Assembly (NCBI GenBank): GCA_008704415.1
Contig: VXIS01000057.1
Location: forward strand, 62,001 to 126,000
Reading direction: 5' to 3'
DNA from: Sphaerosporella brunnea
Taxonomy: Eukaryota; Ascomycota; Pezizomycetes; Pezizales; Pyronemataceae
Length of the DNA stretch: 64,000 nucleotides
A program made the position numbers and the translations under genes. Position 1 is the stretch's first letter, and each line of letters begins with the position of its first letter. The notes under the pieces were generated by a model. It searched no databases and had not been told where the DNA came from. It saw only the letters and a list, made by a program, of their open reading frames with translations. Positions 1 to 64,000 of this stretch are shown one piece after another.

Positions 1-1632
1 GCGCGATGGCGGACAGGTAATGGTGCGGGGGTGAGGGTAGCTCACTCGGCGGGGAGGGCGTATTCTTCCACGTGGTCGCTGCTGCATGATTAGAGATAGA
101 TGATTGTAATGAGTTATAGCCGTCGGGTAGTTATGATGGAGGGTTGTGTGGTTGCAAGTTGTGGTGGGGCAGAGCGGCCGGCAGAGCTGGAGGGGGTGCG
201 GTGGTTTGTTGGTACTAGCATGGCTTTCGTTGCGCGTCGATGACCCTTGCCAACGTCACGTGACAAAGCGAAGTGACTTTCTATGACATGCGACGGATTG
301 AGAGCTCATCGCTTTGGCCGCTTGTTCACAGACACTTGAGGCGAACTACTAGCAACTATTATTACAATTCGAGATCTGCGTTCGATTTGATCTCACCTTG
401 CGCCACATCACCTAAATAAAGGCTGGTGTAGCCGTAGGGCTCGACAAATTCGAAATAAGAACATCCTGCTGTTATACGACTACTTAGGGCCCGTCTGATA
501 ACCCACTGTGCTTGCAAACCCTGGGGTCTTTGCAAGTACGGCGGTCACAAGTACAGACCCCCGTTTGGTCGTCCTCCGTAGTTCAAGTGCTCTACAGTAC
601 AGTACAGAAACTGAGTCACTACAGACCCTCAAAACTGGGATTTCAAGTAATGGCCTCCGGATAGATTATTTGAGAGCACAGACCCGTTTTTCGATCCCAA
701 GTCCACCAGTTATCGCCAGCATCACCGCCGGCTCACCCTGCAAGCCAAAATCTTATCACCTCGGACCGGGGCGACACCGGAGAGAACCTGAGCAGCAGCA
801 GCTGGGGTAAGGCGGGGGTAAGGGAGGCAGCGGTGGTGGCGGAGGTAGAATAGACAGGCCGGTTGACAGGCCAACGGGGAAACGCCGAATTCGATTGAGG
901 TCCAAAAACCGCAAATAAGAGATCAAAATAATGCTCAGAGCGTAGAAAATCTCTCTATGTGGTCTAAATTGAATATAGTAAAAAAAAAAGGATGGCCAGT
1001 CCATTTTGAATCTTTGCCGTCGCCTTGCCATCACTCGGACTCTCTAAGGTTCGAAAGTCAATTTTGACAGTACAGAACAGTTACACTGTGCCACCAAACA
1101 CTGCCAATCCTGAAGAGAAAGTACGAGTACAGTAAAATCCTGTTCCTGTACCCCCGGCCGTGATCAGCTACAGCTCAACTACAGGTACAGGTACGGACCG
1201 GCAACTAAACGGACCGAGAGAGTTCGGGTGCCAGGCGAATGCCAAGGCAAAATCGCTGGCGAGGGCAAAGATTCAAAAAGGCCTGGCCATCTTTTTTTTC
1301 GATTTTTGACTGCATAGAGAGATTGTCTGCATTCTGAGAATCGTCTTGATATCTGGCTTGAGGTTTTTGGACCACCCGGACTCTCTACATACGACCTTCA
1401 GTCTGGGTCTAGTATCAACAGTACTCCGAGGGGCGTTAAGTCGGGCGCACTTCCTGAAATGGGAAGACGTGGCGCTGTGGCTTTAAAGCAGAATCCATAA
1501 ACGTCGACGCGCATCTTTCTTTTTCCAACCCGAAAATACCAAGATCGAGTGAGATTCAGTGACAAATTTTGTATGAGGGAAAAAAGTCCGACACGCATCG
1601 TCTATTCTTCTACATATTCTATTCTACATGAC
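1..1632. other. Non-coding, repeat-rich left flank
   Basis: No convincing gene is visible. The stretch contains short recurring words such as 'tacagtacag' and 'ggtacagg' (540-660, 1060-1200) and the imperfect inverted repeat listed separately. It resembles decayed transposon sequence next to the transposase gene that ends at 1633, but I could not find matching terminal repeats around that gene. Confidence 0.4.
897..1378. repeat. Imperfect inverted repeat, decayed MITE-like
   Basis: The arm at 897-1018 and the reverse complement of 1263-1378 share long blocks: 'ggtccaaaaacc', 'aatctctctatg', 'gatggccag' and 'tttgaatctttgcc', with substitutions and small indels between them. Arms of about 115 bp around a spacer of about 245 bp fit an old non-autonomous element or hairpin. 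No clear target duplication was seen. Confidence 0.5.
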
Positions 1633-2709
1633 CTAGTATGGCTTGGCCTCCCCTCCCGCGTCTATTACAGCTTGGAGACGAGCAGGCATGCTCTTTATCA
1701 AGTCATCCAGCCGCTCTTCTGCGATGCTCTCCCAAGTAGCCTGTAAAGACGCCTCCAAAGCATCCGTCGCGATCCTCCTCCAAGTCTCCCCCAACTCCGT
1801 TTCCAGATCCAACCACAAAGCCTCAATGAGATTGAGGTCCGGGCTCTGTGCAGGCCACTCAACAGTATCCATCTCATTTAACTCTTGGTACTCCTTGGCG
1901 CATCCTTTATGGCCGGGGGTGCCGTCCTCAACGACCTTAACCCAGCCATACTCCTCGCAGCACTCTTGCCAAAACGGGACCAGATGGGGTTCCATCACGG
2001 TTTCAACGTAGGTTTTCAAGTCCAGTTTGGCTTTCCCGGGAATAAAAACAAGCGGGGTTTTCTTGTTGCCACAGAACCCGCCCCAGGCCATCCTCGATTG
2101 CCGACCTTGTTCAAAAGTCTCATCTACGCAGTCCGGATGAAACTCCTCGTCGGCCCTTCGTATCACCCACGGTCGGTGGCCAAACCCGGCCGTGGGAAAC
2201 GACGATACGTTGGTCCACAGGACCCTCTTCCACTCTTCGTACCTCCAGTGGAGGTGCGCTTGACACCAGGCGACTCGAATAGGTTTATTGGCCGAAATGA
2301 TGTTCAACTTTCGCCGCGGGACCCGTTTGTGGTAGCCCATCGAGGCTAAAACGTTGCGAACCGTTTTTGGAGTGCATGAATAGCCCATTTCAACGCATAT
2401 CGCTTCCCACGTAAGACGCCGGGTTCGGGCATCGCGAGTGACGAAGTCGATTAACCGTTTCTTTTCGGCTTCGTTGAAAATCGGTGGGCGGCCAGGCCTC
2501 TTGCGGTTCGAGGGACTTCCATCTCGCTGCTTCGCTCGCTGGTAGATTTTCTGGCATGTTCGTCTATCTATATTCAGCTTCTTCCCAATCTCGGTCCACC
2601 CCATTTTCGCATGATCACGTAGCGTAATAACTTGAATGCGCTCGTCGCGCGTCGTTTCTCGGTGACGAACTCCTCGGGGAGCACGTTCGCGAGTTCCCTT
2701 GAGCTGCAT
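1633..2709 (-). CDS. Tc1/mariner-type transposase, probably inactive
   Basis: A single open frame of 358 residues from the ATG at 2709; the frame stays open upstream to 2775 but without another ATG. It has an N-terminal helix-turn-helix region (WTEIGKKLNID, then RKRPGRPPIF) and a DDE/D catalytic domain. The second acid lies in VEDGTPGH (about residue 262) and the third in SPDLNLIEALW (about 296). At the first acid, where the family has WTD, this copy reads WTN (residue 167, codon AAC at 2209-2211). A GAC to AAC change is a single G:C to A:T transition, as RIP or deamination would give. Losing a catalytic carboxylate should abolish strand transfer, so I infer a dead copy although the frame is intact. 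Terminal repeats were not identified. Confidence 0.85.
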   Translation of the reverse strand: MQLKGTRERAPRGVRHRETTRDERIQVITLRDHAKMGWTEIGKKLNIDRRTCQKIYQRAKQRDGSPSNRKRPGRPPIFNEAEKKRLIDFVTRDARTRRLTWEAICVEMGYSCTPKTVRNVLASMGYHKRVPRRKLNIISANKPIRVAWCQAHLHWRYEEWKRVLWTNVSSFPTAGFGHRPWVIRRADEEFHPDCVDETFEQGRQSRMAWGGFCGNKKTPLVFIPGKAKLDLKTYVETVMEPHLVPFWQECCEEYGWVKVVEDGTPGHKGCAKEYQELNEMDTVEWPAQSPDLNLIEALWLDLETELGETWRRIATDALEASLQATWESIAEERLDDLIKSMPARLQAVIDAGGEAKPY

Positions 2710-2774
2710 GATGACGGGATTCCGTGGCTTCAACTTGCTGGGGTTGCGTTGGTTGCGCGGGTACGTATATGGCA

Positions 2775-2850
2775 AGGTGGAGAGTAAGGTGAAGGAGAGT
2801 AAGGTGGAGAGTAAGGTGAAGGAGAGTAAGGTTTGGAGAGTAAGGTGAGA
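2775..2850 (+). repeat. Short direct repeats of ggagagtaaggtgaa type
   Basis: Five or so head-to-tail copies of a roughly 13-17 bp unit (core 'gagagtaaggt') lie just upstream of the transposase start. They may be a subterminal array of that element. From 2851 to 3116 nothing else is seen. Confidence 0.6.
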
Positions 2851-3116
2851 GATTTAAAAATTATTTGCTGCCAAGCTGTTGTGTAACTGCACCCCATTTA
2901 CCCCCTAGCACTCCTTCAGCCTCCCAGTTATCGGAATCAACCCACTAGCAATGAGGACGTCATTATGTCAAATCATAAAGTGGAGAATAGATAGATAAAA
3001 AAAAAAACCAAGATTAAGTCCAAGCAAAACAGAAAACTATCCGATAACCAGCCAAATATCTGACTCCATACACCCGGATCCCCGGAAACGGTTCGGCCTC
3101 TCTCAAACGTCATAAT

Positions 3117-4409
3117 TTATTGCTATGACATTGTCAGCATTCTATCACGTTCATGCCCTTGCAATGGTGCACATACGCTGGTGTCCAAGACGTAGCGGCC
3201 GGCAATTTGACCCTTCTCCATCAACTCATAGACTTTAGGTAGCTCCGAAAGCTTGCCAACTTTGTATGGGGCGGAGATCAATCCTCGAGCGAAGAAGTCA
3301 ATAGCCTCCTGGGTGTCTAATCTGTTGCCAACGTAACTGCCGCGGATAGTTAACATCCTCACCACGGTGGAGAACACTCCCGCGGTGATCTTAGCACCAG
3401 CCGGAAGGCCGACGCAGACGACGGTACCACGGCTTCGGCAGTACTATAGACGAATCAGATTTTTTTGAAATCGCAGGATTGCTGTCAATTGGAACTTACC
3501 TCGGTGGCCTGTTGGAATGGCTTCTCGGACACAGCCAGTAAGATCACTGCGTGAGCACCGAGTCCGCCAGTGTGCTTCTTAACGCTCTCAATCACATCCT
3601 CTTTCATGAAGTCAACGAAGACCTCAGCGCCGAGCTTCTGGGTACAGATTTGAGCCTTCTCGTCTCCGGTATCGACTGCAATAGTTCGGAATCCCATAGC
3701 CTTAGCATACTGCAGGGCCAGGGTTCCGAGGCCTCCTCCTGCGCCGGTGATGACGACAGTGTTGCCGGCCTTAGCCTGGGATTCCTTCAATGCCTTGTAG
3801 ACGGTGATACCACCACAAAGGATGGGCGCCATGGCGTCAAGCGGCAGGTGCTTGGGAATGCGAGCAGCATGGCCAGCGTTGACCACAGCATACTGTTGGA
3901 AGGTACCATCGCGGGTATAACCAGAGAGCACAGCGCTTTCGCAGATAGGCTCGTCCGAGGCCATGCCTGCCAGTCAACCCGTTAGCCTCGGCCAAATTGC
4001 TTTGAAATGGAGGTTATTATTGTACTCACAGAAGTCGCACTGCCCACACGAACTGTTCAACCACTTGATACCGGCATGGTCCCCAATCTTGATATCCTTG
4101 ACAAGTTCTCCGACTGCAACAACAACACCGGCGCCTTCATGGCCTCCAACAAGTGGCAGCTTCATCGCAAGGGGCCAATCTCCCTTCCAGGCGTGGAGAT
4201 CAGTGTGACAGACTTTGCACAGACGTCAGCCCGAGGAAAGGAAAATTGTCCCGGCCACGGAAAGAGGGCATACCTCCAGTGTACTTGACGTTGATCAGAA
4301 TTTCGTCGGGACCGGGTGTAGGCACTGGGATCTGCTTGTATTCGATGGGGCCTCCGTTCTTCTCGAAGACCTGGGCCCATTGCATCGTGGGGATTGCGTA
4401 TTCAGGCAT
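3117..4409 (-). CDS. Zinc-dependent alcohol dehydrogenase (ADH1 type)
   Basis: Five exons: 4409-4274, 4212-4030, 3966-3500, 3443-3177 and 3122-3117, giving 352 residues, the usual size for fungal cytosolic ADH. The enzyme interconverts ethanol and acetaldehyde with NAD(H). Visible features: catalytic zinc ligands Cys47 ([10 protein letters not shown]) and His70-Glu71 (GGHEGAG); structural zinc cysteines 101, 104, 107 and 115 (CGQCDFC, then C after ASDEPI); Rossmann motif [18 protein letters not shown]. The last exon is only 6 bp, coding Gln and stop. Its intron (3123-3176, GTATGT donor, CTGAC branch) restores the family's C-terminus GRYVLDTSQ, whereas read-through adds an atypical 17-residue tail. 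A TATA-like box lies about 130 bp upstream. The exact yeast paralogue equivalence is not decidable here. Confidence 0.93.
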
Positions 4410-4538
4410 TGTGTGGACTCTTGGGATGTAAGTTAATGTTGCAAGACAGCGAAAATTGTGTAGATGGGATGGAAGCTGAGCAGCTGAGAAGACTCTGAAG
4501 TGCGATTGAAAGGGAAAACAGCGGCGAAGTGGTGGCAT

Positions 4539-4547
4539 CTTATATAG
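4539..4547 (-). promoter_or_regulatory. TATA-like box of the alcohol dehydrogenase gene
   Basis: On the minus strand the sequence reads ctatataag, about 130 bp before the ATG at 4409. Strongly expressed fungal ADH genes commonly have such a box; the role here is inferred from position only. Confidence 0.45.
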
Positions 4548-7500
4548 TGGATCAATTGATCATGTCGTGGGGGTTGTATTTCCATGGTGGGATGTCTGGT
4601 TGCACGATGGCTGACTGAGAACATCACACTTGTCCAAGCGTTTAGGACGTCGCATATCCGACCGTACCTCCGGAAACGTTTCCGAGTGACGTTGTTGCTT
4701 AGGTCTCTGGCTTTTGGTCATGACGGCGTTGACCGCTGAGCGTGGCGTGGCGTGGGAAGATCACGCCATGCGAGTCGTATGTACCGCACCGATCCCCGTC
4801 GTTCTCCAGTCTCGATGTGCAGGAGCAACTGGCAACAGACCCACCACCTTTGGCAATAGGGCTGTTGGAGATATATTAAGACTGGCTTTAGCTGTCTGAA
4901 CAATCGCCCAACGTGCCCATTCCGATTCGACCACGGGGATTGTCAGGAACTTGGCAGACAGCGTCAACAAAATCATTGCAGGCCAAGATTCGGTTCACTT
5001 TGCAAAAGTTGACAGGGTGCGCAGCTCTGTTCCGGGGGATGGACGCCCTGGAACGGACAGATGGGATCTGCGCTTTCGACAGCACTTTTGCGGGGGCGGA
5101 TGCTAACGGCCCGTTCAAAATTGTGGGGTAGATACTACGTAGGTACATACCTAGTGTAGGTATTGATAGCAGGCGAACTGAGCTCCCGGGGCCCTGGCCT
5201 TCTATTTGGGGCTTTAGCTTTAGCCCGGGGAAGGCGTGTATGATTCTCCGTGGGGGAGGTTTCGCCTTTTCCTTCGGTCCGAAGCACGGAGCGAGCGAGA
5301 CTATATATTGGATCACCAGGATTGGCTGCAGCAAAGGCGCACAGTCCAGTTCGGAACCAAATGCTATCAGCTATGCCTAACATGTGCTCTGGTTTCTGTT
5401 CATCATCTGTTGTGCGGAATTGGATGTTGAACTGTGCTGGCAGAGGCTGTATAGCTGTGGTTTAACAGTTTACGCTCATTGGCCTTGATTGACTTCGGCT
5501 GAGTCCACAGAAACCGGTTGTCTCGATCAGACCAGGGGCTGTAGTCTATCTATGGAGGTTACACAGAATCAGGTGGCACAGTGCGTCAACCGCTTCCATC
5601 CTCCATGAATGCAGATCTTCCTGTGATGCACGGTGAGATTCGGTGAAATGGATGGAATACCAACGTATGCTCTCCTACTACACTTCTATGTATGTTTCTC
5701 CACGACCCCGAGTTGCTGCAGTAAGGGAGGCCACGAGGTGATGGCAAATGGAGTGCATACAAAGAAAGAGTAGTTTCCCGGAGTATAATGAACCCGAACC
5801 AGGGGTGTGGAAAAGCACTCTAAATCTACCCCGCAAACGTCGATCAGCCAAGAGTCCCCACGGTCAATCTTTTATTACTGGTGATATTTCAGTGGGCGAT
5901 GAAAGGGTTTGAAAGCATTTGAATGCTTTGCCATGTTGCTTGGGCGGCAATTGAGTAGCGATTCCAACACAACAGATTAGCCGCGCGGCGGCATGGCCGA
6001 CAACTATGGTTTGTTTCACCCTAAAGCCTCCCCACTTGCTTTCATGCTTGAAGTGTCAATTGGTCTTGCATGACAGTCCTCGGGCGAGTGGCATAGCGGC
6101 CTACGTAGAATCACATTTCAACATCCCGCTTTTTGACGCCCCTCCGGATCTAGACCCTCGATCACTCAGAAGGTTAGGTGTGTGGCGGACTACTAATGCC
6201 GAGCCGCATTTCCTCACCAAAAAAGCGCTCCATAGGCAAGCATGCTTTTCTTATCCACAAGCATCTTTTTTTTACAGCCACTGGGCACGCTCATAGCTGA
6301 CCTCTTTCTCCAGCTTCAACAGCAGTCTCGCTGAGTTTTCTTCGGTGGTGGTGTAGAGAACAGTCACCGTCGTTTGCATCTGGAAACTTAGGTCTAGCTG
6401 GCCAAGACTTTGGGTCACAGCTGGAGCCAAATTCTCTAACCACGCCTTGTATAATTCCATATTCTTGTATGTGAGTGTCTGGCTCAGGGAGACATTTGCG
6501 TGGTGTGCAATTCGACATTCTTGTGTGTGACCCACGTATTTTGGTGTGTCGACAAAATTTTGAACTCGGTGCAACACGCAATGTTGCGAGAGTTGCGTGC
6601 GCGGCTCCCAAAGTCGGATGCAGACGTCAGGCGATGTGCATCTGTCAGATGTCGCAGGCTGCATCGTTAAGAAGTGTTGCCGTGGCCTTGGTTAGGCCAA
6701 GAAATAATCTGGTGCATCTGGTGCATCCGGAATGCATGCGCACTTTTTTGCATCCTGTCACGATAAGTTTTGTTTCCCCTCTCTTGCTCTTACTCTTCTC
6801 CTTGGCCCATTCTCTCACGAATCTCCTTGGCGCGCTCACTCACATGGTGTGGTTTCATTGGTCATTTTCCTGGGCCGCAGGTCCTCAGCAGTCGGCTCAG
6901 CCGAAGGGTAGCACAGTCTTATGTCATGGCCGCAAGCGGCTGAATACAATATGATTAAAACAAAAAAAAAACAAAGACTTCGGCTTTAACCGCGAACGGC
7001 GATCTTTGGGATCACGCCAGTTCGGCCATGCAAGAAGAAATCGGGAGAGAAAACGAACAGGGCTCTCGGCGATTGCAAACAGGTGGCAACGTTTGCTCGT
7101 TTGGTTGGTTAAACAACTCAACGGCTCCCGAACGCGAGGCTCTAGGCTAACTAATGGGATCAGTCCACAGTGCGGCCGCGAATCAATGCATGTATGTGAA
7201 ATGCGTGCTGTCGTTCGTTTATTAGGTCGCGACCATGGAACCGGGCGTCTAAATAGAAGCTCACACCATTAACTGGACGAATCAGCCCATAATTCCCGTT
7301 GCCCTCACCGATTGCAAGTCGTAGAATATCGTCCACACATAACAACCAAATCGTGAAGGACGCACCGAGCTTCTTCGAGAGGTGCAATCCCTGCAGACTC
7401 GCCACATGGTTGTCGTTTGAGATCAACCATCGTGAAACGCGCTTTGTTTTGATCGCGCGCATCGGCTTCGGCTTCTTCGGCGAAAAGCCAACCTAGAGTA

Positions 7501-8189
7501 TGTGCATATCCATCCCGCCACGGTGCGGTAACTACGGCCAACTAACACCCAACGGGCGGCGACGGTTTCAGAACCAGTATCGTCAGACTGCTCTGATACT
7601 GTTTGTCGGTCTTGCCAAGAAGCCAAGAAGTTTGGCAACCATGCGTTTTGCTCGCTTAAACAGGCCGTTATGCCCATATCGCCAATCTTTGCGCACGGTT
7701 GGAGCACCAGAAATGGATGCAACTTCTTCATTTGACTGCAATGATGCTGTTGTTGCCTATACAACTGCATGTGAGTAGGGAGAGCTAGGTAGAGTATCGG
7801 ATTCTGAAGCTTGCCATTGTTTGAGGGGATGAAGAAGATCCTGATGCAACTCAACCCGGATCTCCTGCTTCCTTCTAGATACCGTCCTTGGCTCCCAGCG
7901 GCCTACTTGTAGATGTCGTTCCCTCCGTCAAATACCGGGCGTGTGCTGTTTCTTTTCGTTCCTTTTCGTTTCCGGACCTTACGTTCTCTTCGTAATAATT
8001 TTTACCATCCTGGGCGGGTCCTATTTGAACCTTACGGAGGACGAGTTCGTTTATTTTTCAGTTCTCAACGCCGGCCGGAGTTATTAATTCTTTCATTCTG
8101 GTGAATTCCCCCAAATTGTGAATAGTATGGCATTAACTGTTGCGTAGATCCAACTTTTTCCCCTCCCGGAGAGGTAGACCCATTTCAAG
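4548..8189. other. Gene-poor stretch
   Basis: Open frames on both strands are short, overlap each other and show no family motif. I saw no RNA gene. The stretch has mixed composition, with short homopolymers near 6960 and T-rich segments near 7960-8100 that may belong to the promoter of the gene starting at 8190. A small or lineage-specific gene cannot be excluded. Confidence 0.4.
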
Positions 8190-10730
8190 ATGCGCACCGC
8201 CAGAGGTAGTAATCCTACGGGATCGCGCCGATTAGTTATATTTGCGCTCCAGCTACTAGGAGGATTTGTTCATGTTGCCAGTGCCCATAATTACGATCCG
8301 AGTTATAGTGATACGACTGCAATGGGTGAACATGGTGCACCAGCTGGAGGATATGGGGCGGGCACGACGGAGCAGGTGCAAGTGATAGTCTCGACGGTGC
8401 ATGTTGTGCAAACAGTCCCAGTCACGATGACGGAGCGTGTAACGAGGCACGTAACAGAGACCGTCCAACAGCATGTTACCATGCATGTAACTGTGGGGTA
8501 TCCTCGAATTGGCGATCCCAGGGTTAAAAACGTTCTAATGCCATGCAGATGACCGAGACATTACCGCCGGTTTATGTTACGAGGACGGAAAAGGTCACTA
8601 TGACTGAAGTTTCTCAAGAATTGGTTCCCACCACTGTGGTATCGAAGGAGACGTCCGTTGTAGTGGTGAGTTCACCCATAAACCATTGGCCTTAGCACTC
8701 GACTGACAGAATGACAGCACACGATGGTTCTTACAAGCGTTGTCCCCACTACGATAGTACACACGCTTCCTCCCGTCGTGCAGACAATTATGGAGCATGT
8801 CACCGCCACGGAGACACTGATCCACACGAAGATACAGGAAGTGGTTTCCACAGAAGTGCAACTGTCACACATCATTCAAACCATGATCCAAACCCAGACA
8901 GAAGTTCAAACGGCCACCGCCACCAAAGTGGTGCATATGGTTGCGACGGAAACCGTTCAGATGGTTGAAACTGCCACAGAAACTGTCCATATGGCCGCAA
9001 CGGAGACGGCCACCGAAACCCTCCACATGGTCGAGACGTCCGTGGTGAACAGCATTGCCACGGAGACAATTCACATGGTAGAAACCGCCACCGAGACCAT
9101 CAACAACATTGTAAGCAGTACTGCAACGCAAACGGTGCACATGGTTCAAACGGAGACTGTCCACAATGTCATCAGTAGTATCGCCACGGAAACAGTCCAC
9201 ATGGTCCAGACACAGCTCCTCACTGCAACGGCGACGGAAGTACTCAACAGCATTGCAACCGAAACAGTCCATATGATCGAGACACAATTGCTCACCGCAA
9301 CAACCACGAAAGTGATCAATAGCATCGCCACGGGAACGGTTGAAATGATCCAAACGGAGACAAGTACACAGACTGTCCACATGGTCCTGACCGAGACAAT
9401 CAACAACGTTATCAGCAGCATTGCCACAGAGACCGTCAACAATATACAAACCCAGACTGCCACCGAAACACTCCACATGGTTGAGACCTCCGTGGTGAAC
9501 AGCATCGCAACGGAGACTGTCAACAATGTGGCCACTCAGACCGCTACAGAGACCGTCAACAATATACAAACCCAGACTGCCACCGAAACACTCCACATGG
9601 TTGAGACCTCCGTGGTGAACAGCATCGCAACGGAGACTGTCAACAATGTGGCCACTCAGACCGCTACAGAAACGGTGCATATGATCGAGACATCACTCGT
9701 GAATAGTATCCTGACCGAGACTGCCACTGCAACTGCCACCGCCACCGCTATCGCTACCGAGACAGTAAGCATGATATCCACCGTTGTTTCCACCGAACTC
9801 CTCGCTGGAGCGCCAATGGAGACAATGACCTACGCCACCCTCCCTCCCGTACACATCACGACCACCGTGACCGTGTGCGCACTGTGTACCACCACCACCG
9901 CCATGGCCACGGTACCTGTGTCGACCGTTGCCGCAGCAGCCATGACACACACCGTAACCGTTGGTGGCCCATCAGGGCTAATATACACCCCATGCGAAGT
10001 ATCGGCGGCGGTCAACGACGTGGTCCGCTTCGTCTTCCAGAGCCAAAACCACACGGCAACTCAGAGCACCTTCGATCAACCCTGCATCAAAAAGGACGGG
10101 GGCGCAGACTCAGGCTTCCAACCGAATCCCAACAACAGTGTCAGCCCAGCGCCTTCGTGGGATTACACCGTCGCCTCGACGGATCCCACATGGTGGTACT
10201 GCGCGCAGACCACGCACTGCGGGAAGGGCATGGTTTTCGCCATTAATCCAAGCGTGGAGAAAACCTACTCTGCGTTTAAGGATGCGGCGGTGGCACAGAA
10301 TGGGACGGATATACCGATTCCGCCAGCGCCTGCCACACTGCAGCAGCCGCCGGCGCTGGCTTACACTACTTACATGCCGACCACCACGTTCGCTACGATG
10401 ACTAGGGTTTCTAATCTCACCATGTCCGAAACATCCACGACCACCGCCGCTGCTGACATATTCTCCGATACCACCCTGATGCTCTCCGTTACCTCTTTGC
10501 TAAAGGATACGGCCCCGCTGCTGACCGACACCGCAACCATGGCCATAACAACAACCTCCTCATCACCAGCCGAAACAACCACCGACCCAGTACCCACCCC
10601 AACAACCACCATATTACCCCTTCCGGTGCCAACCGCAGACTCAGAGCCTGTGCTGAATCTGGGGGACCTTAACGACTCCGCCGTTACCAGTGTGCTTGTC
10701 ATTCACATCCCCTCGCCCACCACTGGGTAA
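8190..10730 (+). CDS. Secreted repeat-rich protein with C-terminal cupredoxin domain
   Basis: Three exons: 8190-8486, 8549-8665 and 8718-10730; introns of 62 and 52 bp, both phase 0; 808 residues. The N-terminus has a basic stretch followed by a hydrophobic segment (VIFALQLLGGFVHVASA), read as a signal peptide. The middle (about residues 140-520) is built of imperfect 9-12 residue repeats of TETVHMVET type, rich in Thr, Val, Ala and Glu and nearly free of Cys. Next is a cupredoxin-like domain starting TVGGPSGLIYTP. It shows type-1 copper ligands in plastocyanin order: His in QNHT, then Cys, His and Met in YCAQTTHCGKGMVF. The tail is Ser/Thr/Pro-rich, with no clear GPI signal. Fungal extracellular serine-rich cupredoxin proteins share the C-terminal module; the long repeat region is unlike them and suggests an adhesive or structural surface role. 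Function is inferred. Confidence 0.85.
9426..9670 (+). repeat. Perfect 120-bp tandem duplication inside coding repeats
   Basis: Bases 9426-9550 are identical to 9546-9670 at a 120-bp offset, while surrounding repeat units differ at many positions. The unit encodes 40 residues in frame. Perfect identity marks a recent duplication and a likely length-polymorphic site. Confidence 0.95.
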
Positions 10731-11066
10731 AATCCACTCTTTGGAGAAAAAAAAAAGAAAAGAATACTACATTTCATTTCATTTCTTATGTTTTTGCCTT
10801 TTTTCTCTGCCTCTCTTTCTCTCGGGGAGAATTTGTATGAATTCAGCATGTAATATTATTATTAGGGGACGGTAGTTAAGGAAGTTCTCATCATTGAAGC
10901 GTGGATTCAGAATATTCGGAACGAACACGTGGTGGGAGATATAGTTTTGGGAATAGAATAACAAAGATATATATATACGAAGATAGCAATTCCCATGGTT
11001 AGTTCCTTATGCTACCAAATCACGGTCTCGAACGATTGATCGAGGTTTTGCAACGCTGTGCGTGCG

Positions 11067-11281
11067 TACTATCGCGTGGCCCCCAGCTGCGTTTTCTCCC
11101 CAGCTGCGCGCTGAGATGTACGCTGGCTGGCTCAGAAATACGCGGGTAGCTTTGGCGGGGACCTCGCGTAGCAACCACCACCCAGAAACGTTGCCCGTTG
11201 CCATGCGTATTTCTGAGCCAGCCAGCGTACATCTCAGCGCGCAGCTGGGGAGAAAACGCAGCTGGGGGCCACGCGATAGTA
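11067..11281. mobile_element. MITE-like element with 77-bp perfect inverted arms
   Basis: 11067-11143 is the exact reverse complement of 11205-11281, with a 61-bp loop between. The arms include TA at both outer ends, so the element can be read as 11069-11279 with TA target duplications, as for Tc1/mariner-derived MITEs. Weaker inverted similarity continues outside the arms (gaggttt...gctgtg). There is no coding capacity of its own. Perfect arm identity implies recent insertion or selection for the fold. Confidence 0.8.
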
Positions 11282-11375
11282 GGTTGCCACAGCAACGGCA
11301 ACGCTAAACCTCTTTGGGAGGCGAAGTGGTCGTGCACTCAGGATGTAAACAAATGCGCTGATTGGCCACTATAAA

Positions 11376-11453
11376 CGTCATGCCCGACGTCATGCCCGCC
11401 CAGCCCGACGTCATGCCCGCCGCACAGCTGAAGGCCGCACAGCTAAAGGCCGC
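11376..11453 (+). repeat. Short tandem repeats
   Basis: Three copies of cgtcatgcccg with short spacers are followed by two copies of gccgcacagct(g/a)aag. They lie just right of the hairpin element in a non-coding stretch. Confidence 0.7.
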
Positions 11454-12042
11454 AACAGACACGCTGGTGATGGTAGAGTCCGTACAACGCTATCGCCACA
11501 GCAATCCACAACCCTGTCACCAACGCAACGATGAATCCAGTCCTTTCAAGCTCGCTCCAGTGCACGGCGGCACAAAACCTCTCTTTTCGGTGGGGCGTTG
11601 CACTCGCACACTGCACACTAAAACAACGCACGCCCCGGAGCTGCAAAACCTCGATATTGCTGTGCTTGAGTCAAGCACACATCTATTTTCTCTCGATCAT
11701 AATCCGTCACTCATTGTGAGACAGCTTCTGCTTTGCCAACCAACAACTATCAGGCCAAAATACCCAGCCCCCCAGATATAAATTGGGTTCAAGAGAATAA
11801 AAAAAGACCACATCAGAGCCATAAACTACAAGACGAAATATAGCCCCAGCCCAGACCAATTAAGCATGCATAACTCCGCAACCACATGAGAAAAAAAAGT
11901 CAAAAACGCCAGAAACCCAACACTTCCAATACTAAGTAGAATGACGAACTATAGACGCCTGAAAACAGCAAAACAAAAAGTGGAAAAAAGAGACAATTGG
12001 TGGTCGTATCTGCGTATCGTACACAACGCCCCTCCATATGCA

Positions 12043-15000
12043 TTACCGCTGTGGCTGCATTTGTGGGGGTTGTGGCGGAGGGGCCTTCCAGATCACTTCA
12101 TGACACCGCATCAAGACATCCTTGACTGCTCGGTCCTCGACAGCAAGCCCCGTCTTGAGTGCTTCCCAGCCATCGCCCTCCTCCTGCCAAAGCCTCTTGA
12201 GGTCCTCACATACGACTCGATCCGGCACCGCAACGCCGTTTCCGGGAGCAGCAGGGTCATTAATGCGCCAATACACTGTGCCCCGCCGAGGATGCAATCG
12301 GGCATCCAACACATACTTCTTGTTCTGGTAGTCGAGACGAAACCAATGAATGTCGCGGACGGTGATGTGCAAGTCATCCGCCTGTGCCGTCGGGGGTAGA
12401 GAAGCCTCGATGGCGTCCATTGCAATCAAGACTGGGAGGGTTCCACGGAGTGCTTTGATAACAATTTCGAGACCCAAGTCGATGAGACTATACTGGAGTT
12501 GCTGTTGTATTCTTATGTGCGGAGAATCTTTCGGTAGAATGAGTTTCATCTCTCGGGCATCCTCGCCAGTGAAACTAATCTCTGCCGACAGTTCCGGATC
12601 GTCGGAATACTGGAATACGACGCGGCCCAGCGAAACGTGAAGGCAATTCAAATTGAACTGACGAATGATGGTGACAAATTGAATAAGCTTCTCGATGCGA
12701 TGAAGCTTCTCCACGAGTAGTGGTATCACCAATTCGCCAACTGGGATAACAAAGCGGACCGCATAGCTCCCTGACTGAGGATGGAAGGAGACATCGGATT
12801 CCTCTGCTGCGATGTTTGTGGAGTTGAGTTGGGTCATTGGTTGCTTGGTGCGACCGGTGACCACCAGTGTGCAATGACCATCCTGTGTCGCGAGGCCTTG
12901 AAACGATATCCGGAGAACATCGATTCCCCATGAGGCTGTGATGAGCGACGAGAAGCGAACATAGAGCTCAGGAATCTGGGTGCCCAAGGGATTTGTACCA
13001 ATGACCTTGCTGGGGAGAAACCGATGCTGTATGTTCTGCTGTTCAAGCTCGCGACTGTTGACGAAATGGGAGATGAGAGCTGCGGCCATCTTTTCGAGAC
13101 TCTCCATGAAACGATAGGTCACATTAGTATCGCCTTTGGACGGAATCCGGACGGCGGTTGATATGCTCCACTGAGTTGGTTTCTCAACGCTACGAGGCCG
13201 GTTAGCGGTAGATCGAGTGCCACATGTCAAGAGGAATATACATCTCAGTCGCCCACCAGCTCTCCCCGCTGTCTTGTTGAACAAATGTAATGATCCAGTT
13301 TTTGTGCCATCCTTTCCGCCGCATATACAGCATGTACCGTGAATTCGATGGAAAGTTATGTTTGAGCTCTTCCGGCCGAATGTTCAGGGATTTGAGAATT
13401 TCCCATCCCATGCTTCTGGCTCGGTGCTCAACCTCATCTTGCATGGCAATAAACTTGAATCGTAGCAGTGCCTCGTGCACATTAAATGGCTTTCCGTTCA
13501 TGTCATACTCCACTCTTGCTGCCTTCTCCGACGGAGGCCGAAGTGCAAACCTTCCTGTGATTGGTTCCACTAGCACTTTGCATTCCCGTGACGGAGTCAA
13601 CTGGATCTTCAAGTATGAGTCAAAGGAATCTGTGGGATGGATTTCGAGAGTCATGATTCCCGGGACAGCGAGAAGCGCCGATTGAGCAAGTCTATCTCGA
13701 AGTGTGGCCAGGATGTGCTTGGTGTGCATGGCTATCACCGTCTTCATCAGAGTTTCTGCCGACAGTGCGGCAACATCCAAAGGAACCTCCACATCCTTCA
13801 TCTCGACATTGTCGCGCATCCAACGAACACCAAGTCTGCTAGGCTTTTGGCCTAATCCACGCTTCACACCCACCTCTATCCAACTCTTCTCTGCGGGCTT
13901 GTGTGGCCAGTATTGTATTACAAGCGTTCGTTTGACTTGCTGTATTTTCAGGTTTTCCGTCCATCGCCCGCCCAACATTTCGTGAGCCTGTCGCATCAAA
14001 GTCGTAATCTTGCTCGTCAAAAAAAAGTCATGCAGAAAGTCGTATATGCCATCAAGCCCGTTTTGAGAAAGAATCTGGTTTCCCCGCGCCTCCAACTCCC
14101 GGAAAACGATCGGCGGCAATGGCCGGATTGATGGCTCAAACAGTGGTCGCACATCAATTACGTATAGCTGGGACTCTGGACTTTCATCTCCGATCGACAA
14201 ATCGACTTCGAACTCATCGGGCGCGGTGAATGTCGCTCGACCAGAGCCAATCGTGTAGTTTCGGAAATGAGAAGGAAGCTTCTCGTGTAAGCCGAGGCGG
14301 ACTGCGAGCTGCGCGTTGATGTTTCGCAGAATCTTGAGGATTTCAGCAGAGGAGAGTTCTGGCGGCGGAACATATCGCTTCTGCAAAAAGGTGAGTAAGA
14401 ACACATGGATACACATGGATCGACTGCAGCGGTCCTCACCATCACATCCGTCATCGGTTCTCCGGTCGATAGGATGTCAACAGCTGTTTCCAGGTCGGGA
14501 TTGGGAATTCTGATAAGCCAGTCAGTGCCGTTTTCTAGGTGGGCAATTTCAGAAGTCTTCTTCTAAGAAGATTCATGGCCTACCTCGCGCGCCCCGTCAC
14601 CTTTCTAACCTCCATTAAGACGGCCACAACGCTATCGTAAGTACGGTACTGCTCATCTAGCCAGACTTTCAGATCGATCACATCGCTCACGGCTGCCGCA
14701 TCATTCGCCCACATGGTGAGAACCAAGAGCTTGATGAACTGTTTCCTGGTGTTCGCTGCATAGTTTAGGATACGCGCCTTCTTGTCCTCGCTGGACATTC
14801 CCGCCGAGCTTATCGATTCCACCATCGCTTGTAACTCGTTGTAAGAATCCTGTACCAGCCGATTGACCAACTGCTGCAAAGGAACAAAGCCCTGTGTGAT
14901 CTTGTGCAGCTTCGGTGCCCGCACCTCAATCTCCGTGCGTTTCTTTGTTACCGCCATCGAGGCCGTTGCATCGTCGCCGCCGCCGGTAGTTGAGTTTGCC

Positions 15001-15059
15001 ATGCTGTTGGTGTGGTTGATGGTCCGTGGTGGTGCGCCCCGCGAGTCCGCCTGGGTCAT
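12043..15059 (-). CDS. MED14: Mediator complex subunit 14 (Rgr1 family)
   Basis: Four exons: 15059-14584, 14509-14440, 14380-13242 and 13189-12043; introns of 74, 59 and 52 bp; all phases agree; 943 residues. Med14 is the backbone of Mediator, linking the head, middle and tail modules between activators and RNA polymerase II in the nucleus. The N-terminal Med14 signature is clear (FVPLQQLVNRLVQDSYNEL, then ILNYAANTRKQFIKLLVLT). It is followed by the usual RYVPPPELSSAEILKILRNIN segment and repeat-like beta/alpha regions. The first ATG in frame is at 15059; the frame is open a little further but only with TTG. The third intron (13190-13241) has a perfect CTAAC branch and removes an in-frame stop. 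Confidence 0.92.
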
Positions 15060-15949
15060 GTCAGGAGACGGGCGCTGCAACGGTCACGCGATTTCTGGTC
15101 GGCGAGTCGCGTCAAAGCTTGTTGATTAGTTGTGTTGAAACTATTTATTTAATGAGCCGATCTCTCGAGCTTGTGGTGAAGCTCTTTTGGGTCGTTTGTG
15201 CTGGGGGGAGGGGGAGGGACGTGACGGAGGCTGAGAGTGCCGAGGCTGACAGGATATGTTGAACAGTATTGTCGACACGGGAACTTGAGGCGAGTGGAGA
15301 GGGTTGACGGAGAGGAGAGGAGTCGAAAGCACAGCGGATCTGTGTGCGCGGAAGTTGTCGTCGGTTTAGTTGGCTAGTGGATGGATGATGGGTGGTGGGT
15401 TGGCGAGAGGTTCGTTTTTTTCGACGTTCCTGGGAGTTGGAGATCGCGCGGAAGAGTTTCAAAGAGAAGTAAAGTGTCAGGGTTGTGTGATTGGCCGGAG
15501 GGTGACGTGCGGGTTACACAGGCAAGTTCGAGCAAGAAGTAACGCTCTTCATCTCATAATAAATAGCATAAGAAGTAACGCCAATGACTTTCAATGCTTT
15601 TCTAGAAAATTAATTGTCCACTCCAACCACCGATTAAGTAGACAGATGATGCTCCAGCGTCTTGCCAATATGACACTGTTATATCGCACAAGGCATCACT
15701 TGAAAGATAGTTTGGCACAACGGACGCTTTTCCTCGCAGCAATGAGTGGAGGTTTCTTACACCTGTACACAGAACTCTCGCTCCCACAAGCCAAAAAGAA
15801 ATAACCCCAAGAACGCCTCATAGCATGCATCAATTCAAGACAAGTAATTCAGACTGAAGCCAAGATATAAAGCACAACCTAAATAAAGAAGAGCCGTGCT
15901 AAATAGGCGAACAAAACAAGAAAAGATCCAGCGCCCAAGCCCAAAGATA
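15060..15949. other. Intergenic between MED14 and ATG22
   Basis: This is the promoter side of the MED14 gene (15060-15500) and the 3' flank of the ATG22 gene (15800-15949, A-rich). No further gene, repeat or RNA is recognised. Confidence 0.4.
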
Positions 15950-17940
15950 TTACTCTTCTTCAACAACACCACCGTTCAAATCTTCTGTCAAAACAGCATT
16001 CCTCAATTCTTCCTCCGCCAAAGCCCTTCCCTCTCGTCGACCCCGCGCAACATCAACATGATATATAAGAGGTAATGGCGCCAGCAACAATGCGGCGAGG
16101 AACCAGAATGCAACTCTGAGGTCTCCGTACTTATCGGTAAGAGCCCCTACAATCGTAGGTCCAAATATGCTGCTGCCCTTGTCAGTGACAGCATACAGGG
16201 CATAGAAAGCAGCTTCGCTGCCAGGAGGAACTGCGACATCCATCAATTAAAACCCACGCAAGATGTAGACATAGCTAAGAGGGGTCACATACTCAGTTCT
16301 CCAAAGACGGATCTACAATATCCACTCACACCACCAAGTACGAACCCATAGACAGCACCGAGGAGGTACATTTCCCACGGACTCGTTAATCCACCTACAC
16401 CAGCTCTCTGTATTGCCGGAAGGAAGCCTATTAAACCGTAAATGGGGATGATGAGAAAAACACACATGCAAATGAGGATCGTTTGGCTGGGAGTCCTGTT
16501 GAACAGCTTTGATATCCGAGGCCAGGCAAAGGCGCCGACCACACCAGTGACTGTCGAGACAACGCTTATTAGCGCCAGCTGAGCTGGCTTCATCTCCAGG
16601 TTTGTTTTGGCAAACAGCACTGCGGTACCAGAGACCGTTGCGATGCCATCCGAAACCAGAAACCAGGCAGCAAGAAAGAGCATTACATCCTTTAGGCGAC
16701 GAGCTCGCATTATTGTCTTGCCCAGCCCGATCCAAGAATACTTTATGTAACCCCACCACGATCTGTCGCGCACGCTATGGTCTGCCGAACCGTTCACCTT
16801 CAGGTTGACGTCCATCGAGAGGGGTGGACCAGGTCGCGGGCGGAGCCACATTGCCGCGGGAATCGTGAAGACAAACCACCAGAGTCCAATTATGAAAAGC
16901 ACCAGCTTCAGGGACCGAACAGTTGAGCCGGTGTAGAGTACAACCATTATCGAGAATATCTGGAGCAAGACCGCTGCCGTGTAACCGATAGCAATGCCGT
17001 AGCTGCTAATCTGGGTGCTCAACGCCAATTCCGGACTGTCCTTTCCCTTAACAAGTTCTCCATTGCGAGAAAACGCATGTATACTCTCGGTGTTGGTCAA
17101 GAGAGAATGGCCCTCGGTACTGTCGGGTGTGGAAGTGTATGATGATTCCTCCCCATACAGCAGCTTTGGGTGGTGTCTAACGAGAACGGGCAAAAACGCG
17201 TTAAGCAAAACAAATGACGCGCCAAATCCAATATTTCCTAGGATTGCCCAAATGGCTGATAGTATGTAGACGTGCGGAGAGACGGTAATGAAGAGCATCG
17301 TGGCAATGCTTCCGATCATGGCGAACATCAAGAGGAGACGCTTGCGATAGGCACCTTGTAGGCATCAGTATCGGCTACACGACAACGAGGTACCAGAATT
17401 ACCATGATCTGCCGCTCCAGACATTGACACTATTATGAGGGATTGTAGGAAAACGGATATTGAGAATGTATACCTAGGTAAGTATCCAAATTAGACCATG
17501 GGCGCACCAGCGGAGAAGCGGTTACCTTACATAGCAAAAGAAGCTGTGTTGATCCGAGCTCCGAGTATGTACACAACGCATTGGAGATGACGCTGATCTG
17601 GATGGTCCATCAAGGTAGGATGTCCTCCGCTACATGGCGTAATTCCGTCCAACAACAGGACACCATTTTCTCTGGCCAGCTGCTCAAGGGTGACGGGGAT
17701 GAAGGAGCCGATTCCGCAAACAACGAAAACCTCGGCAGCCCAGGCATAGGCGTACCATCCTGTCAACTCCTTGCGAGAAGTCGGTCGGATATCTTGCCCA
17801 GGGAATTGCGGACTGGGGATTCGTCTTCGGGGCGACCGTAGCCTGGGAAAATGCCCTTCGTCGACGTCCGATAGAGAGCGCTCATCGTCGGCATCGTCAG
17901 GGTTTGGTTCTACGAGGTTGCTGTAATGGCGAACCGGCAT
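15950..17940 (-). CDS. ATG22: Autophagy-related protein 22, vacuolar amino-acid effluxer
   Basis: Four exons: 17940-17531, 17473-17403, 17354-16293 and 16230-15950; introns of 57, 48 and 62 bp; 607 residues. Atg22 is an MFS-like vacuolar membrane permease that exports amino acids released by autophagic breakdown. Family landmarks: [20 protein letters not shown] in the first membrane segment; [20 protein letters not shown] across the first splice; [17 protein letters not shown] across the second; [15 protein letters not shown]; and [20 protein letters not shown] across the last. About a dozen hydrophobic segments are visible. A cytosolic acidic/basic N-terminal extension of about 75 residues precedes the first segment. 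The ATG at 17940 starts MPVRHYSNL; the frame runs on upstream to 18177 in unrelated sequence, so that extension is not adopted. Confidence 0.94.
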
Positions 17941-18758
17941 GGCGACAGCCGTGACGCGAAGGGAATGTGTATGAGTACTACGGAGGCTCAGAGAACTTTT
18001 CTGGAGGTTATCTAATCCGTGAAGAAGCGGAGGCGAGTTGTTTGTGCTTGGGAAGCCGGGGGGAAACAAGGGGAGTTGTTGATGGCCCGACTCCGAATCC
18101 AAGCTCCTTCTGAGCTCCCTGTTCCGGCTTAGTTTACCTCGTATAGTACTGTACTGTAGGCAGCTGTATTCACCCAAGTTAGAAAACGTAGCTGATTTGG
18201 AGTTCGATCTCTGCGATTATTATGTTGCATGCGTGGCCCGCAAAATAGAAGCCGCAGAGCAAATTGTGGGCGAACGGCGGAGGTCCTTGATGTGAATGAA
18301 GGAGCGAAGCGAAGGGCATAACGCGCCGAACTCTCAAGTTCAGCTCCAACCCAAACCCTGAATAACCCTGACATCGTGAGATCGGATCGCTCCGAGTTGA
18401 CCAACACCTCAATCGGCATCGCGCCGGCCGCCAATGGAGATGATTCACAACACCTGTACTCTCCCCGAGTTTGGGCAGCATAGTAGTCATGAAATGAGAA
18501 ACGCCACATCGTCCAATTACTAAAACCCAATATATCGAAATCGACATCATTTCAATCTACACCAGCTCATCCTAAAGACACGCTATCCATGGTATCACAC
18601 TCGCTGCCAAAAAAAATACATGTACTATTCGTACACACGCTGCAAAGTACGCCAGGCAAACAATCAAAGAACCTTTAAACCAAAAGTCTCCCCCGCCTTT
18701 GATGCTGGTCACGTGCTAATTAACCTCCTCTAAGCCCCGCTCCACCTCTGAACTCGTC
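17941..18758. other. Intergenic, no feature seen
   Basis: Upstream region of the ATG22 gene. Open frames are short shadows. Nothing recognisable beyond A-rich runs near 18608. Confidence 0.4.
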
Positions 18759-19064
18759 CTAGTAGTACGTCGAGGCTGATCGCACTTCCCGCGTTCCTCC
18801 CGGAATCACAATCACCGGTTGTCCGCCGCTGCGAACATTCCGAGTGCTGACATATGATGCGCGCGGCGATGGCTCATAAACATGGCGCACATCGCGATGA
18901 CTCGAGTGCGATCGAACAGACCGGGCGCCTGTAGAGGAAGCGTAGCTGCGCCGCGGTTCCGAGTCTTTGAAGAAGGCACCGGTTTCTCTGTCGCGGTACA
19001 CGTGCACTCGGCGGGCTGGTGGGACGACCTCTTCTTCGGTGCGTTGAGTAGTGATCAGGCACAT
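18759..19064 (-). CDS. Small Ser/Arg-rich fungal protein starting MCLI
   Basis: A 101-residue open frame from the ATG at 19064. It begins MCLITTQ and has an acidic patch followed by PPARRVHVYRDRETG. Ser/Arg/His-rich segments follow, and it ends in PVIVIPGGTREVRSAS. Short fungal proteins with an MCLI start and a basic, Ser-rich body exist but have no known function to my knowledge. An upstream mini-exon (a MNAYTQQQSN start near 19294) was considered, but its frame does not join cleanly. Expression is unproven. Confidence 0.45.
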   Translation of the reverse strand: MCLITTQRTEEEVVPPARRVHVYRDRETGAFFKDSEPRRSYASSTGARSVRSHSSHRDVRHVYEPSPRASYVSTRNVRSGGQPVIVIPGGTREVRSASTYY

Positions 19065-19795
19065 ATTGAAAGGTGGCTGGAGTATGGAGTACTTATGTAA
19101 ACGGATGCAATATGCCGTGGCGGGAGGGTTTGTAGTGATCGACGTAGCTATCCGATGCCTTTGCGGTGTCGTGGAAACGCGAGATCTGGATCAGCAGACA
19201 ATCCAAAGTGACAGGAGCTTGGGCATATTTATGCTACTCTGTCCCTCGTTCTAGCGCCCACCTGATATTCGACTGCTGTTGGGTATAAGCATTCATGTTG
19301 TCCTGGCGAGTCTCTTTGGCTGCAGGCTATGTCATTCTGCAGGGTTCGGTGATGACGTATCATGGGGCTTATTTCGGGTTAGACAGCGAATCCCGGGGTA
19401 GTAGATGCCGATCCTGTTCCCTGGCCCCTTCGTTCAGGGTGAAGAGCGAGCAAAACCTCGCTTGGATATTCGCCAGATCAAAATACGAAGATACTTGTTC
19501 TTTATGCCAGCCGCATTTCCGGAACCCCTCATTACCAAACGCGATTGCAAACCAGCCCGCCGGCAAACCACAAATGGTCATAATATGTATAGTAGAATAC
19601 ACATTACAAACACACATCTCCCGGAGGCGACAAAAATCTTCGGCGATTGATACAGGCAGGTACCTATCGCCATTAACGAAAGGAATATAAACGAAACGAA
19701 AACGGCGAACGCCTGCAAACGCCAGTCTATGGAACACGGACACTTCCTTGTTGGCCCGGAAAAATAACACCACTTCAACCCCTCCGACGTGCTCC
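19065..19795. other. Intergenic, no feature seen
   Basis: Lies between the small MCLI gene and the 3' end of the Cys-rich membrane protein gene. No gene motif, RNA or repeat is recognised. It probably contains the 3' untranslated region of the latter gene. Confidence 0.4.
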
Positions 19796-21052
19796 TCATA
19801 CCGCTGTCCAGGTTTCGTGCTTGCGCTGGTCCCCCCGACCATCTTCAGCTTGCACCTGACGACTGTCCCGTAGATTGCTTGGAAAGTCATAGTCCTCTTC
19901 ACGTGCTGGCTGGTATGCCTGCGCATGCGGTGGTTGATATGCTTGTACCGGGGCTGCAGGATATTCTGTTCGATGCGGGCCTTGGTATCCGGATTCGGCA
20001 TGTGGCGCCGAGTACTCGTGCCAGTAGGGCTCTTGATACCCATATGAATCAGCTGGTCCGTTTCCGCCGAATCCACGCTGTGCCGAGTGCTCGTCATGAT
20101 ATGGGCCCGGAGTCGGAGAGGCAAGGATGTCTCTGGGGTTATTGAACCGGGGGTTGCTTCCAATGCCGTGGTCTGGGGATAAGCCACGGTCCTGAAGGTG
20201 ACCGGGATAAGCGTTGTTGTTGAACAGAGGCATGCCGCCATTGTTATAACCCGGGGCAAAACCGCCGTTATAATTATTGTTGGGATAATATGTACCAGCG
20301 TTTTGAGAATGATCAAGAGGTGTGCTGTTGGAATAGCATGTCGGTGCAGCACTCGCAGCCCGTTCCGGGGGCGCAAGATTACCGTATACCGTCGATGCAT
20401 TATGTTGAACCCGCATAGCATCTATCTCTCCGGGTCTCGTGGGTAACGGGGCGTGAAGAGGCTGCTTCTGCGGGGTTGGAGTCCTTCGAACCGGCTCCAT
20501 CTCGTGCTCTTCGATCTCGAATCTTTGTTTCACATCAACGCCATTGGCCGATGGCATGTGAGGGAGTGCGTCATCATTGCGACTCTCGAAATAAGCATAC
20601 TTCGGCTCATCATGGTCATAGTGCGGAGGCCGAGTGGCGAGCAGCGGCGGCGGCGGTGGCGGCGGAAGCACATAGGTGGTTGTCTCCGTCTTATGCCGTC
20701 GGCCACCGCAGCCTCCGCAACAACAGGAGCAACAAGCATAGCCGCACATTATGCATCGAAAAAGGCACCATAATGTTGAAAAAACAATAATTCCGGCAAT
20801 GACGCAGCCCACAATAAATGGAATTCTTCATGCGCCAGTTGGTCAGCTTCGTAAATCAAATTAAGATCTGTACAGAGACCTCAGACTCACTTGCATATGT
20901 CCTTTTGCATACCTGTGGGGATCTTGATCAGCCAAAACGCCCAAACGCAACGTCAGGGGAAAGAAGCATGCCTTACATTTGTCAAAAGATGTGAATGTGG
21001 TGGAAAAGTTGGCAAGGTCATCGCCGATGCTTCGCTGCTGGATTACGCCCAT
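19796..21052 (-). CDS. Fibroin-3-related Cys-rich single-pass membrane protein
   Basis: Three exons: 21052-20977, 20912-20891 (only 22 bp) and 20825-19796; introns of 64 and 65 bp; 375 residues. The splices rebuild the hallmark start of this fungal family: SFDKC, then MQKDICK, then IPFIVGCVIAGIIVF. It has a conserved Cys pair, one membrane helix and directly after it a Cys-rich cluster (CLFRCIMCGYACCSCCCGGCGG), probably palmitoylated. The long cytosolic tail is Pro/Tyr/Asn/Gly-rich with a PPHY motif, a possible Rsp5-type ubiquitin ligase site. The family is widespread in filamentous ascomycetes but its function is unknown to me. The start at 21052 is the first ATG after a stop in frame. Confidence 0.85.
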
Positions 21053-22270
21053 ATCGAAAGATTCGCCGTGAAGTTTCAGCGACTTGGACCCAAGATGCAG
21101 TTAAGTGCCCAAAACCCAACGCAGAATTCGGAATGCCGGATACAAAGTGTTTTTGAACGGTACTTGAAAGGCAACTCTGCTCGTGCCTACAATACTACGT
21201 TCTTTCGATCACCGCGTCAAAAGATCGGACAATCGCGATTAGAACCAGCCCAAGCGAAAAAACAACAACCTCCGACGTGGCAAATGAGGTAGTAGTAGGT
21301 AAGAAATGAGCGACAAGCTGAAGCCGAAAGAAACAGCCACGTTTCACAGTCAAAGGAGCGACATGCGATGAAATGGACAGGTGCAACGGCGTACTTCCGA
21401 TCAACGTGAGCGAGAGAAGGAGGAGGTTGTGAAAAAATGAGGAATGTCTTCTCCTGGAACGCCGTTACAACACCCAAGGGATGGATCATCAGCGACTAGA
21501 AGTGTGGTACCTGCCACCTGATCGAGCGCTTGTCAGGGTTCTGCGGGGTTTACCTCCATCCTGCCGCCAATCCCTGAAATTGCGGGAGGTGGTGAAGCTG
21601 CTGCGACACACCACACTGGCCGGGGTGTTTGGTGAGAAACACGTGAAGATCACACCTTCATCCAGCGGAGCTCAATCGATTACGATCAACAGTACGTGGC
21701 AAGTGATTGAAGTTATGGCCGGAGTTTCAACAGCAGTTGCACTCTAATCTATACGGAGCGCAGCCAGTTCAAGGTGCTAGTGGGCTGCGAGTGACGTGCA
21801 ATGAATGGGTTCAAGCAACCACAACCTTATTTCGTTACTCTTATACTCAAGCAATTCATATCTAACTATCGTATCAAGGGCAGGCGACGCCTTTGTGTAA
21901 CGTACCGTACATCCTTTTCGAATGAGAACTACCGACCCAGTTCTTCTCTGCCCGTACGGCACATTGCCAGCGCAAAGTGCTGCATTCTACAAGATGGGTA
22001 GCGATGGCAAAGGGCGCCCTCTTAGTGAGCTGATGACACATGATCCCAATTCGTCCATTATCATACAAACGCAGGCCTGAAGGAGAAAACAAGGGTCCAC
22101 TTGGACAGAAAAAGCCGCACCAAATGTAAGCCCCGAAAAAGAAAAGCGTTGAAAAGCAAAAGACCATACTCCGCCCATGTGATCCATTTCCTATAACTAT
22201 GCCTTAGCCCACGACCTCAAGAACCCTCATTCATCCTCTCACATCATTGCAGCGTGTTATCATCCCTTCT
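21053..22270. other. Intergenic, no feature seen
   Basis: Lies between the Cys-rich membrane protein gene (promoter side) and the RCR-type gene (3' side). Open frames at 21195-21750 and 21874-22187 are short and lack family motifs. Confidence 0.4.
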
Positions 22271-22942
22271 TTATTCTTTTCGCGGTATGGGATTGCCGTG
22301 GATGTCCGTGACGTGGACTGGCGGAGGAGTCGCGGGCAACTGGAAAGGATTGTTGCTTTGGACATACGAATGCGTGGATTCACCAGTCGGGTGAGTGTCC
22401 ACGGGAACTGGTGGTGCCGGGGAACCACCGGAACCATTACGGCCGGGCTGTGTCTGCATTTCATAAGCCTCAGGATGTCCCGGCGGAGGCCCCGGAGGAG
22501 GAGCAAAGTATGCGTCGGTATTCGTGGTGGTAGTGCCGGTGAACTGAGGATTCGGAGAGTATGGGGGTGGAGTATAATAGTTTCCATGATACGCGCCTTG
22601 ATCTTGCGGAGGCGGAGGATAATATCCTGCGGGACCCGGTGGCCCCGGCTCGGCCCCCCCCGGCCAATAATTGTGATGGGCGGGATATCTGTTTTTCGGA
22701 GCAAGCCACGCTGTGCCGACCATCGGCCTGAGCCCTGCGTTACGGCGACGACGAGCACTGATGGCCCTAAACTAGCATCAGTATTTCAATGAAACATCAT
22801 GGGATGGAGCAGCGCACATGCACATGGCAATCAAAACCCAAAAACCGATGATCATGAACACCAGAAATACCCAACGGCCCCAAGAGCTCCATCGGCTAGA
22901 GTAGCATTCACCATATATATTGCAGGTGTAATCGTCGGCCAT
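22271..22942 (-). CDS. RCR-type membrane protein (Congo red resistance family)
   Basis: Two exons: 22942-22818 and 22766-22271; 206 residues. An extracytosolic N-terminus with two Cys (YTCNIYGECYSSRWSSWGRW) leads into one membrane helix (VFLVFMIIGFWVLIAM). A basic run follows (ISARRRRNAGLRPMVGTAW), then a Pro/Tyr/Gly-rich cytosolic tail. The tail carries PPPY, the PPxY type used by yeast Rcr1/Rcr2 to bind the ubiquitin ligase Rsp5. The yeast proteins act in chitin deposition and sorting of plasma-membrane proteins; the same role is inferred here. The donor at 22817 (GTGC) has an alternative 6 bp upstream, also GTGC; the two models differ by two residues. A MITE pair lies upstream at 23.4-24.3 kb. 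Confidence 0.85.
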
Positions 22943-23377
22943 GGTTGATAGCTACTTAAGTAGCTGTGGAGCTTGTAAAGAAGGCGGTTAAAGAAGAGTG
23001 CAAAATCGCTTAGGTCGGTGGGGTAGGGGTGGGAGGGTTGGTGGAGTGGATTTTTGTAGCAGCAAGTATGGGACGAGAAGGAAGACAGGCAGGTGGGTAG
23101 GGGTTGGTTTTGTTGTGGGCATTGCCGGGTCTACTGTGTTGAGTTTTGGAGTGTGTCTTGTGTGTAGCATCACCAGTGTTTTGCCTGGCGTTTCGCTCAG
23201 CCACGCTTGGTGACGCAATCCGCGCAGATGTGAGGCTGTGTGCTTGGCAAGTTGGCACCGCTTGGTTTGCACCGGTCAAAGACAACGCAGAAGAGAGAAT
23301 ACAACTATTCTTGAGACAGATACAGTAGAAGCTGTCTATAAAAATACGCCGGTCCCAGGGGGTAGCGATTATTCTTA

Positions 23378-23949
23378 CTCGGGGGATTTTTAAGTATCGG
23401 GACACGCAATTTACCCGGCTTTGGACAGGGATTTGTCCGGCTTAGAGGAGCTCCCCGCCGGTTCCCCATCAACTCCCGGTCGTCCGTATTACGGCCATCT
23501 CCCACAGCTACCAGAGTATCCAATCTACTGGCCACATCATGGCGCGTATAATAATCCGTAGAGGTACCGCATAAACTCGCAAGCAAGAGACTCGACGGCG
23601 CGAAAAGAGTAGTAGGAAAAGGCGTGAGGTGTGGGTGAAAAATAGCAATGTGCACCGGGAGCCGAGTGAAATTTGACTGCCCGAGTGTGTTGCGGCGCCG
23701 TTGCCGGTCACGGTCGTGCGTTTTGAGATCTCGGCTGCCGGTTGACCTGCACACCACTGCATAAAATCTGCGAATCAGGCAGTACATTCCACCACCACCT
23801 CCTATTATGCTTTCGCGCCGTCGAGTCTCTTGCTTCTGGGATTATGCGGTAGGTGTTCGAGCCAGTATGAGGGATGGAGGGCAACCGTCGGACAATCCCT
23901 GCCCAAAGCCGGGTAAATCGCGTGTCCCGATACTTAAAAATCCCCCGAG
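23378..23949. mobile_element. TA-flanked MITE, 572 bp, with about 60-bp terminal inverted repeats
   Basis: 23378-23440 and the reverse complement of 23889-23949 match over about 60 bp with two mismatches and one indel. The termini are CTCGGGGGATTTTTAAG. The element is flanked by TA at 23376-23377 and 23950-23951. The interior has no coding capacity. The arms contain GGACACGC followed by TTACCCGGC, shared with the neighbouring element at 24032. Confidence 0.88.
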
Positions 23950-24031
23950 TAGAGAGGGCGTGGCTTGGTGTATGAGTGATCACTAGTGACGCGTACCCAA
24001 GAGAAAAGTTACTATCTAACAGGCTAATCTA

Positions 24032-24318
24032 CTCGCCCATAAAACAATAATCCGGACAAGCTGTTACCCGGCTGGTACCACACCAAATTTACGTGCAGCC
24101 ATCATTCCCGCGCGATCTCGCCTGTAGCTACGTTTTTTTTACAATATTTCGACTCTCTAGCTTTTTAGCTTTCATTTGATTCTATACTCAAGTTTTTTAG
24201 GCGAGTGGCGGTGGAGTTGTAAATATTTTTGTACAACGCTCGCGGTCTTTTGTTTATTATTTTTTGTTGGGGTGAAGGCCGGGTAACAGCGTGTCCGGAT
24301 TATTGTTTTATGGGCTAG
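24032..24318. mobile_element. TA-flanked MITE, 287 bp, related to its neighbour
   Basis: 24032-24072 and the reverse complement of 24278-24318 match with two mismatches, starting CT(C/A)GCCCATAAAAC. TA lies at 24030-24031 and 24319-24320. The arms end in GGACA(C/A)GCTGTTACCCGGC, the same inner motif as the element at 23378, so both probably used the same Tc1/mariner-class transposase. Its right end lies about 130 bp before the UTP20 start codon. Confidence 0.85.
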
Positions 24319-24448
24319 TAGTCAGCCAAGCCTCTCGAACGCGTGCGACCAACCTTCTTCGCTCGTGTTACCTGAAATTTTTGGCTTTTGCAACAGCCGC
24401 GAGACTTCCTACCCACCTTCAATTCTGTTGTTTGATGAATGCCCAACC

Positions 24449-27400
24449 ATGTCCACCAAAGCGATGAAGCCTTATTTGGCTTCTAAGAAGTCTGGCACGG
24501 AGCCTAGTCGGAATTTCTCGGTGCGATACATCTATCCATGGCACAAAATCAACAGCCGAATGCCGGAAAGAAAGAAGACTGACTGTGGTGGCGTCGAGTT
24601 TACAGTACAAATCATTTTCACAAAAGATCGCAAGCTTGTTGGCGCTCCATAAACCCATCCTTTGGTTCAATACTGATACTCGTCGCAGAAAGATTGACCC
24701 TGTGCGTCGAGTGCGTAACTATGTGGACGATGAAGATACTACAAAATCCTTCTTCAAGAGCTCGTTCGACAACTGGGTAGAATTGAATCTGTCGGCAACC
24801 TTCACACAATTCGTGCGCGAAGCTAGGCCGCTATGCGACTCGCTTCCCCTCATTGTCCACAACAAAGATTGCCTGTTCGATATTCTATACACTTACATCG
24901 ACAAGCGGGATCCCCTTGCCGTGGAACCTCTCCTCGATTTGCTATCGCAACTTGCACACGACTTGGGAGCGACCTTTGAGCTGTATCTTGAGCGATCAGT
25001 ATCGCTGCTATCGAAATTAGTTGCGAAGCACGTTGATGTTGAGACTATCGAGTGCACGTTCAACTGCCTGGCCTACCTTCTCAAGTATCTTTCGCGATTG
25101 CTCGTCCCGGATCTGCGGCCACTGTACAATATCCTTGCGCCTCTACTTGGACGGGAGAATCAGAAGAGCTTCGTTGTTCGATTCGCTGCAGAGGCACTGA
25201 GTTTCCTCATACGGAAGGCCAAGGGTGAATCGCTGAGGCTGATCGTACGCTATGCTTTTGAGGACTTGCAGCAGAGCGGCAGAAAGGCGGGCACGAGCGC
25301 GTACGCTCACGGCCTTATGACAATGTTCCACGAGGCCTGCATCAGCGTGGATCACACCATACATTCCAGGGGTCCACAAGTCTTTGGGATGATGCTCTCA
25401 GTCAATCTTGAGCAGGCAGACGACGAGGGCGCATGTCTAGGTGTTGTGCTGGGGGTTTTGACAGGATTGGTTCATCATACTTCCGCCGAAACCTTCCAGC
25501 CAATATTAGAGGCACTCCTGCAGTTTATTGGGCCCCTCGCTGAGGAGGCGAATGTGAGCGCACGAAAGATAGTGGTGGCCGCAAGACTATTATACACGTC
25601 AATATCAGTGCGAAAAGGCGGACGAATACAAGAATGGAGTAATGTCGGGGACACTACACTGAGTTTAGCAGCTGCGGTAGATCGCATACCTATCGATGAC
25701 TGCGGCAGGAAGGACGCTATGTGGCATATTCTGAAAACAGTCGCAGTCATTATTGGTTCAGCAGAGGTGGATGTAGTGATATCCAAATGCAGCAGAATTG
25801 TTGAGAAGTCGAAAGACTTCCAGGTAAGCTCAGACCCCCCCCCCCCCCTCTTTCCCCCGGAGTGTCAGATGCCTCATTCTAGCCCACAATTAGGACGGGA
25901 CCTTGTTTCTTCCATTCTGTCAATTTGTCTCGGAACTAAAGAAAGACCGCTTTTCGACATTTGTGATGCCCCATCTTCAGCGGTAAGGATTCTACGATAT
26001 GATTCCTTTCCCGGTGCTAAACTTGTACAGATTCATGTCTTCTCAATGGTCCCACCATGAACGCAGTTTATGTTTTGTTGTGCCAAAACTAGCCTCTGCT
26101 GGCACAATACAGTTTTCTACAGAAGGGGGGAAATTTCCTGACATAGTCGGCCCGAAATCCCTTATCTCCTCTGGGGCGTTGCAAGCATTCACGTCTTTCA
26201 CCTCAACTCTGGGCGGAGCTCCGATGGAATGGGATGAAGCTGAACAGTTGGCTATTGCAAGCTGGCAGTACTTAGACATACTTGCTACGCAGCTGTCTGT
26301 GAGTGACGGTGCTCATGTAGAACCGGTCTATGCATCACTTATATCGCTTTTGAAAGCGGCATCTCGCCATTCAGAGGAGCACCGTCTGGCACCCATATGC
26401 GGAAAATCTTTGCATCTCATCAGCCACTATAAGCCTGGTCGCTCGGAAGGAATCTCCTCTGTGGATCTCTCCCAACTGATTCTCGCATTTGGTAATAATT
26501 CTACGTTCTTGAATGGCGTTCTGCAATACCTCAAACTCGTTGGAGCTGGCATCTTCGATGAGCATGATCTAGCACGGGTTTCGGATAGCTTAATATTAAG
26601 ACTCCTGTCTCCAAGTGGTGATGTCAGACGACTTTCGCTTTATGTCTTGGACTTTCTCTCCAAAGCCAGCGCACAACAGACATCTGGAATTATCAAAGCA
26701 GCCGCTATGGTGGAAGAGATTCCTTTGAACCTTTCCAATCAGAGAAACGTCGCCATGTATGTGCGCAAGATCGGTATAGATTACCAACATGTTGAGTCTA
26801 GTTCTTGGGAGTACCGCATAGCTCCGCATTACTGTTTCGGTATGTCCTTGATGCTCTGTCATGATGTCACTGCTTATTGTTTATATCACAGGTTTAATGA
26901 CTGCCAAGTTTGCACCACTTTGGGAGGAAGCCACCAAAGTGCTTGCAAAGGTGGCCGAGCGCAATGAAGAGATGGTGGCAGATTTGGCCTTCAATTGGCT
27001 TTCGGGTCAGGGTTGCGGGGAAGAAGAGTCGCAGCAGCATGATGAGGCTTCGCCGAAGGCATTGACTGCCTTTGAGTGCTCAAATCTCAAATTACTGGAA
27101 TTATCCGCAGCGAAGTGTATTGCGGATGAATTTGCTGTAGCCGCCGAGCTACAGACCAAATTCGCAGCAGTATGTGACTCTTGATGTGACGAATGACCTG
27201 GCTTTTGCTTACTGGTGTTTTTAGGATTCAAGCATTCCCGCCATCTCAATCGTGACGGCAAGAGCACAGGCACTTTACGTATTACGTGAGCTGCCAGAAA
27301 TCGCAGAGAAGAGAAGCCGCCTCTTGGTTCCTATGCTCCTAGAATGGAGCAGGACAGCGTCCGTGGACGCCGATGACGATGATGATGATTTGCCTGATGA

Positions 27401-30400
27401 CTCCCCTTCTTTCAAATGGTCACGTCAAAACCAGGCAGCGATGCTCACCTTGTTTTCAAAATTTGTCAATCCCAAGGTCCTTTACAGGTCGGATGTCGTG
27501 TATTCGAGTTTGCTTCGGCTTCTCACTTCCGGAGATACAAAGATGCAGACGCTAGCTCTCAAATGCATTTTCACGTGGAAGAACCCGGCAATCAAATCCT
27601 ACGAAGATCAGCTCACAAACCTGCTCGACGACACCAGATTCAGGGACGAACTGACGCACTTTGTTCAAATCGACGAGGATGATTGCGCGATCCACGGTCA
27701 ACATCGCGAAGCCCTTATGCCTGTGTTATTGAGGCTTCTATACGGCCGCTCTTTGTCGAGAAAGCGTGCTTCATCGGGAAGGAAGGGAATGTCATCCACC
27801 AGGACAGCTATCCTTGCAGCTCTGGCCAACATGCGTCAAGAGGAAAGAGCTATGTTTGTTGACATCACTCTTGGAGAACTTGCAAATCTTGAATTTGTCG
27901 ATAAGCCAGACCCCCAGAGGTTCTCTTTCAACTCTGCGGCGTTGGGATCGGTACATTTTTCTCTTCGGAAGCAAGTTGGTTTGGTCCGAATGTTTGAAGA
28001 TCTCTTCAAGCAACTTGGGACAACATTGCTGCCACACATGCCCAAGATGCTGGACGCGCTACTATATTGTATCGTGTCCTCAATCGAAGCCACCAAGGCC
28101 CAAGGCCGATCGTCCGAGGACGAAGATCCAGCCGTTGCAAAAGCCTTGAAAGCCATTCGCATAGGCGGATTCAAAAGCTTGAATTCCATGTTCCACTATT
28201 GCCCCACATTTTCATGGAAGCCCTATTTGCCAGCTGTGTTTGGAGCGTTGATCGACCCGAAACTGAAACAGTTGCCGGTGGACTCGTCTCAGAACGTTTC
28301 TAGCCTACTCCAGTTGTTTTCCACATGGGCTAGCTCTAAGCACACTGTTCTTCTTTTGGGCGAATACAACGATCAGATACTTGCTACCGTGGCGCAATCC
28401 TTGGGCGCAGCGGCAGTCAAAGATGAAGTTGTGCTGTTCATTGTCCAGCTGGTACGAAAGATTGTGCAGCATGCAGACAACACCGAGGAGCTGGAAATTG
28501 CGAGCTCTGTCAAGGATAGGCTTTTGCGACCGAATGTTGATCTGTTGTTCCGTCAACTGGGAAGCATATTGCGCAAAAGTTTGGGGAAGGATGTCCTCGA
28601 ACAGTGCATCGAAACCGTTGCCGTGCTCGCGCCTCATGTTGCCGGGAATTCCGAAACAACGCAACTCGTTGACATATCTGTCTTCCTGCTGGATCAACCG
28701 ACTCGAAGAGTCAATCCCAAGTCCAAGAGTGAGATCCTCAAAATTCTGGTCAACTTCTTACCGCTCTGTCACATGGAAAAGGGCGATTTACTGTTTGAGC
28801 GAACTTTCAAGACTGTATCCTCGTTGTTTGGTTTCTTCCGGGATCGTGTATCGCGAAAATTACTTGCAAGTGTGCTGCAAGTTTTTGCGGAACGTGACCA
28901 AGAACTACAAGAGGTGGCAGAATTGTCAAGAAAGCTCAATGCTTTCTCTATCCGACGTTTAGACGAACCTGATTTCGAGCAGCGACTCGAAGCTTATGCA
29001 GCAATCAATGAGCAATTTTATGCCAGCTTTAGTGCGAAGCAGTGGATGCCGCTGTTGCACAACATGCTGTTCTTCATCCGAGACAATGAAGAACTTGCCA
29101 TCCGGACCAATGCGTCTTATTCTCTGAAGCGATTTGCCGAAGTTTGTGGGTCGAAGCTCACTGAAGGCGATGGGAGCAGCTTCGTCACTGCTCTTTCTGA
29201 TATCGTTCTTCCTTGCATTCGCGCCGGAGCCCGGGAACAATCCGAAATAATACGTGCCGAGTATGTGGGTGTGATGGCACATATCGTCAAGGAGTGTCCA
29301 ACTTTGGAATCGGTCAGCGATATGCAGTCACTCCTTGTTGGAGGTGATGAGGAGGCCAACTTCTTCAATAATGTTCTTCACATTCAGCAGCATCGTCGCG
29401 GAAGGGCACTGCGAAGGTTAGCAACCCTTGTCAAGAGTACCGATGTCTCCAGTTCAAACATCGCGCATTTCCTCCTGCCATTGATCGAGCACTTCGTTTT
29501 CGACCAAGCTGAGGGAGAGCACAATCTCGCTAATGAAGCTGTGTTCACTATCGGTGCTTTAGCTGAGCAACTAGAATGGCAGCAGTACCGGGCTGTACTA
29601 AAGAGATTTATGAGCTACATCAAGTCCAAACCAGACTTGGAAAAGATCGTGATTCGCTTGATCGGGACGGCCGTCAATGCACTTTCTACTGCCTGGGAGG
29701 TCCGAGCGAACTCCAATAGTAGTAGTCTGGATGCGGATGGCGACCTTACTATGGCGGTGGAAGCCCCGGAGACCGCAAGGACTCGTTGCGTTCTTTCAGA
29801 TTCGTTACCGGAGCGCCAGAAGCTCGCCAACGACATCTCGAACGGATTTCTTCCGGATTTGTCGGAGTATCTCCATCAGAAGGAGGAGTCTACTGTTTCT
29901 CTTCGAGTCCCAGTTGCGGTTTCGATGATCAAGCTCCTGAAGGTCATGCCCGAAGACATGATGAAGGCAAAGCTACCAGGAACCTTGACAGATGTCTGTC
30001 ACATCCTCAGAAGCCGAGCTCAAGAATCCCGAGATATGACTCGACAAACTTTAGTTACGATCGCACTATTACTTGGCCCTGAATACTTTTCGTTCATCCT
30101 GAAAGAGCTCAGAGGTGCACTCTTGAGAGGATATCAACTCCACGTCCTTTCTTACACTGTGCATTCCATTCTGAGTGCGGTGGTAAAGTCGTTTCCTCCA
30201 GGTTCTTTGGACTATTGTGTCAGTTCCATCGTGGACATCATCATGGATGATATCTTTGGCGTCACCGGAACCGAAAAGGATGCGGAGGGGTATATCAGCA
30301 AGATGAAGGAAGTCAAGAGCAGCATGAGTTACGATTCAATGTCAATCCTGGCGACTATCACCACTCTGCCTTATCTTGGAAACCTCGTGCGGCCTATCAG

Positions 30401-32699
30401 GGCCCTCCTCCCCGAGAATCTGACACTGAAACTTGTGAGGAAGATCGATGAGTTGCTTAGACGCATAACCATCGGTCTCCTAGAGAATGAAACTGTCAAG
30501 CAGCGCAATATCCTAGTATTCTGTTACGAAATCATCCAAGAGGTGTATAAGGAACAGTCGGCTGAGCCCAAACCTGAGACTGCCGCTGACGAAAACAAGA
30601 AGCGCTTCATTGTCAACCTAAAGGTCCCGTCGAAAAATGCTGGGAGCGTTGCCACTTCATCCCACTTGTTCAAACTGATCAAATTCGCTTTGGACATCCT
30701 CCGCACTATTCTCGGCAAATATTCTGACCTGATGACTCCAGAAAATTTGGCAGGATTTGTGCCGATTATGGGAGATGCAGTTCTGTCCGGTCAAGAGGAG
30801 GTTCAGATCTCCGCTTTACGGCTGCTCACAGCTATCATCCGAGTTCCCTTGTCCGAGATCGATGACGGCGCAGCGGTGTTCATGTCCAAGGCACTCAGCT
30901 TCATCAAATCTTCGCCATCTACGAACTCTGAGATCGCGCAAGCCAGTTTAAAACTGATCAGTGCAGTCCTCAGAGAACGAAGAAACGTGTCAGTTAAGGA
31001 AACAACGGTTGGATACATCTTGACTAGGGTCAAACCTGACCTAGAAGAACCAGACCGTCAAGGCGTGACTTTCAATTTCCTGAAGTCCGTCATGATGCGG
31101 AGGATTGTGGTTCCAGAATTTTACGACAGCATGGATCGTGTCGCGGCTATCATGGTTACCAACCAGACTCGTAGTGTTCGCGACCTCGCTCGGAGCTTGT
31201 ATGTCCAGTTTTTGATGGACTATCCCCAGGGTCAAGGCCGGCTGAAAAAACAGCTGGCATTCTTGGTTAAGAATCTGGAGTATGTCCACGAATCCGGACG
31301 CAAGTCAGTACTGGACGCTATCCACCTGCTAGTGACTAAGATTGGGGATAAACTAATCCAAGAGGTTGTTGGCGTTTTCTTCATTCCCTTGGTGATGGTG
31401 CTGGTTAACGATGAATCGGCCGATTGCCGAGAAATGACTGGCACCTTGTTGAAGGGGGTCTTCAAACGCGCGGATAGCGAACGCCAGCAGACCTTTTTGC
31501 AACTTCTCCGCACCTGGATCAACCAGGAGCAGCAACCATTATTAGTGCGTGTCGCACTTCAGGTGTACGGGTTGTTTTTTGAGGTCGTGGACGTCAAAGG
31601 AAAACGCGAAGTCTCTTTGCTCATTGGGAGACTCCGAGAGCTCCTTTCTACCGCCAATAACGAGGAAGTTGAAAACCCTCCTGAATGGCAATTGATATAT
31701 TTTGGCCTCCAGTTGTGGTCCAGGCTGGCTCAGTTATTCCCCGAAACTGCGTTGTCCCCTTCCAGCGCAGATATTTGGGCAGCAATCTGCGGTTGTGTGC
31801 GTTTCCCACATGCCTGGATTCGTTTGACCAGTGCGAGATTACTTGGGTTACTCTTTGCCGAATATTCCAGCAGCACTCTCCAAGAGCTTCCCCTCGTCAA
31901 CACCAGAGGATTAAAACTTGAGGGTACGGACATGATTGACATCGCTTACGCAACATCCTCGCAGCTCAATAGTCCCGAGATCACAGACGAGCTCGGACTG
32001 CAGGTTGTCAAAAACCTACTTTTCCTTGCCAGGTGTTTCTACGCCAGTCAGCTTCCAGCGGTGTCGAAGGGAGACGATGGGGCCACGGAAGAAGAAAGTG
32101 GGGCCAAAACGGCATTAACATGGGTAATTGGACGCATATCTGGAGTTATTCGTAACGAGAGAAATGCCAAAAAAGTATGCAGACTTTATTTCCGTTTTAC
32201 GTTCTTTGCTGACCGTTCATGACGCAGGGCTTGATCGCGAAAAATATGGGCAAGAAATATGCGTTGCAATTCCTAGCAGCTATAATCCAGATCATCAAAC
32301 CAGAAGACCTTGTTCCCGTTGCTGCCTCTCTAATGATGCCTCTGTATAATCTGATCGAACTTCCTGATGCCAGCGAAACCAAGGGTATGTGGTCTGCTCC
32401 CTCTCCGTGCTAGTTCTGCTTGCTGATTCATATCACTAGACCTCAAAGTACTTGCTCAGGAGACCATGTCCATGCTGCAGTCGAAGGTGGGAACAACAGA
32501 ATACGCTAAGGCATACAACACCGTCAAACAGCGCGTCATGGAGAGAAGGCAGGAACGGCGCAATAAGAGAAAGGTTGAAATGGTGGCGGAGCCAGAGATG
32601 GCGGCAAAGAGAAAGGAGAGGAAGCACGAGAGGAAGAAGGAAGTGCGAAAAGAGAAGGCGATGATGCACCGGGAATTCAGGCGGGGAAAGGATGTCTAG
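24449..32699 (+). CDS. UTP20: UTP20, SSU processome HEAT-repeat scaffold (DRIM family)
   Basis: Nine exons: 24449-24520, 24606-24637, 24689-25823, 25894-25982, 26031-26839, 26892-27169, 27225-32174, 32228-32384 and 32440-32699. Introns are 48-85 bp and all phases agree; 2593 residues, normal for this family. Utp20 is a giant helical-repeat protein of the nucleolar small-subunit processome, needed for 18S rRNA maturation. The N-terminal signature KSFSQKIASLKIDPVRRVR is rebuilt by the second splice (donor GTTGGC is weak, but the frame and motif support it). It is followed by TSFFKSS-like and LCDSLP motifs, HEAT-like helices throughout, and the DRIM region in the first half of exon 7. The C-terminus is a Lys/Arg-rich helix ending EFRRGKDV, suited to rRNA binding. 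Intron 3 holds a 13-14 base C run. The first exon (MSTKAMKPYLASKK) is the least certain. Confidence 0.94.
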
Positions 32700-33117
32700 A
32701 GATTCCGGAATCCCATGCGTTATTTGAGCTTGGGTTTCTTTGGGTTGGTTTAATGGCGTTCAAAAGTTTCGTTTTTCACATACTTTGTACATATACAGAA
32801 GATGAAATGTGGTTGTATATGGTTTATTTAATAAGCTTGCAGAGGAGAGAAGATGATGCGTTATTGAAGGCGAAAGCCTTCACCGAAGTCCCTACCTTTG
32901 TTTGTAATAAGGTCATCGTCTGTATGCGACCGCGAACGATCATGACAGACCCACTACACGTCGCCGCCCTAATCCTGTCCGCCCCTTATTGATGCTATCT
33001 GATTGGTCAACTGCGGCCCCAACATGCCAGAAAGGAAAGTATAGTAAGAGGGAAAGAAAACATGCCCAGAAAATAAAGCCATGGCCACCAGGGCCGAGGC
33101 ACTCCTCGCCCTGCTGA

Positions 33118-33315
33118 CTACTCATCAAACGATGACGTATCATCCTCATACGCCACGGATCGCCCGACCTTTGTATCCCGCAGAAACTGCAGGATATGAG
33201 GTGTGGCCTTTTCCTCTTTAAAAAGCTCTGCGATTGACCGCCACCTCCAACCACAGTACTTCCACCCAAGCTCCTTTTCCACAGAGCGCCAGAGCGCGCG
33301 AAGCTGTTGAAGTCC
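33118..33315 (-). pseudogene. Short coding-like relic, possibly a retroelement C-terminus
   Basis: A 65-codon frame without an ATG, preceded by an in-frame TAG and ending in TAG. The composition is protein-like: SVEKELGWKYCGWRWRSI, then FKEEKATPHILQFLRDTKVG, then an acidic tail. The FLRDTKVG-type ending is reminiscent of C-termini of some fungal LINE reverse transcriptases, but I cannot assign it firmly. It could also be a last exon whose partners I failed to find. Confidence 0.3.
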
Positions 33316-33585
33316 CTACCTTAGCAAGAAGGGGGGGTTGGAAAATAGTCATATGACTATTATGTGGCTCTTTCCGAGACGCTAAAGCTTTATGACCGTT
33401 ACATGGTGCTCATGTACTCTAGGAAATAGTTATGTACTTTTCTGGAAAAACAAAAAGGATATCATGTGGTAAACACCATGATTGTCATTGATTGAGCAGA
33501 AAATGGTGTTTTCTCAAAACGTGTGTTTGGACCAAAACCTCTCTCCTCAAATAATGCTTATATAATGGTTACTTACCTACCAAGG

Positions 33586-34599
33586 TAGGTACTAAGTGCA
33601 GTAAGAAAGAACCCCGGTTATCCTCTACCGTAGTACCACGGCTTCTACTAAACAACTGGACCACTAGAGCTTTTGGAAGTATGCGGATTTTTATTGTTGG
33701 GATTTCGCTTTACTTAGAATATCGTGGCAATACCATAAAGTATGGAATGCGTAATGCCCATTGCTGCGAAAACAGCTGCCGACAAATAGCTGGATTTCTT
33801 AGAAAAGAGCAATTGTCATAGTGCTATAAACACAGTGATTACCTTATTTCGATGAATACCATACTTTTGTTGACAGAGCACAATTTGGAGACCGATTTCG
33901 AAGGTTTGTGTGATGAATCAAACCGATCACCAACTCACGAACTTCAACAGTCCATAGTTGACTAGGTTTTATCGCAATTGAAACGGCGATGTCACATCTA
34001 GGAGCTACTTTCTTCAGGACGTGTAGTGCTTCGGCTACTACTACGTGTTGCAGCGGGTTAAGGTGTTAGTGATATTAGTGGTAGTGATGATGATACCGGT
34101 ACTAAGGCAATGTGGCAAAGTCACTGCGCTCTGTGGAGAAGTGACTCAGCCTCATGGCAAAGTCACTTAGCCACATTACCTTAGTACCGAATCTCTACGG
34201 TAGCAACCCTGATATTGACGATGCCCGTGGTGGGTGAAGTGGCGATGGCGATAGTGAGGCCGCCGATAGCCGCACCCATGCGGTGATGCGGCCATCCGCT
34301 CAAGCTCAACACGAGAATACCGTAACAATGCCCCATCTTCAACAATCATACATTCTGGAGGATGGGCATCGCAAGTCGGATACGCAGTTGCTCAACAGTG
34401 GAATTGGAGAACAATCCCGTATTGTGCTCATTGCGCATCCTCAATCAAATATGCAATGATATGCATACTATCGAGATAACCCATGTAATAGTCTGGCAAT
34501 TCAAAAAAATACCGCTTTTGAATGACAACGATAATGCTATTATAGTGCTACCGTAGTGGATTTTGGGGGTTCTTTCTTACTGTAAGTACTTAGTACCTA
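33586..34599. repeat. Inverted-repeat-bounded segment of about 1 kb
   Basis: 33586-33615 (taggtactaagt, then cagtaagaaagaacccc) matches the reverse complement of 34565-34599 with a 4-bp indel. A third, diverged copy of the right arm lies at 35397-35429. No coding content. It reads as a decayed DNA transposon, perhaps with two alternative right ends. Confidence 0.5.
34098..34188. mobile_element. Small hairpin/MITE-like inverted repeat
   Basis: 34098-34125 and the reverse complement of 34161-34188 match at 25 of 28 positions (ggtactaagg, then aatgtggc). TA occurs inside both outer ends (ggTAc and gTAcc), so a TA-flanked mini-element starting CTAAGG is possible. It lies inside the larger inverted-repeat segment. 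Confidence 0.5.
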
Positions 34600-35547
34600 G
34601 GTATATTCAAGCTAAAAGTTGAGTGACATCGCGTGTTTTATGAGTGACATCATGTGTTTCACTGATTCATCAGCCATTGCGGCGATGGTGTTGAGTTTTT
34701 TTGATCTGTTATATCTCTGTCACGAGCACGTTTCCGGCTCCGGCATCGCCACCTCTCCCATTTATCTTTATGTTGAGTCTACTGATGGTGTCGCCTCTGT
34801 TTTGGGGTTTGCGGGGCAACAGTTGGGTGCATGACTCGACGGTGCCAGTGATCATCATGCTGAGGATGATGACGATGATGGTGAGATGAGGATTACTAGT
34901 GCATGGCGGTTATCGTCGCCGCAGCCGCGGCGTCGGATGCCCGCTGTGCGGCGAGGGTGTGGCGAGGTGCGGAGAGTAAGGTACATGAGCTTTTCAACGT
35001 ATAATCTCAGATAGTAATGGTTATATGATGGTTAGCAGTTTTGCTCATTAATCGTCACCCACCCTTATAGCGGCGAGGAATTTTTGGCTTACAGAGCATT
35101 ATGTTGACCGTTTTGTGGCCGAAATGGTGACAGCAAAATTATTATATTAAGCCAGTATAGTATGGGCAAATGCCAGCGAAAAGCTATCCGAGTTTTAAAA
35201 TGCCATAGCTGGTTTATAATACCCTACATGGGCAACGCAAGGACATCAGCAAAACTCATCATCCTCAATGGGTGGGGTACAGGTATTTACGTGGTTGTGG
35301 TCCATTTGGAGAGAAAATTGGATTATCTACAGCGGCCGGCGTCAGCAGTCGAGAGATGGGTCTTGTCCATGCGCAGCGTAGTATTTTAAAATATGCGGTT
35401 TTTTCTTACAGTAGATACTTAGTAGGTATGAGTGACTGTTCATGATTGACGGAGTGCCAAGGCCAACCGAAGTCTAGCCGACTTCTTCCTTACCCACGTC
35501 AATTGAGTTACCAACATCACCATCTCGCCCCGAATAACACGAACTCA

Positions 35548-36340
35548 ATGGCGTCCCAACTGCCCAGATTGAGGGTCTGTTTTCCCTTTTCGTGCCCGTG
35601 TCTTCACCAATTGCTAAACACGTCGCAGCGGACTGCTCTGCCGCTCGCTGGTCTTGCAGCTACCACACTCCTCGCATCTTCCACAGTCTTCGCCGAAGAA
35701 GCTCGCCATCCTGTGCGCATACACCGATGCCTTCGTCTACGCCGTAACTAACTCGGCGCAGACCAAGAAGCCGATCTATGATGCGCCGCCTCCGCCCCAG
35801 ACCCCTCTGGAGAGTATGCCTACCTACCCAACCCCCACGGAACGACTCGCACAACACATTGGCAAAGCCCGTCGTTTCATAAACGTGCACTACCGTCTGG
35901 CCTGCGATAAGCTCGACGACGCGTTCTCCCACTATCTCTCGTACGAGCACTCGGTCACCCGCACGATCGCTGCGCTTGCCCCGCCCAAGAACTCGCCTGA
36001 GAAGGTGCTACCCGGCGCCATCTATGTGGCCGTCGCAACCATGGCTGGTGGCATAATTGCCCGCAAGCGAATCTGGCCGATCAGGATTTTGACGCCTATT
36101 GCAGTGGGTATAGGCTCGGCTTGGTACTTCATACCCCAGACCACTCAGAATGTTGGGGAGTTGCTGTGGGAGTGGGAGAAGAAGGTGCCGCAGGTGGCGG
36201 AGACCCATCAACAGATCCGACAGAGCATCGAAGAAGCAGTGCGGAAGACATACGAGACTACTATCGAGACTCGCAAGAAGGTGGATGAGGCTGTGCACAA
36301 CGTGAGGAAGTCTGCTGAGGACCTTGTCAAGAGAGGTTAG
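35548..36340 (+). CDS. MIC27: MICOS subunit Mic26/Mic27 (apolipoprotein O-like)
   Basis: Two exons: 35548-35712 and 35762-36340; a 49-bp phase-0 intron with a CTAAC branch; 247 residues. It acts in the inner mitochondrial membrane at crista junctions with Mic10, Mic12 and Mic60. The N-terminus is a mitochondrial-type basic and hydrophobic leader ending in STVFAEEA. A KKPIYDAPPPPQTP linker and a helix with RLAQHIGKARRFINVHYRLA follow. Two hydrophobic segments come next (VLPGAIYVAVATMAGGIIA and ILTPIAVGIGSAWYF), then a charged amphipathic C-terminal helix. This is the order of the Mic26/27 family. The intron is required: reading straight through gives a stop about 13 codons past the donor. I cannot decide between the Mic26 and Mic27 labels. 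Confidence 0.88.
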
Positions 36341-36577
36341 ATCAGGAGGAATAGAGGAGGGCGAGGCGGGAAGTTCTGTACAATTCTGTAGATCACGATG
36401 CATCATAGACAAAATTGAGAGAGTGATACTGGGGAGCAAAAAATGGCACTAAGTGGAACTTGATGAACTAACTAGCACGTGATCACGCATTTCACACCTT
36501 AAATAATTTGTGCACTCACGCTGTCCCATAGCTTCAAGTGAACTCAATTTTTCAATCCACCACAACCACACTTAGCT

Positions 36578-37693
36578 ATGGCCCAAATTTCCTCCAACAA
36601 ACATTCAAATACTTCCACTCATTACACGGAGGCTCCCGCAAAACGTCGCCGCACAGAAACCATGGAATCGGCATCGGCTACGGAATCCTCCAGCGATGCG
36701 TCCAGTTCAGACAGCGATGAAGACAGCAGCAGCAGTACTGACAGTGACTCCGCCGAAAGCAGTGGCTCTGATAGCTCATCTTCCAGAGAGTCGTCATCAT
36801 CATTAGAAGAAGGAGAAGAACACGACGAAGAAAATTCACCTCCACCAGGCGTCACCATTTATACAGAACAGAACCCACCGCAGGGGACCCTGCATTGGTA
36901 CTGGACGCAACGCCACCGTCTATTCTCTCGTTACGAGGATGGAATATGGATGACGGACGATTCCTGGTTTGAGGTAACACCCGAGAAAGTGGCCGAGTAG
37001 GTTTCTTCCATCCGCCCCTTTCAGCCAAGCTGCTGATTTCAAGGGCGAAGAAAAATAACTTCACACATGTTTCCACCCTCTTCGACCGAGACGGAAACCG
37101 TGGTCATGGACGCCTTCTGCGGCGTCGGTGGGAACAGCATCCAATTCGCCCTGTCACCGCGCGTCAAGAAAGTGATAGCCGTGGACACGTCCGCCGCCGC
37201 GATCGCTTGTGCCAGACACAACGCGGCAATCTATGGAGTTTTGCCCAAGATCGATTTCGTGTGCGCCGACTTCTTCGCTCTGGTCGACACTCGGTGGAAA
37301 TTTGAAGAGATTGGCGCCGTATTCTTGAGCCCGCCGTGGGGTGGACCCGGCTACAGGGGTGATCATGTCTTCAATGTTGAGACCATGCAACCGTATTCGG
37401 CTTCCTACATTGTGCGTCGGGCTAGAACCGTCACCGAGAACCTGGCGTTGTATCTGCCCAGGACCAGCGATATGAACCAGTTGGCCAGCTTGATTGGGGA
37501 CGATGAGGAGATGGAGGCGGTGCATTATTGCATCGGAAGAAAAAGCAAGGTAAGGCCTTCTGAATGGATGGGTGGGGAAAGAAAAAAAAAAAAGGTTTAA
37601 CAAGTCTCATAGGCTCTGACGGTATACTTTGGTGAACTAAACCACACCGTAAAGGCTGCCAGGGAAAACGGTTGGAACGCCTCACGATGCTGA
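36578..37693 (+). CDS. TGS1: Trimethylguanosine synthase (snRNA/snoRNA cap hypermethylase)
   Basis: Three exons: 36578-36996, 37051-37549 and 37613-37693; introns of 54 and 63 bp; 332 residues. Tgs1 converts m7G caps of snRNAs and snoRNAs to 2,2,7-trimethylguanosine with S-adenosylmethionine, in the nucleolus. The N-terminal third is a low-complexity Ser/Asp/Glu region. Next is the TGS1 lead-in WTQRHRLFSRYEDGIWMTDD and WFEVTPEKVAEKI. The SAM-binding motif is VVMDAFCGVGGNSIQF (about 157-172) and the catalytic motif LSPPWGGPGY (about 232-241). It ends with ALTVYFGEL from the third exon. The first intron removes an in-frame TAG; its acceptor is AAG. Confidence 0.92.
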
Positions 37694-38635
37694 ACAGGCG
37701 ACGAACTATCCCCGTAAATTGACAGAAATTCAATACCCATGCTTCTCCTCCAATATATTGCCATGTCCTACGCTAAGTACCCACTCATGTAGTATGAACA
37801 CATATCTATTCACACGTGTTCCAAGGCCGCCACCCCTTCATCCCAATCACTCGGAAATTCCGATCCCAAGGGCAAGAAGCTTTGAGGTTGGCATCTCCTG
37901 CCTGCTTTCAATAGTTTCAAATATGGACGAAACACACACCAACTCCCGAAAGAACAGGTAAATGTTGGTGGAAGACAACATACCAAGGCAATTTCTGAAA
38001 AACTATATAAAATCTGGCGACATGTGCCTGCCCTTCCCCGGTGACCCTCCAGTTCCCCCGCTTTCCCGTACCTCTTCCGGCGTATTACAAAACAAACACA
38101 AAGGACTTGTCTTTACGGCGCCAAAACCACTCCGAACAATAATAGTACAAGTAAAAATCAATTAGACAAACAGAACAAAGGAGAGCACAAAGGAAATGGA
38201 TATAATGGGAGCGTGAGCAAGTAGACCAAGTAGGGTAAGTAAGGAGACGAAGTGAGGGCCCGATATATGGGACTGTAGGGTGTTGTCTCCAAGTCGACAA
38301 CAAACGTCAGGCAGAGCACAAACGGATTACAATGGTATAAACACAAATGAGAACGAAAACAAAACAAAACAAAAGGACAAATACGCTCTGCTCCAAATAG
38401 ACCCCGAAGAATGCAAAAACACAAACACCGTTATATCCAATGTGCATCAAAAGCAGAAAACAGTGACAATATACACACCATATACAAAACAACCAACCAA
38501 CCAACCAACCACGCACGCCCTGCACACCGATCAAAATGCCGAGGAAAACAAAAGCCAAATCCAAAGAAAATATCCAATAGCAATCAATACTAGATGTGGT
38601 CGTGGCGGTTGCCATTCAGCCCCCCTACGATTCCA
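37694..38635. other. Intergenic, convergent 3' ends
   Basis: 3' flanks of the TGS1 gene and of the minus-strand gene ending at 38636. A-rich, with short aacc repeats near 38495. No gene or RNA seen. Confidence 0.4.
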
Positions 38636-40323
38636 TCAAAACCTCGGGTGGTCTCCGACTTCAACCTTCAGACTGGCCATGGTCTGGCTCCGATTCGCGC
38701 GTACCTGGCCCACTGCCGCTGCGCCTTCACCCATTTCCCAGTCTTTCCTCACTTCCTCCAACACGCGCTTGCACCAGATTCCGATGTCACGTTCGAATGT
38801 TTGCCAACCTTCATCGGTGCCGTTCACCACCGACATAACATCGAATTTAAGGCGTATCTCGAAACGTATTTCGGCAGCTTTCTTCCAGTACCGGAGGTTT
38901 TCTGCCAGTCGGTACGGCTTGCTGAATTCTGTGTGGAATGTTGGAATCTGACCGAACGGACGCTTCGATCGTCGCACGACAGCGTTGTGAATCCGTATGA
39001 GGCGCAGGCCAGTTTGTAGGGCTGCCAAGAAAGGCGTGGGAAGGGGAGTGGATGCATCGATTGCCGAATACAGAGGCAAAGGCTCCTCCGAGGAATCGAA
39101 GTAAGCTAAGAAAAGATGGTAGCGATCTGAGGGATGATTATTAGCACGAGCAGTGACCAAAAGATGCGGAGATATGCAAGTCATATAAGCATACCGTACT
39201 CACGGCCCTCCCAACTGCCTTCCAACCAGTCTCGGCCCTTGCGGCGGAGCTCGATGATGGCCTTTTCTTCTTCATCCAATGCCTTCTCAACGCCCTCGAT
39301 CCATGTAACCAAAGCCTCGGTTTCCTCGGGTCTCACACCACCAGCGAACTTGCGCTGAGCCATGCATTTGAGGACATCGAGAATCGACAGAAACTCCTCT
39401 CGCATTGTCTTGTCATCCTTCGTAGAGAGGAGCGATATGTCAGTTGTGTAGTAGTAGTTCTTTGCCGCACGGATCGCGGCTGTTCCCAATGAGCACAACT
39501 CGGTCCCTTGCATCTCTTGGAATCCTTCAAAGTTCGGGCCCGCTTTAGGAGTGTCCCCAGCCTGCTGCCATGTCCTTTTGGTCACTGCAAGGGACTCGCG
39601 CAGCTTGCGACGAAGGACATCAGGATCAGGTGCGGGCGGAAGGAGCTTAGTCCGGGGATTGTAGGTGGAGGTGGTAGGCGGTAACATGATTGAATCGTCG
39701 AAATCAAAATCGTCCATCTCCAAAGGAGATTCCATGTAGAAATCCTGGTCGCTGGGCAGATATAACTCTGGCGAAGAACGCATAGAAGAGTAGGTCGAGT
39801 CCCGCTGGGAACCCTCGGTGGCAGCGGTATCTACAGTCAAGTTGCTGCCGCTCTTGGTTTTCTTGAGACCTCTGCGACAAACATTGTCAATCAAGGTCTA
39901 TACTTAGGCAACCATTACCACTCACCCTCCTCTACCGTCCAAAAGGCCTGTTTTTGCGAAGAAATACTGCAAATGCGCAATGCTACCCAAGGCCATGACA
40001 CTATCACGGTGCTTTGCGGACGTAGAGAACTCGGTGCCTTGCGGTCGCATAAATCCCCTCCTCCGCGTGGTTATCGTCATGGATGATCTGGTAGACGACG
40101 TGGACACATTAGAGGTCGTCGACTCTCCGGAAAACGAGCGTTCTACTGGGCCTGGACCCGAGATGGCTCGCTGCGGCGGGATCTGCCCAGGAGACAGCGG
40201 CGAGCCTGGGGACGGCGGCGTCGAAGGTGGAGTACTGGAACTCAGTGTCATTGTCGGGTTCGTACGATTCTTTGTGGGGGTCGTGCGGGGCGTAACATTG
40301 GGCGTGACTTCCGACGAGGACAT
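38636..40323 (-). CDS. Conserved fungal helical protein, function unknown
   Basis: Three exons: 40323-39926, 39871-39195 and 39126-38636; introns of 54 and 68 bp; phases agree; 521 residues. The N-terminus (about 110 residues) is Ser/Thr/Pro-rich and probably disordered. Next is a short motif, LGSIAHLQYFFAKTGLLDGRG. After an acidic linker (LEMDDFDFDDS) comes a long region predicted to be helical, beginning RRKLRESLAVTKRTWQQAG and including CSLGTAAIRAAKNYYYTTD. I recognise the FFAKTGLLDG type as a conserved ascomycete protein but not its function. A mitochondrial-distribution (Mdm36-like) helical protein is one guess from overall shape only. Confidence 0.75.
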
Positions 40324-42735
40324 CTCTCTCTACCAGCGACGAAGCGAAGGGACAGTTAAGCACGGTTCAGGCGATCCTTGGATCAACAGTCGGAACGCGT
40401 CGTAGGAATGAGTTTGAAGCTTGTTGGAATGTGGGTTTTGCTGACAATGTGTGGGAAGATGAAAATGGGGTTCCCCAACCAAATCACGGTGCGTTCTGTT
40501 AATCTCAAAGCGTCAGGGGTTGTATTGGGGATTTCAACTGGCGTACTTGCAATGGCTGTTGCCATCTGTGCAGCATCGGAGCGTTTTGATTATTCAGAGC
40601 CTTCAAGCACCACGAAACGCCATCGACTGACTTTTTTTTTTTTGCTCTTCCAGGGCCCAAGCAAGTAACGGCATTTATTGGAGGGGGTGGTTTTTCCCCT
40701 GTGACGCAATTCTGGCGATGCTACTTGCTTGACGCGACGGGGGCACGGGCGGCGAGGCCAGACTTCACGTGAAATGCCAAGTTAACTAGTCGAGCGGACC
40801 ATGGGACTGCATTCGGTGGACCGAGTGATCAAAGATGATATGGAAGGAGTTCTGTGAGCGGAAAGAGTAAGTGGTATATAAGTGCTTAGGCTTAAGTACT
40901 TACTTAGTATGTACATACCTCCAATCGACTCCCTCTTGGTATAAGGATAGGTTCCGGACCGGAGTTATAACGGATTATTCTTACACTGGGTACTCTTGTA
41001 GAGGGAGCCGACTGTAGTAGATGGGATGAATTGATTGATCTATTGGCTGTGAACTCGGAATTAGGTGGCAGACTGAAATTAAGGACGACTGAAACTAAGG
41101 ACGTCCATTCCCAAAGAATGCCGTTTCCGTAAAGGCGCAGTCTTTCTTTGTGAACTGATGGTGTGTCAGTGCTGCTTGCGGGAGACGGTATGCCATTTAT
41201 GCGGCTATTTCTGCAGACTTCTAAGCAAGTAAGTAGTGCTGTGCACTTTAAAGGTAGACCTTCGCTTAAGGGGGTTGGTTACCCGGTGGGCCCCTATCGA
41301 CTCTGACAGCCAGAAAGCGATGTGCGAGTGATATTCAATGGAGATTGCCCGCAAAACAAGTTCGGGTTACCCCCTCAAGCGAAGCAGCGAATCGAACGGA
41401 ACGGAACGAGACGCCGACCCGGCGCACGCTTCAGAAGGCCCCATTTTTTAATATGATAAGCTACTCTAGTGCGCGTGTATCTAGTGCATGTAGACTACAG
41501 ATGTCTAATCCAGGTATTGTAAATTAAAGGGATGTCCTAAAATACTTATAATTCAGGTACATACTAAGCAAATGTCGAGTGACAATTTGTGAGGGCAGCT
41601 TTCTCTTTCTCAAACGCGATGCTATTGAGCTCTCTTTACCTTTTTCCAGACATTCCACCCAGTGGGTGTAATGCGAAACCCGACAGGCACCGAAAGCTAG
41701 CTGGGGGGTGGGGGGGTGGTTAACTCCTCCCTCGAAAAGAGTGAACGGAAGCTTATAAAGGATACCAATCCAGAGCCATGGTTTCTCGATGGTAATGAGA
41801 AAGAATGATCCAGGTGGAGGATCCACTATCTGCCTCGCGAAAGTCAGGACTCTCGCCTTGCCGTCAACTGCGCCTTACTACGCTTCTTTACAGCGTCGAA
41901 ATCGACGCTGCCACGGCCAATTTGAAACTCACGTTAATTCACATCATGTTACTGAAACAACGCCGGACATAGATCTTGATATGTAGATTATCAGTCTCAG
42001 GATTGCGAATAGATATCTATATCTATATCTAGTCTAGAATATGTATGGTGCAGGCAGCTATAAACCTCGTCGTCGCACGTCCCCGGTTGGTGGAGATGGG
42101 TGGAGATGGACGACCATAATAAACGAAGTTATCCCCGCGTGCGAACTCTGAGCAGACACCACGTTTCTCGACCAAACAAGATGCGCTCTATAATTCTATG
42201 TGGTGCAGCCCCACCAGTTTAACACCGTTGTACTCTGGTTATGGGGTTGCAACTACGGATTGTAAAAAGCTTGGACCAGCTGAATGGCACGGCCCCGCAG
42301 GCATGGCCAGCTGCAAACGCTACCACCTGCCAATACCTTGAGGGTGAACTTGGTCTGAGCACTGAGGTTCTTTCGTCATGACTTTGATCCATAATGCCGA
42401 CTGCTCCCAACTTCGTACATCGCTGGTACAACGACCCTCCAGCAGCAGCAACTTGAGCACAATGGGCAGGCCGAACAAAAGAAAGGTACAATCAAGACAA
42501 GCGGGCGCCATCAGTTCATCTCGGACTCGGAAACGCAGTTGTCTCGGCAATGCCGAGTCTCTCGGCGGCAGTGAATCCTTCGGCGCAGCCTGACTTTAAA
42601 GGTCAACACAGTCGGATTGAGGAGATTGTCGAGGATGTGGGACACCTAGTATTGTTCTATCCTAAGCTCCACTGAAAACTTAACTAGATTGAAGATTATG
42701 GTGCAACGCGTTATAAACTGGGACCTTCGTTGAGC
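40324..42735. other. Intergenic, no gene seen
   Basis: 2.4 kb without a supported gene. It contains 'acttagtac'-type words common between genes here (40880-40920), a G run near 41703-41717, and short frames without motifs. The right end abuts the older transposon relic. Confidence 0.4.
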
Positions 42736-42764
42736 GTGAAGTTACCCGGAATTTAGTGGCGAGT
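42736..42764 (+). repeat. Left terminal inverted repeat of the older, interrupted element
   Basis: 29 bp starting gtgaagttacccggaattt match the reverse complement of 53670-53698 at 27 of 29 positions. The two copies bracket the split DDE transposase relic and the large transposon inside it. Confidence 0.7.
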
Positions 42765-42803
42765 CTCTCAACTTTTATTTGATAATATTTATTTTTTATT
42801 TTG

Positions 42804-42946
42804 TTAACATGTACTTACCCGCCGGTGGCTTTTATACACGCGTTCCTTAAACGCCTCGGTTCAATAATGTTCTCCGAGAGTGTAAGCCTCATGAATCCGA
42901 TCTACACGCTTAAAAAATTTGAACACAAGCTTATCTGATACACCTT
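42804..42946 (-). pseudogene. C-terminal end of interrupted DDE transposase relic
   Basis: After the CTT duplication, the minus strand reads on in the same frame as the relic at 53378-53664: GVSDKLVFKFFKRVDRIHE, then AYTLGEHY and an in-frame TGA (42861-42863). It then continues TEAFKERVYKSHRRV to TAA. The tail resembles the end of DDE-type fungal transposases. The internal TGA shows the gene was already decaying or has decayed since. The large element separates it from its upstream part by 10.4 kb. Confidence 0.7.
42944..42946 (+). repeat. Target-site duplication CTT (left)
   Basis: CTT directly outside the left terminal repeat; the same triplet lies at 53378-53380 outside the right one. A 3-bp duplication is usual for CACTA-class elements. 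Confidence 0.85.
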
Positions 42947-42968
42947 CCCGAGCATACAAGGAACCCGT
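42947..42968 (+). repeat. Left terminal inverted repeat of the large transposon
   Basis: 22 bp starting CCCGAGCATACAAGG, an exact reverse complement of 53356-53377. Confidence 0.93.
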
Positions 42969-43190
42969 GACGTACGGATTTTTTAAATCCGTGAAAAAAA
43001 TACCGTGAATAACGGGTTCAAAATCCGTAAAACGGTCCCGTCAATATTCCGTAAAGAAAATCCGTAAAAAACCCGTAAAGAAAATACGTAAATAACAGGT
43101 TTTAAATCCGTGAATAAAGCCGTCGATAAATCCGTAGAGAGCGGGTAAAACAATTGAACAGAAATCCGTAAAAGAATTCCGTCGAAAAGT
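42969..43190. repeat. Left subterminal ccgtaaa-type repeats
   Basis: At least ten copies of (a)tccgt(a/g)aa and its variants are spread over about 220 bp, with a few cgggtt inversions. Subterminal arrays of short motifs are the usual transposase binding sites of CACTA-type elements; that role is inferred. The right end shares only a few copies (53308-53355). Confidence 0.7.
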
Positions 43191-43412
43191 GTAATAGGGT
43201 CCACAATGAATGTTGAAAATTAGGTAGCATTTAAAAACTGTACAATCTATATAAACAAATCTGAAATGCCCACCAACGCGCTGCCCAAAAATTCTACAAA
43301 CCGTAAAAGCATTAAAGGTTACCAGGTACGAAAAAAAACTGCTGTAAAATACCGCAGTATACAATAGAAAAAAAAAAGACGGCTAACAAGCAGCTATTGT
43401 AGGTTTTTATCC

Positions 43413-46022
43413 CTAAGAAAAAATTAATCCAAAGAAACACTCTGTAAGAAATCGAAGCATACATACTTCATTATTCTGCAGCTCCTGCATGCGCTGGGAA
43501 TGAGTGTGTTTCACGTGTTTCTGAACAATGACCTTGGATTTTTTGCGAGCTCGAGTTGCTGCAGCATCCGCCTCTTGAGCTTCTGCAGAGGCAAGACGCT
43601 TTGTTTTTGTCCGTGTACGAGGTGTACGAGGTGGCGGTGTGAAATTTGTTTCAACTGCCTTCTTGGTCCGTGCCGAAGCTGAAGTTGCAGTCGGTATCGA
43701 TTTGACAGCCAGGTTCAGTTGTGTTTCAGGTGGGTGAGAGATAGTTGCTGAAGGACTAGCGGCTTCAGAAAACATAACTATCTGCACTTGAATTAGTACA
43801 CTGCAAAGAGCGAAATAAAATTTGACCGAGAAATAGAAGTTGAGTTATCTACCTTTTCAAGATCAAGACAGAGTTCTTCCGGGTCCACAACAACTTTACC
43901 ATGTCGCACACGCTCCAAAAAAAGGTTATAATCATCAACCAAGTCAAAATCCCTGGCGATACAAACTTCACGGTAGCTGTCCTCACCGGTAACAACGTAA
44001 TATCGATAACCAGAGCCGTTATTTCCAATATAGGCCTCGGGTCGATGAATTCGGATGTGTCGATCGACGATGAACATCCATTGTTCCATCAACAAGTTCA
44101 ATGGAAGAACTGTAACTTTGCCCACAATTCGTACTCGATACCACGTACCATCTTCAGCAGTTGGAACAGTAGCTGTGAGGCCTTCCACAATCCGAAAAGC
44201 TGGTCTGGATGAAAGTAGAGGTGGTTCTGCTAGCTCAGTATTCGAGGTTGCTTCTTGTGAAGCAGTGTTATCTTTGGTGGATGCTACAACCGGCTTTGAG
44301 TGAATCGGACGAGCTGCAAGCTTAGATCGGGGTTGACTCTGTTTGCCAGCATTAGATGGAGGCGAGATCTTGGTGACTGACTGTTTTTTAGCTCTTGCAT
44401 GCCTGGTAGTACTAAGTGGATGAGGGATTTCAGCATCAATTTGTGCACGATCCTTGCGTCGGGTAGCAATAGAGCCTTTCACCAAGCCTGCTTCAGCAGT
44501 GGATGTGGGTCGTGGAATGTCTCGATCATCATTGGTTGGAGCCAGAGGACGATGTATATCCTCGTCGCAAGAACTTGGAGATGGAGATGGAGCGATGGGT
44601 ATTTGTATGTCCTCGTCTCTTGTACTGTGATTGGTGGTACGGGTCTTCGATGGTCGGCCCTTTTTTCTAGGCATTCCAAGGATTGCAAGTTCTTTGTTTA
44701 GTGGACGTCGACGATTTTCACGAGTCCGACGAATAATATCTTTGAGAACGTAAATGACCAATTTTCGAGTCCATCGGTATGGTCTCATAGTCTCACACAC
44801 GCCTGGTAAAAGCATATCAGCATAATCACGGCTGTGTGGTGCATAAAATATAAAAGTTCGTACCTGTTATCATGTTTTCCGACTGCCCACGGTCTGTATA
44901 CTCTGTCCAGGTGTCGTGTAAATTGATACCCAAAGTAGAACAGATCTCTTTCACTTTTCCACGCATAAGACGTGACTGTTTTTCCTGGTCTTGCTTGGAC
45001 AGATCGGCCCCGATACCCATAAGGCGACGTAGGGTGGCTTTTTCTGGATTCTTCCACCATTTACTAGTGGTTGGCTGATAAGGTGCGTCGGGCTGGTGTT
45101 TGTGAACAGCTCTATCGGTATCGGTATCACTATCGATTGGCTCTGTGCGCTGTCGCTCGTCAATTGGCTCTGTGCGCTGTCGCTGGTTCTCTGTATCTTT
45201 ATAGACGTCTCGCGGATTGTCCTATGCGAAGTCAATGTGCATTCAAGTACTCTAGGTTGGTTCCGAAATACAATTTGACTTTCTTGTGGAAAGCGAACGT
45301 GCCAGGGAGTAACGGTGTTGGTTTTATCAGTGGTACACTCAATATGATCGCTGATATGATCCTCGTCTGTATTAGCTTTGTCATTGTTGGTAGCAACCAT
45401 ATCCTCGTCCTCGCTCGACGTGATATCATCCTGAGCATCCTGATGGCAATCATCGTTCCAGGTATTGACTTCGTCGTCACTCTCCTCATTTCTATGAACA
45501 TCTTTTTTAGCGGCACAGCTTTTACACACGTCCAAGTTGCCATACTTCCGTGTATCTGCCTGTGATTCTTCACCACCGATGACTCCGGTTTGAATCGCTG
45601 AGAGAGGAAAATCAAACTGCTTATAGCTGTCGGCAGGTGGGGAAGGAAAAGTTTCCAGAAGAGTGTCGGGAATTAGCAAGCGTTTCGAAGCCCAAGATGT
45701 ATCGAGAACTGGAGTTGAAGTCTGTGTCTTATCATGAGTAGGATAAATCATAAAGGATGTCGATATCATGTACCTGTGAGTTTGCCAGTTGAGAATTGAG
45801 TTCACGGCGAAGCTTGTAATCACTGTAAAGTGATTCAAACTGGGTCAAACGTGATAAATCGACGGCGTCCATGAGGGTAATATCGATGCTGAGTGCTTTG
45901 AAGACTGATACACTGTGGTTGCCAACGAAGTATGTGCCAGTTGGGTTGTTCGGAGAAAGCCAGCATGGAAAGAATGAGAATGCCACCTTATAATTATCGG
46001 CCCAAGGCATGACGTAGTACAT
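43413..46022 (-). CDS. Transposon accessory protein with AT-hook, function unknown
   Basis: Six exons: 46022-45774, 45721-45272, 45221-44864, 44802-43853, and a last one from 43781. Introns of 52, 50, 61 and 71 bp are supported by frame continuity; about 791 residues if the last frame runs to 43413. A final intron from the GTATGT near 43466 could instead end the protein about 17 residues earlier. No family is recognised. Visible: an N-terminal aromatic-rich part (FSFFPCWLSPNNPTGTYFVG); a long acidic middle (DDCHQDAQDDITSSEDEDM); a twice-repeated ERQRTEPID unit; a charged helix with WWKNPEKATLRRLMGIG and LMRGKVKEICSTLG; an AT-hook-like PRKKGRPSK; and a basic C-terminus (RARKKSK). It is transcribed divergently from the transposase with 219 bp between start codons. 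A DNA-binding TnpA-like partner is a reasonable guess. The start codon is uncertain (46022 or 46010). Confidence 0.65.
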
Positions 46023-46241
46023 ATGCAAGAATACTAGCGTTGCAGTTAGACACCCATTGTGAGTTTTGTGTGGGTGAATATACGCGGGTGGCAGTCGGAC
46101 GTTGGTTGCCGAAAAAAAAAACATTGTACGGTTGTGCCTCACCTCATGGTGATGTGGGTGTGAACCAACGGATCTTGACGCCACTAACATTGACACACCA
46201 TCATCGACACACCATCAGAAGCATCAAGGGACGAAGAAATT
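46023..46241. promoter_or_regulatory. Divergent promoter region of the transposon
   Basis: 219 bp separate the predicted starts of the accessory gene (minus) and the transposase gene (plus), so both are probably driven from here. A 9-base A run (46111-46119) and the repeated word 'catcgacacaccatc' near 46200 are the only visible patterns. Confidence 0.4.
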
Positions 46242-49200
46242 ATGCCTCGAGACTTATCGCGTCAGAGGAGCCCGATTGCTCCACTAGATGCATCCAGCCG
46301 TTCAGTACCGATGGCTGCAGAATCAGCTGTCAAAACTGCAGCGAAGCGGAGAAAAACGACGACATTTATACCTCTAGCACCACTACCAGAAGCAATACCA
46401 CTTGCCAGCGAGCAAGCAATCGCCGCTGCCAAACCTGCGGATTTTCGTTCGTCACAAGCAGCAAAAACGACAGTACCTGTTGCGATAAATCGAATCTCAG
46501 CAACAAGTCCAACTCCTGAAAAATCGCCGTGCTCAGGAGCAATGTCCACTACAGGGACACCCACTATGTTGCAGTTCGAGCTCTCGGCAAAAGAACAGTA
46601 CACCGACATCAACAATTCCACCGAAAATCCTGATGACCCAAGAGCTAAACAAGCCTATAATCAGACGTCGAGTCCGGACGATGATGATAATCCAGTGGCC
46701 GGTAGCTATGGACAGGACAGCAATTCATACTCACCCAAACCAGCAGGTGATATGCATAATGGCTTTTTGGACAACGATGAAAGCGATATACCTGAGTTGG
46801 GACTCGAGATTCCTGGCCATGAGCAATATCCTACTATGGAACAGATCAGTCGGAGCATTGAGGAAACACCACTTGACGATGGCTTTACCGATGAACGACC
46901 ACCAAATAGGATTCCACTACGGTTTAATCTCGATGAGGAGGATGAACTTATTGCAGCGGGCAATATGTTTCAATATGGTATTCTTCCGGTTCTGTCTGGA
47001 TGCGAATTCTATCTATAGCCCTCTATCAAATTAAGACACGGTGCAACGTTGCGTTGGACACACATTTGGAATACCTGAAAGTTGTCCGTACCCTTCTCAA
47101 GTATCGGATTCTGGATCCTCGAACTGTTGAAACTACGTTGGAGCGAATCACTGGAATTAAACATGAGCGGTACGACGTTTGTCGGAATGGCTGTCTCTGT
47201 TTTGCAAAACCAGAGTACGCTGAAATGACAGAGTGTCCAATGTGTGGAGAAGCTAGGCGGGATGGGAATTGTAAGTTCTGTAAAAATCCAGAAATGATAA
47301 GAGACGAAAAACTGATCAATCACTGCAGCTGTTGCCTATCAGACATACGATTATATCCCACTAGTACACCAATTAAGGCTGCAGTATTCAAATCCGGAGA
47401 GAGCTAGAGATCTTGTACAATACCGTGAAGATCTTCGAAAAGAGCGAACAGGTGGTCCCGAATGCGACGAATCTGTCCTGCGAGATTTCTGGGATGGAAA
47501 GTTATGCCATACACTCCAGCAAAATGGCCTATTAAATGCCGAGTCCGATATTGCGCTGGCGATGTCCACTGACGGAGTTGAGCTATTCCGAAAAGGCAAG
47601 AAACATCAAGTCTGGCCAATCATACTTCAGTGCTATAATCTTGCTCCACAGCTTCGATTCAATGAGGATAATATCATATGTAGCGGTGTTATCCCAGGGC
47701 CGTGCAAACCCAAGGACATCGACTCGTTCCTATATCCCACCATCAGAGACCTGAAAATTCTTCATAATGGCGTTGATGCCTATAACGGGGCTACCAACTC
47801 CCAGTTTACACTCCGAGCGCATGTGGTAACAGTCACAGCTGACATGCCTGCACGGGATATGTTGATGGGCGTGGCCGGTTATAACTCGCGCCATTACTGC
47901 AACTACTGTACCATCCGAGGATGCTCTGGATACAAATCCACATACGTTGGACATTCCGACTGCAGTGACGATTTCGACATGTCTGATACAGCCGATGCTG
48001 ATGACAATCCTGCTAAACGTCAGCTTGATCTCGAGGATGTTGATATGCCCAACACGTTCGACTTGCAAGAGAAATTCATCCAGCCGGAGTCTCAACACCA
48101 ACGAAGAGGCACTCATATGTACTGTCCCTTGAAACCTCCTTACGATGTACCTAGACATCCAGACTGGCGTGATTACAACCCCAGCAATCTTCGCCCTCGT
48201 GTACATCGTGAAGAGGAACAGACCGCTAGCTATTTCGTTAACACCGTGGATTCTACGGATGGCTCTGCGGCTGAAAACTTACCTGATGAGTCATTTCATC
48301 GTGATTCCCGACTGTCCAAGGTGCAGCTCAGTCAGATAACACACGCAACCGGAATTCAAAAACGTTCTTCCTTATGGGACTTGCCATCTCTCATTTGGCC
48401 GTGGTAAGTTCTTTGAGTTGCTATGGGTTGTGGTTTTAGTTAGATGGCAGTCATGCTAACCTCTGAATGTCCGTCAACAGGAGTTTTCCGATCGATAGTA
48501 TGCATTTGTTTTATTTGAACGTTGTGCCAAATATGAGAGACCATTGGCAAGGAAATTTCTTTTCCTGGGAGCGTCAGCCTGGAGCTTTCAAAACGGCACA
48601 ACAAGCTACGTTCAAACCCAGTGGAGAGCCTTACTGCATTGCTCCGGAAGAATGGAAAAGAATCGATCAGGATATCAAGTCCATGATACACCCTGCTGTC
48701 TTTGGAGACCGAATTCGTGGCGTCCAAGAATTTCGAAAAGCGAATCAGTGGAAGACTTGGGCTCAGGTTGTATCACCAATTGTTCTGAAGAACCGCCTTC
48801 CGGAACCATTTTATTCCGCATGGACCCAGCTTGTGCATGGCATGACCTTAGCTACAGACTATTCTGTCAGTGCGAAAGACATCACCGATATACAGGAGTC
48901 CATGATCCAATTTGTCAACCATTACCATGAGGTATACTACCGGTATCAAAACAAACGGCTTCCAGCATGCCGAGCTGTGTTTCATGCCCTCTTGCATGTT
49001 GCCGAATGTGTTGAATGGCTCGGGCCTATGTGGTCCTATTCTCAATGGGTTGTGGAAAGAATGTTTGGTCTTTGGACTCCGAAAGTAAAACAACGTGCTT
49101 CCGCATCGCGCAATTTATCGCTTGCCATGCTACGAAGTTCATTGGTCAGCAATCTCAAATATGGGGCTGATTTAATGGCTTGTAGTTGTTCAACTATGCC

Positions 49201-49997
49201 TTGTCCTATTAACTCGGAGGATGAACAGACCACAGAAAATGATGAGATTTCTGTGCTTCTAGGTGGACTGAGAGGTATGGACAACCAGGACGACAATAAT
49301 GGCATACCACGTTATTGCTGGGACGAGAACCATCAAAGCACTCTTCACCATCACATTCGGCCTCCCATGCCACTAAGCGTAGCACAGTTAATCAAACTCA
49401 ATGCCTACTTGAATGGCCTTGATCTTATGCTGCCTTTAACGGTGAACCTTTCAGCAGAGATCCGTGGCGGCGGTCGGACAAAGAACGCCAGAAAGGACGA
49501 TTCTCTTACCAATGTTAAGGTTGACATCTGGCAAAAGTGTCTTTTGCAGCGATCCAAGTGCTCCTCAAAGTTTGTATCGATCCTATATTCGTTCCGCCGC
49601 ATACGAAAAGGCTGGAGCTCGAGACTCCACATATGTCCGCTATGAACTCATTCAGGAAAAAGTTGATACCAACGGACGTCCGGTTTGCTGTACTGTTGGT
49701 AAATTTGGGCGTGTCCTGTTTTTCTGTGAATTTAATGGCTGGCAACCATCGACAAGAGCCCCATATCATCTTTTACTTGCTTGGGTTGAAGAAGTTCCAG
49801 TGGTTGGAGAAGTGATGGCTGCTGGTACTCTTTACCACATAAAAGAATCTCCGACAAGAGCTATCAACGATAGCTCTGACTTGCGATACTTCATTAATGT
49901 CGACAGCATATCGTGTTTGACGGGAATTGTTTCCGTCACTGTTCATGACGGTAAAAGTGCGCGGTACATAATTGAGAAGGATTCCTGTTTTTTGTAA
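46242..49997 (+). CDS. CACTA/Plavaka-like (Tnp2-type) transposase
   Basis: Exons 46242-46977, 47019-47270, 47329-48403 and from 48481; introns of 41, 58 and 77 bp. The N-terminal 245 residues are Ser/Pro/Asp-rich with a basic AKRRKT stretch. Next is a zinc-finger-like segment (YDVCRNGCLCF, then CPMCGEAR), then YDYIPLVHQLRLQYSNP and RDFWDGK. The core follows: HQVWPIILQCYNLAPQLRF, GVAGYNSRHYCNYC and, across the third splice, LPSLIWPWSFPIDSMHLFYL with VVPNMRDHW. It continues with HALLHVAECVEWLGPMWSYS and WVVERMFGLWTPKVKQRASA. These are features of the Tnp2-like transposases of CACTA and Plavaka elements; I did not map catalytic acids. The C-terminal part (SYIRSAAYEKAGARDSTYVR onward, to 49997) lies in another frame from about 49555, and no acceptable intron joins it, so a frameshift is suspected. 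The 41-bp first intron is unusually short. Confidence 0.85.
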
Positions 49998-50475
49998 GCT
50001 AGTGTCTACTTTGGGGGTGGTAACCCACATCTTGTAACTGGACATTTGTAGGGAAAATTGTCAAGATAGGAGTCTTCAGGGTGGGATGGCGGGTGTAAAC
50101 AACTGTTCCAGCTGCGGTACGATGCCAGAGCTGCCCCAGGTGCGCTCTGGATTAGGCTTGGATGCACTTGTTGACAGTTTTGAGCGCACGGACAAAGTCC
50201 TTGGTGAGAGCGAAAAATAACAGACAAGAAGCCTCTGCTGACTGCTGCCGTCCGTACTTCATTGCTCGTCACAGTACTTTTTTGGTGTTTTCTTGGTACC
50301 TGTTGTCGCTGTTAGCTTGCTTTACCAGAATTTTCCCTTTTAAACATCTCGTTGGGCATCCCATTGGGTTTTCCTCGCTTCTCCCTTAGTAGATTTTAAC
50401 CTGGAAAAACATGTTTTTTTCCTAATGAACCCAACCAATTTAACAGCAATATAACATGAATTCCCCCTTATCTCC
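49998..50475. other. Spacer between converging transposon genes
   Basis: 478 bp, 3' flanks of the transposase (plus) and the dioxygenase gene (minus). No motif recognised; T-rich near 50270-50420. Confidence 0.4.
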
Positions 50476-52237
50476 TTATCCGAATGCCCTCATGTCCTCA
50501 TGGAATGCAAAGACCCAACTGAAACGACTTTTACCTCTCCATTTTGTTGTGAAGTGCTCCATCTTGTTCCCCCTAATACCTATCACCGCACCAGGTTGAA
50601 AGTGCAATTTTCTCTCCAGCAATGTCAAACAAAACAAGCCATCTTCATAGCTTCCAAAGGGTGTTAACCACGTCCACCCACCCTGCCAATCTTTGTGGTC
50701 TTGATAGGGTTCAGTCAACAAATTGACGAGCAATGCCTGAAAGTGGAATATTTCTTCAGGTCTGGCGGAAATGACTTCTCGGTTCCCTTCCTGACGAATC
50801 CCTGCAAACTTCTGTCGGTACTGATCTCTCATTACCTTGTCAATCCCTGCAAAGCAGACATCGATTGTCTGTGAAATATTGGACGCCCAAAGCTGTAGAT
50901 CTCGAATCATGGTACTTGCATATTGACCATGCTGAGTCATGTCCTTCATCAGAACACAGGGACTATGCTGATGGCCTACTTCTTTCCACAATCCAAAGTA
51001 ATAAATTCCGGACCGGCCTGACGGACCAGATGCCCATTCAAAAGCTTGATTCTCCTCTTCCATCCTCCACTTATCAAAAAGACCATGGCGACGAGTGTCT
51101 TTAGGCTTTTTCGGCGGTACAAACTGTATCAGCTTGTTGATATTTTGGGTGCTGGTCTCGACAATCTCTCCTCCCATGGTTGATCCCCATGTCCGTTTAT
51201 AAGCATCATGGTACAGGACTATCAGTGGCTTCCCCTCCTTGTCCAACGCAATGTACGACTTGTCCGGGGGGATTTTGGTGTAGCTTTCGGCATTGGCAAG
51301 CGCTTCCTCCATATCTGTTCCTTTGGCAGTAGACAGCAATTTTGACAGGTCAATATCAAAGAAGTATTCAATGATCTTTTCCGCACCATCAAACCGCCAG
51401 GTCTTCTTTCCCTCCAGTCTGGCCTTTTCCATTAAAGCAGTTTGCTGCTTGCTCAGCTGAAAAAACTCTTTATAGACGGTGTCTTTATAGCGGGGTCGCG
51501 CTCGTCCCTTTCGAGTGTTGTGCGGAATGTAGTCTTGAATGTTGAACCTCTCAGAGCTCAAATAGTTTGCAGCATTGCTTGGCTCAAAGTGCTGCCGAAT
51601 GGTGGATGCAGCTTGGGAGCGTGGTTTTTCTGTGAGTTCTAACTGCGATTTTAGTCTTTATTGCGGCCAACATATATGATCTAGGATTACCTTGCAGGGA
51701 TGCACCTATTAATTGGAACTCTGTCTCATCTTTTTCTGTTCCAGGGAAGTCTCGTTGTCTTTGTGCCATAGGCTTGCGGTTCCGTGATTTTTTCGGGGGC
51801 CGTCCTGCACCTGTGTAGTCCTTGGATGATGCGGATTGACTAGCTTTTATTCGCGCTAATTCTTCTACTTCCTTCTTTCTTTTTTTTTCCAATGTTTGCC
51901 GTGTATAATTTTTCCATTTTCCACTAACGGGATCGACATGGTCGGGATATCGGTATGGCTCCCGAACATAGTCCGGCTTAGAACGTGTTCCATCGTTTGG
52001 ATATACAGCAGCTGATATTGGAAATTGATAGCTCCTGTCAGTCGGGTGTTCTGCCATGATAGGATATTCCCAACACTCTTCTTTTTCATCTCTGACGTAA
52101 GGTTCTGCAGCCTTATCTTCGTTGTCGTCGGTTGGGGGCCACGGAGGCGATAACTCTCTGTTATTGCCAATTCCCAAGATGTTGTCCTGGTCCGCTTCTG
52201 TATTGACACCAGCGAATGATGTTTCCTCTTGTTCCAT
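50476..52237 (-). CDS. Putative TET/JBP-family 2-oxoglutarate/Fe(II) dioxygenase, transposon-borne
   Basis: Two exons: 52237-51691 and 51638-50476; a 52-bp phase-1 intron; 569 residues. The N-terminal 180 residues are charged and carry an AT-hook-like TGAGRPPKKSRNRKP (about 142-156), suggesting DNA binding. The C-terminal domain has the double-stranded beta-helix ligand pattern. HKD (His497, Asp499) gives the HxD iron motif; it is followed by WQGGWTWLTPFGSYEDG and LHFQPGAVIGIRG. The distal His is His544 in KMEHFTTKW, and Arg554 in SRFSWVFAFH is a candidate 2-oxoglutarate ligand. The order, the G-rich strand before the distal His and the aromatic end fit fungal TET/JBP proteins, which oxidise 5-methylcytosine or thymine in DNA. 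Substrate is not shown by the sequence; another 2OG-oxygenase chemistry is possible. It is oriented opposite to the transposase and lies at the right end of the element. Confidence 0.78.
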
Positions 52238-52311
52238 TTCAACGGTGATGGATTTGTAATTTTCTTACTTTGAATCAGCGCATATTTGGCAACAGAGCAG
52301 GCGGCAATATC

Positions 52312-52594
52312 ATCAAAATTTGGCAGCACCTCCCCATGCAATCAGCCCCGGCTACAGATAGAGCGGCCTTCTGGCAGCACTCCACTCTGCACCGTGCTTT
52401 GGTGTTAGAGTAGCAACTCGGGGGTATAGAAAGAATGGTAGGTTTCGAGGTTGAAGAAAGCATCGCGGGATAGAGTCGCAGCAACAGGCCTGATGGCAGC
52501 ATCACCAAAATTTGGCAGCACCTCCCCATGCAATCAGCCCCGGCTGCAGATTGAGTGGCCTTCTGGCAGCACTCCTCTCTGCACAGTGCTTTGG
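52312..52594 (+). repeat. Direct repeat pair of about 90 bp in the right subterminal region
   Basis: 52312-52402 and 52501-52594 match closely (ggcagcacctccccatgcaa, then cagccccggct, then ggccttctggcagcactcc), with weaker similarity between the sequences that follow. The unit length is about 180-190 bp. It lies just upstream of the dioxygenase start, so it may be part of that promoter or of transposase binding sites. Confidence 0.8.
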
Positions 52595-52924
52595 GATTTG
52601 AGTAATGAAGTGTGGTGGTATTGGAAGATGTTTACAGGCAGAACAGCAAGCGTAGAGGTGGAAGAAAAACCGCAGGTAGAGCAAAGGGTAGAGTGGCTGA
52701 GCACAAAGCTCGGAGGCAGAGCACAGAGCTTGGAGGCAGAGCAAAAACAAGTTGGCGGCATTTCTCTGTACCTTTTTGCTGCAGTCACAGAACAGAAACT
52801 AGTACGACAAAACCCCCGACAGGCAAGCCCGCACTGGAGGTTTTTAAGGGCACTGCTCGCACGCAAGCTCGTCACCCAGATCGTATTTCTTTCTTGTAGA
52901 CTGCTGGCTGCGTAGTTGCACCAA

Positions 52925-53078
52925 CCGTTACGCGAGCGAGGATGTGGACGACCGTCGCGCGAGGATATAGACGACCGTTACGCGAGCGAGGATGTGGACG
53001 ACCGTCGCGCGAGGATGTGGACGACCGTCGCGCGAGGATATTGATGACCGTTACGCGAGCGAGGATGTAGACGACCGG
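52925..53078 (+). repeat. CpG-dense tandem repeats
   Basis: About five copies of a roughly 27-31 bp unit with the core gaccgt(ta/cg)cgcgag(cgag)gat, in which nearly every few bases is a CpG. It lies about 300-450 bp inside the right end of the transposon. Confidence 0.85.
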
Positions 53079-53147
53079 GGAGTAGTTGGGTGGGAGGATA
53101 CGCAGGCGCGCGGTTGGTAAGATGGAAATGTGGGGGGAAGATGCTGC

Positions 53148-53193
53148 TGGTGGTGGTGGTGGTGGTGGTGGTGGTGGTGGTGGTGGTGGTGGT
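53148..53193 (+). repeat. TGG microsatellite
   Basis: About 15 uninterrupted TGG triplets, inside the right subterminal region of the transposon. Confidence 0.95.
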
Positions 53194-53355
53194 AGACTGG
53201 CTGCGGGCGGTGGTTGCGAATGATGTTCCAGACGGCACCCGTTTCCGTTCGTCACGTCTTTTCTATGCCTCACCCGGACGTCACCCGTCGGGTACGGCAT
53301 TCCAAATCCGTACCGCTTTTTACACCCGTACTATGCGGGTTTTAATCCGTGAGTT

Positions 53356-53377
53356 ACGGGTTCCTTGTATGCTCGGG
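53356..53377 (-). repeat. Right terminal inverted repeat of the large transposon
   Basis: Exact reverse complement of 42947-42968; followed by the CTT duplication at 53378-53380. Confidence 0.93.
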
Positions 53378-53380
53378 CTT
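53378..53380 (+). repeat. Target-site duplication CTT (right)
   Basis: CTT outside the right terminal repeat, pairing with 42944-42946. Confidence 0.85.
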
Positions 53381-53664
53381 CCGGACCAAGAGCATGCGGT
53401 ATCATTTGTCGGAGAGCAGGCAAGCTGTACTCGCGATTTCTGCGGGCATAATTCTTGGCTGCTCCCCACACATACTCAATCGGGTTCATCTCCGGATGAT
53501 ATTTGGGTAAAAAGAGGCATCGATGGCCAGCACCCTCAATAATTTCCTCCACGCGGCTCCTCCGCGCCAGAAAGTCGGGCTCGATAGCTAGAATTCCCCT
53601 CGCACACTTGAGGCATCCGTTGAGGCATTTCGAATCGTAGCTCTCCGGCCTTCCGCCTCACAGG
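53378..53664 (-). pseudogene. DDE transposase relic split by the large transposon
   Basis: The minus strand reads GRPESYDSKCLNGCLKCARG, then ILAIEPDFLARRSRVEEIIE, then GAGHRCLFLPKYHPEMNPIE and YVWGAAKNYARRN, then HALGPE at the CTT site. HPEMNPIEYVWG is the last catalytic-acid region of DDE-type transposases of fungi. The upstream part of the domain is missing (in-frame TGA just before 53664, then the inverted repeat), so the old element was already an internally deleted, non-autonomous copy. The frame continues at 42943 on the other side of the insertion. Confidence 0.8.
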
Positions 53665-53669
53665 TTGTC

Positions 53670-53698
53670 ACTCGCCGCGAAATTCCGGGTAACTTCAC
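53670..53698 (-). repeat. Right terminal inverted repeat of the older, interrupted element
   Basis: Matches 42736-42764 in inverted orientation at 27 of 29 positions. Without the nested transposon the older element would be about 530 bp long. No clear target duplication is visible. Confidence 0.7.
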
Positions 53699-55053
53699 TC
53701 TGCCCGGAACTGCAACTACACTCTGCCCGCCTTCCTCAGAAAAGGGGATGCAACAGTAGCTAACAGCCATCAGGTCTTATGGAGGCGGTGCCTAACGCTT
53801 TGGAGTCTTCGAAGCCATCGCTCATTTTCAAGTACTAGCGACGAACTCAGCGTATTATCCAGGCATATAGGCAAAAGGCGCCACCTTTAGAGACAACGAG
53901 TACAGAGCGCGGTTCTATACCAGTCACCGGCGGGTCTCACAGCGAGAGCCAGGCGCAGATGGGCAATGAATTGATTATTGGGGTCACGGTGCAGGCGCAG
54001 ATGGCGCGGTCCACCTGGCCCCAGCATTCGTTCTGAACTTTGGTCCCCACCACTTCGTACCCTTTGACCACCATCTACACTGTGTCCGCTGCTTACTTTC
54101 CGACGAAAATATCCGCGCAACAACCAGGTCTATATCTGCCTGCACCATAAGTAGATAATTCTGCACGGACTGGTTACACAATGCTCAGCAGGTTGGGAGT
54201 TGTCACAGCGTCGTCAAAGTCTATGTATTTTTTAGTTATAACGAAGTACTCCGTAGTTGGAGACATCTTGAACAGAGTGACGGTATAGTAAGTATCTAAC
54301 TGCTGGGGAGTGTCGGGGTCTGTTACTGTCCGACCGAGGCCGGAATACAACAACGATAAAACAAACCGGTGGGGAAACAGATGGACAAGCCCTTGGTTAC
54401 TCGTGCCAAGGTGGTGCACCACCTTGGCACGAATAGTTGGTTGAGCCACCCGTTGCGTGCCTAGGTAGCCATGCCGAACCGCCGACCATCGGATATCTCT
54501 TTCACCGACAGGCTCAAACGTAATCGGGGGGAGGCCATTGTTCTGATTCAGCGTCCCTTTGCGGTCTGTGCCTTAAGCTCCGTCTCCAAGGGGGGCTGAA
54601 ACGATCTTCATCTCCCTGCGTTTCAAAGCGATCAACAGCGCAAATACAGCATTGTATGGAAAAAAAAGTCACGCAAGACTGAGAGATAACAGGGGCATCT
54701 TATTTTTCCGCGCAGAGGACCTCTTTCTTGCTGGCCATGCAGCTGTGTGGGTTAAAATCCCTGATTAAAACACCGAGTCATAGCCATGACTTACATGATA
54801 CACCAAAAATAAGGAAAACCTTATGTGCAATAACCCCTCGTACAAAACAAAGAACCCCGTGACGCTATGCAATTACAGAAAACCTGAAACCACCAAAAAA
54901 AATATAAAAAAATCTATGCAGATCAAACCAATATACATTGTCGGGGGACCGACCTAGATTTCCCTTTCCATGTCTTCCTGGTCAAGAGAGACCAGATTGC
55001 CAATAAGAAACACCGCTGCCTAAAATTGCGGAGGCTTCCACGGTTCTAAGCAC
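53699..55053. other. Intergenic with one perfect palindrome
   Basis: No supported gene. A 32-bp palindrome lies at 54401-54432. 54640-54960 is A-rich and probably the 3' side of the CRH gene. Open frames around 53887-54450 lack motifs. Confidence 0.4.
54401..54432. repeat. Perfect 32-bp palindrome
   Basis: The sequence centred on ggtgcacc reads identically on both strands over 32 bp (arms tcgtgccaaggtggtg). It could form a cruciform or be the fused ends of a deleted element; no neighbouring gene uses it visibly. Confidence 0.9.
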
Positions 55054-56301
55054 CTAAATGAGGAGCCACCCTCCAACCAACCCCGCCGCATACAAAATAA
55101 AGCCACCGAGGGCTTCAACTCTATTACCGCTGCCTTCAAAAAAAGCTGATCCAGAGTGCGAGGGTGATGACGGCGAGGTAGGTGAGAGGGTGGACTCCGA
55201 GGAGTCAGCACCTTTCGTGTTTCCGCTACCGGAGGTCGGCTCACTCTTGCTGCCGCTTGCAGTGCTGGTGGTGGGGATGAGAACACCGGTTTTGCCGTCC
55301 CGGGATGTCACTGAGGGCGATGCAGAAGAAGCAGTGGAAGTTGCGAGATGTCCCTGGTTACCCTTTCCCGCCTGTGGCCCAGCGCCCACAGTTCCATTGA
55401 TAGCCACGATGGATTTCCAGCTGCCGGACTTGTCGCTGTAACGGTAGGCGGTACCAGTGGAGTAGTCAATAACCTTGATCTCCTTAACCACCATGTCGTA
55501 AGGGCCTTTGCTGTAGTCAATCGGACCACCAGACCACTCTGAACATCTGTTAGATCTCGCATCAGGCAAGCGGCCGAAAATGGAACGTACCAATGGTTCC
55601 TTCCTCATTGCCCGGGTCTCCAGCAGCCCAAGATCCTATTCTGACCTGCATAGGAGTTTGAGGGTAGAAGTCACCAGCCACCTGTTCAGGTCGGAGAGAG
55701 CGAACAACGGCTCCATCGATGGTCCAGTCAAGCTGCGTTTGAGTCCATTCAAAACCGTAGGTATGGAACCCGGATTGACTCTCGACGGGATGCACGGCGC
55801 CTCGGTCATAAGAGCTCGTATTTCCCTTTCCGAAGTAGTTCGACTGAGCTTCACCAGGCTTGGAGCCGATCCACTCCCAGTCGACTTCGTCAAGATCGTC
55901 AGACTGCAGGACGACGGACGAAACAACTCCACCTCCAGGAGCAGCCTTCAATACCACCTCCACGTGCCCCCACATGATGTAAAAGTTGCTGACAATAGTA
56001 GGCGCATCAAGCTTCTTCTCAACGCGGAAGACGGCACCGTCAGCGCCGCCGTACTTGATGACATCCAAACCAGCGGTGGTCGTGAAATCGGGCGCTGCAC
56101 CTCCGTATATGTGGTCATAAGTCCCAGCAAGAGCAGGGTCGTCAGGACAGTCTGAGTCGAAGGCATTAGCAGGCTATTAGGGAGCAAATGTAGCAGGCTT
56201 CTCTCACTCTTTTCCATGGGATTGCAATGCGTCCATGTCTGTGCGCTGGCCAAAGAGGTCGACGCTAGAAGGGCGGCCAGCTTGAACAAGATTGAACGCA
56301 T
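55054..56301 (-). CDS. CRH-type GH16 cell-wall transglycosylase, GPI-anchored
   Basis: Three exons: 56301-56208, 56151-55591 and 55538-55054; introns of 56 and 52 bp; 379 residues. CRH enzymes join chitin to beta-glucan in the fungal wall. The signal peptide (LFKLAALLASTSLASA) is followed by the CNP...NCP Cys pattern. The GH16 catalytic motif DEVDWEW is at 119-125 (Glu120 nucleophile, Asp122, Glu124 acid/base). It continues with FGKGN, TYGFEWTQTQLDWTIDG, the RIGSWAAGDPGNEEGTIEW segment across the second splice, and GGPIDYSKGPYDM. A Ser/Thr-rich stalk and a C-terminal hydrophobic segment (GGFILYAAGLVGGWLLI) indicate GPI anchoring. The start at 56301 is the first true ATG of the signal peptide. 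No chitin-binding module is seen in front. Confidence 0.94.
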
Positions 56302-57712
56302 GTTGATCAATAGATTAAGAATCAGCCGTGTGAGAAGTGAAAAACCGAAGAGCTTGACGTGGGAAGGACGCCGTTAATGAGTGTTGTTTTGTTTGGTTTG
56401 CTTGCGGGCAAGGAAAGTATCGACTAGCACCGATCTGTAACAAGTGACAAGTAGCTGTGTCTGAAGCTGTGTCAAGGCAAAAAGAGCGAGAGGCGGAGAC
56501 AGCTTGAGGGGGGGGATGGGGGAAATTTAAAAGGTGCCCTTGACCCACAGACGTTTCGATTTAGAATACAGCTACTCCTTGCGGTTGGGCGCGCCGGATC
56601 CGCTGCGCCACTGGACAAGCTATCAGTTGCGCCTAGTCCGGGGCGGCCAAGGGACATGAGATTACCAAGATCAGGTCAAAACACCGCGACGATAGGTGGA
56701 GGGGCACGACTCGGGTGTGCACGGAAGGGCCGAGGCTTTTGTGGGGGGGGGGGGGAGGGGGAGATGGAAGGGAGAGAAGGAGCAGATGGAGACCGCGTAG
56801 GTCAGGCAAGTCCGGACTGGTTGGTTGTGGTGGTGGTGGTTGTGGTGGTGGTGGTGATGGTAGTGGTGGTGGTGGTGATGTTTCTTTCTGGAGAAGTTTA
56901 ATCAAAGTTTAAATGCTTTAATGTAGGTAGAACGAGATGTATCGAGTACAGGGGAAAGCAAGGTGAGTGAGTTTCTATCTATCTACATGACGGTTCCAGG
57001 AACAAGAAGGGGGGAGGCTGGGAGTGGGAGGCTTAACGCTGGGCCTAGCTCGATACGTGGAGGGTAGGAGATGTGCTGGCATCTATCTCTCTGGTGGATG
57101 GTGGAGAAGAGTAGCGTTTTTTTTTTCGCTTGCTTGCGGGCGGATAAACAACGCGGCGAGTTTGGTGTGCTCTAACTGGAAGTTGGCGAGTAGGGCGGAC
57201 CCCTAACCCTCCGCTCGGGAGCGCGCTGCTCCCTTGCCCTGCATCGCGCAGAACATGGACAGTGCGGCATGCAAGCAAGACGGTACGTGCGAGGAATGAA
57301 AATTGATGGTGTCTATTTCGAGATATGCATCACACAGGAACCTAGGTACATCTGCTAAGTGCTCTGCTCTACTTAAGGTTTAGATTTAGTCAGTTGCCGT
57401 TTGCATCTGTCGGATCTCGAGTCTCGAACTCGCCAGGTTCGGGTGATCTGGGCTGCACATCGGAGATGCTCTCATGTAGCATGGTGGACGTATGTATGTA
57501 CTGAAGTGCGCGATAGATACTTAGTGCTTGGTGCTTACTTGGTATCTATCCCACTCCGCACAGGAAGTATCCAAGTGGAATATACAGGTAGATGTTACTG
57601 TGTTGTGACACCTTTCAACGACGAGCTCCTGGCCAACAACAAACAACCTGTCAAGCCCTAACCCACACTACCTCCCCTCCAAGCACCTCGTCTTCGCCTA
57701 TCGTACCAAGCA
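56302..57712. other. Intergenic between two divergent genes
   Basis: Divergent promoters of the CRH gene (minus) and the GRASP gene (plus). It contains a G run at 56743-56755 and a GGT/TGG-rich stretch at 56826-56880. C/T-rich sequence (57660-57712) stands just before the GRASP start codon. No gene recognised. Confidence 0.45.
56826..56880 (+). repeat. Interrupted TGG/GGT microsatellite
   Basis: About 18 GGT-like triplets with T, A and AT interruptions, upstream of the CRH gene. Confidence 0.85.
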
Positions 57713-59004
57713 ATGTCGTGGCTCAAAAAGTTTCTCCCTCTCGGCGAGGAACGTCGTCAAGGCGTTGGCTTCGGCTTCCAAGTTCTCAAAAACACCAACA
57801 ACCTCATCGCCATAGAGCCGTGGTTTGACTTCATCTGTGGAATCAACGGAAGATTGGTGGTATGCCCCTCCTGCTTGCCAGCTCTCCCTATGCATGCCGC
57901 CCCCATCTGACCCGCCGCCCTGAACCTGCCAGGAAGATGGGAACTCTTACCTTTTCTCCAAAGAAATCGAGAACTGCGCCGGGCGAGATGTGGCCTTCAC
58001 CGTTTGGAGCGCAAAGGTCTGCAAACGACCCCCTCCCCCCCCCCCCACCCCCCAAAACACCTGCGGCCTCGCCAGTTCCTGATGATTCATCACAGGGCCA
58101 AAGGATGCGCGACGTAATGGCCTCAGTTCCCTCGTCTTCGCTGTCTCTTGGCCTTACGCTCCAATGGTGTCCGGTCGCGACCACGGAGGACATCTGGCAC
58201 ATCCTCGACGTGGCGCCCAACTCCCCCGCTGACTACGCCGGTTTGCTGCCATACAGCGACTACATCATTGGAACACCGGAAGGCATCGTACGTGGAGAAT
58301 CTGGCCTCGGCGAGCTGGTCGAGGATCACATGGACCGACCGCTACGCCTCTTCGTCTACAATCACGAGTACGACGTGACCCGAGAGCTTCACATCACTCC
58401 GACTCGGTCGTGGGGCGGTGAGGGTGCGCTGGGTTGCGTATTAGGTTTCGGTGCCTTGCACAGAATTCCCGCTCCGTTACATGAACCCGTGCAAGCTCCC
58501 GGCGAGACACTGTTTTCGAATTCTCCCCGTGCGTCTGGTGACTTCAAGCGGCCCCCGGTTCTGGAGGAGGAAGAGTTCCCACCCACGGAGCCCGGAAACC
58601 TCATCGCTCCCGCGACTACAACTACGCCATCGCCGTATCAATTCACGCCCATGGAGAATCCAGCGACCTTCCGGGGCACCATCGCCCCAGCCTCTCATCT
58701 GTTTACAGCTGCTGCTATAACCGCGGGCACGCCCCCTCCACCACGGTCCACTTCGTCTCCGGTGCCCGCCAGACACAAGGCGAGGCACGCACGCGATTTT
58801 GACTCTAGCCTCATGGACGATTATCTGAAAGAGGGGGAGCAAAAGAGCAGGGAATTGGAGGGGACTTCTAGCAAACCCATCAAGACTGACCTCCCCCCGC
58901 CGCCGAAGCGAGCAGTACCACCACCACAGCGAAAACCGGCTACTCCGACAGCTGAGGTGCCAGCACCGGTGACTACACCGGAGCGCGAGGATGAATTGGA
59001 CTGA
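57713..59004 (+). CDS. GRASP (Golgi reassembly and stacking protein, Grh1 type)
   Basis: Three exons: 57713-57859, 57933-58016 and 58096-59004; introns of 73 and 79 bp; 379 residues. GRASPs are peripheral Golgi/ERES proteins that tether membranes and serve unconventional secretion. First PDZ: GFGFQVLKNTNNLIAIEPWF through FDFICGINGRLV, EDGNSYLFSKEIENC, and across the second splice VWSAKGQRMRDV. Second PDZ: LGLTLQWCP through HILDVAPNSPADYAGLLPYS, DYIIGTPEGIVRGESGLGEL and LGCVLGFGALHRIP. The tail is Pro/Ser-rich and disordered. There is no Gly at position 2, so no myristoylation. The start MSWLKKFLPL looks like a short amphipathic helix, as in yeast Grh1, where N-terminal acetylation serves instead. 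Intron 2 has an unusual 12-15 base C tract. Confidence 0.94.
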
Positions 59005-59347
59005 TTGCCGCAACCACTGCTGGCGAAGGACGAGAAGGCAGGCATGTGTTCAGCTGGCACGTGCAGGCTTTGGAGATTGGCGTTGTGTGCGATCGACATT
59101 GTCCTGCTAAAAATACCATATTGCCCTCTGGGGCCGGAAACATGACGATTAAGATGCTGAGATTACACATGTGGATACTTGAACTAACGGACGATATGCA
59201 TGAATGGTAAAGATCTGACGCCGGAAGCCACCGCTAATGATGCAGTGAAAAAAAAAAAAGATCATGGCGGATCACCTCGGATCATCCCGACAAGCCTTGC
59301 AAGACACACCCCCCGAGTTCCTCCATTAGTCGCCTTGACTCGCACTT
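59005..59347. other. Short convergent spacer
   Basis: 3' flanks of the GRASP gene and the uracil-DNA glycosylase gene; nothing else seen. Confidence 0.4.
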
Positions 59348-60802
59348 TTAGCCATCGACGGGCTCTACTCCCTCCATCCTGCTTTCTTTGGCAATATCCG
59401 TCTTTTCAACCTCCTCCATTTTGTTCTCTTCTGCGGCCGCATCCTCCTTGCCCTTGCTCACAGTCGCGCCAACGTTTGAGGAAGTGGCAGTCTGGGTTTC
59501 GTCCGGCTTCTGCCTGCTAGTAAACGCCTTCTCGGCTTTGAGAGCGGCTTCCACCATTGCTTCCTCGTCGTGAACGCCAAACTCGTCATCCGCATCTGCA
59601 ACATCTGTTGCCTTCTTCAACGCTTCCTTTCTCAGCCCAACAGGTGTACTGCCGTGCAAACTCCAATTAATTGGCCCCTTGTCACCATACTTGAGCTCAA
59701 GCCATTCGTTGGCCTTTTTGAAGTGCCCGGCATCAAACTGATCCTATTAGCACATAGACAACTGGTCAAAGGCGTCGAGCTGCTTACGAATCCTCTCATG
59801 GCACTCAAAGGACTAGGGTGCACACTCTTCAAAACTAGATGACGCTTTGTATCCAGTTTTGCAACTCGCTTTGCAGCTTCAGCTCCCCAGGCCATGAACA
59901 CAACACCACCCTTGCGTCGTTGTGCGACGGCCTCGAGTGCTTTTCCAGTCAATCTTTCCCAGCCTTTGTTTGCATGGCTGGCGGGAGCGCCGGCGCGCAC
60001 AGTCAAGCAGGCATTGAGCATGAGCACCCCACGCTCTGCCCAAGGGACCAACGAGCCACCTCGATTCGGCGGAGCAGTAAATTCAGGATAATCATTCTTG
60101 AGACCTTTGTAGATATTCTGAAGACTGGGTGGCGCGGGGGTTGGGGGATGGACCGAGAAGGAGAGACCCATAGCCTGATTGGGGCCGTCTTGTGAAGTGA
60201 TTGTCAGCGAAGGTTATTAAAGGACGTGCAGGCCGGAAACAAAACATACGATAGGGGTCCTGTCCAAGGATCACCACCTTGACGGTATCCAACGGGCAAT
60301 AGCGGGACCAAGAATATATATCCTTGCTCGGAGGATAGACGACGCCCTTTTCCTCGGAAAGGAATTTCTTTAGTCTCAAAAATCCATCTGAAACGAGCTC
60401 GTCTTTCAACGCCCCGAGCCAGCTCTCGTGCATGGTTTCAATCTCGAGAGCGAGGAGACTCTTTTGCTCCTCACTGAGCGACGAAACCCAGGCCGCTCTG
60501 TCGAATTTTGGGAGAGCCGTTGAGAGAGAGGACGGGCCAGACGCAGATGCCTGTTTGGGAGTGAAAAAAGAGGTTATAGAACGCGTCTTTTTCGCAGGCG
60601 TCGCGGGTGTTGCGGGCGCTTTGCGTTTGAGGGTAGGGGGAGACATGGTAGGGGAGAGATGTTGGAGACTGAAGGTGCGATGAGAGGAGCACAAGAAGTG
60701 GTGGATGGTTGGTAGGGATGGAGAAGAATACGTGGAAGCAGGAGTGAGGGTCTCACACAGCGGAGAGAGGACGCGTCGTGAACGTGACGTCCAGAGTCGC
60801 AT
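59348..60802 (-). CDS. UNG1: Uracil-DNA glycosylase (UNG family)
   Basis: Three exons: 60802-60250, 60188-59788 and 59743-59348; introns of 61 and 44 bp; 449 residues. The enzyme removes uracil from DNA to start base-excision repair in nucleus and mitochondria. The first splice rebuilds the water-activating motif GQDPYHGPNQAMGLSFSV (Asp182, His185). Other landmarks are GVLMLNACLTVR, VVFMAWGAEA and the uracil-binding loop HPSPLSA (His308). After the second splice come DQFDAGHFKKANEWL and GPINW. The first ATG gives an Arg/Ser-rich mitochondrial-type leader. A second ATG at 60646 (MSPPTLKRKAPATP) begins a nuclear-type start, followed by a PCNA-box-like SITSFFTPKQ. The C-terminus has an extra charged tail of about 105 residues not usual in UNG proteins. 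Confidence 0.94.
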
Positions 60803-62008
60803 TTTCGAGCCACGGGGATTTCATTGGTTCCCGCTAAGCGAGCGTGATGAGGGGGGTTTGAAACACCGGTTACCCAGCCTTAAGTGTGCGAGTGATACAC
60901 TATGTCCCTTACCCTCCATCAGTTCAAGGTGCTGCAGGACTTTCCGGTGGCTTTTGTAAACCTTCTTAGCAAGTTGCTTGGTATCGTAAACATATCCTGA
61001 TGCAAAAGACTCTAGGTGATGCTCTATCTCCTCAATGTAGCGTACCTAAGTGGTAGATAGGCGTTGAGTCCAGCAGGGACTGTTTCTTGGAGCGTACTGA
61101 TCATGACCATGAGGCTGCAACCACAGCACTCTAATAAAATAGGGTTCGTATCTGAGTGGAATTTTGAGGAAGATGTAATGGCGTCTACGCCGGAGGGTGT
61201 TTGGGTTTAAGGTCTCGGCATTTCAAAGGCAGACGGCATGGGAAAAATTGCAGGAATCATGGTTAATGTTAGCGTTGTGCGGAAGTTTGTGTGTGGTGGT
61301 ATTCACAGGGTAGCACTCGCTTGCTCAAGGCCGGGTAACCGGTATTTGTTTAAGGAAGAGTACCCGAGTTTTACAATGCCAGCGACCGGTTTACCATGCT
61401 ACAAGAAAATCCACACAACAACGAGACAATGCCAAAACTCGTCGGAAATCACCAGAAAAAATCAGAAAAAAAAATCTAGGATTCGGGGTCAAATTTAGGT
61501 GGTGAGAAGTAGGTGGTGAGGGTTGGTGGTTATGTTTTTTGTGCATGCACGGCGTGTTGTGTGGATTTTCTTGAGGCAATGGCATTGTAAAACTCGGGTA
61601 CATAGGTTTTTGCTGGCATTGTACGACACATATCTAGACCTTTGCTCATTTATACAACTCGTTGAGTGTTAAATCCTATATTTGGGGCCGCATAATAGTG
61701 CGAGCCTTGCGGTTGAGATCTTCGATTTGGCACAAACTCTCTAATACTTCGTGTGAGACCACAGATGAACGTGCACAAGGTACTTACTTACTTAGTACAT
61801 GGTAAAAAGAGAACATAAAAGAGAAAAGCCCCAAGAAAACCCCACGAAAAAAATAATCCTGCAATACAACCGGAAAAAAAGAAAAACAATATAGAGTGCA
61901 GGCCCAAATGAGAGCGAAAAAAAAACACAATCCCATTATCATGTCAAAGGTACCACTAAACGTGCTGCATTACCTCTCAAAAGCATTCTTTTGTTTCATT
62001 TATTCGGT
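60803..62008. other. Intergenic with one MITE
   Basis: Promoter side of the glycosylase gene and 3' side of the PDI gene (A-rich, 61805-62000). It contains the TA-flanked element at 61363-61598. No gene recognised. Confidence 0.4.
61363..61598. mobile_element. TA-flanked MITE, 236 bp
   Basis: The outer arms 61363-61380 and 61581-61598 are perfect inverted repeats (cccgagttttacaatgcc). The inner arms 61402-61419 and 61556-61573 (caagaaaatccacacaac) are also perfect. The spacers between outer and inner arms are 21 nt left and 7 nt right, so one side has an indel. TA is at 61361-61362 and 61599-61600. No coding content. Confidence 0.85.
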
Positions 62009-63862
62009 TTACAGCTCGTCATGCTTTTCCTGAAAGACCCATTAGTATTCATGATGCCATACCCAGCTAATGCTAGAGAAAGATATACCTCTGCGGCTGC
62101 GGCCGAGGAAGCGGCCTTCTTGGCCGTTTCGGTAGCCTCCTTCGCCTTTGTAGTTGCACTCTCAACCTTCTCCTCAGCTTTCTCCGCAACCTTGCTCGCG
62201 GCAGCAGCGGCTTCTCCAAGTTTTTCGCCGGCAGCTTCCTCCTCGGGCTCGGGAGTCGGGGGAACATAAGCATCAACTTTGTGAGTGCCATGCTCCTTCA
62301 CAAAGTTGGCCAAATCCTCAACAGTGCGGCTGCCAGCGTAATCGACGGGAGATCCCTTGCTACCAGCAGGGAAAAGCTTGATAGTGGGGAATCCCTGGAT
62401 CTCAATGGGAACATCGTTGGCCTGAGGGGCGTTATTAGAGCTGATGGGCAACGAGGAGGCGGAGAATACTCACAGTAGCATCCACCTTTGCGATGACCAC
62501 CTTGGAGGCGAAGTCCTTGTTGTCGAAGTACAGTTTGCCAAGTTCTTCGTACTTGGGTGCCAAGTTCTTGCAGTGGCCGCACCAGGGAGCATAGAACTCG
62601 ATGAGAACATCCTTGTCGTTATCCAGAACGATGTCATCGTAGTTGTGGGCAACTACAACATGAACGGGTCCTTCCTGTTTCTCGGGGATTGGCTCAGACT
62701 TGATGCTGGGCGCAATCTTGCCTTCCGAAAATTCTTCGACGAATTTAGCAATAGACGCCGCAGTAAGCTCCTTGTCCTGGTCAAATGGGAACTTCTGGTT
62801 CTTGAGAGTTTCCTGAATGGCGAAGGCAGGCCACTTCTGCTCCAAATTCAAGTTCTGCGCATGGGCACCGAATGCCTTGGCGTCGATAGTAGCAAAATTG
62901 ATCTTTCCTTTGAACTTCTCGGCAAGAGGCTTAACAGCTTGAGTCAACTTTTCCTTGTCCTCATCGTTATCGACAAATATGTATGCCAGAGGAATGCCGG
63001 CGTCCATGTAGCCAGCGTAAGTTTCCGGACCAACTTCACCAACCAAAGGAGTTGAGGAAATCTTGGCGAACTCGACAAGCTTCTCAACCTCAAACTTTCC
63101 ATCATAGGTAGTCTTGCCCTCATCAAAGGACTTGTAAAGGACAAGCGCGGGTGTTTCGACGCCGGCAACCTTGGCAAGGGCTGGATCAGAGGTGGCACCG
63201 AAGAGGTAGCTGTCTCTCAAAGACTCTGCAACCTGGGTGTAAGTGGCGTTGGTGTCTTTGTCGTCTGCGGCAAAGTAGGCGACAAGAACGACCTTGTCCG
63301 CCTTCGTGAAGTCGTCGTGGGTGTCCTTGTTGAGAATGGAAACCGCGGGAAGAGACTGCTTGACCATGTATGACACAATGGCATCGGACTTGCGCTGACC
63401 GGCGTATGGTGAGGCGTTCTCGGGGCCGCGGAATACCTTAACGGTAGGATAGCCTTGCACACCCTGCTTCTCGCAAAGCTCGGCCTCCTCGGTACAGCTG
63501 AGACTACGTCAGCGCTGTGAATTAACCTTGCTGGAAGCGAGGGCACGTACTCGATCTTGGCCAGTGGAATACCCTTCTCCTTGAGTTTTGTGGCCGCGTC
63601 TTCGTATTCCGGAGCCAATGCCTTGCAATGCCCACACCACGGAGCGTAGACTGCCAGTTGCGATTCAATCAGTGCAAGCCAAAATGCCATAATCACAGAC
63701 AAACAAACATTCAGCCAAAACCAAAGGGTTTTCCTTCACGAATGCCTCGAAAGTGTCCTTCTTGAGAACATGTACATCAGAAGCCTTCTCAGCATCCTCG
63801 GCGGAAACAGTGCAGGCAAGCAGTGACAGTGCAACGGCAGAGAGCTCCTTGAAACCCTTCAT
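62009..63862 (-). CDS. PDI1: Protein disulfide isomerase (ER, HDEL)
   Basis: Five exons: 63862-63709, 63650-63551, 63497-62474, 62421-62089 and 62029-62009; introns of 58, 53, 52 and 59 bp; 543 residues. PDI oxidises and reshuffles disulfides of secretory proteins in the ER lumen. Signal peptide: [15 protein letters not shown]. The a-domain active site APWCGHC has Cys57/Cys60, with FYAPWC rebuilt across the first splice. The b and b' domains follow, then the a'-domain [14 protein letters not shown] with Cys391/Cys394. After the acidic/Ala-Lys-rich c-region, the 21-bp last exon encodes EKHDEL and stop, the ER-retrieval signal. Read-through of the last intron would replace HDEL by a 30-residue tail. 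The 5' flank has a G run (63873-63882) close to the ATG. Confidence 0.95.
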
Positions 63863-64000
63863 TGTGAACGTGGGGGGGGGGGGGTATCTGAGCGAGAGAG
63901 AGATAGAGATAGAACAAAGGATAAACGCTTAGGAACTGCGTCTAGATCGTGAAGAAGGTTCTAAGGTCTGATGGGGCGTCGGGGAGGTTTTGTCGAGGGA

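Follow-up and report, generated by a model that had tools for sequence, protein, structure and literature searches.

A DNA transposon of the ascomycete Sphaerosporella brunnea (Pezizomycetes, Pyronemataceae) carries, together with a transposase gene of the tnp2 type (CACTA/EnSpm-like), a gene of the TET/JBP dioxygenase family. The explanation that we favour, and consider probable, is that intact versions of this gene counter methylation and that the copy in the window is dead. The window is the whole stretch of DNA analysed, 64,000 nucleotides corresponding to C523:62001-126000 in an assembly of 50.6 Mb.

The gene lies inside a tnp2-type transposon

A sequence-only reading of the window had placed the gene wholly within an element with intact ends. 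Comparison of copies confirmed this, delimiting an element at 42947-53377 with a 22-bp perfect inverted repeat and a CTT duplication. Its features in window coordinates are:

42947..53377, unstranded: whole transposon, 10,431 bp; three copies (C523, C446, C420) begin and end together
42947..42968, plus: left end, 22-bp perfect inverted repeat (copy comparison, end-pattern scan)
53356..53377, minus: right end, 22-bp perfect inverted repeat (copy comparison, end-pattern scan)
42944..42946, unstranded: target site duplication CTT, left (copy comparison)
53378..53380, unstranded: target site duplication CTT, right (copy comparison)
42947..43196, unstranded: left subterminal region with CpG-containing CCGT/ACGG motifs, 16 in 250 bp (motif count; tandem units)
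43793..44815, minus: 340-aa gene with no Pfam match; present in sister copies, 39% identity in the C635 relative
47562..48407, plus: transposase part, Transposase_21 (tnp2, PF02992), E 6.9e-23 (Pfam)
48467..49997, plus: probable C-terminal portion of the transposase, as two ORFs that overlap in different frames; C635 has a single homologous open frame

The ends read CCCGAG..CTCGGG, and a 21-base end pattern was found within the window only at the two ends of the element (expected 0.00), while a genome-wide count gave 25 occurrences of a 14-base end motif and none of its reversed control. Target duplications of 3 bp (CTT, CCA and GTG in element copies) flank seven of the eight copies examined, the one without being C635, a diverged relative of 10,477 bp with the same end motif. 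The element has moved in the past. CCGT/ACGG motifs reach 64 and 36 per kb in the outer 250 bp of the two ends, compared with 5 per kb inside, and these densities were matched by 0 and 0.04% of 5000 shuffles.

The transposase and dioxygenase genes are convergent, a layout repeated in C446, C420, C635 and C24, the surroundings of this last locus having no convincing inverted ends. The earlier description of the element as CACTA/Plavaka-like held in its first half, since the transposase matches tnp2 (Transposase_21) and the target duplication is of 3 bp, and was not borne out in its second, as no Plavaka-named match was obtained and the ends differ from those of PlavakaB (CATCA..TGATG; PMC12730594). 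The ends do not begin with CAC either. As they begin with CCC, the element is better called EnSpm-like, of the wider CMCT kind, than EnSpm proper. Transposase residues identified by eye (D, D, CNYC, HALLH, E) follow the order of motifs given in PMC12730594. No match to the KDZ transposase (PF18758) was detected in the element ORFs scanned or in the genome, the control of the genome scan being silent as well.

Some further features of these elements were recorded. In the transposase region of the C446 copy, between the parts that match window positions 49007 and 49088, some 780 bp replace 80 bp, and tandem repeats (units of 23, 50 and 73 bp, with a TGG run) occupy 52924-53193 inside the right end of the window element. 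Four elements of 941-964 bp (L056, L057, L058 and L059), whose ends are related and whose 3-bp duplications are perfect, are non-autonomous derivatives.

Structure of the dioxygenase gene

The gene lies where it was first read from the sequence, at 50476-52237; it is on the minus strand and is interrupted by an intron:

52237..50476, minus: TET/JBP-like dioxygenase gene, two exons (ORFs, splice search, alignment, PDB profile)
51690..51639, minus: GT-AG intron giving 569 aa; could also end at 51630
52289..52604, unstranded: 124-bp direct repeat, two copies (87%), located 5' of the dioxygenase gene and shared with four sister copies

A search for splice pairs leaving the protein open also returned the GT-AG intron 51690..51630, which would yield 566 aa; the 569 aa obtained with intron 51690..51639 equal the length of the public S. 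brunnea sister protein P0001, and residue numbers throughout refer to the 569-aa model. The 124-bp direct repeat is possibly a promoter repeat. An AT-hook had also been claimed for the protein. Its AGRPPKK stretch does contain a GRP core, as AT-hooks do, but exon 1 gave no hit to any AT-hook model at E<=1, and aligned relatives long enough to cover the stretch do not conserve it.

The protein belongs to the TET/JBP family

Homology searches with three queries (window exon 2, a 12-row alignment, which contributed one further protein, and a region of P0008) yielded 17 proteins, three of them named S. brunnea and one Tricharina praecox, the other 13 coming from JGI, ENA or similar records. No relatives were found in the viral contigs scanned. 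When the 18-row family profile was run against 177,635 PDB sequences, two matches were returned at E<=10, both of them CcTet, with E 0.001. In single-sequence searches, matches to Pfam Tet_JBP stayed below the curated cut-off throughout: seven of 12 members had one at E<=1, with 7.1e-5 as the best value, four of 10 had one at E<=0.05, and the exon of an intact sister reached E 0.041. Neither the window exon nor P0001 at full length had a Tet_JBP match. A first structure model (window exon 2, 13 sequences) had a pLDDT of 43 and was set aside. In the predicted fold of a relative, for which the pLDDT was a moderate 59 overall and lowest, below 50, at the HxD segment, the double-stranded beta-helix was closest to TET enzymes, with CcTet, NgTET1, TET2 and CMD1 ranking first and FTO and other 2OG enzymes lower.

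Judged by profiles and modelled fold, the dioxygenase is a member of the TET/JBP family. Membership of another 2OG family (AlkB, FTO, prolyl hydroxylase or a small-molecule oxygenase) is highly improbable: TET/JBP structures score clearly higher, the best match to AlkB, prolyl hydroxylase or another fold that would have refuted the sequence-only reading did not arise, and Tet_JBP was the only 2OG family to appear in the profile searches. The PDB profile, the predicted fold and the copy comparison thus bear out the original claim of a transposon-borne TET/JBP-like gene in an ascomycete.

The active site could be assigned by alignment to CcTet:

50704..50706, minus: codon 494, Tyr here, His in 17/17 homologues; CcTet counterpart: metal ligand His326
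50698..50700, minus: codon 496, Asp; CcTet counterpart: metal ligand Asp328
50689..50691, minus: codon 499, invariant Asp; CcTet counterpart: Gly331 (Asp234 of NgTET1, Asp350 of CMD1)
50554..50556, minus: codon 544, His; CcTet counterpart: metal ligand His376
50524..50526, minus: codon 554, Arg; CcTet counterpart: 2OG-binding Arg385

The metal motif is at 494-496 (YxD in the window copy, HxD in every one of the 17 homologues), and not the HKD at 497-499 named earlier, whose first position is His in just 11 of the 18 aligned sequences (Gln in five, Ile in one, Gly in one). Among the metal ligands proposed from the sequence, His544 was correct and His497 and Asp499 were not; His544 and Arg554, together with Asp496 and Asp499, are invariant in 18/18 sequences. 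Thr491 aligns with the 2OG-contacting Thr323 of CcTet and position 505 with its Asp337.

At the place of CcTet Gly331, Asp234 of NgTET1 and Asp350 of CMD1 contact 5mC and block 6mA (PMC11040006); with Asp499 invariant at this place, a 5mC-type pocket is predicted. Taken with position 505, which is Thr in three of the 18 sequences (the sub-family of the window copy) and Ala in 15, the alignment predicts for the family a pocket of the conventional 5mC type, unlike the 5mC/6mA pocket of CcTet. The enzymes might instead act by another chemistry or on another target, such as a hypermodified base, 6mA or thymine, or host genes. CcTet, the closest solved relative, accepts 6mA as well, and the product of CMD1 is a glyceryl adduct (PMC12730594, PMC11040006); moreover, the prevailing Ala at position 505 is unlike both the Asp of CcTet and the Thr/Ser of conventional TETs. 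However, the invariance of the residue that blocks 6mA in NgTET1 and CMD1, and a CpG decay pointing to 5mC on the element (see below), make this rather unlikely.

The window copy and its sisters

Eleven genomic copies, a subset of 26 genomic matches, were examined at codon 494: nine encode His, and two, the window copy and C543, encode Tyr. The latter two group together in the tree with support 97/92. C446 and C420 keep His494 and an open exon 2, C420 altering one other family-invariant residue near His544, whereas the C579a copy is frameshifted and many of the further genomic matches contain stops. In TET1, the substitution H1671Y paired with D1673A is inactivating (PMC6754513), so the corresponding Tyr494 makes the window copy probably inactive. 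By descent it is a member of the family, and the part of eraser of cytosine methylation first suggested for it would probably not be played by this copy itself, which lacks one true metal His. With the dead residue in two of 11 copies, loss is evidently tolerated in single copies.

These losses are what would be expected if a host TET gene had been captured by chance and were now decaying as a passenger useless to the transposon. In line with that, some tnp2 relatives, among them C21, C561 and C273, have no TET match close by in match lists that are lower bounds, and this makes the dioxygenase gene an accessory one. Nevertheless, we consider a mere passenger improbable, because the active site is conserved over 17 homologues and the gene persists at tnp2-linked loci with transposases that share only 43-59% identity with the one in the window. 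Selection analysis agrees, although only one of the 28 paralogue pairs was informative: C24 and C579b differ with dN 0.088 and dS 1.28, a ratio of 0.069. In 24 of the 28 pairs dS was saturated, and three were near-identical, with ratios of 0.5-1.3 on few changes.

CpG decay suggests past methylation of the element

Among 163 singleton changes in element copies, counted without the non-homologous stretch of C131 and the C543/C579 stretches left of 48880, 80 were C>T (both strands). CpG sites, which make up 20.6% of C sites, accounted for 37 of these 80 (p 2e-7), and CpA sites, about 31% of C sites, for 19. RIP at CpA was accordingly rejected as the cause of decay, since enrichment at CpG and not at CpA fits methylated-CpG deamination better than classical RIP. 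This pattern suggests that element copies were methylated. None of the 37 CpG changes falls in the 250-bp ends, which contain 42 of the 503 CpGs, a number too weak to use. The decay also counts against our favoured explanation in that it can arise without an eraser, and it shows that erasure, if any, is incomplete.

Four DNA_methylase matches, spread over three contigs, were obtained in the genome, as were two loci of the uracil-DNA glycosylase (UDG) superfamily. One of the latter is a host gene in the window (59632-60802, minus strand), close to the element.

A proposed model in which the element lowers its own methylation

Anti-silencing is the most likely role of the dioxygenase. Intact enzymes would oxidise the element's 5-methylcytosines, those of its promoters and CpG-dense ends among them, and the transposase could then be made and could bind despite host methylation. 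Copies with a dead enzyme, that of the window included, would depend on their sister copies. Because one element family includes sub-lineages with intact and with dead enzymes, the idea that transposons employ a demethylase of their own against silencing becomes testable within one genome: methylation maps of a single strain could compare near-identical copies that differ at a metal-binding residue, beside relatives with no TET gene nearby.

A possible second carrier and other TET genes in the genome

At C579b, C430 and C400 the dioxygenase gene is convergent with a RecQ-like helicase gene in place of the transposase. This arrangement was seen at L018:1867-3438, L015:2079-4812 and C400:25674-27218; at C400 the helicase gene is interrupted by stops, and one ORF there, scanned with Pfam, gave no helicase match. 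Such loci are possibly a second TET-carrying transposon lineage. In a 17-row tree, tnp2-linked and helicase-linked genes do not form separate groups, and the supported branches force at least two changes per label; as the two kinds are intermixed, the gene or its neighbours must have changed carrier at least once.

Two further TET/JBP loci were noted. C631 (L053:127-2127) represents a different TET/JBP family, with a 667-aa open frame, ASTAG-type repeats, an HRD motif, His at the position of codon 494 and a Tet_JBP match at E 7e-4; there is a second match at C631:92654-93031. At L045 (C51:3248-3637) another Tet_JBP match, of 31.6 bits, has one internal stop.

Comparison with known systems

Iyer et al., as cited in PMC12730594, are said to have described, in 2014, TET/JBP genes linked to KDZ elements in basidiomycetes. 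As in those, the family has spread with DNA transposons, but the transposase of the S. brunnea element is of the tnp2 type. Plant transposons encode anti-silencing proteins that are not dioxygenases, VANC of VANDAL21 and TnpA of Spm. The working proposed here is the same, a protein of the element lowering the element's own methylation, and no homology is claimed.

CcTet of Coprinopsis cinerea (7vpn, 7w5p, 8jkk; PMC11040006) is the best match in both sequence and fold, and its metal ligands, 2OG-binding Arg and Thr323 all align. The differences are in the pocket, where Gly331 of CcTet is replaced by an invariant Asp and its Asp337 by Thr or Ala, the Thr of the window's sub-family resembling Thr1393 of TET2 (PMC11040006).

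TET-bearing DNA transposons of fungi, including Pezizomycetes, were described by Kojima in December 2025 (PMC12730594), the one primary study on such elements in ascomycetes that literature searches brought up, and are taken up from it in a 2026 review that cites it (PMC13297926). Its main text leaves Sphaerosporella unnamed and names a family Helitron-1_SpBr, in which 'SpBr' presumably stands for Sphaerosporella brunnea. The expectation that the present element would extend the known cases holds for its tnp2 carrier; TET genes on Pezizomycete transposons as such were already known, and the tnp2 carrier and the HxD type add to them. Kojima's elements likewise have a TET/JBP gene on a DNA transposon, movement of the gene between carriers and a proposed escape from methylation, the anti-methylation role being put forward there as not experimentally validated (section 4.2 of PMC12730594). 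EnSpm elements with 3-bp duplications, like that of S. brunnea, are reported from rusts and Agaricus, whereas the carriers in the Ascomycota section are Helitron and IS3EU; a tnp2/EnSpm-like carrier or an HxD type in an ascomycete is absent from the main sections of that paper, its supplements aside. HxE is given as the hallmark of the PE type, and by that description the HxD of the S. brunnea family sets it apart. We lean, if only slightly, towards recognizing a further Pezizomycete type of transposon-borne TET, with HxD and a 5mC-type pocket, shared within one genome by tnp2-linked and helicase-linked carriers and divided into intact (His494) and dead (Tyr494) sub-lineages. Compared with Kojima's ascomycete elements, the present ones differ in their HxD motif, in a tnp2 element with CCC ends and in a helicase-type neighbour (PMC12730594), so that the ascomycetes gain an additional carrier and an additional TET type.
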